Shown here: piece after piece, positions 1 to 64,000 of the stretch
Position numbering within the stretch: position 1 is the stretch's first letter
Layout: each line of letters opens with the position of its first letter
DNA from: an uncultured Pirellula sp.
GTDB lineage: Bacteria; Planctomycetota; Planctomycetia; Pirellulales; Pirellulaceae
Length of the DNA: 64,000 bases
Direction: 5' to 3'
Assembly: GCA_903892355.1 (NCBI GenBank)
Contig: CAITIE010000091.1
Location: 62,001-126,000 of the forward strand
Program-made: the position numbers and the translations under genes
The notes under the pieces: generated by a model
What the model was told of the DNA's origin: nothing
Seen by the model: the letters and a program-made list of their open reading frames with translations, nothing else
Database searches by the model: none

Positions 1-750
1 ATCAAGCCGTACTTGCCAGCGGCCCTGGGTGTGACCGCAGTCGCGATCCTGGGAATGCTCGGGTACGGGTTTTACACCAGCCAAATTGAAACACGGGCTG
101 CAAGGGCGTGGACCGACTTTTACTTCTCCGACACGCAGTCTCAGGATCTCGAAGCGATTTCGAAGGATTTTGCAGATACATCGGCTGGTCCGTGGGCTCG
201 ATTGACCGCGGGCGATGCGAACATGTCCAAGGCGATGGAAAAGTGGAACTTGGACAAGAACCTCTCCGACCAGTTTTTCCAGCAAGCGGTGGATGATTAT
301 CGGGAAGTGGCGATCCGGGCGACCGATTCCTTCGTGAAGAGCCGTGCGTTGCATGGTCTGGGACAAGCCCTTGAGGGACTTGGGCAACGGACCGAGGCTC
401 TCGCGGAATACCAAAAGATCACAACACTCACAGGACTCGGAGCCGAGTTCATCGCCGAAATCAATCAGCGGATCAATTGGCTCGATAGCAAAGACGGGAA
501 AGAGTTCTTCGCGTGGTACACCGAAAAGCGCACCAACGCACCAGCTTCCGCAACGGGTGGAGCGGGATTGCCAGGACTTCCCAACCTACCCAACTTCAGC
601 TTCCCTCCGACCGGCTCATCGCCTACTGTTCCTCCAGGTGCGCCAGCTGCAGAGACTCCAGCTGCAGAGCCACCTGCCGCCGAACCAGCTCCCGCACCGG
701 AACCAGCTGCTGGCACGCCAGCGGGTGCAGAGCCCGCCGATAAACCTTAA
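1..750 (+). CDS. TPR-like membrane-anchored protein (5' partial)
   Basis: The frame is open from base 1, so the true start lies upstream; the TTG at base 13 is not convincing. The visible part opens with a hydrophobic stretch (about residues 6-27) that should be a membrane anchor. A soluble helical region follows, with a TPR-like helix pair (RALHGLGQALEGLGQ, then TEALAEYQKI) around residues 115-145. It ends in about 70 residues of Pro/Ala/Glu low complexity. This layout resembles YfgM-like tetratricopeptide proteins, which help envelope protein assembly, but the family assignment is an inference. Stop TAA at 748-750. The next gene lies about 160 bp downstream on the same strand. Confidence 0.7.
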   Translation: MKPYLPAALGVTAVAILGMLGYGFYTSQIETRAARAWTDFYFSDTQSQDLEAISKDFADTSAGPWARLTAGDANMSKAMEKWNLDKNLSDQFFQQAVDDYREVAIRATDSFVKSRALHGLGQALEGLGQRTEALAEYQKITTLTGLGAEFIAEINQRINWLDSKDGKEFFAWYTEKRTNAPASATGGAGLPGLPNLPNFSFPPTGSSPTVPPGAPAAETPAAEPPAAEPAPAPEPAAGTPAGAEPADKP

Positions 751-908
751 TCCCTTTCCTTCCTCGCATCTAACCTGGGCCCTTCTGTGGGTGGTCCAAT
801 CTGGTTCAGCGAGATCAAGCGTTGAGCCATTGCGTGAATAAATTCAATCCAAATCGTCGCTCGCCGAGAGGCAAAGACCATCAAGGCCCCAAGGGCTCCA
901 AATTGCCG

Positions 909-2075
909 ATGGACGAGCTCGTCCTGCCGCAAGAGGAGTCGCTTGTAGAAAGTGAGGCCAATGCAGCTGCATCCGAGGAAATCGATTCGGATGAAGCGGA
1001 CGGCGCGGGAGTTTCCACCGCTGGATCTGACACCGCTGTTTCGGGGTCATCTGGGTCAGCCCATGTGTTTGCCGATCCAGTCCCCCTAAAAAACCTTAGC
1101 TTCACAGTGACTGAGGAGCATGCGAACACTCGGATCGATCTTTACTTGACGTTGATGATCGATGGCTATAGCCGCGTCTTTTTGCGCCGGGTGGTGATGA
1201 ACGACAGCGTCCTTGTGGACGGGCGACCGGTGAAGCCCGCGTTTCGTGTTTTTCCTGGCCAAGTCGTACAAATCATCGATTTACCACCGGCTCCTACCGA
1301 TGGCCCGATTCCCGAGGACATCCCGCTCGACGTGTTGTACGAAGACGAGTATTTGGTAGCGATCAACAAACCGGCAGGTATGGTGGTGCACCCTGCGAAA
1401 GGGCATTGGTCGGGGACGCTCACAGCCGCATTGGCTCATCATTTTAAAGAACTCAGCGACGCTGGCGGCCCAACTCGACCGGGGATCGTACACCGTTTGG
1501 ATCGCGAAACCAGCGGTGTGATCTTGATCGCGAAAACCAACGAAGTCCATTTCAAGCTTTGCGCCCAATTCGAAGCTCGCGACGTTCAGAAGTCGTACAT
1601 CACCGTTGTCAGCGGCAGACTCGATCGAGATCGGGACAGGATCATCCAAGCCATCGGGCACCATCCTTACCAGCGAGAGAAGATGGCGATTCGCAATGGC
1701 CATCCCAGTAGCCGTTACGCAGAAACACAGTTCGAGGTGACCCATCGCTTCCCGGGATATGCTGTGCTCAAGGTATTTCCAAAGACCGGTCGCACGCACC
1801 AGATACGTGTCCATTTAGCGCATATTGGCTGCCCGGTCCTCTGCGATCGCTTGTACGCCGGTCACGCGCAGATCACGCGAGGCCAATTGCTTCGGCGACA
1901 GGCTCGAGGGTTGCCGAATCGGGAACAGGATTCCGAAGTAATTTTAGAACGCCAAGCACTGCACGCGGCACAGATCGAGTTTACCCATCCGAAAAGTGGG
2001 CAACCTATCGTGATCTCAGCCCCTTTAGCTGCCGATATGCAACGAGTCATCGATGTCCTGCAAGAAGGTGACTAA
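909..2075 (+). CDS. rluD: RluA/RluD-family 23S rRNA pseudouridine synthase
   Basis: Likely converts uridines of 23S rRNA to pseudouridine. An S4 RNA-binding domain begins near residue 63 (LSFTVTEEHANTRIDLYL), followed by the catalytic domain with the signature GIVHRLDRETSG; the nucleophilic Asp is D198 of HRLD. KTGRTHQIRVHL near residue 300 is also typical. The frame stays open upstream to TTG 822 and GTG 834, but neither has a ribosome site; ATG 909 is preferred, with modest confidence. The first 60 residues are acidic and Ser/Ala-rich, a low-complexity extension not needed for the fold. RluA, RluC and RluD subfamilies cannot be separated by eye, so the symbol is provisional. Confidence 0.88.
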   Translation: MDELVLPQEESLVESEANAAASEEIDSDEADGAGVSTAGSDTAVSGSSGSAHVFADPVPLKNLSFTVTEEHANTRIDLYLTLMIDGYSRVFLRRVVMNDSVLVDGRPVKPAFRVFPGQVVQIIDLPPAPTDGPIPEDIPLDVLYEDEYLVAINKPAGMVVHPAKGHWSGTLTAALAHHFKELSDAGGPTRPGIVHRLDRETSGVILIAKTNEVHFKLCAQFEARDVQKSYITVVSGRLDRDRDRIIQAIGHHPYQREKMAIRNGHPSSRYAETQFEVTHRFPGYAVLKVFPKTGRTHQIRVHLAHIGCPVLCDRLYAGHAQITRGQLLRRQARGLPNREQDSEVILERQALHAAQIEFTHPKSGQPIVISAPLAADMQRVIDVLQEGD

Positions 2076-2224
2076 TCCGGGACTGCTCATCGATGGATTT
2101 TCCCAAAGATGCGCCCTGATCACCCCGGATGTACCCTTGCCAAACGGTGCCCAATGCGAAAGATACATGGATTCCGGCACAAACCATTCGTGAAAGGAAA
2201 CGACTAGTGAATAGGGATTATCGC

Positions 2225-2827
2225 ATGCCTCCTGTTTTTGACTCCCATGCGCAACAGAGTTACCAGCGGCAGCGTCAAATGACGCTGGGTGATTTGCTGC
2301 TGGAAAATCGAATTGTGTTTCTCCAAGGAGAAATCTATGCCGGCAACGCCAACGAAGTCGTCATGAAGCTGCTGTACTTGCAGAGCGAAAACCGTCGGAA
2401 GGACATCCACTTTTACATCAACTCCCCCGGAGGCGAAGTCCGGGCGACGTTGGCGATCTACGACACCATGCAGATGCTCAGTTGCCCTGTCGCCACATAT
2501 TGCGTCGGTGAAGCAGCCAGCGGAGCGGCGGTACTGTTGGCTGGTGGCTCTGCAGGCAAACGATACTGCTTGCCCAACAGCACCGTGATGGTCCACCAAC
2601 CTCATGGCGGCGTTCGCGGACAAGTGTCCGACATCGAGATCCAAGCTCGTGAAATCCTTCGTCTCCGAAGCCAACTCAACGACATCCTTGCCAAACACAC
2701 CGGTAAAACTGCGGATCAGATCGCGGCGGACACCGAGCGGGATTACTTCCTCACCGCAAAAGAAGCGAAAGATTACGGCTTGGTCGACGAAATCCTCGCG
2801 AAAACGGCTGTGGAAGAAGAGAAATAA
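2225..2827 (+). CDS. clpP: ATP-dependent Clp protease proteolytic subunit (first of two)
   Basis: Serine protease subunit of the Clp barrel, about 200 residues, the usual family length. The catalytic triad is visible: S99 in GEAASGAAVLL, H124 in VMVHQP and D173 in ERDYFL. The oligomer-contact Gly-rich strand SPGGEV is present. ATG 2225 is chosen because AGGG lies 8 nt upstream and the protein then begins near the mature domain; GTG 2207, with AAAGGA 8 nt ahead, is a real alternative. The frame also opens upstream to 2129. A second clpP follows 84 bp later, so the two probably share a transcript and may form mixed barrels. The Gly-Ala after the nucleophile differs from the usual Met-Gly. Confidence 0.93.
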   Translation: MPPVFDSHAQQSYQRQRQMTLGDLLLENRIVFLQGEIYAGNANEVVMKLLYLQSENRRKDIHFYINSPGGEVRATLAIYDTMQMLSCPVATYCVGEAASGAAVLLAGGSAGKRYCLPNSTVMVHQPHGGVRGQVSDIEIQAREILRLRSQLNDILAKHTGKTADQIAADTERDYFLTAKEAKDYGLVDEILAKTAVEEEK

Positions 2828-2834
2828 CCCGCAT

Positions 2835-2859
2835 CGATCGCGCCTCAAAGGTGCGATCG
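2835..2859 (+). promoter_or_regulatory. intercistronic hairpin between the clpP genes
   Basis: CGATCGC (2835-2841) pairs perfectly with GCGATCG (2853-2859) around an 11-nt loop that can itself form a 3-bp CCT/AGG stem. It lies 7 bp after the first clpP stop and 52 bp before the second start. No T-run follows, so it is not a classical intrinsic terminator; an RNA-processing or stability element that adjusts the ratio of the two subunits is possible but inferred. Confidence 0.45.
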
Positions 2860-2911
2860 CCCCCCAGATCCAACTCAGAACATTTCTCCCTATCGGGAAC
2901 CGAGGAAAGCT

Positions 2912-3520
2912 ATGCCACTCATTCCATACGTGATCGAAAAGAGCGGTCGTGAAGAACGGGTCTACGACATCTACAGCCGGTTGCTCAAAGATCGCATCAT
3001 CTTCCTAGGAACGGACGTCAACGACGATATCGCCAACGCGCTGGTCGCACAGATGCTGTTCTTGCAATCGGATGATCCCAAAGCGGATATCCACATGTAC
3101 ATCAACAGCCCCGGCGGCAGCGTAAGCGCAGGGATGGCGATCTACGACACCATGCAATTCGTTTCCTGCGATGTAGCAACGTATTGCATCGGTCAAGCAG
3201 CATCGATGGGGGCTGTACTCTTGACCGCAGGGGCCAAGGGAAAGCGTTACTCGCTCCCGAACTCTCGGATCATGATCCACCAGCCTTTGGCTGGGATGCA
3301 AGGAACCGCCGAAGAGATCTCGATTCACGTGCGTGAGTTCCAGCGAACCAAACGCCGCTTGAACGAGATCCTTATCCGACATTGCGGCCAAAGCCTTGAG
3401 CAGATCGAGAAGGATACGGACCGCGATCGCTTCATGGATCCCGAAGAAGCATGCGCGTATGGACTCATCGACAAAGTGATCGAATCGATGCCACGCGTCG
3501 AGCCACCTGCCGCTAGCTGA
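2912..3520 (+). CDS. clpP: ATP-dependent Clp protease proteolytic subunit (second of two)
   Basis: 202-residue ClpP with the full triad: S98 in [12 protein letters not shown]123 in IMIHQP and D172 in DRDRFM. It is closer to the classical ClpP consensus than its upstream neighbour. ATG 2912 is preceded by GAGGAAAG with good spacing, so the start is well supported. It would act in the cytoplasm with an AAA+ unfoldase (ClpX or ClpC), neither of which is in this window. Tandem clpP copies of different sequence commonly give hetero-oligomeric proteases in other bacteria; whether these two co-assemble is not shown by the sequence. Confidence 0.96.
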
Positions 3521-3623
3521 TAACCAAGCGATCGTTTCGGTCACAACACGCGGGCCTACCCCTTGCGATGATTCACGATCGAGGAGGAGACACCGCTCGT
3601 GAGTCCTGCTCGCTTGGTCTAGG

Positions 3624-3646
3624 AGTTCAGTCCAGAAGTTCAGTCC
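3624..3646. repeat. 13-bp-period direct repeat between convergent genes
   Basis: AGTTCAGTCC occurs at 3624-3633 and again at 3637-3646, separated by AGA, giving a tandem duplication of period 13. It lies in the 150-bp gap between the stop of the second clpP and the stop of the convergent exported-protein gene. Confidence 0.75.
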
Positions 3647-3671
3647 AATGCGATTTTTGTTCCGCATTGGA

Positions 3672-4163
3672 TCAGTTTGCACAGATATCAAACCAAGTAT
3701 CTGCATCCACCTGGAATGTCGTTTTTGCCGATCGTTTTAGTTTCATTCGAACATCGATCGACCGCGATCGAACGGCTACAGTGTCTGGATCATCCAATGG
3801 TACGGGATTCCCGATTGAGATCCGCAGTGTGACTTGGAGCAAGCCTCCCTCAATCGTCTCGACCGATCCGTCTACGCGGGTGCCGAACTCGAGTGCTGGC
3901 CCTATCTGGGCGATCTCTCCACCTGAAATGAATGAAAAAGGTTTTTGGTCAGCAGCAAGGATTGTCGGATCAGCCAGGTTTTTTTGGGAATCACCTCGTT
4001 TCTCGTAGACCTTAATGTTCAGCGTGTGATATTGCTGCTGTCCGTTCGGCGCCAACTCAGGAGCGGCGGATAGGCGTGGTGGTTGTTGTGGTTGCTGGGC
4101 CGCTGCCATAGCCAAACAAGCCGCTACTCCGCAGGCTGTCGTGAGAAACATCAAGTGACGCAT
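3672..4163 (-). CDS. small exported protein of unknown function
   Basis: 163 residues with a clear signal peptide: basic MRHLMF, a hydrophobic core, then cleavage near AMAAA-QQ. The mature part starts with a Gln/Pro-rich linker and continues with a predominantly beta region containing HTLNIKVYEKRG and LLQVTLRISIGN. I do not recognise the domain. It probably works in the periplasm or at the envelope. It stands alone on the minus strand, about 150 bp from the clpP pair (convergent) and 160 bp upstream of the nucleotidyltransferase gene. A coat- or secretin-associated role is possible only by analogy with small beta-rich planctomycete exported proteins; nothing in the sequence proves it. Confidence 0.7.
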   Translation of the reverse strand: MRHLMFLTTACGVAACLAMAAAQQPQQPPRLSAAPELAPNGQQQYHTLNIKVYEKRGDSQKNLADPTILAADQKPFSFISGGEIAQIGPALEFGTRVDGSVETIEGGLLQVTLRISIGNPVPLDDPDTVAVRSRSIDVRMKLKRSAKTTFQVDADTWFDICAN

Positions 4164-4322
4164 TGAAATTCCCTTTCAAGAATGCACTCCAAGAAATTGC
4201 GATTAGGCAGAATGAAATTTCCTAGCAATTTCGAGGATCCACCCCAATAGCAGTTCGCCGACCCCAGAGAAACGCGATAACTTTGCAAGTACGTGGGGTT
4301 CGCCTAGGGTCCGCAGTTGGGC

Positions 4323-5042
4323 TTAAGCGAGCTTTTGGCGGTTCGCGACCGAGGCGAGGCTCTGCCACGAAAGATCTTGGCCGAGGGCTTCCATGTACGT
4401 TCCCGCGCGATCCCAATCTTCTTCAGTCTCCATAAGGAACTTCATGGAGTCACTCGACAGTTGAGCGGGCAACGGGATCCAATGGGCTCGGAATTGGTTC
4501 GAGTGAAGTCGCATCAACTGCGGGACATCGAGTGGGTCGGAAGCCAAACCCTCTGTGATCAGCTTGGTCAACCCTTGAGCCGAACTCATCTCTGCAACCA
4601 ACCCTAGCCGATGCAGCGAGAAATTGGGCGAGTTTGGTGCTACGAACCCCACAAAGTCACAGCTTGATTGCGAGAGACCACGAGCGATCACGCGGTCGAC
4701 GAGTGCGGGATCCATGAATGGGCACATCGGATTGACGTGCACGACCCAATCCGCATTCTGCGAATCCGCGATCTCTGCAGCTCGCTGAGCGGGTGTCGTC
4801 AATACACTAGGAATCCACTTGGCATGGCAAAGTCGCGATTGATTGAGAATCGACCGGTATTTGGCAGGCCCAGTGACCACGACCGAATCGACCAGGGTCG
4901 ATTCCCCAAGCCGTCGAATGCTCCATTCGAGCAACGTCAATCCATCGAGCCGATTCAGAGCGCTCTCGATGCGAGGTTTTTGGGTCCCCGAATCCACGGC
5001 GAGATCGATCAAGGCGAGTGTTTGACGCGGTTTACTAGTCAT
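4323..5042 (-). CDS. nucleotidyltransferase of the cytidylyltransferase (NeuA/SpsF-like) type
   Basis: 240 residues resembling sugar cytidylyltransferases, which activate acidic sugars as CMP-sugars for surface polysaccharides. The pattern is ALNRLDGLTLLEWSIRRL (substrate loop and first helix), a DSVVVTG strand, and a central VVHVNPMCPFMDP resembling the family's acidic metal-site loop. The usual N-terminal Gly-rich Arg-Lys signature is not evident, so the protein may be divergent or catalytically altered. ATG 5042 is preferred over ATG 5069 because GGAG lies 8 nt upstream. No polysaccharide genes adjoin it, so substrate is unknown. Confidence 0.6.
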   Translation of the reverse strand: MTSKPRQTLALIDLAVDSGTQKPRIESALNRLDGLTLLEWSIRRLGESTLVDSVVVTGPAKYRSILNQSRLCHAKWIPSVLTTPAQRAAEIADSQNADWVVHVNPMCPFMDPALVDRVIARGLSQSSCDFVGFVAPNSPNFSLHRLGLVAEMSSAQGLTKLITEGLASDPLDVPQLMRLHSNQFRAHWIPLPAQLSSDSMKFLMETEEDWDRAGTYMEALGQDLSWQSLASVANRQKLA

Positions 5043-5411
5043 CTCGTTTGCTCCATGCTTTCTGACCATCAGGAATTACCAACGTACCAAATTCTTTGCT
5101 GAAAAGAGCTTTGGAGTTCCGGGTTCGATTAGCCGATCATGCTGCCTGCTCGCTGGGTAAGGTTAAGTTATATGCAACTTTTCCTCGATTGCCACACGCA
5201 AACCCCTTGGCAGTACCGGAAAATACTCTGGCGATTCGTTAAAGCCAGGGTTCGCATACCAGAAATCCTATGGTTTTTTTGGGCCAGATTTCCTTTGGTC
5301 GAGAGTTTGCTAGCGTCTAATGTCGAGCCTTGTCCGTTGGATACCTATTTGGGGGAACCAGAGTCATTCCCCGCCAACCGTTGAAGCTCCTTGCTGATTG
5401 GAAACACATTC
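5043..5411. other. intergenic gap, divergent promoter region
   Basis: 369 bp between the divergent starts of the nucleotidyltransferase (minus) and cox subunit III (plus). I see no gene, tRNA, strong hairpin or repeat. A GGTTCGATT string near 5127 resembles a tRNA T-loop but has no flanking stem. Confidence 0.5.
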
Positions 5412-6062
5412 GTGGATACACCCCGTTCTCGTACGATCGACGAGAGTTTGATTCCCAAGCCACCCTCGCTTCCTGTGGATGCACGGGCGATGCAAGGCGT
5501 TTGGTTGCTGATCGCGTCACTCGGGGTTTTCTTTTTCTCGAGCATTCTGCTGTATGTGGTTTACGTCTACATGCGAGTGAACAGCGATCGGCCACTGACT
5601 CAACAGTTTTTGCTCCCATGGAGTTTCCTGCCATCGACTCTTCTACTGATAGGAGTCTCGGTCTGCTTGGAGATCGCAACTCGAGCAGCAAAACGCGATC
5701 GCAATGCATCGGTCAAACGTTATACGATCGCAGCCTGCGTGATGGGGATCGGCTTTCTTTTCGTGCAGTCGGATGGAATGAAGCGACTCCTGGATGGGCT
5801 GGCCGACGCTCCGACCCGCAACGAGAGTGCCTATGGCTACACGTTCATCCTCGCATTCCTCCATGCCGCGCACGTTGTGGGAGGCGTGATTGGACTTTGG
5901 TGGACAACCCGCAATGCATTTCGTAACCAGTACGATCACGAGCGAAGTTTTGGGCTCCGATTCTGCACGTTGTACTGGCACTTCCTCGACATCGTCTGGG
6001 TAATCCTGATCCTTTGTTTTTGGATTACGCTGTGGCTCGTCAACGCCCGTGTAGCGGGCTAG
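5412..6062 (+). CDS. cytochrome c oxidase subunit III-like protein
   Basis: About 217 residues of membrane protein matching heme-copper oxidase subunit III: a first helix GVWLLIASLGVFFFSSILLYVV, then further helices and the family-typical ending with a histidine-containing FLHAAHVVGG helix and WHFLDIVWVILI. It would sit in the inner membrane and assist the catalytic subunits I and II, which are not in this window. The start is uncertain: TTG 5391 and GTG 5412 precede the first helix and ATG 5490 falls too close to it; GTG 5412 is used because it leaves a plausible cytoplasmic leader. The TAG stop runs into a 14-bp tandem duplication. Confidence 0.85.
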   Translation: MDTPRSRTIDESLIPKPPSLPVDARAMQGVWLLIASLGVFFFSSILLYVVYVYMRVNSDRPLTQQFLLPWSFLPSTLLLIGVSVCLEIATRAAKRDRNASVKRYTIAACVMGIGFLFVQSDGMKRLLDGLADAPTRNESAYGYTFILAFLHAAHVVGGVIGLWWTTRNAFRNQYDHERSFGLRFCTLYWHFLDIVWVILILCFWITLWLVNARVAG

Positions 6063-6088
6063 ATACAGAAAGGAAGATACAGAAAGGT
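6061..6088. repeat. 14-bp tandem duplication at a stop codon
   Basis: AGATACAGAAAGGA (6061-6074) is followed directly by AGATACAGAAAGGT (6075-6088), identical in 13 of 14 positions. The first copy overlaps the TAG stop (6060-6062) of the cytochrome oxidase gene. Confidence 0.85.
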
Positions 6089-6128
6089 AGATGGAAAAAG
6101 GGAGCGAGCTCAATTCGCCGCCTTACGT

Positions 6129-8768
6129 TCACTCGTACTGCAGCGCGGACGCCAGATTCAAGCGGGCAGCCCGTTCGGCGGGAAGAAGCGCCGCTAGAGT
6201 AACGACCACGATCTCGCAGAGAATCGCGGCGAACATCATCCACGGATACAGCTGGAATCGAACGGCGTGGCCGGTAACCACCATCGTGCTGATGTTGATG
6301 ACCGATGCGATCCCAACTCCGAGCACGACCCCAGGAATAATACCGATCATCGACATGATCCAAGCTTGAGCTAGGATCATCTTGCGTATCTGGGAGCGGG
6401 TCATCGCGATCACACGGAGCATGCCGATTTCACGCGTTTGTTCGAGGATGTTCATCGCGAGCGTATTGATCAAGCCAAAGGCGGCGATCAAGGCGCCCAG
6501 TGCGAGTACCGCCCAGAGTCCACCCACAACACCGTTAATCATTCCTTCGATGATCTTCGCGAGGTCGCTAAAGGATTGAAACATCAGGCCTTCACTATCG
6601 GCGAGAGCCTTCAAGCTTCCAGCGACTTGATCGCGTTTCCCTGATTCGACTTGGATGATTACCGCATCGGTCCCATCGACGTTGAGCAGCTTTTTTGCTT
6701 GCTCCGCTTCCATGTATAGCGTCAATCCACCGGCGAGGTATTCATTGGTGACCCCGGCGATTTCCAATCTGGTTTTCCCTTCATTGGTTTCCAGCTCAAT
6801 CGAATCTCCAGGCCCTAATTGCATTCGTTCCGAGAGTACCGAACCCAGGACCACACGGCCTTCATGGATGCCTTTCATCGCTTCTGCCTCGGTCCCTCGC
6901 ACCAGATCAAAAAAGTCCTGCGTCTTCGAGTTGAACTTGCGCACGACGACAATCACCGAACTGTCGCCAGCTCGAGCGCTCACAAACCGCAAAGTATCGA
7001 CCAGCTTGACACCATCGACACCTTCCACGCGTTGAACGAATCCATCCGGCATATCCGCCGCATGACCGCTGCTCATATCGGGCATTGCCGCGCGAATAAA
7101 AAAGTCGCCAACAATCGTGCGCTGATACCAACTCTGCACATCCCGAATATTGTCGAAGATGGTGCTGGCCATACCGAGTCCCATCGCCATGGCAACCAGC
7201 ATGATTCCGATGGTCATGGCCGAACGGCCTGGATGCCGCATAATTTGTCGACGGGCCAACCGAGTTTCGGTAGGGAACCAAAGCATGAGCGGTGCGGCGG
7301 CCAGCGTGGTCAAAAAATCCAAACTCGCCGGAAGCAACAGAATCACTCCCAAGATGATCAGCACGATGCCTGGCGTACCGAGTTGCACGTTGATGATTTC
7401 CAACGTTGCGATCGTTTGGATGAATGCACCCACAATGATCAGAACGATCCCGCCTTGGAACCATTTCCAGTAAGGAGCGTTTTTATCGCTCTCGGCTACG
7501 ATCTTCATCGCATCGGAGGGAGATGCGAGAGAAGCCATCATGGCGGGGATACCAGCCCCGAGGACGGATACCAGGACGCCGCACACCATTGCCAAGATCA
7601 TGGGTAGCACATCGAATGGGGCTTGGGGGATATCGATCTGCAGCAGCGCAGAGGTGGATCGATTGAGCACGGCGGCACCAAAGTATCCGCATGCGCAACC
7701 GATCGCGCTGCCGATCACCCCCAATAGAAATCCTTCGCGCAGGATCATCCAAAGAAGTTGGTTGCGAGTGGTACCAATGGCGCGGAGGATACCCAACTGT
7801 CGCCGTCGCTCACCGATGTTCATCTGAAACGTATTGAAAATAATGAACGCCGCCATGATCAACGAAAATATCGTCGCAATCAGAAGCCCGCGCTGAATGG
7901 CATAGGTACTTTCGCTCGCCAGCTCACTACGCATGCTCGGGCGGCGAACGTTCACTCCCTCCGGTAGCTGTTTCGCAATGGTCGTTTCTAAAGCTTCCAG
8001 TTGTATTTCATCGCGAGCGACCAACTGCACCAAATCGAGTTTACCGGGAGATCGGGTCCAACGCTGAACGACGCGAAGCGGAGCGACGACCACAGCCGAT
8101 TGGAGCGCCGACGATGCATCTTTCGATCGAATCCAGCCACCGATTCTTGCCGTCTGATTGCCTCCCTTGGTCAGCAGTTTGACTTGTTGGCCGAACTCAA
8201 AATTTGCGGCCCTCGCAAAGCCTTCGTCGATGAAGACTTCTTGCTCCTTATTGGCTTCCGCTGCTTCTGCATCGGTTGTCCCGGAGTCTCTGTTTGTGGA
8301 CTCTCCGCGCTCGGCACCGCGGATGATCTCTGTGTTCCGCACGAGTTGGTCTTGCTGGAGATCCACACCGAGCAACTGAACGCGGAATTTTCTAGGTTCG
8401 TTTTTGGAAGAGTCCTTGTTCGATTTTGGAGGAGCTGATTCGGTCGAAGCCGACTCTGAGGACTTCGGCTCCGGCACGGTCATGGTCGCGAAACGACGGA
8501 TCGCCGGAGAGATTACTTCTAAACCCTCGGTGTCGGTCAAGAATGCAACTTGCTTGGCATCGAACGAACTCCCGCCAACCGACTGGATCTCGAGGGACGT
8601 ACGGCCAGTGACGGCTTGCACCATAGCGACTTGGGCAAGCCGTGCCGATTTGGACGACAAGGCCGTTGCAACGATAGCTCCGGCACCGATGACGATGCTC
8701 AGGATCGTCAATAACGTTCGGGCAGGGCGATTTTGGAGTTCGCGAAGGGAGAGTCTGCGCAGTGGCAT
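6129..8768 (-). CDS. ABC transporter permease with two FtsX domains
   Basis: 879-residue membrane protein of the MacB/LolC/FtsX superfamily. It has an N-terminal transmembrane helix (RTLLTILSIVIGAGAIVATAL), a periplasmic domain, an FtsX block around residues 290-420 (IFSLIMAAFIIFNTF, GILRAIG), extra central helices, a second periplasmic domain, and a C-terminal FtsX block around residues 750-870 (ALGALIAAFGLINTL, MLRVIAMTR). Two FtsX units in one chain give a complete permease homodimer or pseudo-dimer. The ATPase gene lies 9 bp upstream, so the two form an operon. Likely jobs are lipoprotein release, lipid or peptide export; the substrate cannot be read from the sequence. A charged Ser/Glu-rich insert lies near residues 100-175. 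Confidence 0.92.
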   Translation of the reverse strand: MPLRRLSLRELQNRPARTLLTILSIVIGAGAIVATALSSKSARLAQVAMVQAVTGRTSLEIQSVGGSSFDAKQVAFLTDTEGLEVISPAIRRFATMTVPEPKSSESASTESAPPKSNKDSSKNEPRKFRVQLLGVDLQQDQLVRNTEIIRGAERGESTNRDSGTTDAEAAEANKEQEVFIDEGFARAANFEFGQQVKLLTKGGNQTARIGGWIRSKDASSALQSAVVVAPLRVVQRWTRSPGKLDLVQLVARDEIQLEALETTIAKQLPEGVNVRRPSMRSELASESTYAIQRGLLIATIFSLIMAAFIIFNTFQMNIGERRRQLGILRAIGTTRNQLLWMILREGFLLGVIGSAIGCACGYFGAAVLNRSTSALLQIDIPQAPFDVLPMILAMVCGVLVSVLGAGIPAMMASLASPSDAMKIVAESDKNAPYWKWFQGGIVLIIVGAFIQTIATLEIINVQLGTPGIVLIILGVILLLPASLDFLTTLAAAPLMLWFPTETRLARRQIMRHPGRSAMTIGIMLVAMAMGLGMASTIFDNIRDVQSWYQRTIVGDFFIRAAMPDMSSGHAADMPDGFVQRVEGVDGVKLVDTLRFVSARAGDSSVIVVVRKFNSKTQDFFDLVRGTEAEAMKGIHEGRVVLGSVLSERMQLGPGDSIELETNEGKTRLEIAGVTNEYLAGGLTLYMEAEQAKKLLNVDGTDAVIIQVESGKRDQVAGSLKALADSEGLMFQSFSDLAKIIEGMINGVVGGLWAVLALGALIAAFGLINTLAMNILEQTREIGMLRVIAMTRSQIRKMILAQAWIMSMIGIIPGVVLGVGIASVINISTMVVTGHAVRFQLYPWMMFAAILCEIVVVTLAALLPAERAARLNLASALQYE

Positions 8769-8777
8769 AAGTGGCGA

Positions 8778-9521
8778 TCAACCCGTCGATGGTTGGGGCG
8801 AACTGATTTGGAATGCCGATGCATCCCGAGCAAAATCGTCTTGTGAGATGTCCTTTTCGATATTCCCATCACGGAATTTCAGGAGTCGGAAAGCGGAGCG
8901 TGCGACCTGGGCATCGTGGGTGACCATCACGATGGTTTGGTTCAGGTCAGAAGCGAGGGAACGTAGCAGTTCCGTCACTCGGCCCGATTGTCGGGAATCG
9001 AGATTCCCGGTCGGCTCATCCGCCAACAGGATCACGGGTTCGATGGCGATCGCCCGCGCAACAGCGACCCGTTGCTGCTCGCCGCCGGAAAGTTTCGAGG
9101 GGATATGGTCGCGGCGATGGAGCATCTCGACCCGTTCGAGGGCCTTGGCAGCCCTTTCGTTGGCAAGATTGCGGGGGACCCCGTCGAGTTCCATCGGCAG
9201 GGCGACGTTTTCAAGTGCCGAGAGGGTAGGGATCAAGTTGAAGGCTTGGAAAACAAACCCAATTTTGCGGCGCCGAATCAGCGTTCGCTGGTCGTCATCG
9301 AGCGTTCCCAAATCGATCCCATCGAGGATGACTTGGCCGCTCGTCGGGGGCTCGATCCCGCCGATAATGCTCATCAACGTGCTTTTTCCGGATCCGCTGG
9401 GGCCCATCAAAGCCACGAACTCCCCCGTCTCGATCGTCAGGTTGACGCCGCGTAGAACCTCGATCGCAATATCCCCTGAGCCAAACTGTTTGGTCAAGTT
9501 GCGGGTCTCGATAATTGCCAT
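8778..9521 (-). CDS. ABC transporter ATP-binding protein, LolD/MacB type
   Basis: 247 residues with every ABC motif: Walker A GPSGSGKST (residues 40-48), signature LSGGE (144-148), Walker B ILLADEP (164-170) and the H-loop histidine H202. The D-loop NLDS is intact, so it should hydrolyse ATP at the inner membrane. The short length and lack of extra domains place it with LolD/FtsE-like partners of FtsX-fold permeases, in agreement with the permease 9 bp downstream. ATG 9521 is the only sensible start. The 260 bp upstream of it, toward the divergent epimerase gene, hold the likely promoters for both directions. Confidence 0.95.
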   Translation of the reverse strand: MAIIETRNLTKQFGSGDIAIEVLRGVNLTIETGEFVALMGPSGSGKSTLMSIIGGIEPPTSGQVILDGIDLGTLDDDQRTLIRRRKIGFVFQAFNLIPTLSALENVALPMELDGVPRNLANERAAKALERVEMLHRRDHIPSKLSGGEQQRVAVARAIAIEPVILLADEPTGNLDSRQSGRVTELLRSLASDLNQTIVMVTHDAQVARSAFRLLKFRDGNIEKDISQDDFARDASAFQISSPQPSTG

Positions 9522-9781
9522 GCCGGGGAGAAGCCATTAGGAGTTGGGGCGATTCGAAGATTCGGATTATAAGCATAAATGCTGATCCTGCGGACCTCTA
9601 AAATGACGTCTGGGTGGACTTCCTTCCGTTCCCCGGTAGCGGTGATGACAGCCCCCGGTGATGTGATATCATCTTTTCGCCGTCCGAGCGGGGATTTACC
9701 ACCCTCTGGTGGCAAGCCAAGATTTCTTCATTTTTTGAACGGGTATACCATCCGACACTTGCTCAGGAGGAGGCGTGCCGC

Positions 9782-10774
9782 ATGAGGATTGTCGTTACTG
9801 GCGCCACAGGGTTGCTTGGGAACAACATCGTTCGGATGGCCATCGACAAAGGGCACGACGTCGTTGCCGTTTCGCGCACCGCATCGAAGTCCAAGGCCCT
9901 TAGTGGGTTGCGTCTAGAACCAGTGGATGCAGATGTCACTGACTGGGATCGTATTTCGAAGAAAATCGAGGGGCCGGTTCAAGCGATCGTTCACTGCGCT
10001 GCGCACATCCATATCGGGTGGAAGCAGTTGGAGCAGGGGCACCACATCAATGGCAATGGAACCCGCAACGCCCTCCGATTTGCGGAAGAACGGGGCTGTC
10101 GCTGCATTCATGTCTCCACGGTCAACACCCTCACCGTTGGTTCCAAAAACCGAATCATCGAAGAGGATACCCCTGGTGACGGTCAGGTTCCGTGCACGTA
10201 CGTCGTCACCAAAAGGGCGGCAGAGCAAGAATCGCGCGCGTACATCTGTCGAGGTGGGGACGCCGTGATCGTTTACCCAGGTTTCATGCTTGGACCTTGG
10301 GATTGGAAGCCCAGCAGTGGCCGAATGATCTGCGATTTGCGCGGCGGAGCTCCACCGTGGGCTCCTTCAGGCGGTTGCAGTGTTTGCGACCCGCGGGACG
10401 TGGCGAGCGCCATCCTAGCGGCAATTGATCGCGCTCCACGCGGTGGCCGTTTCATCCTAGGGGGAGAGAACTGGACCTACATGCAGCTTTGGCGAGAGAT
10501 CACTTCGCAATTGGGATCTCGCAAACCAATGATCACCATGCGATTTCTGGTCCCCTGGATCGCAGGCACCGTCGGTGATTGTGTTGGAAGACTGACCTCC
10601 GAAGAGCCGATCATCAACTCTGCCGCTATTGCGATGGGAAGCCAATTCCACTGGTACTCGAGCGAACGAGCGGCAACGCAACTGGGCTATCGATCGCGTC
10701 CCGCGCAGGAATCGATCCGAGATGCAATCGCATGGCTCAGGCAGTACGAATACTTACCAAAAGCGAAGAGCTAA
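9782..10774 (+). CDS. NAD(P)-dependent epimerase/dehydratase (extended SDR)
   Basis: 330-residue Rossmann enzyme. The dinucleotide motif GATGLLGNN sits at residues 7-15, and the catalytic Tyr-Lys pair is in YVVTKRAAEQ, with STVNT as the Ser/Thr strand. The sequence most resembles dihydroflavonol-4-reductase-like or hopanoid-associated sugar epimerases, which oxidise or reduce a sugar or sterol-like substrate. AGGAGGAGG sits about 9 nt before ATG 9782, the strongest ribosome site in the neighbourhood. The methyltransferase-like gene begins 3 bp after the stop, so the two are cotranscribed. The substrate is unknown. Confidence 0.9.
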   Translation: MRIVVTGATGLLGNNIVRMAIDKGHDVVAVSRTASKSKALSGLRLEPVDADVTDWDRISKKIEGPVQAIVHCAAHIHIGWKQLEQGHHINGNGTRNALRFAEERGCRCIHVSTVNTLTVGSKNRIIEEDTPGDGQVPCTYVVTKRAAEQESRAYICRGGDAVIVYPGFMLGPWDWKPSSGRMICDLRGGAPPWAPSGGCSVCDPRDVASAILAAIDRAPRGGRFILGGENWTYMQLWREITSQLGSRKPMITMRFLVPWIAGTVGDCVGRLTSEEPIINSAAIAMGSQFHWYSSERAATQLGYRSRPAQESIRDAIAWLRQYEYLPKAKS

Positions 10775-10777
10775 CCT

Positions 10778-11377
10778 TTGAGTCCTCTCAAACAACTTAG
10801 GATTCATATCCATCGCTGGCTGATCCCCTACGGAATCGACACGCGGAAAAAGCGAGGGGACCGAGTGGTCCTTGAAAACGTCATATTTCCGGAACTTCTT
10901 CAAAGTTCTCAGTACCAACGCATCCTGTTTGTGGGCTGCGCTTGGTACACGCTTCACTACCCCAACCTCTTCAAGACGAAGAACTTCACCACCCTGGAAA
11001 TCGATCCCAGCCAACAATCCTTTGGCGCTCGAGAGCACATCATCGATTCGTGCGAACGTCTGGAACGGTACTTCCAACCGGGTCAACTCGATTGCATCGT
11101 GTTCAATGGGGTGTACGGTTTTGGACTCGATGATCCAAACGACGTGGATCGGACATTCACGGCGATGCATCGCGTACTGCGCGATGGAGGCTTGCTCGTT
11201 TTTGGCAGGAACGACCTTCCTCAGCATTCTCCCTGCTCGCTCGACGCCATCCCTTCCATTGCTTATTTTGAGCCGGTCGTCTTCCCTCCCTTAGGCTGTA
11301 CCGAATACTCCTCGGACACAACCAATCGGCATGTGTTCCAGTTCCTGGCAAACCAAGCCACAAAAAAAGATCGATAG
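10778..11377 (+). CDS. methyltransferase-like protein
   Basis: 199 residues with a class I SAM-methyltransferase pattern: motif I-like RILFVGCAWYT, an acidic strand-end TTLEIDPSQQS, motif IV-like LDCIVFNGVYGFG, then MHRVLRDGGLLVFGRND. Motif I lacks the usual Gly-rich GxGxG, so cofactor binding is uncertain. The start is TTG 10778, three bases after the epimerase stop; there is no in-frame ATG or GTG before the fold begins. Tight coupling to the epimerase suggests they modify the same metabolite, possibly a sugar or lipid, but this is inference. Confidence 0.72.
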   Translation: MSPLKQLRIHIHRWLIPYGIDTRKKRGDRVVLENVIFPELLQSSQYQRILFVGCAWYTLHYPNLFKTKNFTTLEIDPSQQSFGAREHIIDSCERLERYFQPGQLDCIVFNGVYGFGLDDPNDVDRTFTAMHRVLRDGGLLVFGRNDLPQHSPCSLDAIPSIAYFEPVVFPPLGCTEYSSDTTNRHVFQFLANQATKKDR

Positions 11378-11385
11378 GGCCTCCA

Positions 11386-11973
11386 ATGCCAACTCCTGAG
11401 TTCAAAGCGTTTGAAACCAAATCTCCATCGCAAACGCTCGAGTCCCCAGCCCACTCCCTGCAACACGCTACGGAGAAACCACCTTCATGGGGAGCCTACC
11501 GTGAGGGAGTCGAGCGAGCGATTGCGATCGCTGTCCATTACCATCGAGGACAGCGCGACAAAGCCGGTGAATGCTATCTGCTGCATCTGTTCCGAGTTAT
11601 GTTGTCGTCCAGCATCCCTGCCGTTCAACAGGTAGGAGTGCTGCACGATGTTTTGGAGGACACCGCGGCGACTCCTTCAGTGCTCATGGAGGCCGGCCTG
11701 TCAAACGACATTATCGAAGCCGTGATCCTGCTGACCAAACCCCCTGAGATGCCTTACACGCACTACATCGTTCGTCTCTCCAAAAACCTACTTGCTGCAG
11801 AAGTGAAACGAAACGACCTGCGAGACAATTACTCGATCGGACGTGTCGCTTACCGAGCCGAAGCGACCGCAGAGGATGCGATGAGGATCCAGCGCTATGT
11901 TTTAGCGCACCAGTTCCTTAGCGGAATCTTCGACGAGCCGACCTTCCTCGCACGCATGTCCGGACTCGAATAA
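11386..11973 (+). CDS. HD-domain protein, small alarmone hydrolase-like
   Basis: 195 residues carrying the metal-dependent HD hydrolase core of the SpoT/MESH1 kind: AIAVHYHRGQRDKAGECYLLHL, the HDxxED motif in LHDVLEDT (about residues 86-93), and the later Asp-Asn helix KRNDLRDN. No (p)ppGpp synthetase, TGS or ACT domain follows, so it is a stand-alone hydrolase with a roughly 40-residue unstructured leader. MESH1-type enzymes cleave the 3'-pyrophosphate of ppGpp or NADPH; which substrate applies here is unknown. It follows the methyltransferase-like gene by 8 bp. The ATG at 11386 lacks a strong ribosome site, suggesting coupled translation. Confidence 0.78.
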   Translation: MPTPEFKAFETKSPSQTLESPAHSLQHATEKPPSWGAYREGVERAIAIAVHYHRGQRDKAGECYLLHLFRVMLSSSIPAVQQVGVLHDVLEDTAATPSVLMEAGLSNDIIEAVILLTKPPEMPYTHYIVRLSKNLLAAEVKRNDLRDNYSIGRVAYRAEATAEDAMRIQRYVLAHQFLSGIFDEPTFLARMSGLE

Positions 11974-12079
11974 CTGCCGGTATTTCCCCGATCGCAAGGC
12001 TAGAGCGATCGTTGTTTTTGAACTATGCTGTCGCTTCCGGCAGCGTCGACACCCACCCGTGGTAGCCGTTCCAACCATC

Positions 12080-12103
12080 CAGCCAATCATTCAGCCAATC
12101 GAT
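12080..12103. repeat. 12-bp-period direct repeat upstream of the RidA gene
   Basis: CAGCCAATCATT (12080-12091) is followed by CAGCCAATCGAT (12092-12103), identical in 10 of 12 positions, ending 7 bp before the RidA start codon. An older related string, CCAACCATC, lies just upstream, so this may be a decayed three-unit array occupying the position where a ribosome site is expected. Confidence 0.6.
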
Positions 12104-12110
12104 TTCTATC

Positions 12111-12575
12111 ATGTCCCAGATTGAAAAGAAGCTCGAAGCCCTCGGGCTACAACTTCCTCCCGCACCAAAGCCAGTCGGGTTGTACAAGCCGATGTTGATC
12201 GTTGGCAATTTGGCGTATTTGTCCGGCCATGGCCCGCTGAAGAGCGATGGGTCGATCATGCTCGGTCGCGTCGGAGCGGACCTCGATGTCGAGGGTGGAA
12301 AAGCTGCCGCGCAGCAGACAGCATTGGCGATGCTAGCCACACTTAAGGCAGGTCTAGGAAGTCTCGACCGCGTTGTTCGTGTCGTCAAGCTGCTGGGTTT
12401 GGTACGTTGCACCGACGAGTTTGGTCAAAGCCCGTTAGTCATCAACGGCTGCAGCCAAGTCTTCGTCGATCTCTGGGGCAGCGACTTAGGGGTTGGCGTT
12501 CGAAGCGCGCTAGGAACAAATTCGCTCCCAGGCGGAATGGCGGTAGAGGTTGAAGGAATTTTTGAGATCCAGTAA
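12111..12575 (+). CDS. RidA/YjgF family protein
   Basis: 154 residues of the RidA fold. RidA proteins hydrolyse reactive enamine/imine intermediates, and the substrate carboxylate is held by a conserved arginine; here that residue is in GVGVRSALGTNSLPGG, followed by the expected VEVEGIFEI strand. The N-terminal motif YLSGHGPLKSDG replaces the common SGQ segment, and the length exceeds classical RidA (about 128), so it belongs to an atypical subgroup (YjgH-like). Its ATG follows a short direct repeat and has no clear Shine-Dalgarno. It is 39 bp upstream of rsmA. Confidence 0.9.
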   Translation: MSQIEKKLEALGLQLPPAPKPVGLYKPMLIVGNLAYLSGHGPLKSDGSIMLGRVGADLDVEGGKAAAQQTALAMLATLKAGLGSLDRVVRVVKLLGLVRCTDEFGQSPLVINGCSQVFVDLWGSDLGVGVRSALGTNSLPGGMAVEVEGIFEIQ

Positions 12576-12614
12576 TCGACGCGCAGCACAATCCCATAAC
12601 CATCGAATCCTTGC

Positions 12615-13517
12615 ATGAGCGAAAAACAAACCCTCTCTTTTCTTTCCAGGACCCTTGAAAAAGCGGGTTTGCAGCCGAAAACGAAGTACGGCCAAAACTT
12701 CCTTGTCGATCTCAACCTGCTCAACATCCTCATCGATGGGGCCGCGTTGACTCCGAACGACGTGGTGCTCGAAATCGGTACTGGGTTGGGTTCGTTGACA
12801 AAAACGATGGCGACCAAGGTCGGTGCGGTTATCACCGTGGAAGTCGACCGGGATCTCCAAGCGCTCGCGTCCAAGGAACTCAAGAGTTTTTCCAACGTCC
12901 AGCTTCTCTCGTGCGATGCGCTTCGGAACAAAAATCATCTTCGGGAGGAGGTTCTCGATGCGGTGCGAGCGGCGATGAGCCGAATTCCAAATGCCAGATT
13001 CAAGCTCGTTGCAAACCTGCCGTACAACGTGGCAACCCCGATCATCAGCAACCTTCTCACGGTCGAACCGTTGGTCGAGCGGATGGTCGTAACGATCCAG
13101 AAAGAACTCGGCGAACGGATAACCGCTCCTCCTTCGTGCAAAGACTACAGCGCTTTGTCGGTCTGGATGCAAGCCCTCGGGGATTGCGAGGTACTGCGAG
13201 TTTTGCCACCCACCGTATTTTGGCCGCAACCGAAAGTCGACTCGGCGATCATTCGGATTCGACCGAATGCGGCCAAACGGTCGCGCATCGCAGATCTCGA
13301 GTTCTTCCACACCCGACTTCGAGCACTCTTTTTCCATCGGCGTAAATTTCTGCGCAGCCAATTAGCAACGGCGTTGCAAGACGATTTGGACAAACCTCAG
13401 ATCGATGCCGTTATGCAGGCGAAAGGTTTCGCGCCGAACCTTCGAGCCGAACAGCTTACGGTCGAGCAAATGATCGATCTACTTGAAGCTTGCCGACAAG
13501 CGATCCCGCCGAAGTAA
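12615..13517 (+). CDS. rsmA: 16S rRNA (adenine1518/1519-N6) dimethyltransferase RsmA
   Basis: 300 residues matching RsmA/KsgA, which dimethylates two adenines in helix 45 of 16S rRNA late in small-subunit assembly. Visible motifs: substrate-entry GQNFLVD (residues 26-32), SAM motif I VLEIGTGLGSLT (51-62), and the catalytic NLPY at 134-137. The C-terminal helical domain is complete, ending KGFAPNLRAEQL and a last helix. The ATG at 12615 is 39 bp after the RidA stop. It converges on the heptosyltransferase gene across a 71-bp gap in which I see no terminator hairpin. Confidence 0.96.
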   Translation: MSEKQTLSFLSRTLEKAGLQPKTKYGQNFLVDLNLLNILIDGAALTPNDVVLEIGTGLGSLTKTMATKVGAVITVEVDRDLQALASKELKSFSNVQLLSCDALRNKNHLREEVLDAVRAAMSRIPNARFKLVANLPYNVATPIISNLLTVEPLVERMVVTIQKELGERITAPPSCKDYSALSVWMQALGDCEVLRVLPPTVFWPQPKVDSAIIRIRPNAAKRSRIADLEFFHTRLRALFFHRRKFLRSQLATALQDDLDKPQIDAVMQAKGFAPNLRAEQLTVEQMIDLLEACRQAIPPK

Positions 13518-13588
13518 CTGGTAAAGTCAGTAATCGGTGGAATCAGTAGCTAAGTGCGTCGAGACGGCAGCCGTGAGGGCGAATGAAT

Positions 13589-14665
13589 CTAACCAGCTCG
13601 CCGTTTCTGTTGCTCCAGCGCCAGCAACGCCGCGCGGACAACGCGTTCCGCGTCTAGTCCGTTCATGCACTGAGTATGCTTCAATGGGCATTCGTACTTG
13701 CCACACGGTTGGCACGCCAAACCGAGCGTCACGATCGTTTCGGGCTCGTTATAGCTGCGAGTCATGTCCGGTGCGATCGAACCGAATATCGAAATCACCG
13801 GCTTGTTCATCGCGATGGCAATATGACGAGGACCGCTATCAGTCGATATCACCAGCGTCGACCGCTCGATGAGAGCCTTGCTCAGCCCCAGTGGCAACGA
13901 GCTCCATCGCCCCATGCTTCGGACGCCAGGGAGTGCCGTTTGGTCTTCGATGCGATTGGCGATCTCACGTTCAGCGGGCCCACAATGAACCAGGATCTGG
14001 TAGCCGTGTTGACGGCTCAGTTCACCGGCGGCTCGAACCGCGTGTTCGATCGGCCATCGCTTGGTTTCCGCAGTCGCAGCACCCGTGTTGAGCAGGATGG
14101 TTGGACGCTCGGGGCTAAAGCCGACTTCATGCCAAAACCGATCGGCCAATTGGCGATCTGCGTCGGTCGTGGCAAGCTCCGTTCGGCGACTTGGGATGGA
14201 GCAACCCATGGCTTCGGCGAGTCGAAGGTAGGTATCGATGCATGGGTCGTTGCGGGCGTCTCGGTTCCCATCGGTGATGCGCACGCGTTGGGTCAGAAGA
14301 AAACCGCGGCCATCGCGCGCGTACCCAATGCGGCGAGGAATCCCTGCCATAAAGGCGATGAGGGCCGTGGACAAACTATTGGTCATGAGGAGGATCGCAT
14401 CCATGCGCCGACGCCGCAACTCGCGAACCAACCCCCGACGGTTCCAGGTCCCCTGCTGTCCCGGTTGGCATGACTGTTTCGAGCGAGGTTTGTAGCAGAG
14501 AGTCGAATCCGCCCACGGAAGTCCCTCGAGCACCATCAGCGGCGCGGGGCGACCGACCCAACAGAACTCACTAAGTTCTGGGATTCCGAATCGAAGGGCA
14601 CGAAGAGTCGGGGTGGCCATGCAGGCATCCCCGACCCAGTTTGGGAGCATTAAGGCTAAACGCAT
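13589..14665 (-). CDS. waaF: glycosyltransferase family 9 (lipopolysaccharide heptosyltransferase II-like)
   Basis: 358 residues with the GT9 two-domain layout. It starts with MLPNWVGDACMATPTLRALR, the family's N-terminal motif, and the C-terminal half has the nucleotide-sugar site TILLNTGAATAETKRWP and the acceptor/donor loop STDSGPRHIAIAMNKPVISIFG. Such enzymes transfer L-glycero-D-manno-heptose to lipid A-core, which fits a Gram-negative-type outer membrane. A small C-terminal Cys cluster, CQPCGKYECPLKHTQC, is common to this subgroup. Upstream on the same strand lie only 278 bp and the 22-bp minisatellite. Confidence 0.9.
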   Translation of the reverse strand: MRLALMLPNWVGDACMATPTLRALRFGIPELSEFCWVGRPAPLMVLEGLPWADSTLCYKPRSKQSCQPGQQGTWNRRGLVRELRRRRMDAILLMTNSLSTALIAFMAGIPRRIGYARDGRGFLLTQRVRITDGNRDARNDPCIDTYLRLAEAMGCSIPSRRTELATTDADRQLADRFWHEVGFSPERPTILLNTGAATAETKRWPIEHAVRAAGELSRQHGYQILVHCGPAEREIANRIEDQTALPGVRSMGRWSSLPLGLSKALIERSTLVISTDSGPRHIAIAMNKPVISIFGSIAPDMTRSYNEPETIVTLGLACQPCGKYECPLKHTQCMNGLDAERVVRAALLALEQQKRRAG

Positions 14666-14784
14666 GATGTGAGAACTTATAGAGGCTGGGTAATTTGCGA
14701 GTCAATAAGAGTTCTCGCCCTCTTGAGAGGCCGCTATAGTAAGGCGTCACGATCGCGCGACCCCGGAACCGCGACGGCGACCCT

Positions 14785-14894
14785 CCGGCGCCTCGACGGC
14801 GATCAACCGGCGCCTCGACGGCGACCAACCGGCGCCTCGACGGCGACCAACCGGCGCCTCGACGGCGACCAACCGGCGCCTCGACGGCGATCAA
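14785..14894. repeat. 22-bp minisatellite, five copies
   Basis: Five contiguous 22-bp units start at 14785, 14807, 14829, 14851 and 14873; they differ only by T or C at position 19. A decayed partial copy precedes them (about 14769-14784). Each unit contains CGCC-TCGAC-GGCG, able to form a 4-bp stem with a 5-nt loop. The 22-bp period is not a multiple of three, so it is not coding. It lies between the heptosyltransferase start and gcvT. Confidence 0.97.
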
Positions 14895-14943
14895 CCTAAG
14901 ATTTCGACGGGCTACCCGTCCTAAAATAAGTTTGCGGACCCCC

Positions 14944-16077
14944 ATGAATACTCCCCAAAGTGGAACCAATCTTTTTACGCCGTTGCACGCATGGCATGTC
15001 CAAAACGGGGGGAAAATGGCCCCTTTCGGCGGTTACGAGATGCCGATCCAGTATTCCGGAATCGTGGCCGAACACACGGCCACGAGAACCGCGTTGGGAG
15101 TTTTTGACATTTCTCACATGGGACGATTGCGTTTTGATGGCCCCAGAGCCGACCAACTCCTCGACCATCTGTTGACCCGCAGGGTTCTGGACATGCAGCC
15201 CGGCCAAGTTCGATACTCGCTCGTATGCAACGAAGAGGGTGGGATTCTCGATGACGTGCTCGTCAGCTGCCTGGAGAGCCCGAGCGGAAAAATCTATTTC
15301 CTCCTGGTGGTGAACGCTAGCAACAAATCGAAAATCGTCGATTGGCTACAACCCCACTTGGCCGATTTCCCAGACGTCGAATTTCACGATGTCACGGAGT
15401 CAACAGCGATGATCGCCGTCCAAGGTCCCCGGGCGGTTCAGGTCTGCGAACGGCTATTGCCCCCGGCTGCTACCAAACTCGGATACTACCGAGCCAAAGT
15501 AACCGATCAGATGTCCAAGCCATGCATTGTTTCGCGCACGGGTTATACCGGCGAGGATGGTTTTGAATTGATTGTGCGCTCCGAGGATGCGGTTCGGGTT
15601 TGGGAAAATATCTTTTTGGCTGGCCGAGAACATGGTGTCCTCCCTGTAGGCTTGGGAGCTCGAGATACATTGCGGTTGGAAGCGGGTATGCCGTTGTATG
15701 GCCATGAGTTGAGCGAGCAGATCGACCCGTACACCGCTGGTCTCTCGTTTGCGGTGAACTTGAAAGACCGAAGCTTTGTCGGCAGCCAATCCTTAGCCGC
15801 CAAATCCTCCGGAGCAGGACCTTCTGGAATGAAACGCGTTGGATTGAAGGTCGAAGGTCGCCGTGCAGCGCGCGAACAATCCACTTGTTACTGCACTGAC
15901 GGGCAAGCGATCGGTACGGTGACCAGCGGCACTTTTTCCCCCACGTTCAATCAACCGATTTCGATGGCTTATGTTAACGCCGATGCTGCCATCGTCGGCC
16001 ACAAAATCGAAGTCGATATACGCGGAACGCGCGCCCCGGCAACGGTGGTAGAGCTTCCGTTCTACAAACGCTCGTAA
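14944..16077 (+). CDS. gcvT: aminomethyltransferase, glycine cleavage system T protein
   Basis: 377 residues. GcvT takes the aminomethyl group from lipoyl-GcvH, releases ammonia and makes 5,10-methylene-tetrahydrofolate. Family motifs are all present: KMAPFGGYEMPIQY near the N-terminus, FDISHMGR, the folate-site YTGEDGFEL, and RDTLRLEAGMPLYGHEL; the C-terminal barrel has VTSGTFSPT. ATG 14944 is preferred over TTG 14932. gcvH follows 52 bp downstream. The gene starts 49 bp after the 22-bp minisatellite, and I found no glycine riboswitch in that leader. Confidence 0.97.
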   Translation: MNTPQSGTNLFTPLHAWHVQNGGKMAPFGGYEMPIQYSGIVAEHTATRTALGVFDISHMGRLRFDGPRADQLLDHLLTRRVLDMQPGQVRYSLVCNEEGGILDDVLVSCLESPSGKIYFLLVVNASNKSKIVDWLQPHLADFPDVEFHDVTESTAMIAVQGPRAVQVCERLLPPAATKLGYYRAKVTDQMSKPCIVSRTGYTGEDGFELIVRSEDAVRVWENIFLAGREHGVLPVGLGARDTLRLEAGMPLYGHELSEQIDPYTAGLSFAVNLKDRSFVGSQSLAAKSSGAGPSGMKRVGLKVEGRRAAREQSTCYCTDGQAIGTVTSGTFSPTFNQPISMAYVNADAAIVGHKIEVDIRGTRAPATVVELPFYKRS

Positions 16078-16129
16078 TTCTTTCCCCTCCACTCGTCTCC
16101 ATTGGTCTTTAGCATTCCGAGAAAAAAAA

Positions 16130-16528
16130 ATGTCTATACAACCAGAACAATTGAAGTATTGCGATTCGCACGAATGGGTTTATGCACCCGCTGACGCCAG
16201 CGGCGTTGCTACTGTTGGGATCTCTGCTTTCGCCGTGGCAGAACTCAACGACCTCGTATTCATGGCGCTCCCGTCGGTCGGACAAAAGCTTGCTGCAGGT
16301 CAAGAGTTTGGGGAGGTTGAAAGCGTTAAGGCAGTCAGTCCGATGTACAGCCCTGTCAGCGGCGAAGTGATCGAGGTCAACTCAGGATTGGTGGATCGAC
16401 TCGATCAACTCAATGGCGATCCGTACGATCAAGGTTGGATGATGAAGATCAAGATGAGCGACCCGAGCGAGCTTGCAAAATTGATGGACTACCAAGCCTA
16501 TCAAAAAATGATCTCTCAACACGGCTAA
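16130..16528 (+). CDS. gcvH: glycine cleavage system H protein
   Basis: 132-residue lipoyl carrier protein. The lipoylation lysine is K67 in GEVESVKAVS, in the expected beta-hairpin of the barrel; HEWVYAP near the start and GWMMKIKMSDP near the end are typical. It shuttles the aminomethyl intermediate between GcvP, GcvT and the dehydrogenase L protein. A lipoyl-transfer enzyme is encoded 64 bp downstream, which fits maturation of this lysine. The gene normally neighbours gcvP (or gcvPA/gcvPB), which is absent here. Its TAA stop lies inside a perfect 20-bp tandem duplication. Confidence 0.97.
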   Translation: MSIQPEQLKYCDSHEWVYAPADASGVATVGISAFAVAELNDLVFMALPSVGQKLAAGQEFGEVESVKAVSPMYSPVSGEVIEVNSGLVDRLDQLNGDPYDQGWMMKIKMSDPSELAKLMDYQAYQKMISQHG

Positions 16529-16560
16529 CCCCCAATAGCTACGGCTAACCCCCAATAGCT
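16521..16560. repeat. perfect 20-bp tandem duplication across the gcvH stop
   Basis: ACGGCTAACCCCCAATAGCT occurs at 16521-16540 and again at 16541-16560 without mismatch. The first copy contains the last Gly codon and TAA stop of gcvH. The perfect identity suggests a recent event. Confidence 0.97.
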
Positions 16561-16592
16561 ATAGAGTAACCTCCATTCGAGCGTGACCGCAT

Positions 16593-17363
16593 ATGGAAAT
16601 CTCGAAGAACAAAGCGTTGTTGGTCCGCGATATTGCTCGCTCTGGCATCGACAATATGCGGATCGACGATTGCTTGTTGCAGCGCGCCGTCCCAGAAGGA
16701 CCAATCGTAGTCCGGATCTACCGCTGGTCAGAGCCCACGCTTTCCTTGGGCCACTTCCAACAAATCGAGGAATTGGTCGACGACCCCGCAGGCAGATCGC
16801 AACCTTCACTCAACCGTTTGCATTGGGTGCGGCGGAAAACCGGTGGAGGCGCAATCCTCCATGACCAAGAAATCACTTACAGCTTTGTAATCCCAGCATC
16901 GAAAGGATTGCTGGACAAAGGTGCGAACGAAGTCCTTTATCGAGCGGTGCATGAAGCGGTCCGGGACGGATTAATCCGACTCGGTCTCGAGGCCTCGCTC
17001 TCAGAAAACTGCACCTGCGCAGTGGCGAAGAACTCGGGCCCAGTGGCGAAGAACTCGGGGGAGGAGGAGCCTTTCCTGTGCTTTCAAAGGAGGACACCTG
17101 TTGATTTGGTGGTCGGTGCGCATAAAGTTCTAGGGAGCGCCCAGCGACGTACCCGCGCAGGTTTGTTGCAGCACGGGAGTTTGCTACTGCGGGCTTCCCG
17201 AGAGTTTGGGGCCCTTCTCGGGATCGAAGATCTTGGGGAAATCCCCCTGGAGTTTCCCTGGGAGGAATGGCTTATCGACCGGCTACGCGAGGGGTTCGGG
17301 ACGATTGTACCCCTCAATTATGAAGATTTGGAATTGAAAGATTTTGGCTATTTATTAGGATGA
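16593..17363 (+). CDS. lipoate-protein ligase / octanoyltransferase family (LipM-like)
   Basis: 256 residues of the BPL/LplA/LipB fold, which attaches octanoyl or lipoyl groups to carrier lysines. Motifs: WSEPTLSLGHFQ, the lipoyl-site loop RRKTGGGAILHDQEITYS, and the lysine-containing GAHKVLGSAQRR followed by LLQHGSLLL. The cofactor loop and HK lysine are intact, so it should be active; whether it is an ATP-using ligase or an ACP-dependent transferase is open. A 21-bp in-frame duplication adds a second VAKNSG (near residues 144-157) in a loop before the core motif. Position after gcvH points to GcvH as the client. Confidence 0.88.
   Translation: MEISKNKALLVRDIARSGIDNMRIDDCLLQRAVPEGPIVVRIYRWSEPTLSLGHFQQIEELVDDPAGRSQPSLNRLHWVRRKTGGGAILHDQEITYSFVIPASKGLLDKGANEVLYRAVHEAVRDGLIRLGLEASLSENCTCAVAKNSGPVAKNSGEEEPFLCFQRRTPVDLVVGAHKVLGSAQRRTRAGLLQHGSLLLRASREFGALLGIEDLGEIPLEFPWEEWLIDRLREGFGTIVPLNYEDLELKDFGYLLG
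17020..17059 (+). repeat. 21-bp-period in-frame duplication inside the lipoyl transferase gene
   Basis: CAGTGGCGAAGAACTCGGG at 17020-17038 recurs at 17041-17059 without mismatch, a period of 21 bp. It adds exactly seven residues (VAKNSGP then VAKNSGE) and so keeps the reading frame. Confidence 0.92.
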
Positions 17364-17720
17364 ATGGATGGTTTGGATGGGGTTTTCTCGCTCTCACCCG
17401 ACCTGAGCGTAAGTTCAAGTTGTCGAGCCCCCTACGAATCGCGCGCCCATGTTTGAGTCGTGAGGGTCGATTAAGGCTATGCAGATAATCATCAATGACG
17501 CATGCTGGCTTGCCCGTGATGTCGCGATAGCGACTGAGACGCCAAAGCTTCATGAGGTTTCCTGCAGGGGTTTGAATCCGTAGTTTTGAATCAATCGATT
17601 GAGCGTGGTTTGACTTCCGGCGGTGCAGCCAACGTGTTGGTTGCTGAGTTCCGGTAGAAAAAAGCTCCAAGATGACACGGGGCTGGCAAAAGCGGTTTGA
17701 GATAGACAAAAGGGACGGCA
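17364..17720. other. intergenic gap
   Basis: 357 bp between the lipoyl transferase and the FHA-protein gene. No gene is convincing: the only long minus-strand frame (17314-17733) lacks any recognisable composition or motif and overlaps both neighbours. AAGGGACGG directly before 17721 is the ribosome site of the next gene. I see no tRNA or hairpin terminator. Confidence 0.5.
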
Positions 17721-18401
17721 ATGCAGGTTTCATTGAAAGTTTTGTCCGGAAACCATGAAGGCAAAGAGATTCCCATCAAGGATGAGAAGTTCTTCGTTGG
17801 GCGGGGCGACAATTGCCAACTTCGTCCCAAGAGTGAATCGGTAAGTCGGCGCCACTGCGCCATCGTCCAGAAGGATGGACGGGTTCTTTTGCTGGATCTA
17901 AAGAGCCGCAACGGCACCTTCGTGAACGAAAAGCAACTCACGCCTGATAAAGCGAAGATTCTCAAATCGGGGGACAAGATCCGGATCGGTCAATTGGAGT
18001 TTGAGATCTCCATCGAGGTCGGGCTCGCTAGTGCCAAAAAACCTGAAGTGGCATCCGTCAAAGAAGCAGCCGATCGGCTCTCCGAGCACAAGAATACCGA
18101 TTCCAAAGACAGCTTCGATATCAGCTCTTGGTTGCTCGAAGCGGACCAAATCGATCGGCGCGGTACCGTCTCCGAACCGGAAACCCGTCAATTCAACATG
18201 GACGATACGACCCGACTGGACCCCGAGCAAGTCGCCGAGGAAGCACAGGCCGCCGAATCGAAGGACGACTCCGACTCGAAGTTAAAACGTCCAGACAAGA
18301 AAGCCCCTATGAAATTGCCTAAAATGACTGGTGGCCCAACGACGAAAAACACCAAGGATGCGGCTTCGGAAACCCTTAAGAAATACTTTGGTGGGCGATA
18401 G
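17721..18401 (+). CDS. FHA-domain protein
   Basis: 226 residues. The N-terminal FHA domain, which binds phosphothreonine peptides, is complete: FVGRGDNCQLR, the conserved SVSRRHC turn and the SRNGTFVN loop, about residues 22-95. The remainder (about 130 residues) is charged, Asp/Lys/Glu-rich and low in hydrophobics, with a basic end GGPTTKNTKDAASETLKKYFGGR; it looks disordered. The protein should be a cytoplasmic adaptor recruiting Ser/Thr-kinase-phosphorylated partners; planctomycetes carry many such kinases but none lies in this window. AAGGGACGG precedes ATG 17721. The next gene starts 26 bp downstream. Confidence 0.9.
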   Translation: MQVSLKVLSGNHEGKEIPIKDEKFFVGRGDNCQLRPKSESVSRRHCAIVQKDGRVLLLDLKSRNGTFVNEKQLTPDKAKILKSGDKIRIGQLEFEISIEVGLASAKKPEVASVKEAADRLSEHKNTDSKDSFDISSWLLEADQIDRRGTVSEPETRQFNMDDTTRLDPEQVAEEAQAAESKDDSDSKLKRPDKKAPMKLPKMTGGPTTKNTKDAASETLKKYFGGR

Positions 18402-18427
18402 CCTATAGACGCAAAAGCGAGTCCTTC

Positions 18428-20896
18428 ATGTCGAATAGCTGCGGCGGTTCTCTAGTTCGTAGCATCCACCTTGTCGCTTGGCTCCTAGGAATTGGGTTCG
18501 CTTGTTCGATTCCAACCGCCTCGCAATCATTTGCCCAGCAACAGCTGCAGACCGACATTCTGGACAATGGACTCGCGATCGGCCCCGGAATTAAACGAGC
18601 TATCGGGAATCTGAATCGGCAAGGTTCGGCGGGAAGCAACGAGGCTCCCACGGCGGCTCGCATCGGTGTTATCGACGACGGGTTGCGCAGTACTTACTTC
18701 AGCATCAAAAGGGCCAACCGCCAACCGGAGGAAACGCCAGCCCCGTTTAAGATTCAGCTGAAGAAGCAAGATACCGTCTGCAAGAATGAAGCGATCATCG
18801 GGGGCGGCTTGGGCAGCGCATTCTCTGCAACGCCGTTCGATCGATGGGGCAGACGGATCTACACCTTCCAAAGCCCATACAAGCAAATAGTGCAAGGCAT
18901 CACCGAGATTTCGCCTCAGTATGTCCGCATCCAGGCGTTGAAAGGGCACACGCCCAAAACCTCGATCACGTGGGACATGCGTGTCGCCATGTCGTCGATC
19001 CCTCCGCTCCAGTTGCGGGATATCTTGATCAACAACGCCGATCCCAACAACGCTCAGGATTGGCTCGATATCGTCAGCGTGTACATGGGGGCAAAGCGTT
19101 ACATAGAGGCTCGCGACATGCTGGTCCGAGCCATCAACCGCTTTCCCGAATTGGAAGATAAACGCGTTGAATTAAAACGGCTCGACCAACTCCTCGCAGA
19201 TCAAATGTTCGAGGCTGTCGTCTTAGCACAAAATGCAGGCCAGTATTCAATCGCCGAGCAGATGCTTCGAAGCTTTGACGCGAAGACCGTATCGATCGAG
19301 ACCAAACTCAAGATCGATCGGCGACTCGAGCAGATCACCACCATCGCCAAAGAATGCGACCAAATCATAGCTTGGCTTCGCGAAGACATCAGCAAGATTG
19401 CCGATGCCAACACGCAAACGGATTTGGCACCAGTCGTCGTCGAAATTGAGAAGTACCTCAATGCTGATACGCGAGGGAGATTTGCCGATTACATTCGACT
19501 CCGAAGCGACAACGCGCTTCCCAACGATGCACGAGCCGCACTCGGGCTGAGTGGTTGGCTTTACGGGGCCGGAGTGGCCGAACAAAATCTTTCCATTGTT
19601 CGCTCCGGTTTTATCGCTCGCGGCATGATCCAGAAGTACCTTGCGGATCGGCAACCCAACGACCAACTGATCAATGAAATCTCGAAACTGGAATCGGGCA
19701 CCCCACGATACATCTCCAAAATCCTCGAGAACATGGCGCCGCCGGCGACTACCGATCCTTCGGAGGGTGTGACTGAAACTGTGTCACTGTCCAAGGAGTC
19801 AGGCGAAACCGCAAGTCGTCCAGTCGCGGGACGATTCGTGATCGAAGTGCCGCTCGGAGACAAGATGCGAGGACGAACGGTTCGCTATGCAGTGCAACTG
19901 CCCGCTGAGTACAACCCCTACCGCAAGTACCCCTGCATCCTCGCACTGCCAAGCGAAGAGATCATGTTCAAGGACGAATTGGATTGGTGGGTGTCGCTCG
20001 ACCGAACCGACCCTATGCTGAGATGCTATGGCGAAGCGGCACGCCATGGGTTCATCGTGGTTTCTCCCGAATGGAACGAAGACAAACAACCCGTTTACAA
20101 CTACACCGAAAATGAACACATGCTGATCCTGTCCCCGCTCCGCGATGCGATGCGGAGGTTCAGCATCGACGCCGATCGCGTGTTCGTCGCCGGGCATTTC
20201 ATGGGCGCCGATGCAGCCTGGGATTTAGCGTTGGCACACCCAGACCTTTGGGCAGGGGCCGTCATCATCGGCGGAATCGCAAAGAAGTACATCGTTCAGT
20301 ATTGGAAGAACTCCCGGTACGTTCCGACCTACTTCGTCAACGGTGAATTCGATGGCGAGAATCCGATGTTCCTCAATGCTCAAACATGGGACAATATGCT
20401 CGATACCAAGAACATCGACACGATGGTGACTCTCTACCAAGGCCGCGGCCACGATCACTTTCAAGAAGAACTGCCGAGGATCTTCGAATGGCTTGAAATC
20501 CCTACGCGACGTCGGAATTTCAACATTGAAAAGTTCGAGGTCGTGACCAGCCGCGCGGGAGATCGATACTTCTGGTGGTTCGAAACCGCGAACTTGTTCC
20601 CGGAAAAACTCGTGCACCCCCTGTTCCCCCCTGACAAATGGGATGAGTACGAAATCGAAGGTTCCATCAATCGAGAAACTAATGCCGTTCGCATGTCCAA
20701 AGTCGCTGCGAAAGAGTATTCCCTTTGGCTGTCACCCGATATCGTTGACTTCACCCGCAAAGTATCGATCGAAACCAAAGGATCTACCAAACGAATTGAT
20801 GCAGCGGGTAACACGCGCGTGATGCTGGAAGACGTTCGGCGACGGGGGGACAGACAGCATCCGTTTTGGTATCGTGTGGATATTCCGCTCCGCTAG
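18428..20896 (+). CDS. large exported protein with TPR-like region and degenerate alpha/beta-hydrolase domain
   Basis: 822 residues. A signal peptide (core LVAWLLGIGFACSI, then SQSFAQ) is followed by a helical TPR-like section (about residues 195-300) and a C-terminal alpha/beta-hydrolase fold resembling PHB-depolymerase/esterase-type domains (about residues 480-700). The expected nucleophile elbow GxSxG reads G-H-F-M-G, with F591 in place of Ser; a TTC/TCC difference of one base separates the two. The putative acid loop NGEFDGENP and His loop GRGHDHF are still present. The protein therefore probably binds rather than cleaves a substrate, or the residue has recently mutated. It follows the FHA gene closely and precedes the PIG-L deacetylase gene by 146 bp. 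Confidence 0.82.
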   Translation: MSNSCGGSLVRSIHLVAWLLGIGFACSIPTASQSFAQQQLQTDILDNGLAIGPGIKRAIGNLNRQGSAGSNEAPTAARIGVIDDGLRSTYFSIKRANRQPEETPAPFKIQLKKQDTVCKNEAIIGGGLGSAFSATPFDRWGRRIYTFQSPYKQIVQGITEISPQYVRIQALKGHTPKTSITWDMRVAMSSIPPLQLRDILINNADPNNAQDWLDIVSVYMGAKRYIEARDMLVRAINRFPELEDKRVELKRLDQLLADQMFEAVVLAQNAGQYSIAEQMLRSFDAKTVSIETKLKIDRRLEQITTIAKECDQIIAWLREDISKIADANTQTDLAPVVVEIEKYLNADTRGRFADYIRLRSDNALPNDARAALGLSGWLYGAGVAEQNLSIVRSGFIARGMIQKYLADRQPNDQLINEISKLESGTPRYISKILENMAPPATTDPSEGVTETVSLSKESGETASRPVAGRFVIEVPLGDKMRGRTVRYAVQLPAEYNPYRKYPCILALPSEEIMFKDELDWWVSLDRTDPMLRCYGEAARHGFIVVSPEWNEDKQPVYNYTENEHMLILSPLRDAMRRFSIDADRVFVAGHFMGADAAWDLALAHPDLWAGAVIIGGIAKKYIVQYWKNSRYVPTYFVNGEFDGENPMFLNAQTWDNMLDTKNIDTMVTLYQGRGHDHFQEELPRIFEWLEIPTRRRNFNIEKFEVVTSRAGDRYFWWFETANLFPEKLVHPLFPPDKWDEYEIEGSINRETNAVRMSKVAAKEYSLWLSPDIVDFTRKVSIETKGSTKRIDAAGNTRVMLEDVRRRGDRQHPFWYRVDIPLR

Positions 20897-21042
20897 TTTT
20901 CCAGCACCTTGAATCGCACACGGGTTTTAATCGCTCTTCCGGCAACCCTGGTGATCAAGGTTAAGCTCGTGAACCGATGGACCGGAGCCCCGGCCGTTTT
21001 TCCCGCCTCATCCTCGAGACTGCACCCCACGGAAAGGAATTG

Positions 21043-21912
21043 ATGACTACCCCAGTCGTCCCCACCGAGCGATCCACTCGCGAGCCATCCGCGCCTCGCG
21101 TTCTCGTCCTAGGAGCCCACCCCGACGATGCAGAATTCTTTGCAGGAGGACTGCTCCATGCGCATCGGAATCAAGGGGCCACCTTGCGAATCATCAGTGT
21201 GACCAATGGCCAATCGGGCCACCACGAAATGCCCTCCGATGCACTGGTCGCTCGACGCCGCACCGAAGCAGCCCGCAGCGGAAGCCTATTGCAATCCGAT
21301 TATGTCACTTGGGATTACCCCGACGGTTCGCTCCAACCAACACTTGATGTGCGAGAATCCATCATCCGAGAGATTCGCACTTTCCGCCCGGACTTAGTAC
21401 TCACCCACCGTCCCTTCGATTACCATCCGGACCATCGAGCTGTCGGCCAAGCGGTACAGGATGCGTCGTACATGGTGATGGTTCCTAAGATCGTTCCAGG
21501 ATACCCGCCGCCAAGCCAAGAACCGATCGTCGCGTACATGGTCGACTTGTTCACACGGCCTGCCCCATTTCGACCTGACACCGTCCTCGACGCGTCGCAC
21601 TACTTAGAAAACGTCCTCGACATGCTCGCATGCCATGAGTCCCAGTTCTTCGAATGGATGCCATGGATCGATCGAACGGCGCACACGATGCCTAACATGC
21701 TCGGAATGTCAGAGGCGGAACGGACATTGGCGCTGCGAAACTGGCTGCGCGATTGGTACCTCGAACGGACCGCGCTGCGAGGCGATCGATTTTGGAATCG
21801 AGCTTGGGGGGAGCAGCCAACCTTGGTCGAGGCGTATGAAATCTCGGAGTATGCGGGCAAGCCATCTCGGGAACGACTCGCATCGTTATTTCCGAAATGC
21901 CAATTTGTTTAG
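21043..21912 (+). CDS. PIG-L/LmbE family deacetylase
   Basis: 289 residues with zinc-site motifs of N-acetylglucosaminyl deacetylases: AHPDDAE (about residues 24-30), RRRTEAA, and HPDH in FDYHPDHRAVG. The family removes acetyl groups from amino sugars, as BshB does in bacillithiol synthesis, as MshB in mycothiol, and in polysaccharide processing. ATG 21043 is chosen because AAAGGAA lies 5-6 nt before it; an earlier in-frame start at 20977 is less likely. In the next gene, exonuclease-BRCT, translation begins 12 bp after this stop. No glycosyltransferase of a thiol pathway is nearby, so the substrate is unknown. Confidence 0.92.
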   Translation: MTTPVVPTERSTREPSAPRVLVLGAHPDDAEFFAGGLLHAHRNQGATLRIISVTNGQSGHHEMPSDALVARRRTEAARSGSLLQSDYVTWDYPDGSLQPTLDVRESIIREIRTFRPDLVLTHRPFDYHPDHRAVGQAVQDASYMVMVPKIVPGYPPPSQEPIVAYMVDLFTRPAPFRPDTVLDASHYLENVLDMLACHESQFFEWMPWIDRTAHTMPNMLGMSEAERTLALRNWLRDWYLERTALRGDRFWNRAWGEQPTLVEAYEISEYAGKPSRERLASLFPKCQFV

Positions 21913-21924
21913 GGAGTGGCATCG

Positions 21925-23001
21925 ATGACTCGCATGGCTGTCCTTGATTTCGAGACCGCGAACCATCAACCTGGCTCCGCTTGCCAACTTGGAATTGTAA
22001 TGGTCGAGCCATGGCGCATCGTCAGCGAGCATCAGTGGTTGATTCGCCCCCAACGCATGTTCTTTTCACCGCGTTGTGTCGCCGTCCATGGGATCACACC
22101 TCGCGACGTGCTCGACAGCCCCACCTGGGATCAAATATGGTCCGAAGTCGCTTCGCTTCTCGATGGGGCTATTGTGATCGCCCACAACGCGGGTTTCGAC
22201 GCCAACGTCCTCAGTTCGACGTGCCAGATCTATGACATCGCAATGCAGCCGGTGGATCTTCAGTGCACCCGCTTGATTTCTAAACGCACGTTCACTTCGT
22301 TGAGGTCGCACGCATTGGCCAATGTCGCCGAGCATTTAGAGGTGCAATTCCGACATCATGACGCGCTCGAGGATGCCAGGACTTCGGCCACCATCTTGAT
22401 GCGAGCAGCCGAGCGCGCCGGCGCCGAGGATCTCGATCAGCTCGAGGATCGACTCGGATTGATCCGAGGTCGTGTCTGGACCGATCGAATCCGTCAGCCA
22501 CGCACCGTGCGCCGTTCGAGAATGGAGTCGCTAGTCGCAGAGCCTGAACCGAGATACGAACCTCGGTCGTTCCGTATCGATGGTGTTCCAACACGGTCAG
22601 CCGCCGTCCGACAATCGCGACTTCGAGCCGATGAGATCTTGAGCCACTCCAAAGAAGCCAAGCCACTTTCAGGAAAAAATGTGGTGCTAATCCACAGCTT
22701 GTTAGGACTGGATCGGGAAGACTCCCTCAGTTTCCTGAGCCAACTGGGGGCTACCGTCCAATCCCACTTGAATCTACAAACAAACTACCTCATCCTGGGA
22801 GTTCCTTCGGCAACCGACGGCCCATCCGAAAACGGTTCCTCAACGACCTTCTCCCTCGCCCGCGATACTAACCCTATCGATCGGAACCTTGAGGAAGTCA
22901 GTCGGCGACAAAGCGAGGGGCAACCCGTGAGGGTCATTTCCCAAAGGCAGTTGTTAGCGATGATCCCATCCGGGCTCGCAACGGCGCGCGGCGATGTGTA
23001 G
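21925..23001 (+). CDS. DEDDh exonuclease with C-terminal BRCT domain
   Basis: 358 residues. The N-terminal 170 residues form a DnaQ-type 3'-5' exonuclease: Exo I VLDFETAN (D8, E10), Exo II HNAGFD, and Exo III HHDALEDARTS with the His-Asp pair. A basic linker with RRSRM and RYEPRS follows, and the C-terminus (about residues 250-350) has the BRCT pattern: LSGKNVVLIHSLLGLDRED, a LSQLGATVQSHL helix and strand, and TNYLILG. DnaQ-BRCT fusions act on DNA ends in repair rather than replication. ATG 21925 is preferred over GTG 21916 because GGAG lies 8 nt upstream. The gene overlaps none and is 12 bp after the PIG-L stop. Confidence 0.9.
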   Translation: MTRMAVLDFETANHQPGSACQLGIVMVEPWRIVSEHQWLIRPQRMFFSPRCVAVHGITPRDVLDSPTWDQIWSEVASLLDGAIVIAHNAGFDANVLSSTCQIYDIAMQPVDLQCTRLISKRTFTSLRSHALANVAEHLEVQFRHHDALEDARTSATILMRAAERAGAEDLDQLEDRLGLIRGRVWTDRIRQPRTVRRSRMESLVAEPEPRYEPRSFRIDGVPTRSAAVRQSRLRADEILSHSKEAKPLSGKNVVLIHSLLGLDREDSLSFLSQLGATVQSHLNLQTNYLILGVPSATDGPSENGSSTTFSLARDTNPIDRNLEEVSRRQSEGQPVRVISQRQLLAMIPSGLATARGDV

Positions 23002-23011
23002 AGAGTCATTT

Positions 23012-23029
23012 ATGAGTACTGAAGAATGA
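23012..23029 (+). other. five-codon leader frame (MSTEE) overlapping acpS
   Basis: ATG 23012 is followed by four codons and TGA at 23027-23029, which overlaps the acpS ATG (23026-23028) as ATGA. It sits 11 bp after the stop of the exonuclease gene, with GAGAG upstream at normal spacing. The duplication has placed the ribosome site 14 bp further from acpS, so acpS may depend on re-initiation after this minicistron; that is an inference. Confidence 0.5.
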
Positions 23030-23039
23030 GTACTGAAGA
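23012..23039. repeat. 14-bp tandem duplication containing the acpS start codon
   Basis: ATGAGTACTGAAGA occurs at 23012-23025 and directly again at 23026-23039, without mismatch. Both copies begin with ATG. The downstream copy supplies the acpS start; the upstream copy creates a five-codon frame. Confidence 0.97.
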
Positions 23040-23490
23040 ACACAATACCCAGAAAGCGCTCCCGGACATCCACCACGGATCTTACCAGTTCCAACAGAAT
23101 ACGGATTCCGGCCGATTGCTCGGCATCGGGACCGATATCATCGGGTGCGATCGAATCGCCCAAATGCTCGAAAAGCACGGGGATGTGTTCCTTCGAAAAG
23201 TCTTTACACCCCGGGAAATCGAATACTGCTCCGCGAGAAAGTCCGCGCACCAACATTACGCTGGTCGCTGGGCTGCGAAGGAGGCGGTGCTCAAGGTTCT
23301 CGGAACTGGTTGGGCCAAAGGTATTCAATGGACCGACGTAGAAGTGATCAACGAAGCGTCGGGAGCACCAACGCTGTTGCTCGCAAATCGGGCAGCGGAA
23401 ATCGCACTAGCGAAAGGGATACGCACTGTCCAAGTCTCCATCTCTCACTGCAAAGAATACGCTACTGCATTTGCAGTGGGAGTTACTTGA
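23026..23490 (+). CDS. acpS: holo-[acyl-carrier-protein] synthase
   Basis: 154 residues. AcpS moves 4'-phosphopantetheine from CoA to apo-ACP. The Mg-binding D37 in GIGTDIIG and E86 in AAKEAVLK are present, as are FTPREIEYC and SISHCKEYATAFAV. The 30-residue N-terminal extension is longer than usual (typical AcpS is about 120-126). The start duplicates a 14-bp unit, so the ribosome-binding distance is altered. It follows the exonuclease by 24 bp. Confidence 0.95.
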   Translation: MSTEEHNTQKALPDIHHGSYQFQQNTDSGRLLGIGTDIIGCDRIAQMLEKHGDVFLRKVFTPREIEYCSARKSAHQHYAGRWAAKEAVLKVLGTGWAKGIQWTDVEVINEASGAPTLLLANRAAEIALAKGIRTVQVSISHCKEYATAFAVGVT

Positions 23491-23562
23491 TACTCCAGTA
23501 GCATTCCATGAACTCATTTCCGAAAACTCATTAGAAACACTAGAAATACGAGCATCTGTCTT

Positions 23563-24720
23563 ATGAATGAAGCACGCATGCTGGCCGGCATCCCAACCTT
23601 GAATGCAGGCTTGTATCGAACGATTCGATTCTTGGTTGGAGACCCTGTTGTTTATCTCGAAGTCCCAAAATCAGGTGGAGGTTGGAACTCAACCTTGATT
23701 TGCCGAGACATCGAAATGGGACGAGCCAAATTGCACGCTCGCGCAAGTAACGTTGCGTGTCCCGCTGACTTCACCCCGGACGGAGGATTATCAGGGGACC
23801 GAGAAACCGCGACAGCGCAATCCGCGGCAGAGGCACTGAAACGCTGGGGAATGCGACGAGTGATCGTCGATCGTTCGCTCCCGATGATCTACGCAGAAAT
23901 GCTCCAACGAGCAGGGATTGAGATTCATTGCGATACGCAATGGGGTGTGATGGAACGTCGCCAAAAGGACGAACAGGAAATCGAATACATCCGCAACGCG
24001 CAAAAGATCACCGAGGAGGTCATGGAATTGGCATGCCGCACAGTAGCTCATGCGACGGCCCACACGGACGGTATCTTGCACGTCGATGGGTCTCCGCTAA
24101 CCAGCGAACGCCTGCGAACGTTGATCGACATTTGGCTTCTCGAGCGCGAGTGCTCCAATCCCGGTGCAATCGTGGCAGGCGGTCCCGTCGGTGCCGATTG
24201 CCATGATCACGGGCATGGCCCCCTGCGAACGGGCGAACCGGTGATCGTCGACATCTTTCCTCGTGACAAGAAAACGCTCTACAACGGTGATTGCACTCGT
24301 ACGGTCGTACACGGAGATATCCCCACCGAAGTCGCTCGCATGCATGCCGCGGTGGTAGCATCCAAAGCGGCTGCTACCGCTGCAGTACGCGCTGGCGTCA
24401 CCGGCGAACAAGTCCACGAGGCCACCATCGGAGCGATCTTGGCGGCGGGCTATCAAATGGGACTCCCTTCGTCCGATGCACCCGACTCGTTCACAAGCAT
24501 GACCCACGGAACTGGACATGGTTTAGGCCTCGAAGTCCACGAACCCCCGCTTCTCGCAGCAGGTGGACCACCCTTGGTGGTCGGCGATGTGGTCACCATC
24601 GAACCGGGCTTGTACTGCAAAGCCATCGGTGGCGTTCGGGTAGAGGACATGGTCGTCGTGCGCGAGAATGGTTGCGAAAACCTCAATGCCCTGCACGAGG
24701 GCCTCTGCTGGAAATCTTAA
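23563..24720 (+). CDS. M24-family metallopeptidase (Xaa-Pro dipeptidase-like)
   Basis: 385 residues with the pita-bread metallopeptidase core. All five metal ligands can be seen: Asp in VIVDIFPRD, Asp in NGDCTRTVV, His in HGTGHGLGLEVHE, Glu in TIEPGLY and Glu in VRVEDMVVV. The N-terminal half (about residues 1-160) is the regulatory domain typical of prolidases and aminopeptidase P. It should cleave Xaa-Pro dipeptides or N-terminal residues in the cytoplasm. The TAA stop overlaps the convergent CbiX stop in a TTAA. Usual length for this family is 350-400 residues. Confidence 0.93.
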   Translation: MNEARMLAGIPTLNAGLYRTIRFLVGDPVVYLEVPKSGGGWNSTLICRDIEMGRAKLHARASNVACPADFTPDGGLSGDRETATAQSAAEALKRWGMRRVIVDRSLPMIYAEMLQRAGIEIHCDTQWGVMERRQKDEQEIEYIRNAQKITEEVMELACRTVAHATAHTDGILHVDGSPLTSERLRTLIDIWLLERECSNPGAIVAGGPVGADCHDHGHGPLRTGEPVIVDIFPRDKKTLYNGDCTRTVVHGDIPTEVARMHAAVVASKAAATAAVRAGVTGEQVHEATIGAILAAGYQMGLPSSDAPDSFTSMTHGTGHGLGLEVHEPPLLAAGGPPLVVGDVVTIEPGLYCKAIGGVRVEDMVVVRENGCENLNALHEGLCWKS

Positions 24721-25595
24721 ATCCCACTCTGAGAGTGAGTCCAGACTTCCTTCGCCATTTCAACAAAGACGCTGGCTAAGCCAGGGTCCGCACCTAGCGA
24801 ACGAGCCAGTACCCAGCGCCGGTCCGGGTACCTCTCCTCGCACGCAATCAGTTTCGTCCGAAGCTGATCCATCAACTCTCCCTCGAACAAGAGGTGCGGC
24901 TGGATCACAATCGTGTCACACGGGCCTTCCGAACCTTTGGCACGCCCCGCTTCCTCGAGGAGTTCGTCGACATGCGGAGAACCGCCGGCAAAGAACCCGG
25001 TATGGAACCACTGTAGGGACCGCGACGGCGCACAGCGCTCCGTCAACTCACGCATGTGGTTGAGAGCATCGATATCGCTGGTCCCCCGACCAACCATCGC
25101 TAATCCGATTCGCCCCGGATCTTTCCCTCGAATCGAACAACCGCTTTTGCACTCAACTCGGCTACAATGACCGACCGGGCAACCATCGATCTGTCCCAAT
25201 CGAGTCACCTCCGCAAACCGATGGTTGGAAAGCTCGATCACCCGCTCTGCAGTACCTAGCGACGAGGTCTGCCCCAGAATGCGAACGCCATACTTTTGAG
25301 CCGACTCAGAAACGGCATCAGGGATATCCGATTTGGCATGGGCTGCAGTGAATAACAGCACTGGCACGACAATCAACGCTTTCACGCCTTCACGGGACGC
25401 TTTCTCTATAGCGGCATCGATCGTTGGCTCCGCCAATTCCAGGAACGACTCATAGAAACACCAACTGGGCTCACACAATCTCATCTGTTCGACCAACTGA
25501 ATCAATTGGCCAGCTCCGGATTGTTTCCGAGTTCCGTGACCAACGACGAGTACGGCGTGCTCGACGGATGATGATGATGATGATGATGAGCTCAA
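24717..25595 (-). CDS. CbiX/sirohydrochlorin chelatase-family protein
   Basis: 292 residues. The N-terminal half has the CbiX core, VLVVGHGTRKQSG with the chelating His, VVPVLLFTAAHAKSDIP and a Ser-rich substrate strand. The second half resembles a duplicated domain (FHTGFFAGGSPHVDELL, IVIQPHLLFEGELMDQL), as in class II chelatases with two CbiX repeats; MVGRGTSDIDA carries Arg where the first repeat has His. A Cys-rich insert, CPVGHCSRVECKSGC, could bind a metal cluster. Chelatases insert iron or cobalt into sirohydrochlorin for siroheme or cobalamin. Only TTG 25593-25595 is available as a start, directly before nine serines encoded by a seven-TCA run. It overlaps the M24 gene's stop. Confidence 0.8.
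   Translation of the reverse strand: MSSSSSSSSSVEHAVLVVGHGTRKQSGAGQLIQLVEQMRLCEPSWCFYESFLELAEPTIDAAIEKASREGVKALIVVPVLLFTAAHAKSDIPDAVSESAQKYGVRILGQTSSLGTAERVIELSNHRFAEVTRLGQIDGCPVGHCSRVECKSGCSIRGKDPGRIGLAMVGRGTSDIDALNHMRELTERCAPSRSLQWFHTGFFAGGSPHVDELLEEAGRAKGSEGPCDTIVIQPHLLFEGELMDQLRTKLIACEERYPDRRWVLARSLGADPGLASVFVEMAKEVWTHSQSGI
25566..25590. repeat. trinucleotide microsatellite encoding serine
   Basis: Seven consecutive TGA triplets on the plus strand (TCA on the coding minus strand), flanked by related triplets, encode most of a nine-serine run right after the TTG start of the CbiX-like gene. Such runs are prone to gaining or losing whole codons. Confidence 0.85.
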
Positions 25596-25786
25596 TGAAG
25601 TAACTCGTTGTTAGGGTTCTGTTGTTAGTCCAAACACATCACGCATTACCAGTGGTCCACCCAATGAAAACATGCGGGATCTGCGAAGAATATCGAGGTT
25701 GCGATAGTTGGGAAGATGGGTTTATGGCGGTTGTGACAGTTAATCGGATCAGGCAAAGTCTACTAGTGGACACACCGAAAAACCTG

Positions 25787-25809
25787 TAGGAAAAAAACAA
25801 TTTTTCCTA
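25787..25809. promoter_or_regulatory. 9-bp perfect inverted repeat
   Basis: TAGGAAAAA (25787-25795) and TTTTTCCTA (25801-25809) flank AACAA. The stem is A/T-rich and no T-run follows, so an operator or weak attenuator is more likely than an intrinsic terminator. It lies about 140 bp before the YTV start. Confidence 0.45.
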
Positions 25810-25867
25810 AAGATTGGCCCAGCAATAACTTGCACTGCTTTTTTCCCACCACATCTTTGAATCTGAT

Positions 25868-25896
25868 TTGATACCTTGCGAGCCATCGACAAAAAT
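25868..25896 (+). promoter_or_regulatory. possible sigma70-type promoter of the YTV gene
   Basis: TTGATA (25868-25873, one mismatch to TTGACA) is followed after 17 bp by AAAAAT (25891-25896, four of six to TATAAT), 57 bp before ATG 25953. The fit is only fair and was found by eye. Confidence 0.25.
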
Positions 25897-25952
25897 AGAG
25901 ATGATCGTTCGCAGATTTTCTAAAGTTCTCGTCTGACGTTTAGGCTAGCAAT

Positions 25953-27785
25953 ATGAACCAACGAGCCCGGAAGCGCCGTGCCTTGATCAACGCCATGCAT
26001 GCATGCGGTCTCGCGATCGGCACAATCGCGGCAGTTTCGACCGTGTCCTTGGGTCAGGACTGCGCCCCTATTGCTTCGTACCGTCTTCAAACGGAAACCG
26101 TCTACGAGCAAATCCCAGTCACTCGAAACCGTATCGACTACGAGGATGTGCTCGTCGAAAAAGAGATCGTGACGTATCGCCCGGTTACAGAAACCCGTGT
26201 TGAAAAACGGCAATACACGGTGCGAAAACCTGTTGTTGAAACATCCACGGTGAATCAAACATACACCGTTCTCAAACCTGTTACCAAGGTTGAGTATTTT
26301 GACGAAACCACGATGGTCACCGAGACAGCTCAAGTGGAGCAATTGGTAACAACTTACAAGCAAGTCACTGAGACCCAATACCAAACCCAGTACACCACAG
26401 TTCAGAAGCCTGTCACTGAAACGCAAATCCAGGTTCAGAACTACATGGTGCAAAAGCCGGTCACGGAAACCACGTACCAAACACAGCAGTACACCGTACA
26501 AAAACCGGTCACCGAAACCACCATGCAGACCCAGACCATGGCGGTCCAACGGCCCGTTTCAGAAACGGTCATGCAAACGCAAAACTACACCTCGATGATG
26601 CCGGTGACCACCTACCAGCCGATGACGGTGGATGCGGGTGGTTACGTAGCTCAACAGTATGTTCAGCCTGGAGATGTGCGGTACCACCTGCGCCGCGTTC
26701 CAGCGTCCGAGGGTATCAATCCAATGACTGGCCAACCGGTTTATCAACGGGGCGGTTTGGGCTGGGTTCCTTATCAAGCTCCCTCTCAGTCGTTCACGGC
26801 ACTCCAGTATCAACACAATTACCAACAAGTCGCGGTACCTCAAGTCGGCTATGTTCCGCAAGTGAACACCGTTCAGGTCCCAGTGACCTCGACCAAAATG
26901 CAAACCGAGTATGTCTCGCAGCAGATTCCTGTAACCACACAACGTATGCAGACCGAGGTGGTGCAACAACAAGTCCCTGTTACCACCACTCGGATCCAGA
27001 ACGAAGTCGTACAACAACAAATCCCGATTACGACGACAAAGTACGAAAATCAAGTCATCGCACAACAGATTCCTGTTCAAGTCCAAAAGACGGTTCCGGT
27101 ACAAGAAAAGGTAGTCGTCCCACATACGACTCAGAAACCTGTCACCAGAAGGGTTGCAAAAGAACGGGTTGAGTACGTACAAGAACAAGTCGTTCGTCCT
27201 GTGACCGTTCAGCGAGAGAGTTACAAACTCGAAGTCATGTCTGAGGACATCCCAGTGACTTCAACACGTATGGAACGAGTCGTTCAGAAGATCCAGGTTC
27301 CGCAACGGGTCGCTCGCACCGTCGAAGTCACCGAAATGCGACTCGTCCCACGCACAGTCACACGACGCATCCCGCTCGACGGAAATGGTATGGTGATCGA
27401 AACCGCTCCGGCCATCTCGTCAGAAAGCCTCTTGGTACCGACTGAGGCTTCTGCCGTCGAAGCTCCTGTTGCATCGCCTTCGGACAGCAACAGCATCAAC
27501 CGTTCGTCGAAGAAGCCAGCCGTTCCCACGGAGTCAGGTGAACTACCATCGCCAGCTTCTAGCAATGGCAGTACCAAAGCTACCGAAGAAACTGCCAAGC
27601 CCGCCAAGGGGGCTGCCGAGTCGACTACCAGATCGAGCAAGCCGAGTACTGCTGAGTTGAACATCGGTTCACCGGATGGACAGTCAGCGACCGAAGGGAA
27701 GCGAGACATCGTTCCGATCCAGCCTGAGGAATCCAGTGCAGAGTCGGTGAAGGCCGGAAAGATTCGGACCACCGACGAAGACTAA
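25953..27785 (+). CDS. YTV-type repeat protein, planctomycete cell envelope
   Basis: 610 residues. After a possible signal segment (about residues 18-33, ending SLGQDC), the chain is built from about 14 repeats of roughly 20-25 residues containing variations on YTVQKPVTET and QVPVTTTRIQ, with Tyr/Thr/Val at fixed positions, in two blocks (about 50-225 and 300-475) split by a conserved segment HLRRVPASEG near residue 250. The last 130 residues are Ser/Pro/Ala-rich and disordered. YTV repeat proteins are known from Rhodopirellula as cell-wall-associated proteins, so an envelope role is the best assignment. Mechanism is unknown. The gene ends 12 bp before a convergent gene's stop. Confidence 0.82.
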   Translation: MNQRARKRRALINAMHACGLAIGTIAAVSTVSLGQDCAPIASYRLQTETVYEQIPVTRNRIDYEDVLVEKEIVTYRPVTETRVEKRQYTVRKPVVETSTVNQTYTVLKPVTKVEYFDETTMVTETAQVEQLVTTYKQVTETQYQTQYTTVQKPVTETQIQVQNYMVQKPVTETTYQTQQYTVQKPVTETTMQTQTMAVQRPVSETVMQTQNYTSMMPVTTYQPMTVDAGGYVAQQYVQPGDVRYHLRRVPASEGINPMTGQPVYQRGGLGWVPYQAPSQSFTALQYQHNYQQVAVPQVGYVPQVNTVQVPVTSTKMQTEYVSQQIPVTTQRMQTEVVQQQVPVTTTRIQNEVVQQQIPITTTKYENQVIAQQIPVQVQKTVPVQEKVVVPHTTQKPVTRRVAKERVEYVQEQVVRPVTVQRESYKLEVMSEDIPVTSTRMERVVQKIQVPQRVARTVEVTEMRLVPRTVTRRIPLDGNGMVIETAPAISSESLLVPTEASAVEAPVASPSDSNSINRSSKKPAVPTESGELPSPASSNGSTKATEETAKPAKGAAESTTRSSKPSTAELNIGSPDGQSATEGKRDIVPIQPEESSAESVKAGKIRTTDED

Positions 27786-27797
27786 GCGTCCTAGCCG

Positions 27798-28508
27798 CTA
27801 AGCGTTTTCCTTGGACACTACCCGGCCATCTACCGATTGGATCCCTTCGATTCGATTCAATTGGAGAACGAGATTCGGGAGATCCTTATCTGAACGCATG
27901 TGCAATAAGTAGAGCATATCGACCGAAGTCCCCTGCTTGGATGTGGAACTTCGAAGGATACGACAGTCCGTGGAAACAGAGTTCAACACGCTCTGCAATT
28001 GCTCCGTGACTCCTTCTCCCAACGCTTGTCGGACGTCAATCTTCACGGCGACACCACCGCGCGCTGCGACCAAACCATCCAGACTTTCGGATGCGCTACC
28101 CCATTGATCCATGCACCACGCGATCACGCCAATAATCGGAATACCCACCAGCGGCGCAATGAAGAGTCCAGTACCGGCCGCCATGCCGACAATCACTGCG
28201 AACATCACAAACGCTGTATCGCGAGTATCATCCACAACGGTTCGGAAACGCACGATCGACAGCGCACCCACCAAACCGAAAGCACGAGCGACGCTGTCGC
28301 CGATAACCATCGAAACCATAGCGATTAAGCTAGACAGCAGGATCAGGGTCGTTGCAAAAACCAAACGGTCCGGTTGCTTCCTCCCATGACTGAATCGATA
28401 CACTAACGCCACGGCAAACCCGAAAACGACTGCGACCAGGATCCGTATCAGGATTTGGTCGAAAGGTATCAAGGAAATTTCCTGAAGGCTGTTCCAAAAG
28501 GAATCCAT
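27798..28508 (-). CDS. DUF4956-like membrane protein
   Basis: 236 residues. Four hydrophobic helices near the N-terminus are followed by the DUF4956 signature GALSIVRFRTVVDDTRDTAFVMFAVIVGMAAG and a cytoplasmic ferredoxin-like C-terminal tail of about 90 residues. The family's function is not established; in other bacteria it lies near polyphosphate- or spore-coat-type genes. ATG 28508 is chosen over upstream TTG 28574, with GAGGA about 10 nt upstream. It converges on the YTV gene (12-bp gap) and is divergent from the RND operon. Confidence 0.8.
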   Translation of the reverse strand: MDSFWNSLQEISLIPFDQILIRILVAVVFGFAVALVYRFSHGRKQPDRLVFATTLILLSSLIAMVSMVIGDSVARAFGLVGALSIVRFRTVVDDTRDTAFVMFAVIVGMAAGTGLFIAPLVGIPIIGVIAWCMDQWGSASESLDGLVAARGGVAVKIDVRQALGEGVTEQLQSVLNSVSTDCRILRSSTSKQGTSVDMLYLLHMRSDKDLPNLVLQLNRIEGIQSVDGRVVSKENA

Positions 28509-28797
28509 CGCAAGCACATCCTCAACGAACACTAAAGAACTGTGCATCCCCAGATCGCGTGGACGAAAAACCAACGATGCACCTCGACAATACAGCGGGA
28601 AATCTTAGGAGTTTGCATCAATTCTGGCAATCCAACGGCACCCAGCGATAAACCTAACAGTACAGCCAACGGTGTCCGAAGGCAGTTGTGGCGGATACAA
28701 ATAGAAACAGGATTTGGATGGACGGCGTGTTGAGTAGAGATATGCTGTATCAGAGTTTTCCCATTGTTTTGTCACTTAACCAAGCGGTCTGCATCTA

Positions 28798-29961
28798 GTG
28801 TCCTCGAAGTCTATTCATGTGATGGTCACCATCATCGCCTCGTTGGCGATACTCGCAATGACCGCCCTCGCAGGAGCAGGACTGGTCTGGTACAAGTCGC
28901 AATTGGCCCAACAAGCGGCCGCCCAAGAAGCCCCGCCTGAAGTCAGCGAAGCCGTTGCCATCGCTTCCCCTGAAAAACTAACGTATCGCCCTTTGGTGAG
29001 CGTCGTTGGAACTGTCGTAGCCCCCGAGTGGATCGCCTTGAAAGCAGAGGTGTCCGGCAAGGTCGCTGCCGTCCATATGAAATCGGGTGACGTGGTCGAA
29101 AAGGACCAACTTCTGCTGGAACTCGATACCAGCGTTGAAATGCCTAGCCTCCACTCCACTCAAGCGAAGAAACGAATGGCGGAATCCAATGCCAAACGAC
29201 TCCGTCAAGCGTTCGCGGGTCAAGCCGTTACGGAATCGGAGTTGGAACAGACCGAGTCCGAACTCGCATATGCCATCGCCGAAACCGAACGCTTGGAAGC
29301 GCTGATCAATCGCAAAAAACTCCGTTCGCCGTTCAATGCACGCGTCGGATTGATCCATTTGTCGTTGGGCCAATACCTGACCGAGGGTATCGAAATCACC
29401 ACCCTCCAAGGGATTAACGACTACACCTTCATCGATTTCTCGATCCCGCAAATGGCTGCTCATCAAGTCGAGATCGGACAGACCGCAGGGGTGCTGGTTC
29501 AGAACCAGCAGATGCAAGGTACCGTGATCGCTAAAGACGCTCGGTCCGACAAGGCAACTCGCAACTTGCAGTTCCGAGTCCGAATCGACAATCCACCTAA
29601 ATCCATTTCGCCCAACGACTCCGTCAAAGTGAATCTTGAGTACGGTTCGCAGACTGCAGCCATGAGCATCCCGGTCGAGTCCTTGCGCCGTTCACCGACA
29701 GGAACACAGGTCTTCGTTGCGGTACGGGATCCAAAGGGCGTTTTGCGAGCCACCATGCGATCGATTGAAACCGGACAAACCGTCGGCAACAAAATCGTCG
29801 TCTTGCAAGGACTCGAGGAGAACGATCTGGTGGTCGCTCGCGGTTCCTTCAAGTTGCGAGAAGGGATCGCTATTCGGGACATTGGAACCAGCACTTCCGA
29901 TGAAAAGACTACCGATTCCACCAGCGGCAACACCGACGCCGGATCGGAATCGGCATCATGA
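28798..29961 (+). CDS. RND efflux periplasmic adaptor (membrane fusion protein)
   Basis: 387 residues. An N-terminal membrane anchor (IIASLAILAMTALAGAGLVWY) is followed by the lipoyl hairpin halves LKAEVSGKVAAVHMKSGDVVEKDQLL and SPFNARVGLIHLSLGQYL, bracketing a short alpha-helical hairpin (about residues 115-165), then a beta-barrel and the membrane-proximal domain. This is the MexE/AcrA-type adaptor linking an inner-membrane pump to an outer-membrane channel. The start is GTG 28798, just after TAG. The final codons overlap the next gene by ATGA, so pump and adaptor are translationally coupled. No TolC-type gene lies here. Confidence 0.94.
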   Translation: MSSKSIHVMVTIIASLAILAMTALAGAGLVWYKSQLAQQAAAQEAPPEVSEAVAIASPEKLTYRPLVSVVGTVVAPEWIALKAEVSGKVAAVHMKSGDVVEKDQLLLELDTSVEMPSLHSTQAKKRMAESNAKRLRQAFAGQAVTESELEQTESELAYAIAETERLEALINRKKLRSPFNARVGLIHLSLGQYLTEGIEITTLQGINDYTFIDFSIPQMAAHQVEIGQTAGVLVQNQQMQGTVIAKDARSDKATRNLQFRVRIDNPPKSISPNDSVKVNLEYGSQTAAMSIPVESLRRSPTGTQVFVAVRDPKGVLRATMRSIETGQTVGNKIVVLQGLEENDLVVARGSFKLREGIAIRDIGTSTSDEKTTDSTSGNTDAGSESAS

Positions 29962-32900
29962 AAGCGATCACCGATATCTTTCTGCGATATCCCGTCATCG
30001 CGGTTGTCTTGAACCTAATGCTCGTCCTGATTGGAGTTCGAGCAGCGTTTCTACTTCCGATCCAACAGTTCCCAAAATTTGAAAGCACCTCGATCGGCAT
30101 CCGTACGTTCTATATAGGAGCCAGTGCAGAAACTGTTCGAGGGTTTTTGACCACCCCCATCGAGCGAGCCGTCTCTTCGATTGCAGGTGTCGATTATGTG
30201 GAATCGTCGAGTACAGCAGGGATGAGCCAAGTCACCGTGAGGCTCAAACTCAATCATAGCAGCACCCAAGCTCTCACCGAGGTGAATGCACGGCTTCAGC
30301 AGGTCCGCCGCGAACTGCCGCAAGACGCCGAACCACCGGCCATCTCCATCCAACGAGCTGACCGCCCCAACGCGTCGATGTACATTAGCTTTACCTCGGA
30401 TGATTGGACTCTCGCTCAAATCACCGACTGGCTGAGCCGAAACATGCAGCCTCAGCTTTCCACCGTCGAAGGGATCCAAACGATCGGCATCGAGGCCGGA
30501 CAACTGCCGGCCATGCGTGTTTGGATTTCCCCAGACAAGCTGGCCGAACACAATCTGACCGCAGGTGATGTTTACTCTGCACTGCAACGGAACAACTACC
30601 TCGCCGCTATCGGAAGGATCAAGAACGAAGCGGTCCAAGTCGACTTGGTGACCAACACCGATTTGAGAACCGTCGACGAGTTTGAAGAACTCATTGTGTT
30701 TCAACGTCCCTCGGGAACAATCCGCCTCAAAGATGTCGCCAAGGTCGAACTGGGTGCGGAAGAGGCTGGTGCCGTTGCGATGTATAAAGGGAAAGACGCG
30801 GTTTATGTCTCGGTTTGGCCACTTCCCGGAGTCAACGAAATCGATGTCTCGCGACGACTTCGCGCAGAAATGGAGAAACTACGGTCCTCGTTGCCGAATC
30901 ACCTCGAAATGAATGTTGCCTTTGATGCAACGCGTTCGATGGAGGATTCGCTCCGCGAGATCTCCAAAACGTTGATCGAAACAATTTGCATCGTGGGTGT
31001 GGTAGTCTTTCTGTTCATGGGTTCTATCCGAACAGCCATCGTTCCACTGGTCGCTATGCCTGTCTCGCTGATCGGTGCGATGTTGCTCATGATGCTGATG
31101 GGTTTCAGCCTCAATCTGCTGACGCTGCTGGCGATCGTCCTCTCGGTGGGACTCGTGGTGGATGACGCTATTGTTGTCGTGGAAAATATCCAACGGCACG
31201 TTCAGGAAGGCAACTCCCGAATGCGAGCGGCGATTATCGGCGCTCGCGAACTCGTAGGTCCCATCATCGCAATGACGATCACCCTAGCCGTCGTCTACAC
31301 TCCGATCGGCTTCCAATCGGGATTGACGGGGATGCTATTTCGCGAGTTCGCCTTTTCTCTGGCTGCGGCAGTAATCGTCTCTGGAGTCGTCGCGATAACA
31401 CTTTCGCCCCTAATGAGCCGGTACTTAATCCGTGAGTCCGGCCAAGAAGGCTTCCTCGCGCGATTCACGAACCGCTTTTTCGAGTGGATCAAGGATTGGT
31501 ATGGGTTCGCGCTTCTCGGAGCCATTCGAGTCCGATGGTCTTTGATCCTAATGACCTTAACGATCGGAAGCTTTGCGTGGCCACTCTACCGATACAGCAG
31601 CAAAGAGCTGGCACCCGTCGAGGATCAGAGCAGCATCACAGTCGGCTTGCAAGCCGCACCCGATGCGGTCTTGGACTCAACGGCAAAGAGCATTCGCGAA
31701 CTAACGGGCAAGTTCCAAGGCATTCCCGACATTGAGTACGTGTGGGCAGTCGCTTTTTCGAGCGGCGGTTTTGGTGGGATCAGTACGGTACCATTCGAAG
31801 AACGGGATCGATCCACCAAGGAGATGCTCAACGACGCCTACCGATTGGTCGCAGACGCGACGAGCATCAAAGCCTATCCTGGATTGCCCAGCCCTCTTCC
31901 AGGCTCGGGTAGCTCTGACGTTGAATTGATTGTGAAAACCGATGCCTCTGTGGAAAAACTGGCCGGACAAGTGACCGAAATCATTCAAGCCGGCTACAAG
32001 TCCGGCGCATTTCGATATGTCGATTCCGATCTCAAGGTGGATTTGCCTCAAGGAAGCGTGGAGCTCGATCGCGAGCGGATCGCCGATTTGGGGTTGGATC
32101 TGGCGAGCGTGGGACGCGAATTGGGTGTTTTGCTCGGTGGTGGTTATGTGAATCGCTTTAATCATTTCAACAGAAACTACCAAGTAATCCCGCAACTCGA
32201 CATCTCTTCGCGAGAAAGCGTCACCTCGCTGATGGACTTGAAGATTCGTCTTGCAAACGGTGAGATGATTCCAATTTCTTCCTTCACCAAAGTCAGTTCC
32301 AAAGTTGCCCCGCGATCCTTGCAAAGGTTCCAACAGCAGAATTGCTTGCGTCTCACAGCAGCCGTCGCCGAAGGCGTCACCAAAGCCGACGGATTGGATC
32401 GCCTCGAAGCCATCGCGCGCAGCGTATTCGGAAACGCAGTCGCAATCGACTACGGCGGCGAATCACGGCAGATCCGGAGCGAAGGGGCCGCGTTCATGGT
32501 CACTATCGCGTTCGCTTTGGTGTTGATCTATTTGACATTAACCGCCCAGTTCCAAAGCTTTCGGGATCCATTGATCGTATTGCTAGGCTCCGTACCTCTC
32601 GCAGTCTCCGGGGCGCTCGTTTGGACCTACTTCGGTCTGACCACCATCAACATCTATTCCCAAGTCGGACTGATTACCTTGGTTGGATTGGTGGCGAAAA
32701 ACGGGATCTTAATCGTCGAGTTCGCGAATCATTTGCAGGAAAGCGGTGTTTCGAAAATGCGGGCAATTATCGATGCCTCCAAGACCCGACTCCGTCCGGT
32801 CTTGATGACCTCCGCAGCGACCGTTTTGGGGCATTTCCCACTGGTCTTGGTGGAAGGTCCGGGTGCCGAGGCTCGCAACAGCATCGGTATCGTCCTGGTT

Positions 32901-33017
32901 GCTGGAATGATGATCGGAACCACATTCACTCTTTTCGTCGTACCCGCTCTCTACGCAGTCCTCGCCTCGGACCGCAAAGGGCACGGCGCACACCGTGATC
33001 CTCTCGATTGGGCTTAA
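29958..33017 (+). CDS. RND efflux pump (AcrB/MexF-like)
   Basis: 1019 residues of a hydrophobe/amphiphile efflux-1 transporter with the usual layout of twelve helices and two large periplasmic loops. The proton-relay Asp pair is at residues 402-403 in VGLVVDDAIVVVENI on helix 4. The first periplasmic loop starts QQFPKFES and has the porter-like SIQRADRPN segment. The end of the protein has the conserved LVGLVAKNGILIVEFAN. It probably uses the proton gradient to export toxic compounds or lipids. It overlaps the adaptor gene by four bases and ends 2 bp from the convergent propeller-phosphoesterase gene, where a strong hairpin lies. Confidence 0.95.
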   Translation: MKAITDIFLRYPVIAVVLNLMLVLIGVRAAFLLPIQQFPKFESTSIGIRTFYIGASAETVRGFLTTPIERAVSSIAGVDYVESSSTAGMSQVTVRLKLNHSSTQALTEVNARLQQVRRELPQDAEPPAISIQRADRPNASMYISFTSDDWTLAQITDWLSRNMQPQLSTVEGIQTIGIEAGQLPAMRVWISPDKLAEHNLTAGDVYSALQRNNYLAAIGRIKNEAVQVDLVTNTDLRTVDEFEELIVFQRPSGTIRLKDVAKVELGAEEAGAVAMYKGKDAVYVSVWPLPGVNEIDVSRRLRAEMEKLRSSLPNHLEMNVAFDATRSMEDSLREISKTLIETICIVGVVVFLFMGSIRTAIVPLVAMPVSLIGAMLLMMLMGFSLNLLTLLAIVLSVGLVVDDAIVVVENIQRHVQEGNSRMRAAIIGARELVGPIIAMTITLAVVYTPIGFQSGLTGMLFREFAFSLAAAVIVSGVVAITLSPLMSRYLIRESGQEGFLARFTNRFFEWIKDWYGFALLGAIRVRWSLILMTLTIGSFAWPLYRYSSKELAPVEDQSSITVGLQAAPDAVLDSTAKSIRELTGKFQGIPDIEYVWAVAFSSGGFGGISTVPFEERDRSTKEMLNDAYRLVADATSIKAYPGLPSPLPGSGSSDVELIVKTDASVEKLAGQVTEIIQAGYKSGAFRYVDSDLKVDLPQGSVELDRERIADLGLDLASVGRELGVLLGGGYVNRFNHFNRNYQVIPQLDISSRESVTSLMDLKIRLANGEMIPISSFTKVSSKVAPRSLQRFQQQNCLRLTAAVAEGVTKADGLDRLEAIARSVFGNAVAIDYGGESRQIRSEGAAFMVTIAFALVLIYLTLTAQFQSFRDPLIVLLGSVPLAVSGALVWTYFGLTTINIYSQVGLITLVGLVAKNGILIVEFANHLQESGVSKMRAIIDASKTRLRPVLMTSAATVLGHFPLVLVEGPGAEARNSIGIVLVAGMMIGTTFTLFVVPALYAVLASDRKGHGAHRDPLDWA

Positions 33018-33019
33018 CT

Positions 33020-35605
33020 CTACCGATCCGGAAACCGGATCGCGATTGCCCGGCGCACCGCTGGAGGTATCGGGGCGTCTTCTCCCATGATGGAACGCCA
33101 TAGAATTTCGTTCAGCTCAAAATCATCAATCTGATCGTACTCGCTAAAATCCATTTCCATCGAGCGATCAGCACCGTAAGCGGTTTTCTCATTCACTTCC
33201 TCCAAATTGATTCCCGCAGGCTCGTGCACATACGGGGTCAAATCGGGTTCCATCATAAACGCGTTGAACATGGGTTGTGCGGCCGCATCATATTGCGACA
33301 ACGGCTCCAGTCCCAGAATCAGTTCCATCGTCCGAATCAAGCTGACGGTACTGTACTGTGTGCTATCCACAAACTTACGCTTGGTATAGGGGCTCGCTAC
33401 CAAACACACCGTCCGATGCGCGTCGACGTGATCAGGGCCATTCTGTGCGTCATCCTCGATAACAAAAATAGCAGTCTGCGGCCAGAGGGGACTGTGGCTA
33501 ACTGCATCTAGCAACTTGCCCAATGCAAGATCATTGCTCGCTACACAGGCCTGAGGAGTAAACGCCCCAGGTGTTGTTCCATCGGTATGGTCTTCACCCA
33601 GGCTCATGATGATAAACTGAGGCATGTTTCCATTGGAAACAAATTCTTGGTACTCCGCCAACATAATATCGACAAGATCTTTGTCTCGTTCGCGACCTTT
33701 TCCACCATTGCCTGCGCCAAAGCTCGGGCACATGTGCCCAACCAATCCCGGGACCCGTCCTTCCATTTTTACCGTTCCATCGTCCTGGGACACGCGTCCA
33801 CCATACTCCTTGTACGAGCGATAACTGACACCAGATCGTTTGCATGCGTCCCAGATGAATCCCGAAGGAGCGTTCGATAGATCTCCTTCGTCATCATCAT
33901 CGACGCCGAGTCGCTGTGAGTAGGTCAAATGCCAATCGCGAGCAATGTAATCGGTGTTGTAGGCCATGGTACTCCAAGGATGTCCATCGCGACTGACCTG
34001 GCCATTGCAATAAGTGTTATCCAGCAAAACGAATTGCTCGGCGATTTTGTGATGGTTGGGAGTTATTTGGCGAGGGAACATGCACAGCGATGGATCACCA
34101 TTACCCTTGGGATCCTGCCCCGCAGCCATGTCTCCAAAGACTTGGTCGTAGGTTCGATTTTCTTTAATGACGTAGATGACGTACTTGATCGGGCATGGAT
34201 CTCCAACGCGCTTAGGAATGATCGATGAAACCGAAGTATTCACCTCGGAAAGAAGTTCGTCCGAGTAAGGGCAATTGCGATAGACTTGAGCCGTGAACCG
34301 GTTCAGTTCCTCGTCACTTGGGAGATCGATGATCGAGAGTGCGCCACGGAGCGTGGTACCTATATACGGATAAGGGAGAATCTTTTTCACGGCTTTTTCA
34401 ATCTCCGTGAGTTTCTCTTCGCTTTCATCCTGCTTGTAGAACGGGTTCGGCTTGGACTGGTTCCCTTTTCCGATTCCAACCAAAAGTTGCTTGCCATCCG
34501 GTGTCATGGCCACCGAAGTTGGGTACCATCCAGTCGGAATGAAGCCTTTCACTTGGCTTTGGCTTTCGACAGAAATATCGATCACGGCCACACAGTTGTT
34601 ATCCGCATTAGCTACGTACAGCGATTGTCCATCCGGAGACACCACCAAGGCATCAGGGGTACTCCCCTCTGGTGCTCGAGGAAACAAACCCGTCATGATC
34701 GTCTCGGTCACAACTCCGCGTTTGGTATCGATAACCCATACGCCATTGGACGACGCACAAGGGACAAAAAGGCGATTGTCGGTCGGGTGAAACGCGATCT
34801 GATTGGGGTGTTCACCGACCGGAATACGGGCTGCAACCCGCATCGTCTCAGGGTCGACAACGGTGAGCCTTCGCTCCGACCAATCGCTTACGTAGAGCAG
34901 ATGATTATGTGGCGATAATTGGACATCGTAGGGGCGTCCACCAAGCTCAAGCTCGGAAATCAATTCGTCATTTTCCGAGAACACGAGCAATTTGCCTTGA
35001 TTGATGTTAAGAGCATAAAGTCTTTGTTTTTGCTCGTCCCAACACAGTCCACTTTTGAACTCTTTTTCCTTGACCAGTTTGGCCCTCAGCGCTGCGAGTT
35101 CGGCTCGGCTCAATTCAAGGACATTGGGCTCTTTTTCACTGGATTGAGTGAGCGTGGCCCCTTCGAGCGTGTATCGATGGATTCGGCCGAGACCACCACC
35201 TGACCACCAAAGGCGAGATTCATCACCGCTTAGCGCCAAACCAAACCAGCTTTGATGCACTGCCTCTTTACTGAGAAACTCGCCAGAATGCAGATCAACA
35301 ATACCAAGATTGTGCTCATTGAATCCACTCGTCGCGACAATAGCCCGTCGATTGTCTTTTAAGGGAATGATGTTCAAAAGCAAATCATTCGTTTCAACCT
35401 GTCGACCCGCGGGCGTCAAATGCCAACCGTTGGGGAGCAAAAACCCTGTTTCTGTCGGTCCCGCGAATCGCTGGGATTGGGTCGGCGGAACTTCTCTTCG
35501 AATCGTGCTTTCGGATTCCTGAGAAATGCCGACTTGAGTAAGAGCCAAAACTGAAAGGGCTACTGATCCGAGGAAAGGACTTAGTGTTTTTAAGTTCAAA
35601 GGCAT
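33020..35605 (-). CDS. beta-propeller/phosphoesterase fusion protein
   Basis: 861 residues, exported (signal peptide near LGSVALSVLALTQVGISQ). The N-terminal half is a YVTN-type seven-bladed beta-propeller (about residues 60-420), with repeats such as LYVSDWSERRLTVVD and LYVANADNNCVAVID. The C-terminal half is a PF04185-type phosphoesterase: IYVIKENRTYDQVFGDM (metal-binding Glu/Asn near residue 490), VSRDGHPWSTMAYN, FVIEDDAQNGPDHVDAHR and SPYTKRKFVDSTQYSTVSLIRTMELIL. Bacterial relatives act as phospholipase C or acid phosphatases, on the envelope or periplasmic side. Substrate is unknown. The stop codon is 2 bp from the RND pump stop. Confidence 0.92.
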   Translation of the reverse strand: MPLNLKTLSPFLGSVALSVLALTQVGISQESESTIRREVPPTQSQRFAGPTETGFLLPNGWHLTPAGRQVETNDLLLNIIPLKDNRRAIVATSGFNEHNLGIVDLHSGEFLSKEAVHQSWFGLALSGDESRLWWSGGGLGRIHRYTLEGATLTQSSEKEPNVLELSRAELAALRAKLVKEKEFKSGLCWDEQKQRLYALNINQGKLLVFSENDELISELELGGRPYDVQLSPHNHLLYVSDWSERRLTVVDPETMRVAARIPVGEHPNQIAFHPTDNRLFVPCASSNGVWVIDTKRGVVTETIMTGLFPRAPEGSTPDALVVSPDGQSLYVANADNNCVAVIDISVESQSQVKGFIPTGWYPTSVAMTPDGKQLLVGIGKGNQSKPNPFYKQDESEEKLTEIEKAVKKILPYPYIGTTLRGALSIIDLPSDEELNRFTAQVYRNCPYSDELLSEVNTSVSSIIPKRVGDPCPIKYVIYVIKENRTYDQVFGDMAAGQDPKGNGDPSLCMFPRQITPNHHKIAEQFVLLDNTYCNGQVSRDGHPWSTMAYNTDYIARDWHLTYSQRLGVDDDDEGDLSNAPSGFIWDACKRSGVSYRSYKEYGGRVSQDDGTVKMEGRVPGLVGHMCPSFGAGNGGKGRERDKDLVDIMLAEYQEFVSNGNMPQFIIMSLGEDHTDGTTPGAFTPQACVASNDLALGKLLDAVSHSPLWPQTAIFVIEDDAQNGPDHVDAHRTVCLVASPYTKRKFVDSTQYSTVSLIRTMELILGLEPLSQYDAAAQPMFNAFMMEPDLTPYVHEPAGINLEEVNEKTAYGADRSMEMDFSEYDQIDDFELNEILWRSIMGEDAPIPPAVRRAIAIRFPDR
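33024..33042. terminator. 8-bp hairpin at the junction of convergent genes
   Basis: CGATCCGG (33024-33031) and CCGGATCG (33035-33042) form a perfect stem with an AAA loop, 6 bp after the RND pump stop codon. On the minus strand the same bases encode the last residues of the propeller-phosphoesterase (…RFPDR). There is no T-run, so strength as a bidirectional terminator is uncertain. Confidence 0.5.
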
Positions 35606-35822
35606 AACAATTCCGTCTCAGCGCAACGGGAAATTGGGAACAACGGGTTCAAGGTCCACCACATCGCGATTGAGTTTACAGAAATTGCCATCTTCTAACT
35701 GCTAGTACTCGTTCAGATTCCATGAAATTTTTCGCAGCCATCACAATCGACTATTCGTGTTCCATAAAATCGAGCAAACGGATTTTGGAACGAACTAAAT
35801 TTCGCCAGGAAGTACTAGTTTG

Positions 35823-36731
35823 ATGATCTACCAACGGGAACGAACAGGGGAAAAAAAGAAAGAGCACAGATGTAAATCCATTACGAGAAACGCCACGACG
35901 AGTCTCTATTGTGCGCTTACCGTCTATGTGCTCAAGGTCTTTTTAATGACTCAGGCATTACTGGCACACGATGGCCAAACGTTTCCCGAAGGTCTTCGCA
36001 AACCCCGTCATGGAAATGTTTATGTAGTTGCGCATCGTGGCGTTCATGACTCCATCCCCGAAAACACATTATCGGCATACCAAAAAGCAATCGACCTAGG
36101 TTGCGACTTCATCGAAATCGATGTGCGAACGACTCTTGATTCGCAGTTGGTATCGATTCACGATGCCACGATTGACCGTTATTCGAACCAGGGAGAAAAA
36201 GGTCGCGTTGCCGACATGACATTCGAGCAATTGCGCAGTATCGATATTGGGAGTCGTGTGGACTCGAGATGGCGTCACGAACGAGTTCCATCAGTCCGTG
36301 AGATTCTTCAATTATGTCGCGGCAAGATTGGCGTTTATCTGGACGTCAAAGCAGCGAAACTGGATGAACTCGTAAGCATTGTCCGAGAGTTCGGCATGGA
36401 ACAAGATACGCTCTGGTACATCCCGCCAAACAAGGTCGATGAACTGCGTCTGCTAAGCGATTATGTTTGGCCTATGCCGGACCCCGGTCCCGAACGCTAC
36501 CTATCCGAATTATTGACCCTGCGCAACCCCCGCGTTGTCGCTTCTGCATGGAAGCACTTTTCGTTGGATTTTGGGAAGCGGTGCCACGACCACGGGGCAA
36601 TCGTGATCGTAGACGAGGGGGAACGCAGTAGCTGGTCACCGATGCTCGACTTTGGCGCCGATGGCATCCAAACCGACCATCCCGAGGAACTGATCAAGTT
36701 CCTCGGCAAGCGATCTCAAGACCCCAAATGA
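35823..36731 (+). CDS. glycerophosphodiester phosphodiesterase
   Basis: 302 residues. The GDPD barrel is clear: VVAHRGVHDSIPENTLSAY (catalytic His), GCDFIEIDVRTTLDSQLVSIHDATIDRYSNQGEKG with the metal ligands Glu/Asp and His, then VYLDVKAAK and FGADGIQTDHPEELI. The enzyme cleaves glycerophosphodiesters to glycerol-3-phosphate and an alcohol. The N-terminal 55 residues hold a basic leader then a hydrophobic stretch, SLYCALTVYVLKVFLMTQALLA, that is probably a signal sequence, giving a periplasmic enzyme. ATG 35823 is used; TTG 35820 directly before it is an alternative. Confidence 0.92.
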   Translation: MIYQRERTGEKKKEHRCKSITRNATTSLYCALTVYVLKVFLMTQALLAHDGQTFPEGLRKPRHGNVYVVAHRGVHDSIPENTLSAYQKAIDLGCDFIEIDVRTTLDSQLVSIHDATIDRYSNQGEKGRVADMTFEQLRSIDIGSRVDSRWRHERVPSVREILQLCRGKIGVYLDVKAAKLDELVSIVREFGMEQDTLWYIPPNKVDELRLLSDYVWPMPDPGPERYLSELLTLRNPRVVASAWKHFSLDFGKRCHDHGAIVIVDEGERSSWSPMLDFGADGIQTDHPEELIKFLGKRSQDPK

Positions 36732-36818
36732 TGTTCGGATGACAACAATTCAATCGCATTCTGAAGAGTCACCGAGGCGAGTAGGCGCTACGGCGACTTC
36801 ATGAAACACGACGTGAGT

Positions 36819-37286
36819 TCAACCGTCCACTTCGAGCACCAGACTTGGATTTCCCGCATCGGGAATCGAGACCTTGATCTTCGGATTCTTCGGATCGCCA
36901 TAACGACCCTGAAGTTGGTCTGCACCAACTCCGGAACCACCCTCACCAGAGAGCGAAAATTCACTCCCCTTTTCCTTGCCAGGCCAAACAATTGTAACTC
37001 CATAGTCACCTGGTACCGCTCCGTCCCCCTGCGCGAAAGTGGTCAGCGCAATGGCTCCCTGCGCATCCGCAGTGGCGAATGGTTTTGGAGCATTGAGGCG
37101 ACCTTTCTCCTGCGGATGAAAGACTACGAAGGCGGACTCACACGGACGACCATCCTTGGTTTTGACGATGCCTGTTACCACCGCCGTCTTCGGTGTCGAT
37201 GGACCACATCCGATCGTCGCAGCCAGTACGACAAACATCATTCCCGAAGGAAACATGCAGTTTCGGTATCGATGCTGATTCATCAT
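36819..37286 (-). CDS. small lipoprotein with carboxypeptidase-regulatory-like fold
   Basis: 155 residues. The signal sequence ends in a lipobox, ATIGC, so Cys near residue 27 is probably lipidated. The mature part matches the beta-sandwich repeats seen beside DUF1559 genes in planctomycetes: VTGIVKTKDGRPCESAFVVFHP, ATADAQGAIALTTFAQGD, VPGDYGVTIVWPG. It starts 10 bp after the DUF1559 stop on the same strand, so the two form an operon. Function is unknown; a surface or pseudopilus-linked role is implied only by context. Confidence 0.78.
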   Translation of the reverse strand: MMNQHRYRNCMFPSGMMFVVLAATIGCGPSTPKTAVVTGIVKTKDGRPCESAFVVFHPQEKGRLNAPKPFATADAQGAIALTTFAQGDGAVPGDYGVTIVWPGKEKGSEFSLSGEGGSGVGADQLQGRYGDPKNPKIKVSIPDAGNPSLVLEVDG

Positions 37287-37295
37287 GGAAGTTCC

Positions 37296-38396
37296 TTACT
37301 CTTCCGTGGCTGCGGTATTTTCCGCTGCAGTCATTCCAGTACCGCGAGCCGTCAATAAAGCCGCATACGCTTGGGGAGAAATGTTGGCACTTGTAAATTG
37401 AACACTTCCATCGGTCATCGCGTGCATTGCACCACTACCATGAAATGCGTACGTTTCGTTGTCGTTATGGCAGTTGATAACGCAATTGCCAGGTGATGTG
37501 GTGGTGCCAGATACAGCACCGTCCAAACCGTAGTCGTTTTCATGGTGCCCCCAGCCTCCGTCGTTGATTTGAAGCGACGGGTTACGCTTTCCTTGAACCC
37601 ACAACTCGGGACGCCCGGCGTCTTCACACATCAATATCGTGCGGCTGGTACCATCCAAGATATCTGCGAGTCGACTCGATTTTCTCGGAGCTTGACCGAG
37701 AAGAGGCTGCGCCCCGGCTCCACGTATATCGGGAGAAAGTGCACTGAATAGGTCATTCTGCGTTGTGCCAGATGGGTAACCAAAGAAGGTGATACTGCCT
37801 GGATTGATCGAACTGCAGGTGGCATAGTCGGTTACTGCTAAGTTTTGATAGGGGAAACTCGCCCCGAAACGGAACGTGCCACTGACCGTTCTCGCTGCAC
37901 CTCCAGGGCTCGACGGGCACAGGAACGATGCAATCGGTGTTTGAAGAACCTTTTGATTGTCGGGTGTTCCAGGAACGATCAACGGAGACGAGAACCATGG
38001 AAACTTTTGGTCATACTGTTGGTAAAGCGCATTTTGTTCGATGTACGGGAGCAGATAAATGCTCCAGCAGTGCACAATGGCTGGGTATGGGGATCCCGGT
38101 TGCCCCGATCCTCCCGGTGGAAGTCCAATATCGACGTAAAGGCTCGGTGGTAAACGCTTGAAAGCGCTTTCGTGATTCAACGATGCCAGTCCGATCTGCT
38201 TCAGATTGTTTCCGCAAGACATTCGCCGAGCTGCTTCCCGTGCCGCTTGAACTGCTGGAAGTAGCAAGCCTACTAAAATACCGATAATGGCGATGACCAC
38301 CAAAAGCTCTACCAGCGTAAACCCAGGACGGGCCAGCGTATCCCCACAACGGGATCGAGGCTTTGCATTTCTTGACATAACTTTTAGCAGCTCCAT
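37296..38396 (-). CDS. DUF1559 prepilin-like protein
   Basis: 366 residues with the planctomycete DUF1559 layout. A type IV prepilin N-terminus (PGFTLVELLVVIAIIGILVGLLLPAVQAAREAARR) gives a leader cleaved by prepilin peptidase after the Gly; the cleaved protein would join a pseudopilus. The C-terminus carries the typical H..GAMHAMTDGSVQFTSANISP motif. Planctomycetes possess dozens of paralogues, proposed to act in secretion or surface attachment. The small lipoprotein gene follows by 10 bp. The region upstream (38397-38648) contains an AGCAC-GTG-GTGCT palindrome near 38425, a candidate operator. Confidence 0.93.
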   Translation of the reverse strand: MELLKVMSRNAKPRSRCGDTLARPGFTLVELLVVIAIIGILVGLLLPAVQAAREAARRMSCGNNLKQIGLASLNHESAFKRLPPSLYVDIGLPPGGSGQPGSPYPAIVHCWSIYLLPYIEQNALYQQYDQKFPWFSSPLIVPGTPDNQKVLQTPIASFLCPSSPGGAARTVSGTFRFGASFPYQNLAVTDYATCSSINPGSITFFGYPSGTTQNDLFSALSPDIRGAGAQPLLGQAPRKSSRLADILDGTSRTILMCEDAGRPELWVQGKRNPSLQINDGGWGHHENDYGLDGAVSGTTTSPGNCVINCHNDNETYAFHGSGAMHAMTDGSVQFTSANISPQAYAALLTARGTGMTAAENTAATEE

Positions 38397-38648
38397 GGAT
38401 ACTTGTAGATGTGGCGGACTTGCTCAGCACGTGGTGCTAAGTATGGAGGAACCGCAGCAAAAACTTATGAAGATTCGAAACGGCTTCGGTGAATATAAGG
38501 TGACTCTTTCATGAACGAATTTCTGGATTTGCAGGATAGAGGCGTCCCTTACTCGCTTTGGAATTCCCTTCTGGGGTAATAAGTTCCGATGGTTTATAAT
38601 CAGGTGTCGCGTCTCCCAACCAGACCTCTTGAAAACTCCATTTGATCC

Positions 38649-39674
38649 ATGCGCGCTATCCAGATTTCCGAACCAAAGACATTGAAACGAATCGAGATTC
38701 CCGAGCCGGAGAAGCCGGGGTTCGGCATGGCGCTGGTCAAAACCCACCGTATGGGCGTTTGCGGTACCGATATCAGTTGCTATTTGGGCAAGTTCCCTTT
38801 TTTCGCATTCCCACGGATCCCAGGGCATGAACTGGGAGTCGAAGTACTGAGCGTCGGTGAAGGGGTCAGCAATGTTCGAGTAGGTGATGCATGCAGCGTC
38901 GAGCCGTACATGAATTGCGGCCAATGCTACGCGTGTCGCAAAGGTGCCGGCAATTGCTGCACGCAACTCAAGGTCATCGGAGTGATGATGGACGGTGGTT
39001 TGTGCGATAGGTTCCTGATCCGCGCGGACAAATTGCACCCATCCTCAAAACTCTCCATGGACCAACTGGCGCTCGTGGAGACGCTCGCCATCGGATGCCA
39101 CGCAAATCATCGCAGCGGGGCGTCCGAAAAAGATCGCGTGCTCATTATCGGCGCAGGGCCAATCGGAATCGCAACCCTGGAATTTGTTCGATTGACCGGA
39201 GCCGACATCACGGTCATGGATATGAACGTCGCTCGACTGGTCTTCGTCGAGCAAAACTACGGTATTCGCAATCTAATCCAAGTCAACATAGAAGACTCAG
39301 GGATAGATGCCGCGAGGAAACTTACCGATGGCGATCTCTACAGCATCGTGATCGATGCGACCGGAAACCGTTATTCGATGTCGAGTGCGTTCCAGTTCCT
39401 AGCCCCCACAGGAACGTTGGTGTACGTGGGTATCACCCAAGACGAAATCGTATTCAAACATCCTGCGTTGCATCGCCCCGAAGTCAGTTTGCTCGCGTCC
39501 CGAAATGCACTACCCGCCGACTTTCCTACCATCATCGAGTTGATCGAGTCAGGGGTCATCAAAACCGATCCTTGGATCACCCACCGCACCCGTTTCGAGG
39601 ATGCCGTGAAGGACTTTGACAGTTTCACGCGTCCGGAAAACGGGGTCCTCAAGGCCATCATCGAAGTCGCGTGA
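38649..39674 (+). CDS. zinc-dependent alcohol dehydrogenase family
   Basis: 341 residues of the medium-chain dehydrogenase family, similar to sorbitol/threonine dehydrogenases. The catalytic zinc loop is seen in CGTDISCYLGKFPFFAFPRIPGHELG (Cys near residue 37 and the GHE motif), and the structural zinc cysteines lie in CGQCYACRKGAGNCC. The NAD site is VLIIGAGPIGIATLEF with an acidic MDMN next strand, favouring NAD. It oxidises a secondary alcohol, but the substrate is not identifiable. A TATAAT lies at 38595-38600, about 48 bp ahead of the ATG, but with no good -35. The stop overlaps the start of the lipoate ligase gene by one base (TGATG). Confidence 0.93.
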   Translation: MRAIQISEPKTLKRIEIPEPEKPGFGMALVKTHRMGVCGTDISCYLGKFPFFAFPRIPGHELGVEVLSVGEGVSNVRVGDACSVEPYMNCGQCYACRKGAGNCCTQLKVIGVMMDGGLCDRFLIRADKLHPSSKLSMDQLALVETLAIGCHANHRSGASEKDRVLIIGAGPIGIATLEFVRLTGADITVMDMNVARLVFVEQNYGIRNLIQVNIEDSGIDAARKLTDGDLYSIVIDATGNRYSMSSAFQFLAPTGTLVYVGITQDEIVFKHPALHRPEVSLLASRNALPADFPTIIELIESGVIKTDPWITHRTRFEDAVKDFDSFTRPENGVLKAIIEVA

Positions 39675-40477
39675 TGTTTCTCGCCGAGGTATCCCTCCCC
39701 AGCCCCGAAGAAAACCTCGCATGGGATGAAGCCATTCTGGAATTGGCGGATACCCCAACCGAGGAGCCATCCTCCCAATCCAGTCCTACACGCAATTTGG
39801 AATTGCTCCGGGTTTGGGAGATGCCCAAGGTATGCGTGGTTGTCGGTCGATCGTCTCGTATCGACCAGGAGGTGCAATTGGAGTCGTGTCGCAAGGACGG
39901 AGTCCCTGTCCTGCGCCGGATGAGCGGTGGTGCCTCCATCGTCGCTGGACCTGGTTGTTTCATGTACAGCGTCCTGCTGTCGCTCGACCATCGCCCCGAA
40001 TGCAGAGCGTTAGACATCGCCCACCGAACCGTCATGGAGAAAACCCGCGATGGACTCCAGCGTGCCCTCGCCATCGAGGGTGTGCAACTCCCACTTGGAA
40101 TCCAAGGTGTTTGCGATTTAACGGTCAATAATCGCAAAATCTCTGGGAACTCGCTGCGGGTAAAACGCCGATGGCTGATGTACCACGGGACCCTTCTGAT
40201 CGATTTCCCGCTGGATGCCATCAGTCGCTATTTGGCAACACCACCCAAGCAACCAGAATATCGCGAACGTCGACCGCACGACGAGTTCGTCGTAAGCCTT
40301 GCGGATTGCATTCCAGACCGCACGCGCTTTTATCAATCGCTAACGCAGAGCCTCTCCAGTGTCTGGGGTGCTACTGAACCGTGGCGTTCACACCCGTTGC
40401 ACAGTGAAGTATCGACTCACGTTGACCTGTGGATGGAACGGAGATACAGCGATCCCAACTGGCATTTGAGCCGTTGA
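39674..40477 (+). CDS. lipoate-protein ligase family (LplA-like)
   Basis: 267 residues of the same fold as the gene at 16593 but a different subgroup. The lipoyl-binding loop PVLRRMSGGASIVAGPGC, the catalytic-lysine segment DLTVNNRKISGNSLRVKRR and LMYHGTLLIDF are present. It should activate and attach lipoate to carrier proteins. The ATG overlaps the dehydrogenase stop (TGATG), so the two genes are coupled; why a dehydrogenase and a lipoate ligase are paired is not clear. With the gene after gcvH the organism has at least two lipoyl-attaching enzymes. GTG 39671 is an alternative start. Confidence 0.88.
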   Translation: MFLAEVSLPSPEENLAWDEAILELADTPTEEPSSQSSPTRNLELLRVWEMPKVCVVVGRSSRIDQEVQLESCRKDGVPVLRRMSGGASIVAGPGCFMYSVLLSLDHRPECRALDIAHRTVMEKTRDGLQRALAIEGVQLPLGIQGVCDLTVNNRKISGNSLRVKRRWLMYHGTLLIDFPLDAISRYLATPPKQPEYRERRPHDEFVVSLADCIPDRTRFYQSLTQSLSSVWGATEPWRSHPLHSEVSTHVDLWMERRYSDPNWHLSR

Positions 40478-40501
40478 TCGCATGCCCAAAAAGATGGAGC
40501 A

Positions 40502-41767
40502 TTAACGTCCTTCAGGCGCAGCCAGGGTACGGACGACCCGCTGCACGCGAAGCTGCTTGGAAAGGATCAATAAATCGGCCCGCTTGCCAACCTCGATACT
40601 CCCCGTTTGATGATCGATTCCAGTCCGTTCCGCAGGGGTTAGGGTCGCCATCCGGATGACATCGACCAAAGGGATCTCTGTTGCCGAAGCCGTGTGCCGC
40701 ACGCAATGATCGAGCCCAACGACAGAGCTCGCCAGTCCTCCCTCCTCACTACGTCCGACCATCCCATCGTTGTAGATCCAAACATTCTCAGCGTCGTTCC
40801 CAAACGTGTACTTGCCAACCGGCATATCCATCGCACGGCTTGTGTCGCTTACTAGGCATAGCATCCTGGGACCCTTCATACGCCACGCAAACTCGAGCAA
40901 CTCCGGGGCGAGGTGCTGGCCATCAGCGATGACCTCGGTGCTCATGGTAGGATGCCCGAGCACGAACTCCAACATGCTACCTTGCATCGGTGGCCCGAGA
41001 CGACTGCGCACCGAAGCTACCGAAGACATCGCACACCAAAAGTGGTCGACGTGCGACATACCGGCTTTGTGCGCCGCTGCCATTTCCGACCACGACGCAT
41101 TGGAATGACCACAAGTTACCAGGCAACCACGTTTCTTCGCGTAGCGATAAAACTCGATGCATCCAGCCAGTTCCGCAGCGCAAGTCGCAATCTTCACCAG
41201 CCCGGTTTTGAAATACGATTCAAACTCCGAGCGAACGGGTGTGCGGCAACCATCCTTCTTATGGCAACCCGATTTCTCGGGTGTGAAGTAGGGACCATAG
41301 AGATGGATCCCTTCGATATGAGGCAACCATGGAACGTCCTGGTTACCCGACAGCGAATCCCGACGTGCGCTCGCAACCGCTTTAATCATGGCATGGATCG
41401 ATGCCTCACTTCCCGTGGTCGTGGTTGGAAAGATCGTGGTAACCCCGTGCAGTAGGTGTGCCTCGCAGGCTTTTGCCACCGCGTCGGGAGTACCATCCAT
41501 AAAATCCGCTCCCGCACCGCCATGGACATGGATATCGATCATGCCAGGGGTGACATAGCCTCCCGTCGCGTCGATCACCTCGATATCTCTACGGATACGC
41601 TTGGGAATCGCGGAGACTTTCTGGATTCGTCCTTGAGAAAACTCAACGTAGGAGTTCTCGAGCAATCGGTCGGGCAATACGGCTGTTCCACCGACAAAGG
41701 CTCGTACCATGGAGTCATCGGGAGAGACCAAGGAAACGATGGGTCTCTTGTTATTGGATGATGGCAT
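40502..41767 (-). CDS. nagA: N-acetylglucosamine-6-phosphate deacetylase-like protein
   Basis: 421 residues with the amidohydrolase barrel of NagA: HxH (H80, H82) in MIDIHVHGG, GHSNA with a ligand His, DHFWCAM equivalent to the THLYNAM histidine, the catalytic Asp in VSDTSRAMD, and KADLLILSK near the end. NagA normally has the metal ligand Glu in HLEGP; here the motif reads HLYGP, with Tyr at position 157. The enzyme may thus use a different metal arrangement or have lost activity. ATG 41767 follows the GYF gene by 5 bp, so the genes are co-transcribed. An upstream extension to 41851 would overlap the GYF gene and is not favoured. Confidence 0.82.
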   Translation of the reverse strand: MPSSNNKRPIVSLVSPDDSMVRAFVGGTAVLPDRLLENSYVEFSQGRIQKVSAIPKRIRRDIEVIDATGGYVTPGMIDIHVHGGAGADFMDGTPDAVAKACEAHLLHGVTTIFPTTTTGSEASIHAMIKAVASARRDSLSGNQDVPWLPHIEGIHLYGPYFTPEKSGCHKKDGCRTPVRSEFESYFKTGLVKIATCAAELAGCIEFYRYAKKRGCLVTCGHSNASWSEMAAAHKAGMSHVDHFWCAMSSVASVRSRLGPPMQGSMLEFVLGHPTMSTEVIADGQHLAPELLEFAWRMKGPRMLCLVSDTSRAMDMPVGKYTFGNDAENVWIYNDGMVGRSEEGGLASSVVGLDHCVRHTASATEIPLVDVIRMATLTPAERTGIDHQTGSIEVGKRADLLILSKQLRVQRVVRTLAAPEGR

Positions 41768-41772
41768 GTAAC

Positions 41773-42603
41773 TTAGGAACGCCAGAGGATATAGATGAGC
41801 GCTGCGGCTAAAGAGAGAGCAATGATAACCAACAGCCCCAAAACGATCCATTGCTGCCGCTGTTGTCGTTTTTTCTTAGTGGTCACCGCGGCCTTGCTGG
41901 ACGCCATACTTCCAGGCAATGCCTCGCGCAGCAACTCGTTCGCTACCTCGCTCGTCGAGGCGCTCGCAGGGGCGTTTATTCCCGACGCTGCCGTTACCGG
42001 TGCGATTGGGACCGGGCCAAATCGTTCCGGGATGACCTCGACCGCCGATAGCCAACTCTCCATCCCTTCGCGCCAAAGGAACGAGTCCGCCGTGATGCGG
42101 CGTTCTGCAATCCAATCGACCAGCATGGGCGTCGTCGCAGGTCCATATTGTCCACCGCTCGGCGGACGTACAAACCAACGTGCATCGATGTGCGGAAGCA
42201 GACTCGCTGGAATATCCGACGTCTGCGGAATCGCTGCTGCATCAGCCGATTTTGTTGATGTCGCTGCAGTCACCATCCCATTGGTAGCTTGAGCGGTTAT
42301 CGCTTGAGAAGTCCCATGGCCATCCTTTTTACCGGTCGGCTCCGACTCTGTTTGCACGGGGGCCTTTGCCGACGCGGAGTCCGTGGTTCCTTGCGCAGTC
42401 CGCGTGGACTTGCTCTTGGGAACAGGCATCAATACTCCGCTTGAAGAGGCTAGTCTGGGATCGAGTGGAATCGAATACTCAGCGCTTTTGAATGGGACAC
42501 GGAACGAGCCTTGGCAGCTCGGACACTTCCCTCGTTTGTTCGCTTGAAAGTCCTTCACGTGCAATGGATGATTGCAGAGGTGGCAGTTAAATCGGATACC
42601 CAT
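41773..42603 (-). CDS. zinc-ribbon/GYF-domain membrane protein
   Basis: 276 residues. The N-terminus is a zinc ribbon, CHLCNHPL and CPSCQG, as in many planctomycete proteins. A long Ser/Thr/Ala-rich linker (about residues 45-140) leads to a GYF_2-type domain, RWFVRPPSGGQYGPATTPMLVDWIAERRI and ADSFLWREGMESW (about 142-190). After a second linker, a basic stretch KKKRQQRQQ precedes one C-terminal transmembrane helix (IVLGLLVIIALSLAAALIYILW). The protein is thus tail-anchored with its domains in the cytoplasm. GYF domains bind proline-rich peptides; partners are unknown. Adjacent genes encode a cytochrome and NagA. Confidence 0.85.
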   Translation of the reverse strand: MGIRFNCHLCNHPLHVKDFQANKRGKCPSCQGSFRVPFKSAEYSIPLDPRLASSSGVLMPVPKSKSTRTAQGTTDSASAKAPVQTESEPTGKKDGHGTSQAITAQATNGMVTAATSTKSADAAAIPQTSDIPASLLPHIDARWFVRPPSGGQYGPATTPMLVDWIAERRITADSFLWREGMESWLSAVEVIPERFGPVPIAPVTAASGINAPASASTSEVANELLREALPGSMASSKAAVTTKKKRQQRQQWIVLGLLVIIALSLAAALIYILWRS

Positions 42604-42623
42604 ATCAAGCCTACATCAAGGGA

Positions 42624-43613
42624 CTAACGGTAGCTTTCGTGGCATTTATTGCACGACTGGTCGATCCGGCCAACCGCGGTTCTCGCCAATTCTGCATCCT
42701 TGCTTTTTACGGCCTTCAAAACATCCTTGGCGGCAGCCCCCATGGCTGACGCGTACTGCACATAGGTTTCGTCGTCGGCATCTGTCATCCCTTCCAACTG
42801 CAGGATCTGTCCATAGGCTGCAACCAATTCCGCGTACTTGACGACCTCTTCCATGTTGTTGCTGAAGCTATCTTCGCTGTTGGTGTTGGGAGCGAGATTT
42901 TCACGGAGAGACCACTCGAGGAGTTGCATGGCAGGCCCTCGATCCGCGGTATCCGCCCACGAGGTTTCCTCGGCGGTACCTGTCAGCTTGGAACCTTTTA
43001 ATAGATCTTGCAGATCTTGTTGCCGCAGTTTGGCCTCGTTAAAGACTTGCTGTGTACCGACTTTGCAATTGGCTGCCATCCGTGCGAACACGGTGCGAGC
43101 ATACGGAGCGGAACTCTTCCAGCGGATCTCCTCGGGATACTGAGCAATGATTGCCATCATGGATGCCAACAACGTGAACTCGCGTCGAGCCTCGGAATAG
43201 CCACCACCAGCGAATTTTGCAGGAGTGGTGATGACACCGTCCACGCGGGCTTTGGCTTCTTTGATCAAGTCCTCAATCGTTTGACCCGCAATCAATTGCT
43301 TCCAAACATCGTTCCCCTTCGCTGCCGGCTCCATTTCGGTACTCGCGGAACCAGTCGACGGATCAGTCGGCGAATCGCTCGCTACCGCACCACCCGCCGA
43401 TGGGGCCTTGCCCTGCAATTGAGCCACTGCATCGGGAAAGAAGACTCCGGTAAAGTCGTTGGGTTGGAATTTTGGCGGCGGAACCCGTTCCGGCTTGCGA
43501 ACCGTCTTCTGAGCATACGAAATCTCACCGGCAACCAGCGTTGTTGCAACAACAAGGCCGAGCCTCCAACGGTTTTTCAAACTCAACATTCGCATACTTA
43601 AGCAATCCATCAT
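42624..43613 (-). CDS. exported c-type cytochrome (C-terminal CxxCH)
   Basis: About 330 residues. A signal peptide (core RLGLVVATTLVAGEISYA) precedes a Pro-rich linker, then a helical domain that ends with the heme motif CNKCH six residues from the C-terminus (SCNKCHESYR). One heme at the extreme C-terminus of a helical bundle is the layout of cytochrome c'-like and planctomycete cytochrome domains. It would carry electrons or sense ligands in the periplasm. The start is unclear: ATG 43613, 43610, 43595 and 43589 are all in frame and none has a good ribosome site. It precedes the GYF gene by 20 bp on the same strand. Confidence 0.85.
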   Translation of the reverse strand: MMDCLSMRMLSLKNRWRLGLVVATTLVAGEISYAQKTVRKPERVPPPKFQPNDFTGVFFPDAVAQLQGKAPSAGGAVASDSPTDPSTGSASTEMEPAAKGNDVWKQLIAGQTIEDLIKEAKARVDGVITTPAKFAGGGYSEARREFTLLASMMAIIAQYPEEIRWKSSAPYARTVFARMAANCKVGTQQVFNEAKLRQQDLQDLLKGSKLTGTAEETSWADTADRGPAMQLLEWSLRENLAPNTNSEDSFSNNMEEVVKYAELVAAYGQILQLEGMTDADDETYVQYASAMGAAAKDVLKAVKSKDAELARTAVGRIDQSCNKCHESYR

Positions 43614-43732
43614 ATTTTGGAAGGTTGAGATATCAGGATTCCTGTTTCGGTGACTCCCAAAACGCAATGAATCCCGTTCTTTCCCGACGTCCTATTTTCT
43701 CATGAGCAGGGGCCCTGATCAACCGAAAACTC

Positions 43733-44593
43733 CTAGGCTGATGCCTCTGTTCGATCGACAGATGCGGAGGGTGGGGGTAGTGTCGTTAATACCGGCGATC
43801 CAGCCTGAATTGCATTGTTTGGGGTAAGGGCATTCGCGTACCACGCACAAATTAACCCGGAAAGAATCATCAAGGCCTGCGTTCCACAGACGGCAATCAC
43901 CGGCATTGCCCTGATCCAAAAACTCCTGTCAAAAGTGTTTTGACCAAGGTTACGGCTCAGCCCAAAAAATAGGGTTTGATACCCAACAACGCCAAAAATG
44001 CCAAAGTATCCCGCCAAAAGAAACAGGAAGTTGGCCGCCATACCGATCGAGAATGCGCGTGTGGCCCCCGTACGCATCGCTGCTGAGGTGACCAGCAATG
44101 GAAAATAGAGCGAATAAAAAGCGATCACTGCAATCGTCGCAACTTCAACGCGAATGCTCGCAAGGATTGTTATCGCTATCGCCAATGCAATGGAAACAAA
44201 GATCGATCGCAAAAACAGACTCAAAACGGTTGGCGAATAGTTTCTGGAGTTTGGGGGATCTGTAGCCCCGAAGCTCTTTGTGAACCAACCGACAACCTGT
44301 TCTCCTCGAAAACCGATCAACAGTCCGAAGCATCCCAGTAACATAACCAGGCTTGCAAACCGATTCACAGTAAATGCGAGATCTTCAATATTCCGATCGC
44401 CCGCAGCATTGTTCGAAACAACCGACCCAATGATTGCGACCCCTAGGGAAACAGCCGCGACCGTTCCGCTGGGCCGAATCCATTTGGCAAACCAACCTAG
44501 GGAATTGCGAGCGTCACCATCGGAGTGAGATGATTCATCATCATCAAACGGACTTGGAGCCGCTGGGTATGGCTCGTTTTTGGGGTTGACCAT
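43733..44593 (-). CDS. multi-pass membrane protein of unknown function
   Basis: 286 residues. An acidic, Ser/Asp-rich N-terminus of about 35 residues precedes five or six hydrophobic helices (for example TVAAVSLGVAIIGSVVS, FASLVMLLGCFGLLIGF, SIFVSIALAIAITILASI and ANFLFLLAGYFGIFGVVGY). I do not recognise a family. It is separated from the downstream cytochrome group by about 120 bp and from the upstream gene by a 232-bp divergent gap, so it may have its own promoter. Confidence 0.7.
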   Translation of the reverse strand: MVNPKNEPYPAAPSPFDDDESSHSDGDARNSLGWFAKWIRPSGTVAAVSLGVAIIGSVVSNNAAGDRNIEDLAFTVNRFASLVMLLGCFGLLIGFRGEQVVGWFTKSFGATDPPNSRNYSPTVLSLFLRSIFVSIALAIAITILASIRVEVATIAVIAFYSLYFPLLVTSAAMRTGATRAFSIGMAANFLFLLAGYFGIFGVVGYQTLFFGLSRNLGQNTFDRSFWIRAMPVIAVCGTQALMILSGLICAWYANALTPNNAIQAGSPVLTTLPPPSASVDRTEASA

Positions 44594-44825
44594 ATTTCTG
44601 TTGAACCGACGAAAAGACCGGGATAGAGTGATATGCGATTCGTGGCCGAATAGGGGGAATATCTATTGTAGGCGCTGCAGCACAATCGAAAGTCTGTCAC
44701 CGGGACGATTATCCACGCTATTGGATAAAAACTTTCTGCTGTGAAAACACGGCTTGGGTGCCCATGAGCTATAATCCCTAGGACAAGCCCTCCCTCCCCC
44801 TCCCACGAAACAGAAGACAATCGAC

Positions 44826-47800
44826 GTGTTTCGAGCCCGCATGCTTTCCACACTTCTGGCCATCGCTATCTCGCTGATCGCCACGCATACCAGCAGCTTA
44901 GTCGCAGACGAAGCAACCATACACGGCCTCCTGGCAGGTCGATGCCTGGAGTGCCACAGCGGAAACGATCCCCGAGGCGGATTGGACTTGAGCTCTCGCG
45001 ATGGGTTGGCCAAAGGCTCCGACTCCGGCATCATTTTCGATCGCCAATCCTGGGAGTCCAGTTTGCTCCTGAACGTGATCGAATCCGGTGACATGCCGCC
45101 TAAAGGAAAACTGACCGACGACGAAAAAAAGGCTCTCAGGGATTGGATCAAGTCGGGTGCCGTACTCCCTGAAACACCTATCGATCGATTCAAGTTCACG
45201 TCACCCTACCGAGCCGGATACGACTGGTGGGCGTTGCAGCCATTGCTGGAGCCCAATCCTGTTCCCAAAAGTAACGGCAACCTCAACGAGCAAGACATAC
45301 GGGACCCTATCGACCTCTATGTGAGCCGAGGTCTCTCAGAGCATCAACTGACCGCAAACCCATCCGCCGCACCTCGTTCGCTCATCCGACGTGTCTATCT
45401 CGATTTGACCGGACTTCCCCCCAGCTACGAGGAAGTCTCCGAGTTTGAGAAGGATCCATCCGACGACGCCTACAAGGCAATCGTGGAACGGTTGCTCGAT
45501 TCACCCGCTTATGGCGAGCGATGGGCGCGGCATTGGTTGGATGTGGTCCGTTTCGGAGAGAGCGATGGCTTTGAACGCAATTATCCACGCCAGTCAAGTT
45601 GGCATTATCGCGATTGGGTGATCGATGCTTTGAACCAAGATATAGCCTACGACCACTTTGTTCGGATGCAAATCGCTGGGGATCTGATCGACCCAAATGA
45701 CACGGGATTCGCCGCTGTCTCTTTTTTGGTTTCGGGAGTGCATAACACGGTTGTCGGTTCCAGCGATCGAATGATCCGAATCGCCAAACAAGATGAACTC
45801 GAAGAGAAGATCGGGACGCTCTCGCAAACATTTCTCGGCCTAACAGCCCAATGCGCTCGTTGCCACGAACATAAATTCGATCCAATCTCTTCGGAGTCGT
45901 ATTATCGTCTTGCCGCATCCCTAACCGGTGTGGCGCATGGCGAACGCGAGGTCCTTCAAGCTTCCCAACAGGCCCGCGAACAGGCTTTGGAAAAGCAACG
46001 CCAGGAATGGCTCGAGCGTGCCTCAGCACTCGACCAACGTGCGCTCGCTCGTCTCGACTCCGATCCAGACCGACAAAGACTCGCTCGGCAACCGGGGGAA
46101 CGAGCGAATACCGATTCGCAGTCAGCAGCCAACATGCCATTACCGATCGCGGCATGGAATTTTGAAAACCCAAACGGCGAAGCCAATGCCGATACGTTGG
46201 CCGATTCAGTGCGTGGTCTTAAAGCGGAACTCCACGGTAATGGCTTGCGAACACCAAGAGGCTTGCTCCTCGATGGCCAGTCGTACCTTGCGACAGAACC
46301 CATCGGGGTCGATATCTCGTCCAAGACGCTCAGCGCTTGGGTTACCGTTGACCCACTCGAACAATCGGGGGGCGGTATTATCAGCCTGCAGACGCTCGAT
46401 GGCTCCATTTTCGATGCCATCGTCTACGGGGAGAGAGATGCCAAGCAATGGATGGCGGGTAGTAACGGATTCGCACGTTCACAATCGTTCCAAGCTCCCC
46501 AAGAAGATTCACCGGCGGACCAGCGCGTGCATATCGCAATTCGTTACCAAGCGGACGGGACGGTCCAAGCATTCCGAAATGGCGTTCCGTACGGCAACCC
46601 TTATCGGACTTCGACACAGACCTTCCAGGGAAACAACTCTCAGTTCTTGTTCGGGTTACGCCATGGACCACCTGGAGGAAATCGCTTTTTCAAGGGTGTC
46701 GTCCACAGTGCGGCGTGCTTTGATTCCGCTCTGAGCGATGATACCATCGCACTTCTAGGCGCTTCGCAGTCACGCGGCTGGGACTTGAAGGTTGCATGGG
46801 AAACGATGACGGAATCGGAGCGTGAAGAACGCCAGGAATTGCGGAATGCACTCGCAGAAATTGAATTGGAGCTAAAAACAGTACGGTCTCAGCTCCGCAA
46901 GAAAATCTATACGGTGATCTCTAACGCGAACCCAGGACCCACGAAGCTTTTGGTACGCGGGGATGTTTATAACGAAGCCCACGAAGTTCGGCCGGGGGGC
47001 ATTTCGAGCGTCGGAAACGATCCAAACGACTTCGGATTAGGAAGCGATGCAAGCGACGCTGAGCGAAGGGCATCGCTTGCCGCTTGGATCACCAACGCCA
47101 ATCGAGCTCTTCTCGCCCGGGTCTTAGTCAATCGCGTGTGGCATTACCACTTTGGTTCGGGAATCGTGGATACTCCCAACGATTTCGGATTCAATGGTGG
47201 ACGTCCGTCGCATCCGGAATTGCTCGACCATCTCGCGACTCGATTTCTCGACCGAGGAATGAAACTCAAGGACCTGCATCGATGGATTGTTCATTCCGGC
47301 ACTTACCGTCGCTCCTCGGAACCTAATGCCTCGAACATGAACAAGGATTCGAGCAACCGCTGGTTGTGGAGATACCCGGTCCGTCGACTGGATGGTGAGT
47401 CCGCCCGAGATTCGATGCTCAAGATGGCAGGAGTACTGAATGCCCAACTCGGCGGTCCAAGCTATGTCGATGTCGACTTCCGAGATAACAACGGGACTAC
47501 TTACTACTCGCCCAAAGCGCTCGAGACGGAAGATTGTTTTCGCCGAACAGTGTACCGATTCAATCCGCGATGCGAGCGAAGCCCGTTACTCGACGTACTC
47601 GATTGCCCGGACCCATCGACAACAGCACCCAAGCGAGCTAATACCACCACACCGCTTCAGGCTCTTAGCTTGCTCAACAATCCGTTCATCTTTCAGATGT
47701 CCGAAGCACTCGTTGGACAGCTTCGCCCATCAACCGGCGCTTCGAAAAAAACAGATCAAGAATTGGTCGGGCCGCTATTCCGATCGATCCTACTCCGCGA

Positions 47801-47909
47801 TCCCGATCCGGACGAGGAGACCTATTCTCGAGAGTTGGTCTCCAAGTATGGAGCCACGGCGTTGGCTAGAGCCCTTTGGAATACGAATGAATTTTTGGTC
47901 TTGGAGTAA
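44826..47909 (+). CDS. PSCyt1-DUF1549-DUF1553 cytochrome protein with LamG-like insert
   Basis: 1027 residues, exported. The modules in order are: signal peptide; PSCyt1 heme domain with CLECH (residues 40-44) and GDMPPKGKLTDDE; DUF1549 (about residues 160-270; DLTGLPPSYEEV, ERWARHWLDVVRFGESDGFE); a second heme-like motif CARCH at 343-347; a LamG/concanavalin-like beta domain (about 440-620); and DUF1553 (about 740-1010; RVLVNRVWHYHFGSGIVDTPNDFG). The family is a planctomycete speciality of unproven function, probably polysaccharide binding or oxidation in the periplasm. GTG 44826 is preferred; TATAAT at 44770-44775 lies about 50 bp upstream. It is paired with a DUF1501 gene. Confidence 0.94.
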   Translation: MFRARMLSTLLAIAISLIATHTSSLVADEATIHGLLAGRCLECHSGNDPRGGLDLSSRDGLAKGSDSGIIFDRQSWESSLLLNVIESGDMPPKGKLTDDEKKALRDWIKSGAVLPETPIDRFKFTSPYRAGYDWWALQPLLEPNPVPKSNGNLNEQDIRDPIDLYVSRGLSEHQLTANPSAAPRSLIRRVYLDLTGLPPSYEEVSEFEKDPSDDAYKAIVERLLDSPAYGERWARHWLDVVRFGESDGFERNYPRQSSWHYRDWVIDALNQDIAYDHFVRMQIAGDLIDPNDTGFAAVSFLVSGVHNTVVGSSDRMIRIAKQDELEEKIGTLSQTFLGLTAQCARCHEHKFDPISSESYYRLAASLTGVAHGEREVLQASQQAREQALEKQRQEWLERASALDQRALARLDSDPDRQRLARQPGERANTDSQSAANMPLPIAAWNFENPNGEANADTLADSVRGLKAELHGNGLRTPRGLLLDGQSYLATEPIGVDISSKTLSAWVTVDPLEQSGGGIISLQTLDGSIFDAIVYGERDAKQWMAGSNGFARSQSFQAPQEDSPADQRVHIAIRYQADGTVQAFRNGVPYGNPYRTSTQTFQGNNSQFLFGLRHGPPGGNRFFKGVVHSAACFDSALSDDTIALLGASQSRGWDLKVAWETMTESEREERQELRNALAEIELELKTVRSQLRKKIYTVISNANPGPTKLLVRGDVYNEAHEVRPGGISSVGNDPNDFGLGSDASDAERRASLAAWITNANRALLARVLVNRVWHYHFGSGIVDTPNDFGFNGGRPSHPELLDHLATRFLDRGMKLKDLHRWIVHSGTYRRSSEPNASNMNKDSSNRWLWRYPVRRLDGESARDSMLKMAGVLNAQLGGPSYVDVDFRDNNGTTYYSPKALETEDCFRRTVYRFNPRCERSPLLDVLDCPDPSTTAPKRANTTTPLQALSLLNNPFIFQMSEALVGQLRPSTGASKKTDQELVGPLFRSILLRDPDPDEETYSRELVSKYGATALARALWNTNEFLVLE

Positions 47910-48001
47910 TCGATGAAACCAAATCAAAGTTTCGATCTTCCGGGCTTCACAGCGCACAACAAAACTATGTCCGCTCTCTATTTGACCCCTGCGAGGATGG
48001 C

Positions 48002-49435
48002 ATGAATCCCTGGAATACCTCGATGCACCGGCGAGATTGGTTTCAATGGGTCAACCGTGGCGTAGGTGCCACGGCAGCCTTGGCGATGCTGGCCCGCGAT
48101 GGCGTTTTGCGCGCTGCCGACGGATCTCCCGCGAATAACGGGCCAGCCCGAGCGAAGCGCGCGATCCAAATCTGCCTCGTCGGTGGCTTGAGCCATCTCG
48201 ATTCGATGGACTACAAACCCGAATTGGATCGTTTGCATGGAAAAACGCTGAACACGACCGAGAAGCCCGACATTTTCTTTGGACAGATGGGACTGCTTCG
48301 CAAAAGTGATTGGGCTTTCCGGCCTCGTGGCTCTTCCGGGTTAGTCCTTTCCGAACTCTTTCCGAATATCGCCGAACAAGCCGATTTATTGACGGTGGTG
48401 CGTTCGATGGTTACTGAATCAGCGAACCATACTCCAGCACTGTTTTTCGAGAACAGCGGATTTGAGTTCAACGGGTTTCCGTCCATGGGGAGTTGGCTCT
48501 CTTACGGACTCGGATCGATCGCGGATGATTTGCCGGCCTACGTGGTCCTGCCCGATGGTCGAGGTGGCCCGAATGGGGGCGCTTCCAACTGGACCAATGG
48601 TTTCTTGCCGGGGCAGAATCAAGGCGTCGTGTTCCACGCGGGCACTCACCCCGTTCGAGACTTGAATCCCATATCCAGTGTTTCTCAAGCGGAGGATGTC
48701 GCCACCCGTCAGACGATCGATTGGCTGAACCGTCGCAATCTCGAGCGTCACGGCCACGAAGACATACTCTCGGCGCGGATTCAAAGCTACGAACTCGCTG
48801 CCAAGATGCAGAGTTCTGTCCCACTGGTGAGTGAATTTGCTGACGAGACACAAGCGACCAAAGACCTCTACGGAATCGATCAACCCGAAACAGCGGATAT
48901 GGGCCGACGCTGCTTGCTCGGTAGGCGACTCCTCGAAAAGGGTGTTCGGTTCGTTCAATTGTATTCCGGTGGTCCCATCGCCGGCTCGCCCAGAACTAGC
49001 TGGGACGCCCACGAAAATGTTTTTGAAAATCACTCGCTCGAAGCCAAACGTATCGACCAACCTGTGGCGGCACTTCTGGCGGACCTAAAGGCGCGAGGGA
49101 TGCTAGATGACACGTTGGTGCTGTTTACAACCGAGTTTGGCAGAACACCGTTCGCCCAATCAGCTGCAGACATGGCTGGACCAGGACGAGACCATAATCG
49201 CTACGCGTTTTCAACCTGGATGGCAGGCGCCGGATTGCGTCCCGGTTTCGCCTATGGAGAGTCCGACGACATCGGATGGAAAGTAGCCAATAACCCTGTC
49301 ACATGGCATGATCTCCACGCGACGATCCTCCATCTGTTCGGAATCGATCACGAGCAATTGGTCTACTACCACAATGGGATCCATCGCCGATTGACCAACG
49401 TTCACGGGCATGTTGTTCACGACCTGATCGGTTAA
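48002..49435 (+). CDS. DUF1501 (sulfatase-like fold) exported protein
   Basis: 477 residues. The N-terminus MHRRDWFQWVNRGVGATAALAML resembles a twin-arginine signal; DUF1501 proteins are commonly exported this way. The body has the family's GGLSHLDSMDY, FGRTPFAQ and HHATILHLFGI-like segment near the end (HDLHATILHLFGIDHEQL). The fold is that of alkaline phosphatase/sulfatase enzymes, but catalytic residues are not confirmed. It lies 92 bp downstream of the DUF1553 gene. In planctomycetes the two families are almost always paired, implying a common substrate, presumed to be polysaccharide. Confidence 0.93.
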   Translation: MNPWNTSMHRRDWFQWVNRGVGATAALAMLARDGVLRAADGSPANNGPARAKRAIQICLVGGLSHLDSMDYKPELDRLHGKTLNTTEKPDIFFGQMGLLRKSDWAFRPRGSSGLVLSELFPNIAEQADLLTVVRSMVTESANHTPALFFENSGFEFNGFPSMGSWLSYGLGSIADDLPAYVVLPDGRGGPNGGASNWTNGFLPGQNQGVVFHAGTHPVRDLNPISSVSQAEDVATRQTIDWLNRRNLERHGHEDILSARIQSYELAAKMQSSVPLVSEFADETQATKDLYGIDQPETADMGRRCLLGRRLLEKGVRFVQLYSGGPIAGSPRTSWDAHENVFENHSLEAKRIDQPVAALLADLKARGMLDDTLVLFTTEFGRTPFAQSAADMAGPGRDHNRYAFSTWMAGAGLRPGFAYGESDDIGWKVANNPVTWHDLHATILHLFGIDHEQLVYYHNGIHRRLTNVHGHVVHDLIG

Positions 49436-49517
49436 ACCAACAGGAACGGGAAAATCTACGATCAGTTTCACGCGTACCTGTTCACTGCCCGAGAACCTGC
49501 GCGGAATACCTGATGAA

Positions 49518-50417
49518 TTAAACCGTGCAGGTTTTGACCGCTTCGCGGAGGCTCGTGACAGCATCCCGCACCGGGATAAACTCGTGAGCGATGTACCCAT
49601 CAAAGCCTGAATCAGCGATGGCCTTAGCGATTGGCGGGTAATAGATTTCCTGGGATTCGTCGATCTCATGGCGACCAGGATTACCGCCGGTGTGATAATG
49701 CCCAAAGTACTGGTGATTCTTTTGAATCGATCGAATGATGTCCCCTTCCATGATCTGCATGTGATAGATGTCATAGAGCAACTTAAAGTTATCGCTAGCG
49801 ACTTCTTTGCAAAGTTCGATTCCCCAGGCCGAGTTGTCGCACATGTAATCGGCATGGTCGACTCGACTGTTGAGCAACTCCATATTGAGGATAACCTTCT
49901 TCTTCTCGGCCACCGGAACGATCTTGCGAAGTGCTTCCGCGCAGTTCTTGAGACCGGTTTTACGATCGATCCCACGAGCATTTCCGGAGAAGCAAATGAC
50001 ATTTCTGAACCCAGCTGCCGACGAATCCTCGATGGTCTCATTAAGAATTTTGAGAGCTTCATCCCAATACTTCGGATCGCACAACCCATCGGAAAGTTTA
50101 TGTGATGAAACCATGGTGCAAACCAGGCCATGGCTCTTAAGCGTTGCGAAATCCTTCTTCGTAAGTAGATCGATCCCGACCATCCCCATCGACTTGGCCG
50201 CTTGGCAAAGCTCGTCGAGCGATAGATTTTTGTCATAGCACCATTTGCAGAGCGATTGATTCAACCTTCCCTGGATTGGAGTCGAAGAGAAGGGGGCTGC
50301 GACTGCGATATCGGCGTTGCTGGATGCAGCGATCCCGCTTGCAACGACGCCGGAACTGAGAGCACCTAATCCGAACGAACGGCGGGAGATACGATCACTT
50401 GGTTCTTGAGGGTTCAT
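49518..50417 (-). CDS. exported sugar-phosphate isomerase/epimerase-like protein
   Basis: 299 residues. A twin-arginine signal (SRRSFGLGALSSGVVASGIAA) starts the protein; the remainder is a TIM barrel of the xylose-isomerase-like/hydroxypyruvate-isomerase class. Metal-site segments are visible as ILNMELLNSRVDH (Glu), LLYDIYHMQIMEGD (Asp-His), HTGGNPGRHEID (His) and YIAHEFIP (Glu). These four match the metal ligands of the family, so it should be catalytically competent; the substrate is unknown. ATG 50417 is chosen because it gives the Tat motif near the N-terminus, while upstream in-frame starts extend only into noncoding-looking sequence. The upstream PQQ-propeller gene ends 70 bp away. Confidence 0.9.
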   Translation of the reverse strand: MNPQEPSDRISRRSFGLGALSSGVVASGIAASSNADIAVAAPFSSTPIQGRLNQSLCKWCYDKNLSLDELCQAAKSMGMVGIDLLTKKDFATLKSHGLVCTMVSSHKLSDGLCDPKYWDEALKILNETIEDSSAAGFRNVICFSGNARGIDRKTGLKNCAEALRKIVPVAEKKKVILNMELLNSRVDHADYMCDNSAWGIELCKEVASDNFKLLYDIYHMQIMEGDIIRSIQKNHQYFGHYHTGGNPGRHEIDESQEIYYPPIAKAIADSGFDGYIAHEFIPVRDAVTSLREAVKTCTV

Positions 50418-50486
50418 CGTAGAGGTTTCCGTAAATTGCAGGGCCGAAAGATTCGGGAAAATGGGCGAGAAATGTTTCCAGATCAC

Positions 50487-51833
50487 TTATTTCATCAATG
50501 GAACTTTGATCAGTTTTTCGTCATTGCGAACATAGATGCATCCGTTGGCAAACGCTGGTGCGCACCAGACAACCTCGCGACCGAAGGCAAAATTGGATGG
50601 TTCGATGATCTTTGTCCGATCGATCTCTTCATAACCCTTAGGAGTCATCTTGGCCGTCACCAATTCGCCCGATTCATTGAACAAATAGAAGATGTCTTGG
50701 TTGCGAACGACGAACGCAGTACCACTCCCTTGGGGGCGGGCACTGATCGGCTTGCTGGTTTCCCAGAGTCGGTCCCCCGTTGCGATTTGGAAGGCCATCA
50801 TTTCGCCGCTTTGATCGCATCCATAGACAACATCTCCGATCACCATCGGTTGGACGTTGACTGGGGACATCCCCTTTTTGGCTTGATTCCGCCAAACTTC
50901 TTTTGCCTTGGGTTCTTTAGCGTCCAGCTCGATCAGCAGATTGCGATTGGAATACCCACCGACGAAAAGATAGTTACCTGAGTGGACTGGTGACATGATG
51001 ATCGAACCATTATCCGCCATGTACTCGATCGACCAGTAGAGCTTGCCGGTTGCCGGGTCCACTGAGTTGACTGCGGCAGGATTAATGAGGATCAATTGGC
51101 GAACACCTGCCGCTTCGATAATCGTCGGAGGCGAATACCCTTGTTCAGGTGCCGTCCCGAACCGCCATACCTCGGCTCCCGTTTTCTTATTCAGGCAAAC
51201 CGTTTGGGACCCATCGCCACCGGCGAGAGTGATCAGGTTATCTCCATCGATCAGAGGATGGGCCGCGTACCCCCAAAGGGCGGAGTTCGTTTTGTAGACC
51301 TCCTTGAGCTGCTTGGACCAAATAATCTTGCCCGTGGCTGCTTCAAAGCAGAACAGATCCCCTTCGGCGCCCAAGGTATAAAGCCGATCTCCATCGACGA
51401 GAGGAGTGCAACGCGGCCCTGCTGGATACGAGATTGCGTACTTGACGGCATACTCATGCGACCAAACTACTTTGCCATTCTCGTTATCAAGGCATAGAAC
51501 GCGTTCCTTCCCTTCGAATGCGTTCCGATTGAAATTATCGACCTTGGCATCGGACTTTGTCATCAAGTCAGTCACATAGACACGATTGCCGACGACGGCT
51601 GGGCCCGAATAGCCACCTGAGACCGGAATACTCCAAGCTGCCTTGAGACCTCCCTCAGGAAATTTGGTCAGTACTTGGGTCGCTTTCCACTGGTTGTCGC
51701 GATTCGGTCCCATCCATTGCGGCCAATCCTCTCCTCGTACCACCGAAGCGTGGATCCACGGAGCTGCAAATGCGATGACAGATAGAATGAGATATCGAAA
51801 AAATAAGGGATGTCGAGCGATGCGTTGTATCAT
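50487..51833 (-). CDS. PQQ-like beta-propeller exported protein
   Basis: 448 residues. A signal sequence (LILSVIAFAAPWIHASVVRG) precedes an eight-bladed-type beta-propeller with repeated signature strands ATGKIIWSKQL, KTGAEVWRFG, ATGKLYWSIE and ATGDRLWETSKP. EDWPQWMGPNRDNQW is a start typical of planctomycete PQQ-binding-like proteins. Most such proteins do not hold PQQ but act as scaffolds, for example of BamB type. It may form an operon with the isomerase-like gene 70 bp downstream. It would be periplasmic or outer-membrane associated. Confidence 0.9.
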   Translation of the reverse strand: MIQRIARHPLFFRYLILSVIAFAAPWIHASVVRGEDWPQWMGPNRDNQWKATQVLTKFPEGGLKAAWSIPVSGGYSGPAVVGNRVYVTDLMTKSDAKVDNFNRNAFEGKERVLCLDNENGKVVWSHEYAVKYAISYPAGPRCTPLVDGDRLYTLGAEGDLFCFEAATGKIIWSKQLKEVYKTNSALWGYAAHPLIDGDNLITLAGGDGSQTVCLNKKTGAEVWRFGTAPEQGYSPPTIIEAAGVRQLILINPAAVNSVDPATGKLYWSIEYMADNGSIIMSPVHSGNYLFVGGYSNRNLLIELDAKEPKAKEVWRNQAKKGMSPVNVQPMVIGDVVYGCDQSGEMMAFQIATGDRLWETSKPISARPQGSGTAFVVRNQDIFYLFNESGELVTAKMTPKGYEEIDRTKIIEPSNFAFGREVVWCAPAFANGCIYVRNDEKLIKVPLMK

Positions 51834-51927
51834 GAGGGTTGGCTTACAAACGTGATAAAGGATTCATTGGTAATTCATCGAGCAGAGCGTCACCCCGTGA
51901 AGGGGCTAAAACCACCCGAGCCCGTGA

Positions 51928-52327
51928 TTATACACGACCACAAATCTTTGGGTGCGACATGACAGATTGAATGCGTTGTTCCAGCGAACCTCGCAGAATC
52001 GTAAAGGGTATTTTTCGAGCGATTAAGTCGGATTCAATTCGTCGCTGCATCCGAATCCGGTGGACTTGGCCGGATCGATCCCATGTATCCTCGTACGGTA
52101 TATCTGTGTCATATCTGTGTCGCAGAGAAAAAACAAATCGTATCGCTCGCGGGCTTGATGAGCGAGTTGTTCAAGCTCGGGCATGGCATAGCCGTGGTAT
52201 TCTCTTGCAAAGTGCACAGTGGTTGTCGCATCGGTATCGACGGCAATCCAGAGTGGCCAGCTTTCGATAAATCGCTTCGCCAGCAGGGTTTGGGCAACGA
52301 GGCTGGTGGCCGAGGCGCTCGCTGGGC
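51928..52327 (-). pseudogene. remnant of a nicotinamide-riboside-kinase-like AAA_28 gene
   Basis: The minus strand from 52327 to 51928 encodes the C-terminal two-thirds of an NadR/AAA_28-type kinase. Segment VDTDATTT, the lid-like YDLFFLCDTD and, after repairing the frame, DIPYEDTWDRSG, MQRRIESDLIARK and IPFTILRGSLEQRI are recognised. An 11-bp tandem duplication at 52100-52121 shifts the frame; removing one copy restores an open frame to TAA 51928-51930. No Walker A P-loop (expected about 50 residues earlier) precedes it; the flgH stop lies right at the 5' edge. The gene is thus both truncated and frameshifted and cannot code for an active kinase. Confidence 0.72.
52100..52121. repeat. 11-bp tandem duplication disrupting the kinase remnant
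   Basis: ATATCTGTGTC occurs at 52100-52110 and again at 52111-52121 without mismatch. Eleven is not divisible by three, so the duplication shifts the minus-strand reading frame of the kinase remnant. Confidence 0.97.
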
Positions 52328-53149
52328 TTAGAATGGTTTCAGACGAGCATACCATTTGGTGAGCCAACCCCGCGAATATCCATCGCGCACGTGCCCTTGG
52401 TCCTCTTTCTTGATATTCAAATCATAAATATTTCGGCTCAAGACCACGTTATCGGGACCGATGTCTTGAGCGCGGCAGATTCCGCTGAGCGATGCCGCGA
52501 ACGTATTGTCTGTGGCCGAGATCGTCTTTCTCGCTTCTAGCACTATATTCCCGTTGGGTTGGATATCGATGATCTTTGCAGCGATATTGAAGGTCAATTG
52601 TTCACTCGTTCGCATCGTGGAGTCACCGCGATAAACTTCGTTTTCATTGAAACGGGCACGGGGCTCGCCATCCGACTGTGGGGCTGGCTTAATAGTATCG
52701 AGCCCGACCAGACGGATCCAATCCTGAAGGACCGCATCGAGCGTCACCGTCTTTCGAGATGTCGTGTTGCCTTGGGCGATCATCTGCCCCAACTCTTCGA
52801 CGCGGATAGAAACCAAATCGTTAACCTTGAGCACCCGCGCTGGCATCGGTGGTTGGTAGGTAAACGACGATTGCAAGGAAGGGATATTGGTAGGGTTATC
52901 CACCCATGCTCCGTTGGAATAATAACCTCCGCTGGGGCCATAGTAAGGCGCACCGCCATCAGGACTAGGCATGGCACCTTGGAATGCCGCGTAAGGCGGA
53001 ACCTGGGCCGGGTACGCAGGCCGATAGGCACTGTTGTAATCCGGCATGGGCTGCGCGGTCGGGTTTTGGAACAAACTGCCGCTTTGCCCAAAGACCGAAT
53101 GCTGCGTCAGTAGCAAGCAAATCAAAATTATCCAGCTCGATCGATTCAT
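52328..53149 (-). CDS. flgH: flagellar L-ring protein FlgH
   Basis: 273 residues. FlgH forms the L-ring that guides the flagellar rod through the outer membrane. Recognisable parts: VNDLVSIRVEELGQ, FNIAAKIIDIQPNGNIVLEARKTI, LSGICRAQDIGPDNVVLSRNIYDLNI, and the C-terminus RGWLTKWYARLKPF. The signal peptide (MNRSSWIILICLLLTQHSVFG) lacks a lipobox Cys, unlike enteric FlgH lipoproteins. ATG 53149 is chosen for the signal peptide; an earlier frame to 53239 exists. It follows flgA by about 106 bp. No flgI lies downstream. Confidence 0.93.
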   Translation of the reverse strand: MNRSSWIILICLLLTQHSVFGQSGSLFQNPTAQPMPDYNSAYRPAYPAQVPPYAAFQGAMPSPDGGAPYYGPSGGYYSNGAWVDNPTNIPSLQSSFTYQPPMPARVLKVNDLVSIRVEELGQMIAQGNTTSRKTVTLDAVLQDWIRLVGLDTIKPAPQSDGEPRARFNENEVYRGDSTMRTSEQLTFNIAAKIIDIQPNGNIVLEARKTISATDNTFAASLSGICRAQDIGPDNVVLSRNIYDLNIKKEDQGHVRDGYSRGWLTKWYARLKPF

Positions 53150-53255
53150 GGTGTTTCGAAAGGTAATTAAGTGACTGGAAAAAACCGTTGGAACACGTTG
53201 CTGATGAGGGATGTTTGGAAACATAACGTTAGGATCCATGTTGGCGAGGGTAGGA

Positions 53256-54533
53256 TCACGGTATCGTGGTTTGCCGCTGATTCTTCGAATCCGAAGTCAC
53301 CATCGGCGCGCCATTACTGATGACTTCAACACGTCGCTCGGCCGTGACTCTCGCAGTAACGCGTTTTCGTTGCGGTAATACTTCGACTTGGATGACATCG
53401 TCGATAGCCCCCGATTCGACAGCGCGTCCAGGACTTTCAACCAGTACCGAACCAGCGATCACCGCAATCGTTACTGTTTCACCTGCTTGGACGACACTCG
53501 GTTCGCTGACTTCGCTGCGCCGAATAGGCTGTTTGGTACTAACCGACCGACGCAGTTGCTTGCCTACGAGGCTTTCAAAATCGGAAAAGCACTCGTCGCT
53601 GGAGATATTCGAGGTGGGGGGAAGGGCTTGCCAAATGAGATCGGATTCCTGAACGACGCGCCCTTTGGCGAGTGGCCCTTTAGCTGCAACTATCATATCA
53701 GGCAATCGGACAGTAGCATGGATATCCACGGTCGTTTCCCCTTGTGGGGTACGAACCAAGAGAGTGAATTGCTGATCACCATCCCATGGAGCTTCGCCTC
53801 CCGATACGCCGAGGATTTGGCGACGTTGCAAAAGGAGGGGAGCGATTTCCGTCGGCACATGGGGAGTGATTCCCCACTTTCCATTCCCACCCGTTTTCAA
53901 TTGCAAATAACTTTCGATCGCGGCGACGACCATGCGTTCGGCTTGACTGGTTGAAACCGTCGTTGTGAAGGCTGGCGTGAATTTCGCGCGTTGCTCTTGG
54001 GGAACCGCTGGCAGGGACTCCGCGATTGGGCCCAACGGGTTTCTTGGTCCTGATTGGGACGCCCGTACATCCATATTCACAACAGGGGTTTGAGCGGAGG
54101 CTGTTTGGACTGCGGGTTCCGCGCGAAGGGGTGCGTTTTCGAGCCGGGGTACACGCTGAACCTGGACAGCCTCCGCGCCGCTCCATCGGATCGCCTTTGC
54201 GCTGATGCCTCTCAGGCTGATCGCTTTTTCCAAATCCACCCGCGTCCATCTCTGCTGGACTCCTTGCCGAGGCGATGGTGCGATCGGAAGATCACCGAGC
54301 GATTGCACCATTTCGTCGGATCCAGTCAACTCGCACAGATCACTCAAGCGGATCAGATTGGTCTGGATTTTGATTTCATCTCGCAAGGACAACCGGAGCA
54401 ACGCAGGGCTTGGCTCATCGCTCATCGCTGAACTCGAGATCGCGCACACCGACACCAATGCCAATGCGCAGCACCAGAGGGTACCGACTCTATTGCAATT
54501 CCGCCGACTACTGGATTGGACTTGGGGGATCAT
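53256..54533 (-). CDS. flgA: flagellar basal-body P-ring formation protein FlgA
   Basis: 425 residues, longer than typical FlgA (about 220-250). The signal peptide GTLWCCALALVSVCAISSSA is followed by a long N-terminal region and then the C-terminal SAF-like FlgA domain: AAKGPLAKGRVVQESDLIWQ, LVGKQLRRSVSTKQPIRRSEV, VVQAGETVTIAVIAGSVLVES and GAIDDVIQVEVLPQRKRVTARV. FlgA is a periplasmic chaperone that helps FlgI assemble the P-ring. It starts 3 bp after the flgG stop, within the flgF-flgG-flgA-flgH cluster. The presence of flgA presupposes FlgI elsewhere. Confidence 0.94.
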   Translation of the reverse strand: MIPQVQSSSRRNCNRVGTLWCCALALVSVCAISSSAMSDEPSPALLRLSLRDEIKIQTNLIRLSDLCELTGSDEMVQSLGDLPIAPSPRQGVQQRWTRVDLEKAISLRGISAKAIRWSGAEAVQVQRVPRLENAPLRAEPAVQTASAQTPVVNMDVRASQSGPRNPLGPIAESLPAVPQEQRAKFTPAFTTTVSTSQAERMVVAAIESYLQLKTGGNGKWGITPHVPTEIAPLLLQRRQILGVSGGEAPWDGDQQFTLLVRTPQGETTVDIHATVRLPDMIVAAKGPLAKGRVVQESDLIWQALPPTSNISSDECFSDFESLVGKQLRRSVSTKQPIRRSEVSEPSVVQAGETVTIAVIAGSVLVESPGRAVESGAIDDVIQVEVLPQRKRVTARVTAERRVEVISNGAPMVTSDSKNQRQTTIP

Positions 54534-54536
54534 GGA

Positions 54537-55343
54537 TTATCCTCGCCGAAGATTGGCGATTTGCTGAAGCAACTGATCGCCCGCTTGGATAGCTTGGGAG
54601 TTCAACTCGAATCCTCGCTGCGTCGTGATCAAATCGATCAGTTCTTTGACAGGTTCTACATTCGATTTTTCTAAGGAGCCTTGGCGTATCACCCCGAGTC
54701 CGTTCTGGCCCGGGTTGCCTTGGATGGGCTGACCGCTGGCATCGGTGACTTGGTACATGTTCTCACCGAGTTTCATTAAGCCGTCCGGGTTGATGAAACT
54801 GACCATTTGCAAATTGGTGAGGGGAACCAACTGCGTTTGGCCGACTTGGCGAACGAGGACTTGGCCATTGGGATTGATCACAACGGCGGTTGCGTCTTGA
54901 GGAATCGTGACCGCCGGTTCAACGACGCGACCAGTCTGGGCGGAACCGACAACCAATTGTCCGTTGGCGTTGATGTCGAGATTTCCACTTCGCGTGTAGA
55001 GAATGTTCTGGGTCGACGGATCGATTACTTGCAAAAAGCCAGCACCTTCGATCGCGATATCAAGATCGCGTCCCGTCTGCTCGAGGGTTCCTTGACGCAA
55101 GTCTTTTTGAGTACTTTGAACCCGCGTTCCCATTCCTACAGACACCCCCGTTGGAGTCGGGTTCTGCTGGGCGTCGAGGATCCCGGGATATACTTTGTTG
55201 CGATACAGGAGATCTTCGAAGTTGGCTCGATCACGTTTGAACGCCGTAGTATTGATATTGGCCAGGTTGTTGGAGATGACGTCCAACTTGGTCTGCATCG
55301 CTTCCATTCCGCTCGCAGCGGTGTAGAGAGACTGTACGCTCAT
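54537..55343 (-). CDS. flgG: flagellar distal rod protein FlgG
   Basis: 268 residues. N-terminal rod motif SLYTAASGMEAMQTKLDVISNNLANINTTAFKRDR and C-terminal SNVEPVKELIDLITTQRGFELNSQAIQAGDQLLQQIANLRRG match FlgG of the distal rod. The central domain has LEQTGRDLDIAIEGAGFLQV. Rod proteins are exported by the flagellar type III system without signal peptides, consistent with the sequence. The gene is 73 bp downstream of flgF and 3 bp upstream of flgA. Confidence 0.97.
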   Translation of the reverse strand: MSVQSLYTAASGMEAMQTKLDVISNNLANINTTAFKRDRANFEDLLYRNKVYPGILDAQQNPTPTGVSVGMGTRVQSTQKDLRQGTLEQTGRDLDIAIEGAGFLQVIDPSTQNILYTRSGNLDINANGQLVVGSAQTGRVVEPAVTIPQDATAVVINPNGQVLVRQVGQTQLVPLTNLQMVSFINPDGLMKLGENMYQVTDASGQPIQGNPGQNGLGVIRQGSLEKSNVEPVKELIDLITTQRGFELNSQAIQAGDQLLQQIANLRRG

Positions 55344-55416
55344 GTCATATACCTTTTACGTTGTTGATTGATTTACTTCGATGATGGAATGGTTGTAGAC
55401 GGGTCTATGGAGGTGA

Positions 55417-56169
55417 TTACTCTCGCAACACGCGACTGATCAGGTTTCCGTACGCTTGGTCTTGATGTTGGATCAATCGCAGGTTGGATTCGTAGGCCCG
55501 CGATGCTTCGATCAACTCCATCATGGCAGTCGTCGGATTCACGCCCGACTTTTCCAAATGCCCGCCCACCATGCTTCGTTCATTCGGTGGCACTGGATTT
55601 ATTGGACCGAGAGGTTGGAACAAATTGGCTCCGGCACGCGCGAGATCACCGAGGCTCTGTGGCCGGGCGAGCATCAAGCTGATACGAGCCCCATTCTGTT
55701 GGATCGTACCATCGCTGTGGACCTGAAAATTTTGCGTAGGATCGATTTGAATGGCATTATTGTCGGTCCCTAAAACCAAGTCGCCATTAGGAGTCGTCAA
55801 TTGGCCAGAGGCGTTGAACACAAAGCCTCCCGCCCGCGTCAGGAATTGCTCATCACCCCTTTTCACGACAAAAAAACTATCTTTGTCGTTGATGGCGAAA
55901 TCGGTTTTGCCACCGGTAGATTCAATGGGTCCAGTCCCAAAAAAGGTCTGCTCCGGCTGGATTTTCACCCCGCCACCAATGTCATCCAAGCGACCGCTTC
56001 CTGGGGTGGATTCCCCATCTTCGATCGCTTTGTTGTGCCGAGCTTGAAGGACAGATAAACTAGGCTTGAAAGCAGGGGTGTTGACGTTGGCCAAGTTGTG
56101 GCTGATGACTTCGAGCCGATGGTTTTGGACGTGAGCCCCGGCGGCTGATAAATACATTCCGTAAGGCAT
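55417..56169 (-). CDS. flgF: flagellar rod protein FlgF-like
   Basis: 250 residues with the rod/hook signature LSAAGAHVQNHRLEVISHNLANVNTPAFKPSLS at the start and SGVNPTTAMMELIEASRAYESNLRLIQHQDQAYGNLISRVLRE at the end; the middle has KTDFAINDKDSFFVVKRGDEQFLTRAGGF. This is a proximal-rod protein, FlgF being the best match. ATG 56169 is preferred because GGAG lies 6 nt upstream. The flgF-flgG order is the classical one, so the four genes form an operon reading right to left. The divergent DUF2752 gene starts 161 bp away. Confidence 0.9.
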   Translation of the reverse strand: MPYGMYLSAAGAHVQNHRLEVISHNLANVNTPAFKPSLSVLQARHNKAIEDGESTPGSGRLDDIGGGVKIQPEQTFFGTGPIESTGGKTDFAINDKDSFFVVKRGDEQFLTRAGGFVFNASGQLTTPNGDLVLGTDNNAIQIDPTQNFQVHSDGTIQQNGARISLMLARPQSLGDLARAGANLFQPLGPINPVPPNERSMVGGHLEKSGVNPTTAMMELIEASRAYESNLRLIQHQDQAYGNLISRVLRE

Positions 56170-56329
56170 GGTGCACTCCGTTGGCAAACAGAATTGTTCT
56201 GTACCCACGAGCCAACTACGACGCTGTCCCCCTCGGATCGCGTTTGCCCTTTGTGATCGCATTGGATGATGGAACGATAGCGAGATCCGCCTTGCGACGA
56301 AACGGCAATATTGAAAACAGAACTACCGA

Positions 56330-56884
56330 ATGCAGATCGACACGATCAGCGAGACGATGAATGTAAAGCCAATGGTATTGAATCACTCACGCATTACCTA
56401 TCTTGCCTCCTCGCGCCAGTCTGCACTTGATGCAGGCAGCTGTTCAGGAAATCCTTCCGCCGCGGATGGCAAACTAGGCACCACCGAAAGACTAGGGTTA
56501 CTCGCCATTGCATCCATTCTGGTGATGATGCTCGCCGTTGCGCGATGGTTGTCCCCGGACCCGTCGGGAATGGGAACCCATCAGCAGTTAGGCCTACCCG
56601 CTTGCACGATGCTGGCATTTTCTGGTGTTAGGTGTCCAGGTTGCGGGATGACCACCTCGTGGGCGCACACCATGGATGGTAACTTCGTCGAAGCATTCCA
56701 AACCAACGCTGCGGGGTCCTTGCTGTGCTGGCTGTGCATCGCGTGCGTCCCCATCTTGGCGTGGGTCATCGTCGCAGGCCGACGCACTCGAGACGGTTGG
56801 GCTTCCACGTTCGCGTTGTTCGGATTCTTAGCAGCCATGACCATTTCAATGATCGAGTGGGGATACCGTCTTATCATCGGATAG
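56330..56884 (+). CDS. DUF2752 membrane protein
   Basis: 184 residues. The DUF2752 motif CTMLAFSGVRCPGCGMTTSWAHTMDGNF (residues about 89-116, with the CPGCG pair) is followed by hydrophobic helices LLCWLCIACVPILAWVIVAG and TFALFGFLAAMTISMIEWGYRL. The CPGCGMT cysteines are typical of the family, of unknown function. The first 60 residues are hydrophilic and may be a non-conserved extension; ATG 56357 is another possible start. The stop codon lies in a 16-bp direct repeat. Confidence 0.85.
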   Translation: MQIDTISETMNVKPMVLNHSRITYLASSRQSALDAGSCSGNPSAADGKLGTTERLGLLAIASILVMMLAVARWLSPDPSGMGTHQQLGLPACTMLAFSGVRCPGCGMTTSWAHTMDGNFVEAFQTNAAGSLLCWLCIACVPILAWVIVAGRRTRDGWASTFALFGFLAAMTISMIEWGYRLIIG

Positions 56885-56900
56885 TCCCGTCATCGGATAG
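56875..56900. repeat. 16-bp-period direct repeat at the DUF2752 stop
   Basis: CATCGGATAG (56875-56884) recurs at 56891-56900, a period of 16 bp. The first copy contains the TAG stop of the DUF2752 gene (56882-56884). Confidence 0.85.
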
Positions 56901-57234
56901 CTGTAGAATTGCTGGCAGTGCAGTTCAGCGTCGCACTGTTGCTTCATCCGGGTACCACCCATTGCCCATCTCAGACGGTGCCGGTCTTAGACGGTGCCGG
57001 TCTTCGATAGGGCCAATCTTCGATAGGGCCGGGTACTGAGAGAAGCAAAAAACGTCAGAACTTCGTCTAGCCACCATGTCTTGGGTTCGCTATAAGCAAC
57101 CTCGATTCGTTGGCAAACATATTCGATTTCCCCTGCCCGAGCACCACGGATAGTATTGTAGCTAGGGGTTGCCGCAAGGCAGCTAGATCGGTTTGCTGAG
57201 TGGTGAAAACATTGGTCCAAGGAAAGGATTTCCG
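56885..57234. other. intergenic gap with short tandem repeats
   Basis: 350 bp between the DUF2752 and lipoprotein genes. It contains the 16-bp-period arrays at 56875 and 56973. No gene, tRNA or hairpin terminator is seen. AAGGAAAGGA just before 57235 is the ribosome site of the next gene. Confidence 0.5.
56973..57036. repeat. four-unit 16-bp tandem array
   Basis: AGACGGTGCCGGTCTT repeats perfectly at 56973-56988 and 56989-57004; the next two 16-mers (57005-57020 and 57021-57036) share CGATAGGGCC and, in the first, the TCTT end. All keep the 16-bp period, so the array looks like an old four-unit repeat re-expanded once. Confidence 0.88.
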
Positions 57235-57942
57235 ATGACAAATTCAGCAGTGCCACTTCGATCTTCGGTTCGACCGCTGGGGCGGACATTGGACTCGATC
57301 GCGCAACGACTACTGATCGCGGTATTGGTTGTAGGCACCATCAGTTCGACCGGCTGCATCACTCTGATTTCCAATTTATTGTGGGTAATCGGTGGTAATG
57401 AAGCTCCGGCTGAGTTCAAAGATCTTCAAGAGAAGCGGGTTGCGGTGGTTGTGACAACCGATGGGGCAGGGACAACCGATGCCTCAAGCGTTGTGATGTC
57501 GCGTCAAATCGCGAGCTTGATTTCCAAGCATGGTAAAAAAATTGAAGTCGTAAACCCAGAAGAGGTTGATCGGGTGGTCCGTGATGTCGGACCTAATGAT
57601 GTCACCCGTATCGGTTCTCGACTGAAGGCAGACTATCTGATCGCGGTAGACATTCGGGATTTGAAACTCAAAGAAGGACAGACGCTGTACCGTGGAATCT
57701 GCGACTGCTCACTATCGGTGTACAAGGTCGCCGATGGAGATAATGTCGTATTCGCGAAGGATTTCCCTCAGTTTGCATACCCGATGACAGGTGGCGTTCA
57801 TATTACGGAAACCAACGATGCTACTTTCCGAGGAATGTACTTATCCGTTTTGGCAAACCGGGTTGCTAGAAATTTCTACAGATACGATCCAACCGGTGAT
57901 GTGGGGCTCGATGCCGCTACCGCCAGTTTGCCAAGCAACTAG
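57235..57942 (+). CDS. exported lipoprotein, function unknown
   Basis: 235 residues. The lipobox STGC follows the hydrophobic core LLIAVLVVGTISS, giving a lipid-anchored Cys near residue 42. The mature part has a ferredoxin-like pattern, RVAVVVTTDGAGTTDASS, then IEVVNPEEVDRVVRDV and ADYLIAVDIRDLKL. I do not recognise a family; it recalls planctomycete proteins that bring the outer and inner membranes together but with no firm link. ATG 57235 has AAGGAAAGGA upstream. The next gene begins 38 bp downstream and is also exported, so they may act together. Confidence 0.78.
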   Translation: MTNSAVPLRSSVRPLGRTLDSIAQRLLIAVLVVGTISSTGCITLISNLLWVIGGNEAPAEFKDLQEKRVAVVVTTDGAGTTDASSVVMSRQIASLISKHGKKIEVVNPEEVDRVVRDVGPNDVTRIGSRLKADYLIAVDIRDLKLKEGQTLYRGICDCSLSVYKVADGDNVVFAKDFPQFAYPMTGGVHITETNDATFRGMYLSVLANRVARNFYRYDPTGDVGLDAATASLPSN

Positions 57943-57980
57943 TCCTTCAATCCAATCTGATCGACGGTGGAGTGTCACGA

Positions 57981-58769
57981 ATGTTGCGACGAATTTTGAA
58001 TATGGTGGTTTTCTCGATGTCTGTCGCATGCATGGCTTTGAATGCTGAATCTCAAACGAAACCCGAGCCCAAGGGGATCGAGTTCCGAATCGATACCGAT
58101 GTCTACATCGATGAATCGAAACCACCCGCGGCATCGACGAAGACTCTTTTTCTTCGAGATCGCGTGGTCGAGTGCGATGATGCCAAGCAGCGGGTGATGA
58201 TTTTGGAGTATTCAACGCAACAAATTGTGTTGGTGGATTTAGCAGCACATCGCTCGTGCCGAATTGAAATGGCCACTTTGGAGTCCAAATTGAGTTCGCT
58301 GAAAACTCAAATAACCCCAGAGCAAATGAGGGCGTGGGCTAGTAGCGAAGTACCAAAAGACGCCGGAAATGGCTACGAAGTTATCCAAAGCGATAATTTG
58401 AAGTACCAATTCAAAACCAGCATTCCTCGCAACGAGGAATTAGCCGTTGCCTATGCGGAGTTTGCAGATTGGTCGGTACGGGTGAATGCGATCTATCCAC
58501 CCTACAAGCCACCTTTGCTTCGCATGCAGCTGAACCAGTACCTCGGTGAGCAGCGAAAACTCCCCATCGAGGTGCGACTGACCGATTTGCGATCCAAAAA
58601 CGCTACGCCTGTCGTGGCGAGGGTATTGGTCCAAGAGATGCTGAGTCGACAAGACCAAGAACGTCTTAGGAATTTGGATACAGTCATTGCGTCGCTGAAG
58701 GTCGTTGCCGACCAAGACTTCTTCCAAGTCCCCGCGGTTGCGAATACCAAGACTCAGTCCGCGAAGTAA
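57981..58769 (+). CDS. exported protein of unknown function
   Basis: 262 residues. A signal segment (MLRRILNMVVFSMSVACMALNAES) precedes a mature region rich in beta strands: GIEFRIDTDVYI, RVMILEYSTQQIVLVDLAAHRSCRIEM, then helical LSSLKTQITPEQMRAWASSEV and LSRQDQERLRNLDTVIASLK. GGAG lies 9 nt before ATG 57981. No recognised domain; it resembles planctomycete proteins that read a prior annotation of lipid or metal binding, which I cannot confirm. It follows the lipoprotein gene by 38 bp and precedes the convergent rnc gene. Confidence 0.75.
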   Translation: MLRRILNMVVFSMSVACMALNAESQTKPEPKGIEFRIDTDVYIDESKPPAASTKTLFLRDRVVECDDAKQRVMILEYSTQQIVLVDLAAHRSCRIEMATLESKLSSLKTQITPEQMRAWASSEVPKDAGNGYEVIQSDNLKYQFKTSIPRNEELAVAYAEFADWSVRVNAIYPPYKPPLLRMQLNQYLGEQRKLPIEVRLTDLRSKNATPVVARVLVQEMLSRQDQERLRNLDTVIASLKVVADQDFFQVPAVANTKTQSAK

Positions 58770-58829
58770 CTTTTAACGCATCGGCAGATCGACCTCGCCA
58801 GTTGATTGGCATGTGTTGATCTGCATGGA

Positions 58830-59603
58830 CTATTCGCTGTCGGATGCTCGATCAGCGATCCCTAGAAAGCTGTTGGATGCATAGGGTGGCTCTTCGCCGC
58901 GAAGCTCCGACAGGGCGTTTCCTGCGGCTCGCTGCTCAGCTTCTTTCTTGTTGCGTCCCCATGCGGAGGTAAAACGACGTCCGGAAATCTCAGCAGCCAC
59001 CTCAAAGTACTTGCTGTGGTCCGGGCCACTTTCTCCGACGACCCGGTAAACCGGAGTCCCCCGCAAGTCACCTTGGGCCATTTGCTGCAGGAGCGACTTG
59101 TAGTTCCCGCCGCTTTGACCTTCGGCAGCCAATCGAATTTCAGGCTCGATGTGGGATAGAATGAATTTCCGAGCGACGTCGAGCCCACCATCGAGGAATA
59201 CTGCCGCCACAATAGCTTCAAAGACATCGCTGAGCAGCGACCGAGGCATCCCGTGCCGCATCATGCCTCGACCGACAATCAGGCACTTCTCGAGTCCCAG
59301 TTTTTTCGAAATTTTGGCACAGACCCGCCGCGAGACCACCACCGATTTTATTTTCGTAAGGTCCCCCTCCAAGTACTCCGGGTAGGAACGAAAAATCTGT
59401 TCGCAGACAACCATTCCCAGAATTGAGTCGCCCAAAAACTCCATCCGTTCGTTGGAATGGGCGCGGCTGCTCGCAACGCTTGCGTGCGTCAACGCAGAGA
59501 CAATCAAAGAGGGGTCTTGGAACCGATAGCCGATCAACTGCTGGCAGCGCTCGGTTTTTTCCTCAAGACTGAGAAGTTCGTCAGGCAATTCCGGGCTTTT
59601 CAT
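58830..59603 (-). CDS. rnc: ribonuclease III
   Basis: 257 residues. The RNase III signature ERMEFLGDS (residues 52-60) and the second acidic site SDVFEAI (D126, E129) are intact, giving the Mg-binding cluster; the C-terminal double-stranded RNA-binding domain runs from about residue 165 (KSLLQQMAQG, TSAWGRNKKEAEQRAAGNAL). It processes rRNA precursors and double-stranded transcripts. ATG 59603 is used; GTG 59606 directly precedes it. A short tail, EEPPYASNSFLGIADRASDSE, extends beyond the usual end. Neighbouring genes diverge or converge, so it has its own promoter. Confidence 0.96.
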   Translation of the reverse strand: MKSPELPDELLSLEEKTERCQQLIGYRFQDPSLIVSALTHASVASSRAHSNERMEFLGDSILGMVVCEQIFRSYPEYLEGDLTKIKSVVVSRRVCAKISKKLGLEKCLIVGRGMMRHGMPRSLLSDVFEAIVAAVFLDGGLDVARKFILSHIEPEIRLAAEGQSGGNYKSLLQQMAQGDLRGTPVYRVVGESGPDHSKYFEVAAEISGRRFTSAWGRNKKEAEQRAAGNALSELRGEEPPYASNSFLGIADRASDSE

Positions 59604-59777
59604 CACAGGTCAGTTAACGGGCTCAATTGCAAACTACCAATGGACGAAACACACTGCCAAAGAGGGGTGGCCGCCGTCCTTTTGGTTATCGCAGTTTCGG
59701 CACAACCGGAAAAGTGGGCAAGCGGAATTCTAAGCGCGGATTTTTCCTAGGAATCCGATTTTATCGACGAAGTTGGC

Positions 59778-61088
59778 TTGCCATCGATTTATCGAGCCGA
59801 TGAAGAAATATCCAATGAAGATTCCCTGCAGGCATTGCTTCTGATGTTTTTTGAATGGTTTATCTACATTTCAGCACTGCTTGTCGCCTGGGGAGGCACG
59901 GTTGTCCTTTGGGGAGGCTTTCAGTCCTGGCGATCTTTTTTCAGGGCGGACCTGGAACTCGAGGAGCGGATGGACTTTGAAGTCCGCTCGCTCGAAAACA
60001 ACCTCCAGAGCACGCAGACAGTCGAGTCGATTTTGCGGCGTCCGACCGCCTGGCAAGATTGCCAAGTGGCACGCATCGAGCACGAGAGCGACGATGTCAA
60101 ATCGTTCTATTTGGTCAATTCATCGGGAGAACCGCTCCCCAGTTTTTTACCAGGTCAACATATCGTCGTTCAACGCCCCTCCCACCCCGGGTTTCCACAG
60201 GACACGCGTTGTTACTCGCTTTCCGATGAATGCTTGGCCGGATACTGGCGCATCAGCGTCAAACGCCAGTCAGACCGGCTAGAGAGTTTTAGCCGATGGC
60301 TTCATGACGAAATATCGATCGGCGACACCCTCAAAGTCCGGGGGCCTTCGGGAACATTTTTCCTGAAGGCTATTCCGGAAGAGAACGTTGTATTGGCGTC
60401 CGCCGGAATCGGCATCACACCGATGATTCCGATGATGCTCCATGCGATCGGCAAGCGATATCGTTCGGTCCGATTCTTTGGTCAGTTCCGAGACCCGGAG
60501 CATATGCCGTTTGTGCAGTCCATCTTGGCCGTCGGAAGCCGACATCCATGCCTTCGATCTCAGCTATGGATCAGCCGTGTTCCAGAGAACATCGTCGACA
60601 GCACTCGATCCATTTTTCGCACGGGAAAATTTTCTGCCCAGGATCTGGTCGATTGCATCCCCCGAGACGAGTTCGACAACACCTCGTTTTATCTGTGTGG
60701 CCCCATACCGTGGCAAGAACAACTCACGCAGGGATTAATCGACCGAGGCATCCGGTCGGAAAAGATCCACTTCGAACATTTCGGGGCGCCGGCGGGAGAA
60801 ATGCCAAACGCAGTTCCAACGCTAGCTGCCGCACCAAAATTAGTGAAATTTTCCAAAACGGGCACGAGTGCATCGTTCGATAATTCTTGCCCTAGCCTAT
60901 TGCATTGCGCGAGCCGCAATGAAGTCGGGATCGACAGCGGTTGTCGCGCTGGTTCCTGTGGAGCGTGTGCGGTACGCATGCTGGAAGGTAAAGTCCGTTA
61001 CACTCGCGATCCTCAGTTTCGTACTAAAGGAAGCGAGATCCTTCCTTGCATCTGCGTTCCCGAAACAGATCTCGTCGTAGAAGCCTAA
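59778..61088 (+). CDS. membrane-anchored flavin/2Fe-2S oxidoreductase
   Basis: 436 residues. One N-terminal helix (LMFFEWFIYISALLVAWGGTVVLWG, about residues 22-46) anchors it. A ferredoxin-NADP reductase-like FAD domain has CYSLSD and an NAD domain with SAGIGITPMIPMM; the C-terminal plant-type 2Fe-2S domain carries its cysteines in GCRAGSCGACAVRM and LPCICVPE. Order FAD-NAD-2Fe-2S matches phenol-hydroxylase/HCR-type reductases, not NqrF, where 2Fe-2S precedes FAD. It should pass electrons from NAD(P)H to a membrane or periplasmic-side partner, unknown here. Start uncertain: TTG 59778 or ATG 59844; neither has a clear ribosome site. Its TAA overlaps the convergent stop by four bases. Confidence 0.9.
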   Translation: MPSIYRADEEISNEDSLQALLLMFFEWFIYISALLVAWGGTVVLWGGFQSWRSFFRADLELEERMDFEVRSLENNLQSTQTVESILRRPTAWQDCQVARIEHESDDVKSFYLVNSSGEPLPSFLPGQHIVVQRPSHPGFPQDTRCYSLSDECLAGYWRISVKRQSDRLESFSRWLHDEISIGDTLKVRGPSGTFFLKAIPEENVVLASAGIGITPMIPMMLHAIGKRYRSVRFFGQFRDPEHMPFVQSILAVGSRHPCLRSQLWISRVPENIVDSTRSIFRTGKFSAQDLVDCIPRDEFDNTSFYLCGPIPWQEQLTQGLIDRGIRSEKIHFEHFGAPAGEMPNAVPTLAAAPKLVKFSKTGTSASFDNSCPSLLHCASRNEVGIDSGCRAGSCGACAVRMLEGKVRYTRDPQFRTKGSEILPCICVPETDLVVEA

Positions 61089-62284
61089 GGCACGACCAAC
61101 TGCAAGTTGTCCCAGAGAACCTGAGTCAGTTCGTTTCTCGCCAGTCTCCGATTGGGCCCCGCGATTGGGTTGGCCGGTGAAATAATCCGCAGGTTCGTCT
61201 TTTGTAAATCGATCGCCTCCCCAGTCGCCACATCGACCACCATAGGTTGCATGGGACTCGCCGGAACACTTCGGACCACAATCGCTCGATTGGAGTTGCT
61301 CAGTTCGACCGGTGTGCCGATGGGATACATCGATAAGCACTGGACAAAGGCTTGAACCACCGGCCGATCGAACTTGCCCTGTGACGCGTGCCAGCAAAGA
61401 CAAGCAACCGCATCTGCGGGAACAACCCCGTCCGATCGAAACATGGGTATTACCATTTCCAAATAAGCATCGACCACGTTCAAAAGCCGGCCGATCGGCG
61501 AGATGCTGTTGGAACGAAGTCCTTTTGGAAACCCAGAGCTGTCGATTTGCTCGTGGACTTGGGTAATCCCTCTCAGGATCGCTTCGTTGAGCCCAATAGC
61601 ACTATGGAGCAACTCGACACTCTCAATCGGATGCCTCTGATATTCACTGTTAAATACACGCTGACTTTGGTCACGATAACTCTGTTCAAAGAACTCAGGA
61701 TGCGTGAGGAGCGAAACGTCGTGAAGTGCAGCTGCCAATCCAGATGCGACGGTATCGGACAAATTCCACCGCATGTGGAAGGCCGTCACCATCGAAAGCC
61801 ATGAGAATTGCACAGCCCGCTCGACGAGCCGTTGGGATTGCTCGGCGCCAAGGCGATTGATCCTCGAGGAAAGAATAGCGAGCACCGCTGAAGCGTCTTG
61901 TTTTGTTTCGATGTAGAGTGCATCCAACTGTTGCCGGAGACCGTTGCTATCCACGGGCTTGCCCGTCAGGATTTCCTGAACGCAACTTCGAAGCGCATTC
62001 TCCGAAGACGTGAACACTCGTTCAATCCGTTCGACCCCTTCCGCGTCATAGCTCGACAGGAGCAATTCGTTCTCGCTGCGCGTTTCAGCCCGGCGCCGAA
62101 CAACAACGGTGACCGTCTCAATCCCACGACGCTGAAGCTCGTCCCGGACTTCTTGAGTGAAGACACTCCCGGCCTGGAGAAGAATCAAACCGGACTGATC
62201 GACCAAGTCAAAATTGACTTTGGTCCCCACGGTCACATCGCTCGTTCGGATCAGTAGTTTTTGGCTATTCACGATTGGGTTCAC
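61085..62284 (-). CDS. HD-GYP-like domain protein
   Basis: 399 residues. The C-terminal half has the cyclic-di-GMP phosphodiesterase-like helical core: LAAALHDVSLL (the HD pair), RHPIESVELL, the histidine-rich VHEQIDSSGFPKGLRSNSISPIGRLLNVVDAYLEM; where active HD-GYP enzymes have GYP this reads GFP. The acidic cluster otherwise seems partly intact, so activity cannot be predicted. The N-terminal half is a response-like beta domain followed by helices. GTG 62284 is preferred because it follows the upstream metallophosphoesterase stop by 2 bp. The TAG stop overlaps the reductase TAA. It probably regulates motility or adhesion if active. Confidence 0.8.
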   Translation of the reverse strand: MNPIVNSQKLLIRTSDVTVGTKVNFDLVDQSGLILLQAGSVFTQEVRDELQRRGIETVTVVVRRRAETRSENELLLSSYDAEGVERIERVFTSSENALRSCVQEILTGKPVDSNGLRQQLDALYIETKQDASAVLAILSSRINRLGAEQSQRLVERAVQFSWLSMVTAFHMRWNLSDTVASGLAAALHDVSLLTHPEFFEQSYRDQSQRVFNSEYQRHPIESVELLHSAIGLNEAILRGITQVHEQIDSSGFPKGLRSNSISPIGRLLNVVDAYLEMVIPMFRSDGVVPADAVACLCWHASQGKFDRPVVQAFVQCLSMYPIGTPVELSNSNRAIVVRSVPASPMQPMVVDVATGEAIDLQKTNLRIISPANPIAGPNRRLARNELTQVLWDNLQLVVP

Positions 62285-62286
62285 GC

Positions 62287-63552
62287 TTACGTGGATTGGT
62301 ACACATTCGATCTGGGCGTACCATTTTTCGCTAACGCTGTGACGACTTCCAGAACCGTGGCCTCCGGAGTACATCCCCATCGTAGTGGATGCACTCCTGA
62401 CAATCCTCGGCTCACATGCATCAAGGTCGGCGAACGATGAAAGACCCCTGAAGCATACCGACTACCGTACCAACTGGGTGCAACCAATGGTCCAATCCAT
62501 GGAAATCGGATTTGCCCCCCGTGCGTGTGGCCACACAGAAGCAAATGGCATCCCCGATCTCGCCCCCACTCGAACTGGTCCGGCGAATGGGAGACCCCTA
62601 ACACAAACGATGCGTGCTCCTCTGGCGCGAGTGGCTCGATCTCCGGCGAACTATGCCGCCGCAACCAAGGAAGTTCGTTACCGTAGACTTTCAGTAGCCC
62701 GCGAGGTGTCCAAAGCTTCAAATCCAAGGCTCCGGCATCGAACCAACCCATCTCGCACAGCCCGATGCGCACATCATCGACGAGACCATATGCGCGATCG
62801 TGATTTCCAAGAACAAAGATTTTCGGTATCGCGGGATCGAGCTCCCCAAATACGGGGCTCAGTAGCCCCATGGCATGCTTGTAATCGACGATGTCCCCGG
62901 AGACGACCAATACGTCGATCCCTTGAGCCATCACCCATTCAACGGCGGTACGATAGAAGTCCGCGGTCAGCTGACCCGTCAAATGAATGTCAGAGAGATG
63001 CCCAATGCGCATTCCGGAAAAATCCTCGGGCAAACGCTCAATCATCAATTGCTTGATATTTCGCTCGACGCTTAGTATTTCGTTTAACGGAAGCTTAAGG
63101 CATTGCCTGGTCAAACTCCCTGAAACCCATGTTGGGTTTTCCCGATGCATGGGGGGATCGACATGCCTCTGAAGGACTCGAAATCGATGCTTGGCAATGG
63201 AGAAAGCTGGTCGATGCGCCAACCAGATCGGTCCGAAAACCACTGTAAAAACCAAAACAACAGTCCCGTAAATCTTCGTTGGATAGGTTGTTGCATCCCA
63301 AAGGGAGCGTTTGAGGAAGGCAGCTGACCACTCGGAGAACCCCGTGCCAGAGTCGCCCGAACGGAACTCCAGATACACGAGTGCTATCGGAATCACCGCG
63401 CAAGCCAACACAATGCATTTTTCGATCCGTTTGATCGTTCGACGATGCAATCCGGTCGCATTGATGCGGTTGTAGAGCCAAACCCACAAACCGACGTGGC
63501 CGACGGTGAGTAGCAAGACCAATAGAGTGCGAGAAACGATCGCAAAGGTCAA
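62287..63552 (-). CDS. membrane metallophosphoesterase
   Basis: 421 residues. The calcineurin-like motifs are all present: DIHLTG (DxH), GDIVDY, GNHD, and the late SHSPDQFEWGRDRGCHLLLCGHTHGG. About four hydrophobic helices precede the domain (for example LLVLLLTVGHVGLWVWLYNRI). Relatives act on UDP-2,3-diacylglucosamine-type or cell-wall phosphates. The start is TTG 63550-63552, with AAGGA about 10 nt upstream; no in-frame ATG is near. It precedes the HD-GYP-like gene by 2 bp, so these two form an operon. Confidence 0.9.
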   Translation of the reverse strand: MTFAIVSRTLLVLLLTVGHVGLWVWLYNRINATGLHRRTIKRIEKCIVLACAVIPIALVYLEFRSGDSGTGFSEWSAAFLKRSLWDATTYPTKIYGTVVLVFTVVFGPIWLAHRPAFSIAKHRFRVLQRHVDPPMHRENPTWVSGSLTRQCLKLPLNEILSVERNIKQLMIERLPEDFSGMRIGHLSDIHLTGQLTADFYRTAVEWVMAQGIDVLVVSGDIVDYKHAMGLLSPVFGELDPAIPKIFVLGNHDRAYGLVDDVRIGLCEMGWFDAGALDLKLWTPRGLLKVYGNELPWLRRHSSPEIEPLAPEEHASFVLGVSHSPDQFEWGRDRGCHLLLCGHTHGGQIRFPWIGPLVAPSWYGSRYASGVFHRSPTLMHVSRGLSGVHPLRWGCTPEATVLEVVTALAKNGTPRSNVYQST

Positions 63553-63611
63553 AGCCGTATCATCCTTGATGAAGTGATGCGATGGTTGAGAGGAATCGCA
63601 ATTCCAACTCG

Positions 63612-64000
63612 CTAATCCGGATCGCTACCAGGGCGATAATCGATCAGCGTCTCGGTAACGCTGAGGAGTTGGTCCAAGCGAAAGGGCTTGTACAAGATCG
63701 CTTTGCGGTGCAATCCAGCTTGTCTCGCTTTTACGATGGAATGCCCCGGGTCATATCCAAATCCGGTCATGAGCGCCATAGGAACGACATCCATAAGCTT
63801 TTGGAGCCGAACCATGAGCTGGTATCCGGAATAATCGGGAAGTTTGATGTCGGTGATGATCACATCGTAATGCTCATCGCCGCAATTCTTGACCATCGAA
63901 ACCGCTTGATCACCACAGTGTGCGGTCTCGACGGTGCACCCATAGCGTTCGAGCAACGTATGCGCGTCGTTGCGAACGCTTTCATCAGGATCGACCACGA
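63612..64000 (-). CDS. response regulator receiver domain (partial)
   Basis: The frame runs off the right edge of the window, so the beginning is missing. Visible: acidic pocket VDPDE, phosphoacceptor Asp in IITDIKLPDYSGY, the Thr in LMTGFG and the conserved Lys in ILYKPF. The gene ends 17 residues after the receiver fold with no output domain visible, so it is either a single-domain regulator or the C-terminal receiver of a hybrid sensor kinase. It is 59 bp upstream of the metallophosphoesterase start on the same strand. Confidence 0.88.
   Translation of the reverse strand, partial: VVDPDESVRNDAHTLLERYGCTVETAHCGDQAVSMVKNCGDEHYDVIITDIKLPDYSGYQLMVRLQKLMDVVPMALMTGFGYDPGHSIVKARQAGLHRKAILYKPFRLDQLLSVTETLIDYRPGSDPD

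Follow-up and report, generated by a model that had tools for sequence, protein, structure and literature searches.

What silenced the gene fragment that lies between flgH and a PQQ-protein gene in an uncultured Pirellula sp.? The window, by which we mean the whole 64,000-nucleotide stretch of DNA that was analysed, carries on its minus strand a fragment resembling the end of a nicotinamide riboside kinase, and the fragment contains an 11-bp tandem duplication. The first-pass annotation had proposed that this duplication broke a working kinase gene. Both neighbours are intact open reading frames. Upstream is flgH (52328..53239, minus strand; Pfam FlgH, E 1.1e-24), which encodes the flagellar L-ring protein and ends with a TAA stop at 52328-52330. 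Downstream is a gene for a PQQ/BamB-type β-propeller protein (50487..51833, minus strand; PQQ_2, E 8.5e-44).

Composition of the fragment

The duplication is real and consists of two copies of ATATCTGTGTC, which form a 22-bp direct tandem repeat at 52100..52121 (plus strand). This repeat is present once in the whole 6.18-Mb genome (G000, a 158-contig draft) and was never reproduced in dinucleotide shuffles of the window. In the actual sequence the kinase part is divided between two frames. If one copy is skipped, translation gives the continuous minus-strand frame that had been described, which carries DIPYEDTWDRSG and IPFTILRGSLEQRI and stays open as far as a TAA at 51928-51930. Counted from the flgH stop, the repaired frame has about 130 codons; it also extends back across the end of flgH as an overlapping frame. 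No start with a P-loop was found farther along the minus strand; the intact flgH is located there, and the frame only overlaps it.

The larger part of the frame is a nadR remnant (51928..52242, minus strand) corresponding to the last ~100 codons of the ribosylnicotinamide-kinase domain. It runs from DTDATTTVHF to GRV-TAA and is interrupted by the duplication. A profile search of the repaired frame returned Pfam AAA_28 (PF13521) with E 7.4e-16 at profile positions 76-164 of 164, in agreement with the proposed NadR/AAA_28-type C-terminus. With one copy skipped, the elements of the C-terminal kinase half (DTD..., DIPYEDTWDRSG and IPF..LRG..EQRI) are all present. The P-loop part of the profile (about 1-75) is missing, and no Walker A motif (GxxxxGKT/S) is found, as the first-pass annotation had noted from the sequence. 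The match to the NadR equivalog family TIGR01526 covers positions 237-318 of 325 (E 4.1e-7); with 29.6 bits it lies far below the curated cut-off of 341, which places the frame outside that family. NadR is a bifunctional protein in which a P-loop kinase domain phosphorylates nicotinamide riboside and an N-terminal domain adenylylates NMN. The remnant shares with NadR the homologous last ~100 residues, but differs from it in having no adenylyltransferase domain, Walker A P-loop or first kinase half, and the rest is frameshifted.

Just before the kinase part, the same repaired frame matches PF04973 (PnuC) at profile positions 105-141 with E 1.4e-6. The frame thus joins two partial Pfam matches directly, PnuC 105-141 and then AAA_28 76-164. 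PnuC is an importer of nicotinamide riboside or mononucleotide. The pnuC remnant (52243..52311, minus strand; located by BLASTN and PF04973) comprises about SASATSLVAQTLLAKRFIESWPLWIAV, from the C-terminal third of the NMN/NR transporter. Whereas the full set of transmembrane helices corresponds to profile positions 1-175, only the late part at 105-141, about 25 codons, is left; all other transmembrane segments are deleted and the frame runs on into nadR sequence. The earlier view that the fragment begins at the flgH stop as a kinase therefore holds in part: the residues beside the stop belong to the PnuC piece, and the kinase C-terminus follows further on. As read from these matches, the fragment is a pnuC-nadR chimera, with ~25 codons of PnuC followed by ~100 codons of NadR, and not a plain truncated kinase.

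Comparison with an intact pair

An intact version of the locus is found in VGZN01000465 (G008), a metagenome-assembled planctomycete genome from surface water according to its isolate name. The gene order there is flgH-pnuC-nadR-PQQ protein, with the PQQ-protein gene directly 3' of nadR, all genes intact, and full matches to PF04973 and to AAA_28 plus CTP_transf_like. The two genes of the G008 pair overlap by 23 bases, pnuC ending inside the start of nadR (C465; L014 762-784), an arrangement that suggests translational coupling of the transporter and the kinase.

BLASTN between the window and G008 gave three collinear blocks, at G008 positions 1-147, 566-633 and 1442 onwards. The first block is the end of flgH extending to position 147, and the last 46 residues of FlgH are 100% identical between the two. 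The second block is pnuC, with 85% nucleotide identity and 81% amino acid identity across the PnuC match, and from 1442 onwards the aligned sequence is nadR. Between the first two blocks ~390 bp are missing relative to G008, comprising the start and the first two thirds of pnuC. This first deletion junction is located at about 52312 in the window. The remains of the flgH-pnuC spacer (GCCCAGCGAGCGC...) occupy 52312..52327 (minus strand), as determined by comparing the junction sequences with G008. The spacer contains one copy of an AAGCCCA repeat in the window versus two in G008, and it also differs by 18 bp between the two AAGCCCA repeats.

Between the second and third blocks ~808 bp (634-1441) are missing. 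In G008 they hold the remainder of pnuC, the entire NMN-adenylyltransferase domain of nadR and the Walker A motif of its kinase domain (GAPSTGKTT). At the resulting junction 2, placed at 52239..52248 (minus strand) by alignment with G008, pnuC sequence passes into nadR. The overlapping bases at this junction read GTCGATA in the window, ATCGACA in G008 pnuC and GTAGATA in G008 nadR. A few of these bases could derive from either parent, which is consistent with microhomology. The remnant is 80-83% identical to residues 263-327 of G008 NadR, the last 65 residues, and the claim that no other damage follows the frameshift proved correct for the ~66 residues beyond it. With an intact orthologue at the same locus in G008 and two deletions plus a frameshift in the window, the locus has the hallmarks of a pseudogene.

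Order of the lesions and alternative readings

The order in which these lesions arose can be read from a second species, an uncultured Pirellula sp. represented by the draft genome ErkenSummer_bin-4334 (CAIYZV010000470; G005). G005 shows the same alignment blocks and exactly the same two deletion junctions, without the 11-bp duplication, which is absent from G008 as well. It has a loss of its own, of 2 bases in a T-rich run situated 10-20 bases from the duplication site. Because G008 aligns gap-free at both indel sites, each indel is derived and private to its genome. The impression that the frameshift is fresh was accordingly confirmed, but the presence of both junctions in G005 without the duplication rules out the duplication as the first lesion. 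The deletions came earlier and killed the pair, contrary to the proposal that a working kinase gene was broken by the duplication; by the alignments, the duplication is a late, private lesion in an already dead gene.

We conclude that the locus is almost certainly the pseudogene remnant of a pnuC-nadR pair that suffered two old deletions and then a private 11-bp duplication, its loss being plausibly tolerable through de novo NAD synthesis. An NAD-salvage pair was formerly located between flgH and the PQQ-protein gene. In an ancestor common to G005, or through transfer between lineages, one deletion took out the start of pnuC along with its first two thirds, and the other fused late pnuC to the middle of nadR, so that transporter and enzyme were lost together, as the comparison with G008 shows. 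The stump then decayed separately, by the 11-bp tandem duplication in G000 and by the 2-bp loss in the T run in G005. Bacterial pseudogenes that decay by deletion and subsequent small indels show the same pattern, with large deletions first, private small indels later and another route available, and the remnant does not differ from them in principle. It is an ordinary decaying pseudogene with a clear order of events.

The private and recent nature of the duplication and the undamaged frame downstream of it would fit a kinase gene that was recently inactivated by the duplication and lost its P-loop separately at the 5' end. This is very improbable, as G005, where the duplication is lacking, has likewise lost most of pnuC together with the adenylyltransferase domain and P-loop of nadR. 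The duplication might instead be a sequencing or assembly artefact, given that the G000 genome is a draft in 158 contigs and that G005 does not have it. We consider this unlikely: exact tandem duplications of 11 bp are a kind of mutation that commonly arises in nature, and a tolerated indel is expected in a locus already pseudogenised by the shared deletions. Even if the duplication were an error, the main conclusion stands.

The fused frame could also be regarded as a new short protein, with a PnuC helix joined to the C-terminal half of NadR, that arose in the common ancestor and is still made by frameshift bypass. The repaired frame is indeed open for ~130 codons counted from the stop of flgH, and across ~391 bp of the remnant G000 and G005 differ by 10 substitutions, 6 nonsynonymous and 4 synonymous in the old frame, slightly under the neutral expectation of about 7.6 : 2.4. 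However, 6:4 from 10 changes is too few to distinguish from neutrality, and the catalytic P-loop is absent. The frame is furthermore broken differently in each species. Judged by length, the +11 and −2 changes leave whatever follows them in different wrong frames, an observation that speaks against a programmed bypass. On these grounds a new short protein is scarcely credible.

Counting against neutral decay, the 10 changes in the pseudogene remnant are below the number expected of a neutral stretch, given a neighbouring synonymous divergence of 0.07-0.2. The adjoining 3' half of flgH is less diverged still, at 1 change per 200 bp. We infer from this that the low divergence of the remnant more probably reflects a recent shared origin of the local sequence than constraint. 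Over 52400-52999, the 3' two thirds of flgH, G000 and G005 differ by ~1% (6 in 600 bp), synonymous sites included, against ~4-5% outside it (roughly 9-10 per 200 bp). This segment is possibly a recent recombination or exchange tract between the two lineages. Since the remnant adjoins it, the shared deletions could have been acquired by descent or by such an exchange. The highest divergence from G005 in the 8 kb compared, 5-12%, was observed at 50200-50999, at the junction of a TIM-barrel gene and the PQQ gene.

NAD metabolism and distribution of the pair

Searches of the G000 genome with AAA_28, PnuC and full NadR proteins detected no other pnuC or nadR, and the earlier suspicion that no complete homologue exists elsewhere in the genome was borne out: apart from the remnant, only off-target P-loop proteins were returned. 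The PnuC search matched the remnant stretch alone. The two remaining AAA_28 matches scored below the cut-off: Pfam assigns one to thymidylate kinase, and the other reads by eye as a RarA-like ATPase. Family matches identified NadA, NadC/QRPTase and a glutamine-dependent-type NAD synthase, and a NadD-like ORF was recognised by eye, as was a CoaD-like one. With these NAD-synthesis proteins present the loss is plausibly tolerable, and de novo NAD synthesis probably makes the salvage pair dispensable.

Within the genus the pair is kept in 6 of 27 genomes, side by side in G008, G041, G016, G002 and G011 (in the last with a partial pnuC match, profile 66-175) and on two contigs in G007. In G020 a nadR-like gene occurs with no pnuC, in G000 and G005 there is the remnant only, and most other genomes of the genus have neither gene. 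Across the order, a NadR match at E ≤ 1e-20 was obtained in 18 of 296 genomes, both remnants counted. The pair was seen beside flgH only in the group of G008, G000 and G005. No paper on the loss of the pair in these bacteria was found among the titles and abstract openings of the literature.

The pair has a patchy distribution among freshwater Pirellula-like planctomycetes, and here the transporter gene and the kinase gene disappeared as a single unit. The order of the loss is still legible, with deletions common to two species followed by a small indel of its own in each, and it cautions against assuming that a gene was inactivated by the one frameshift that can be seen in it. A separate observation concerns flgH in G002, where a second, partial FlgH C-terminus of 42 residues (60% identical, with one stop; C95:94258-94383; L050 4259-4384) is situated about 550 bp after the flgH gene.
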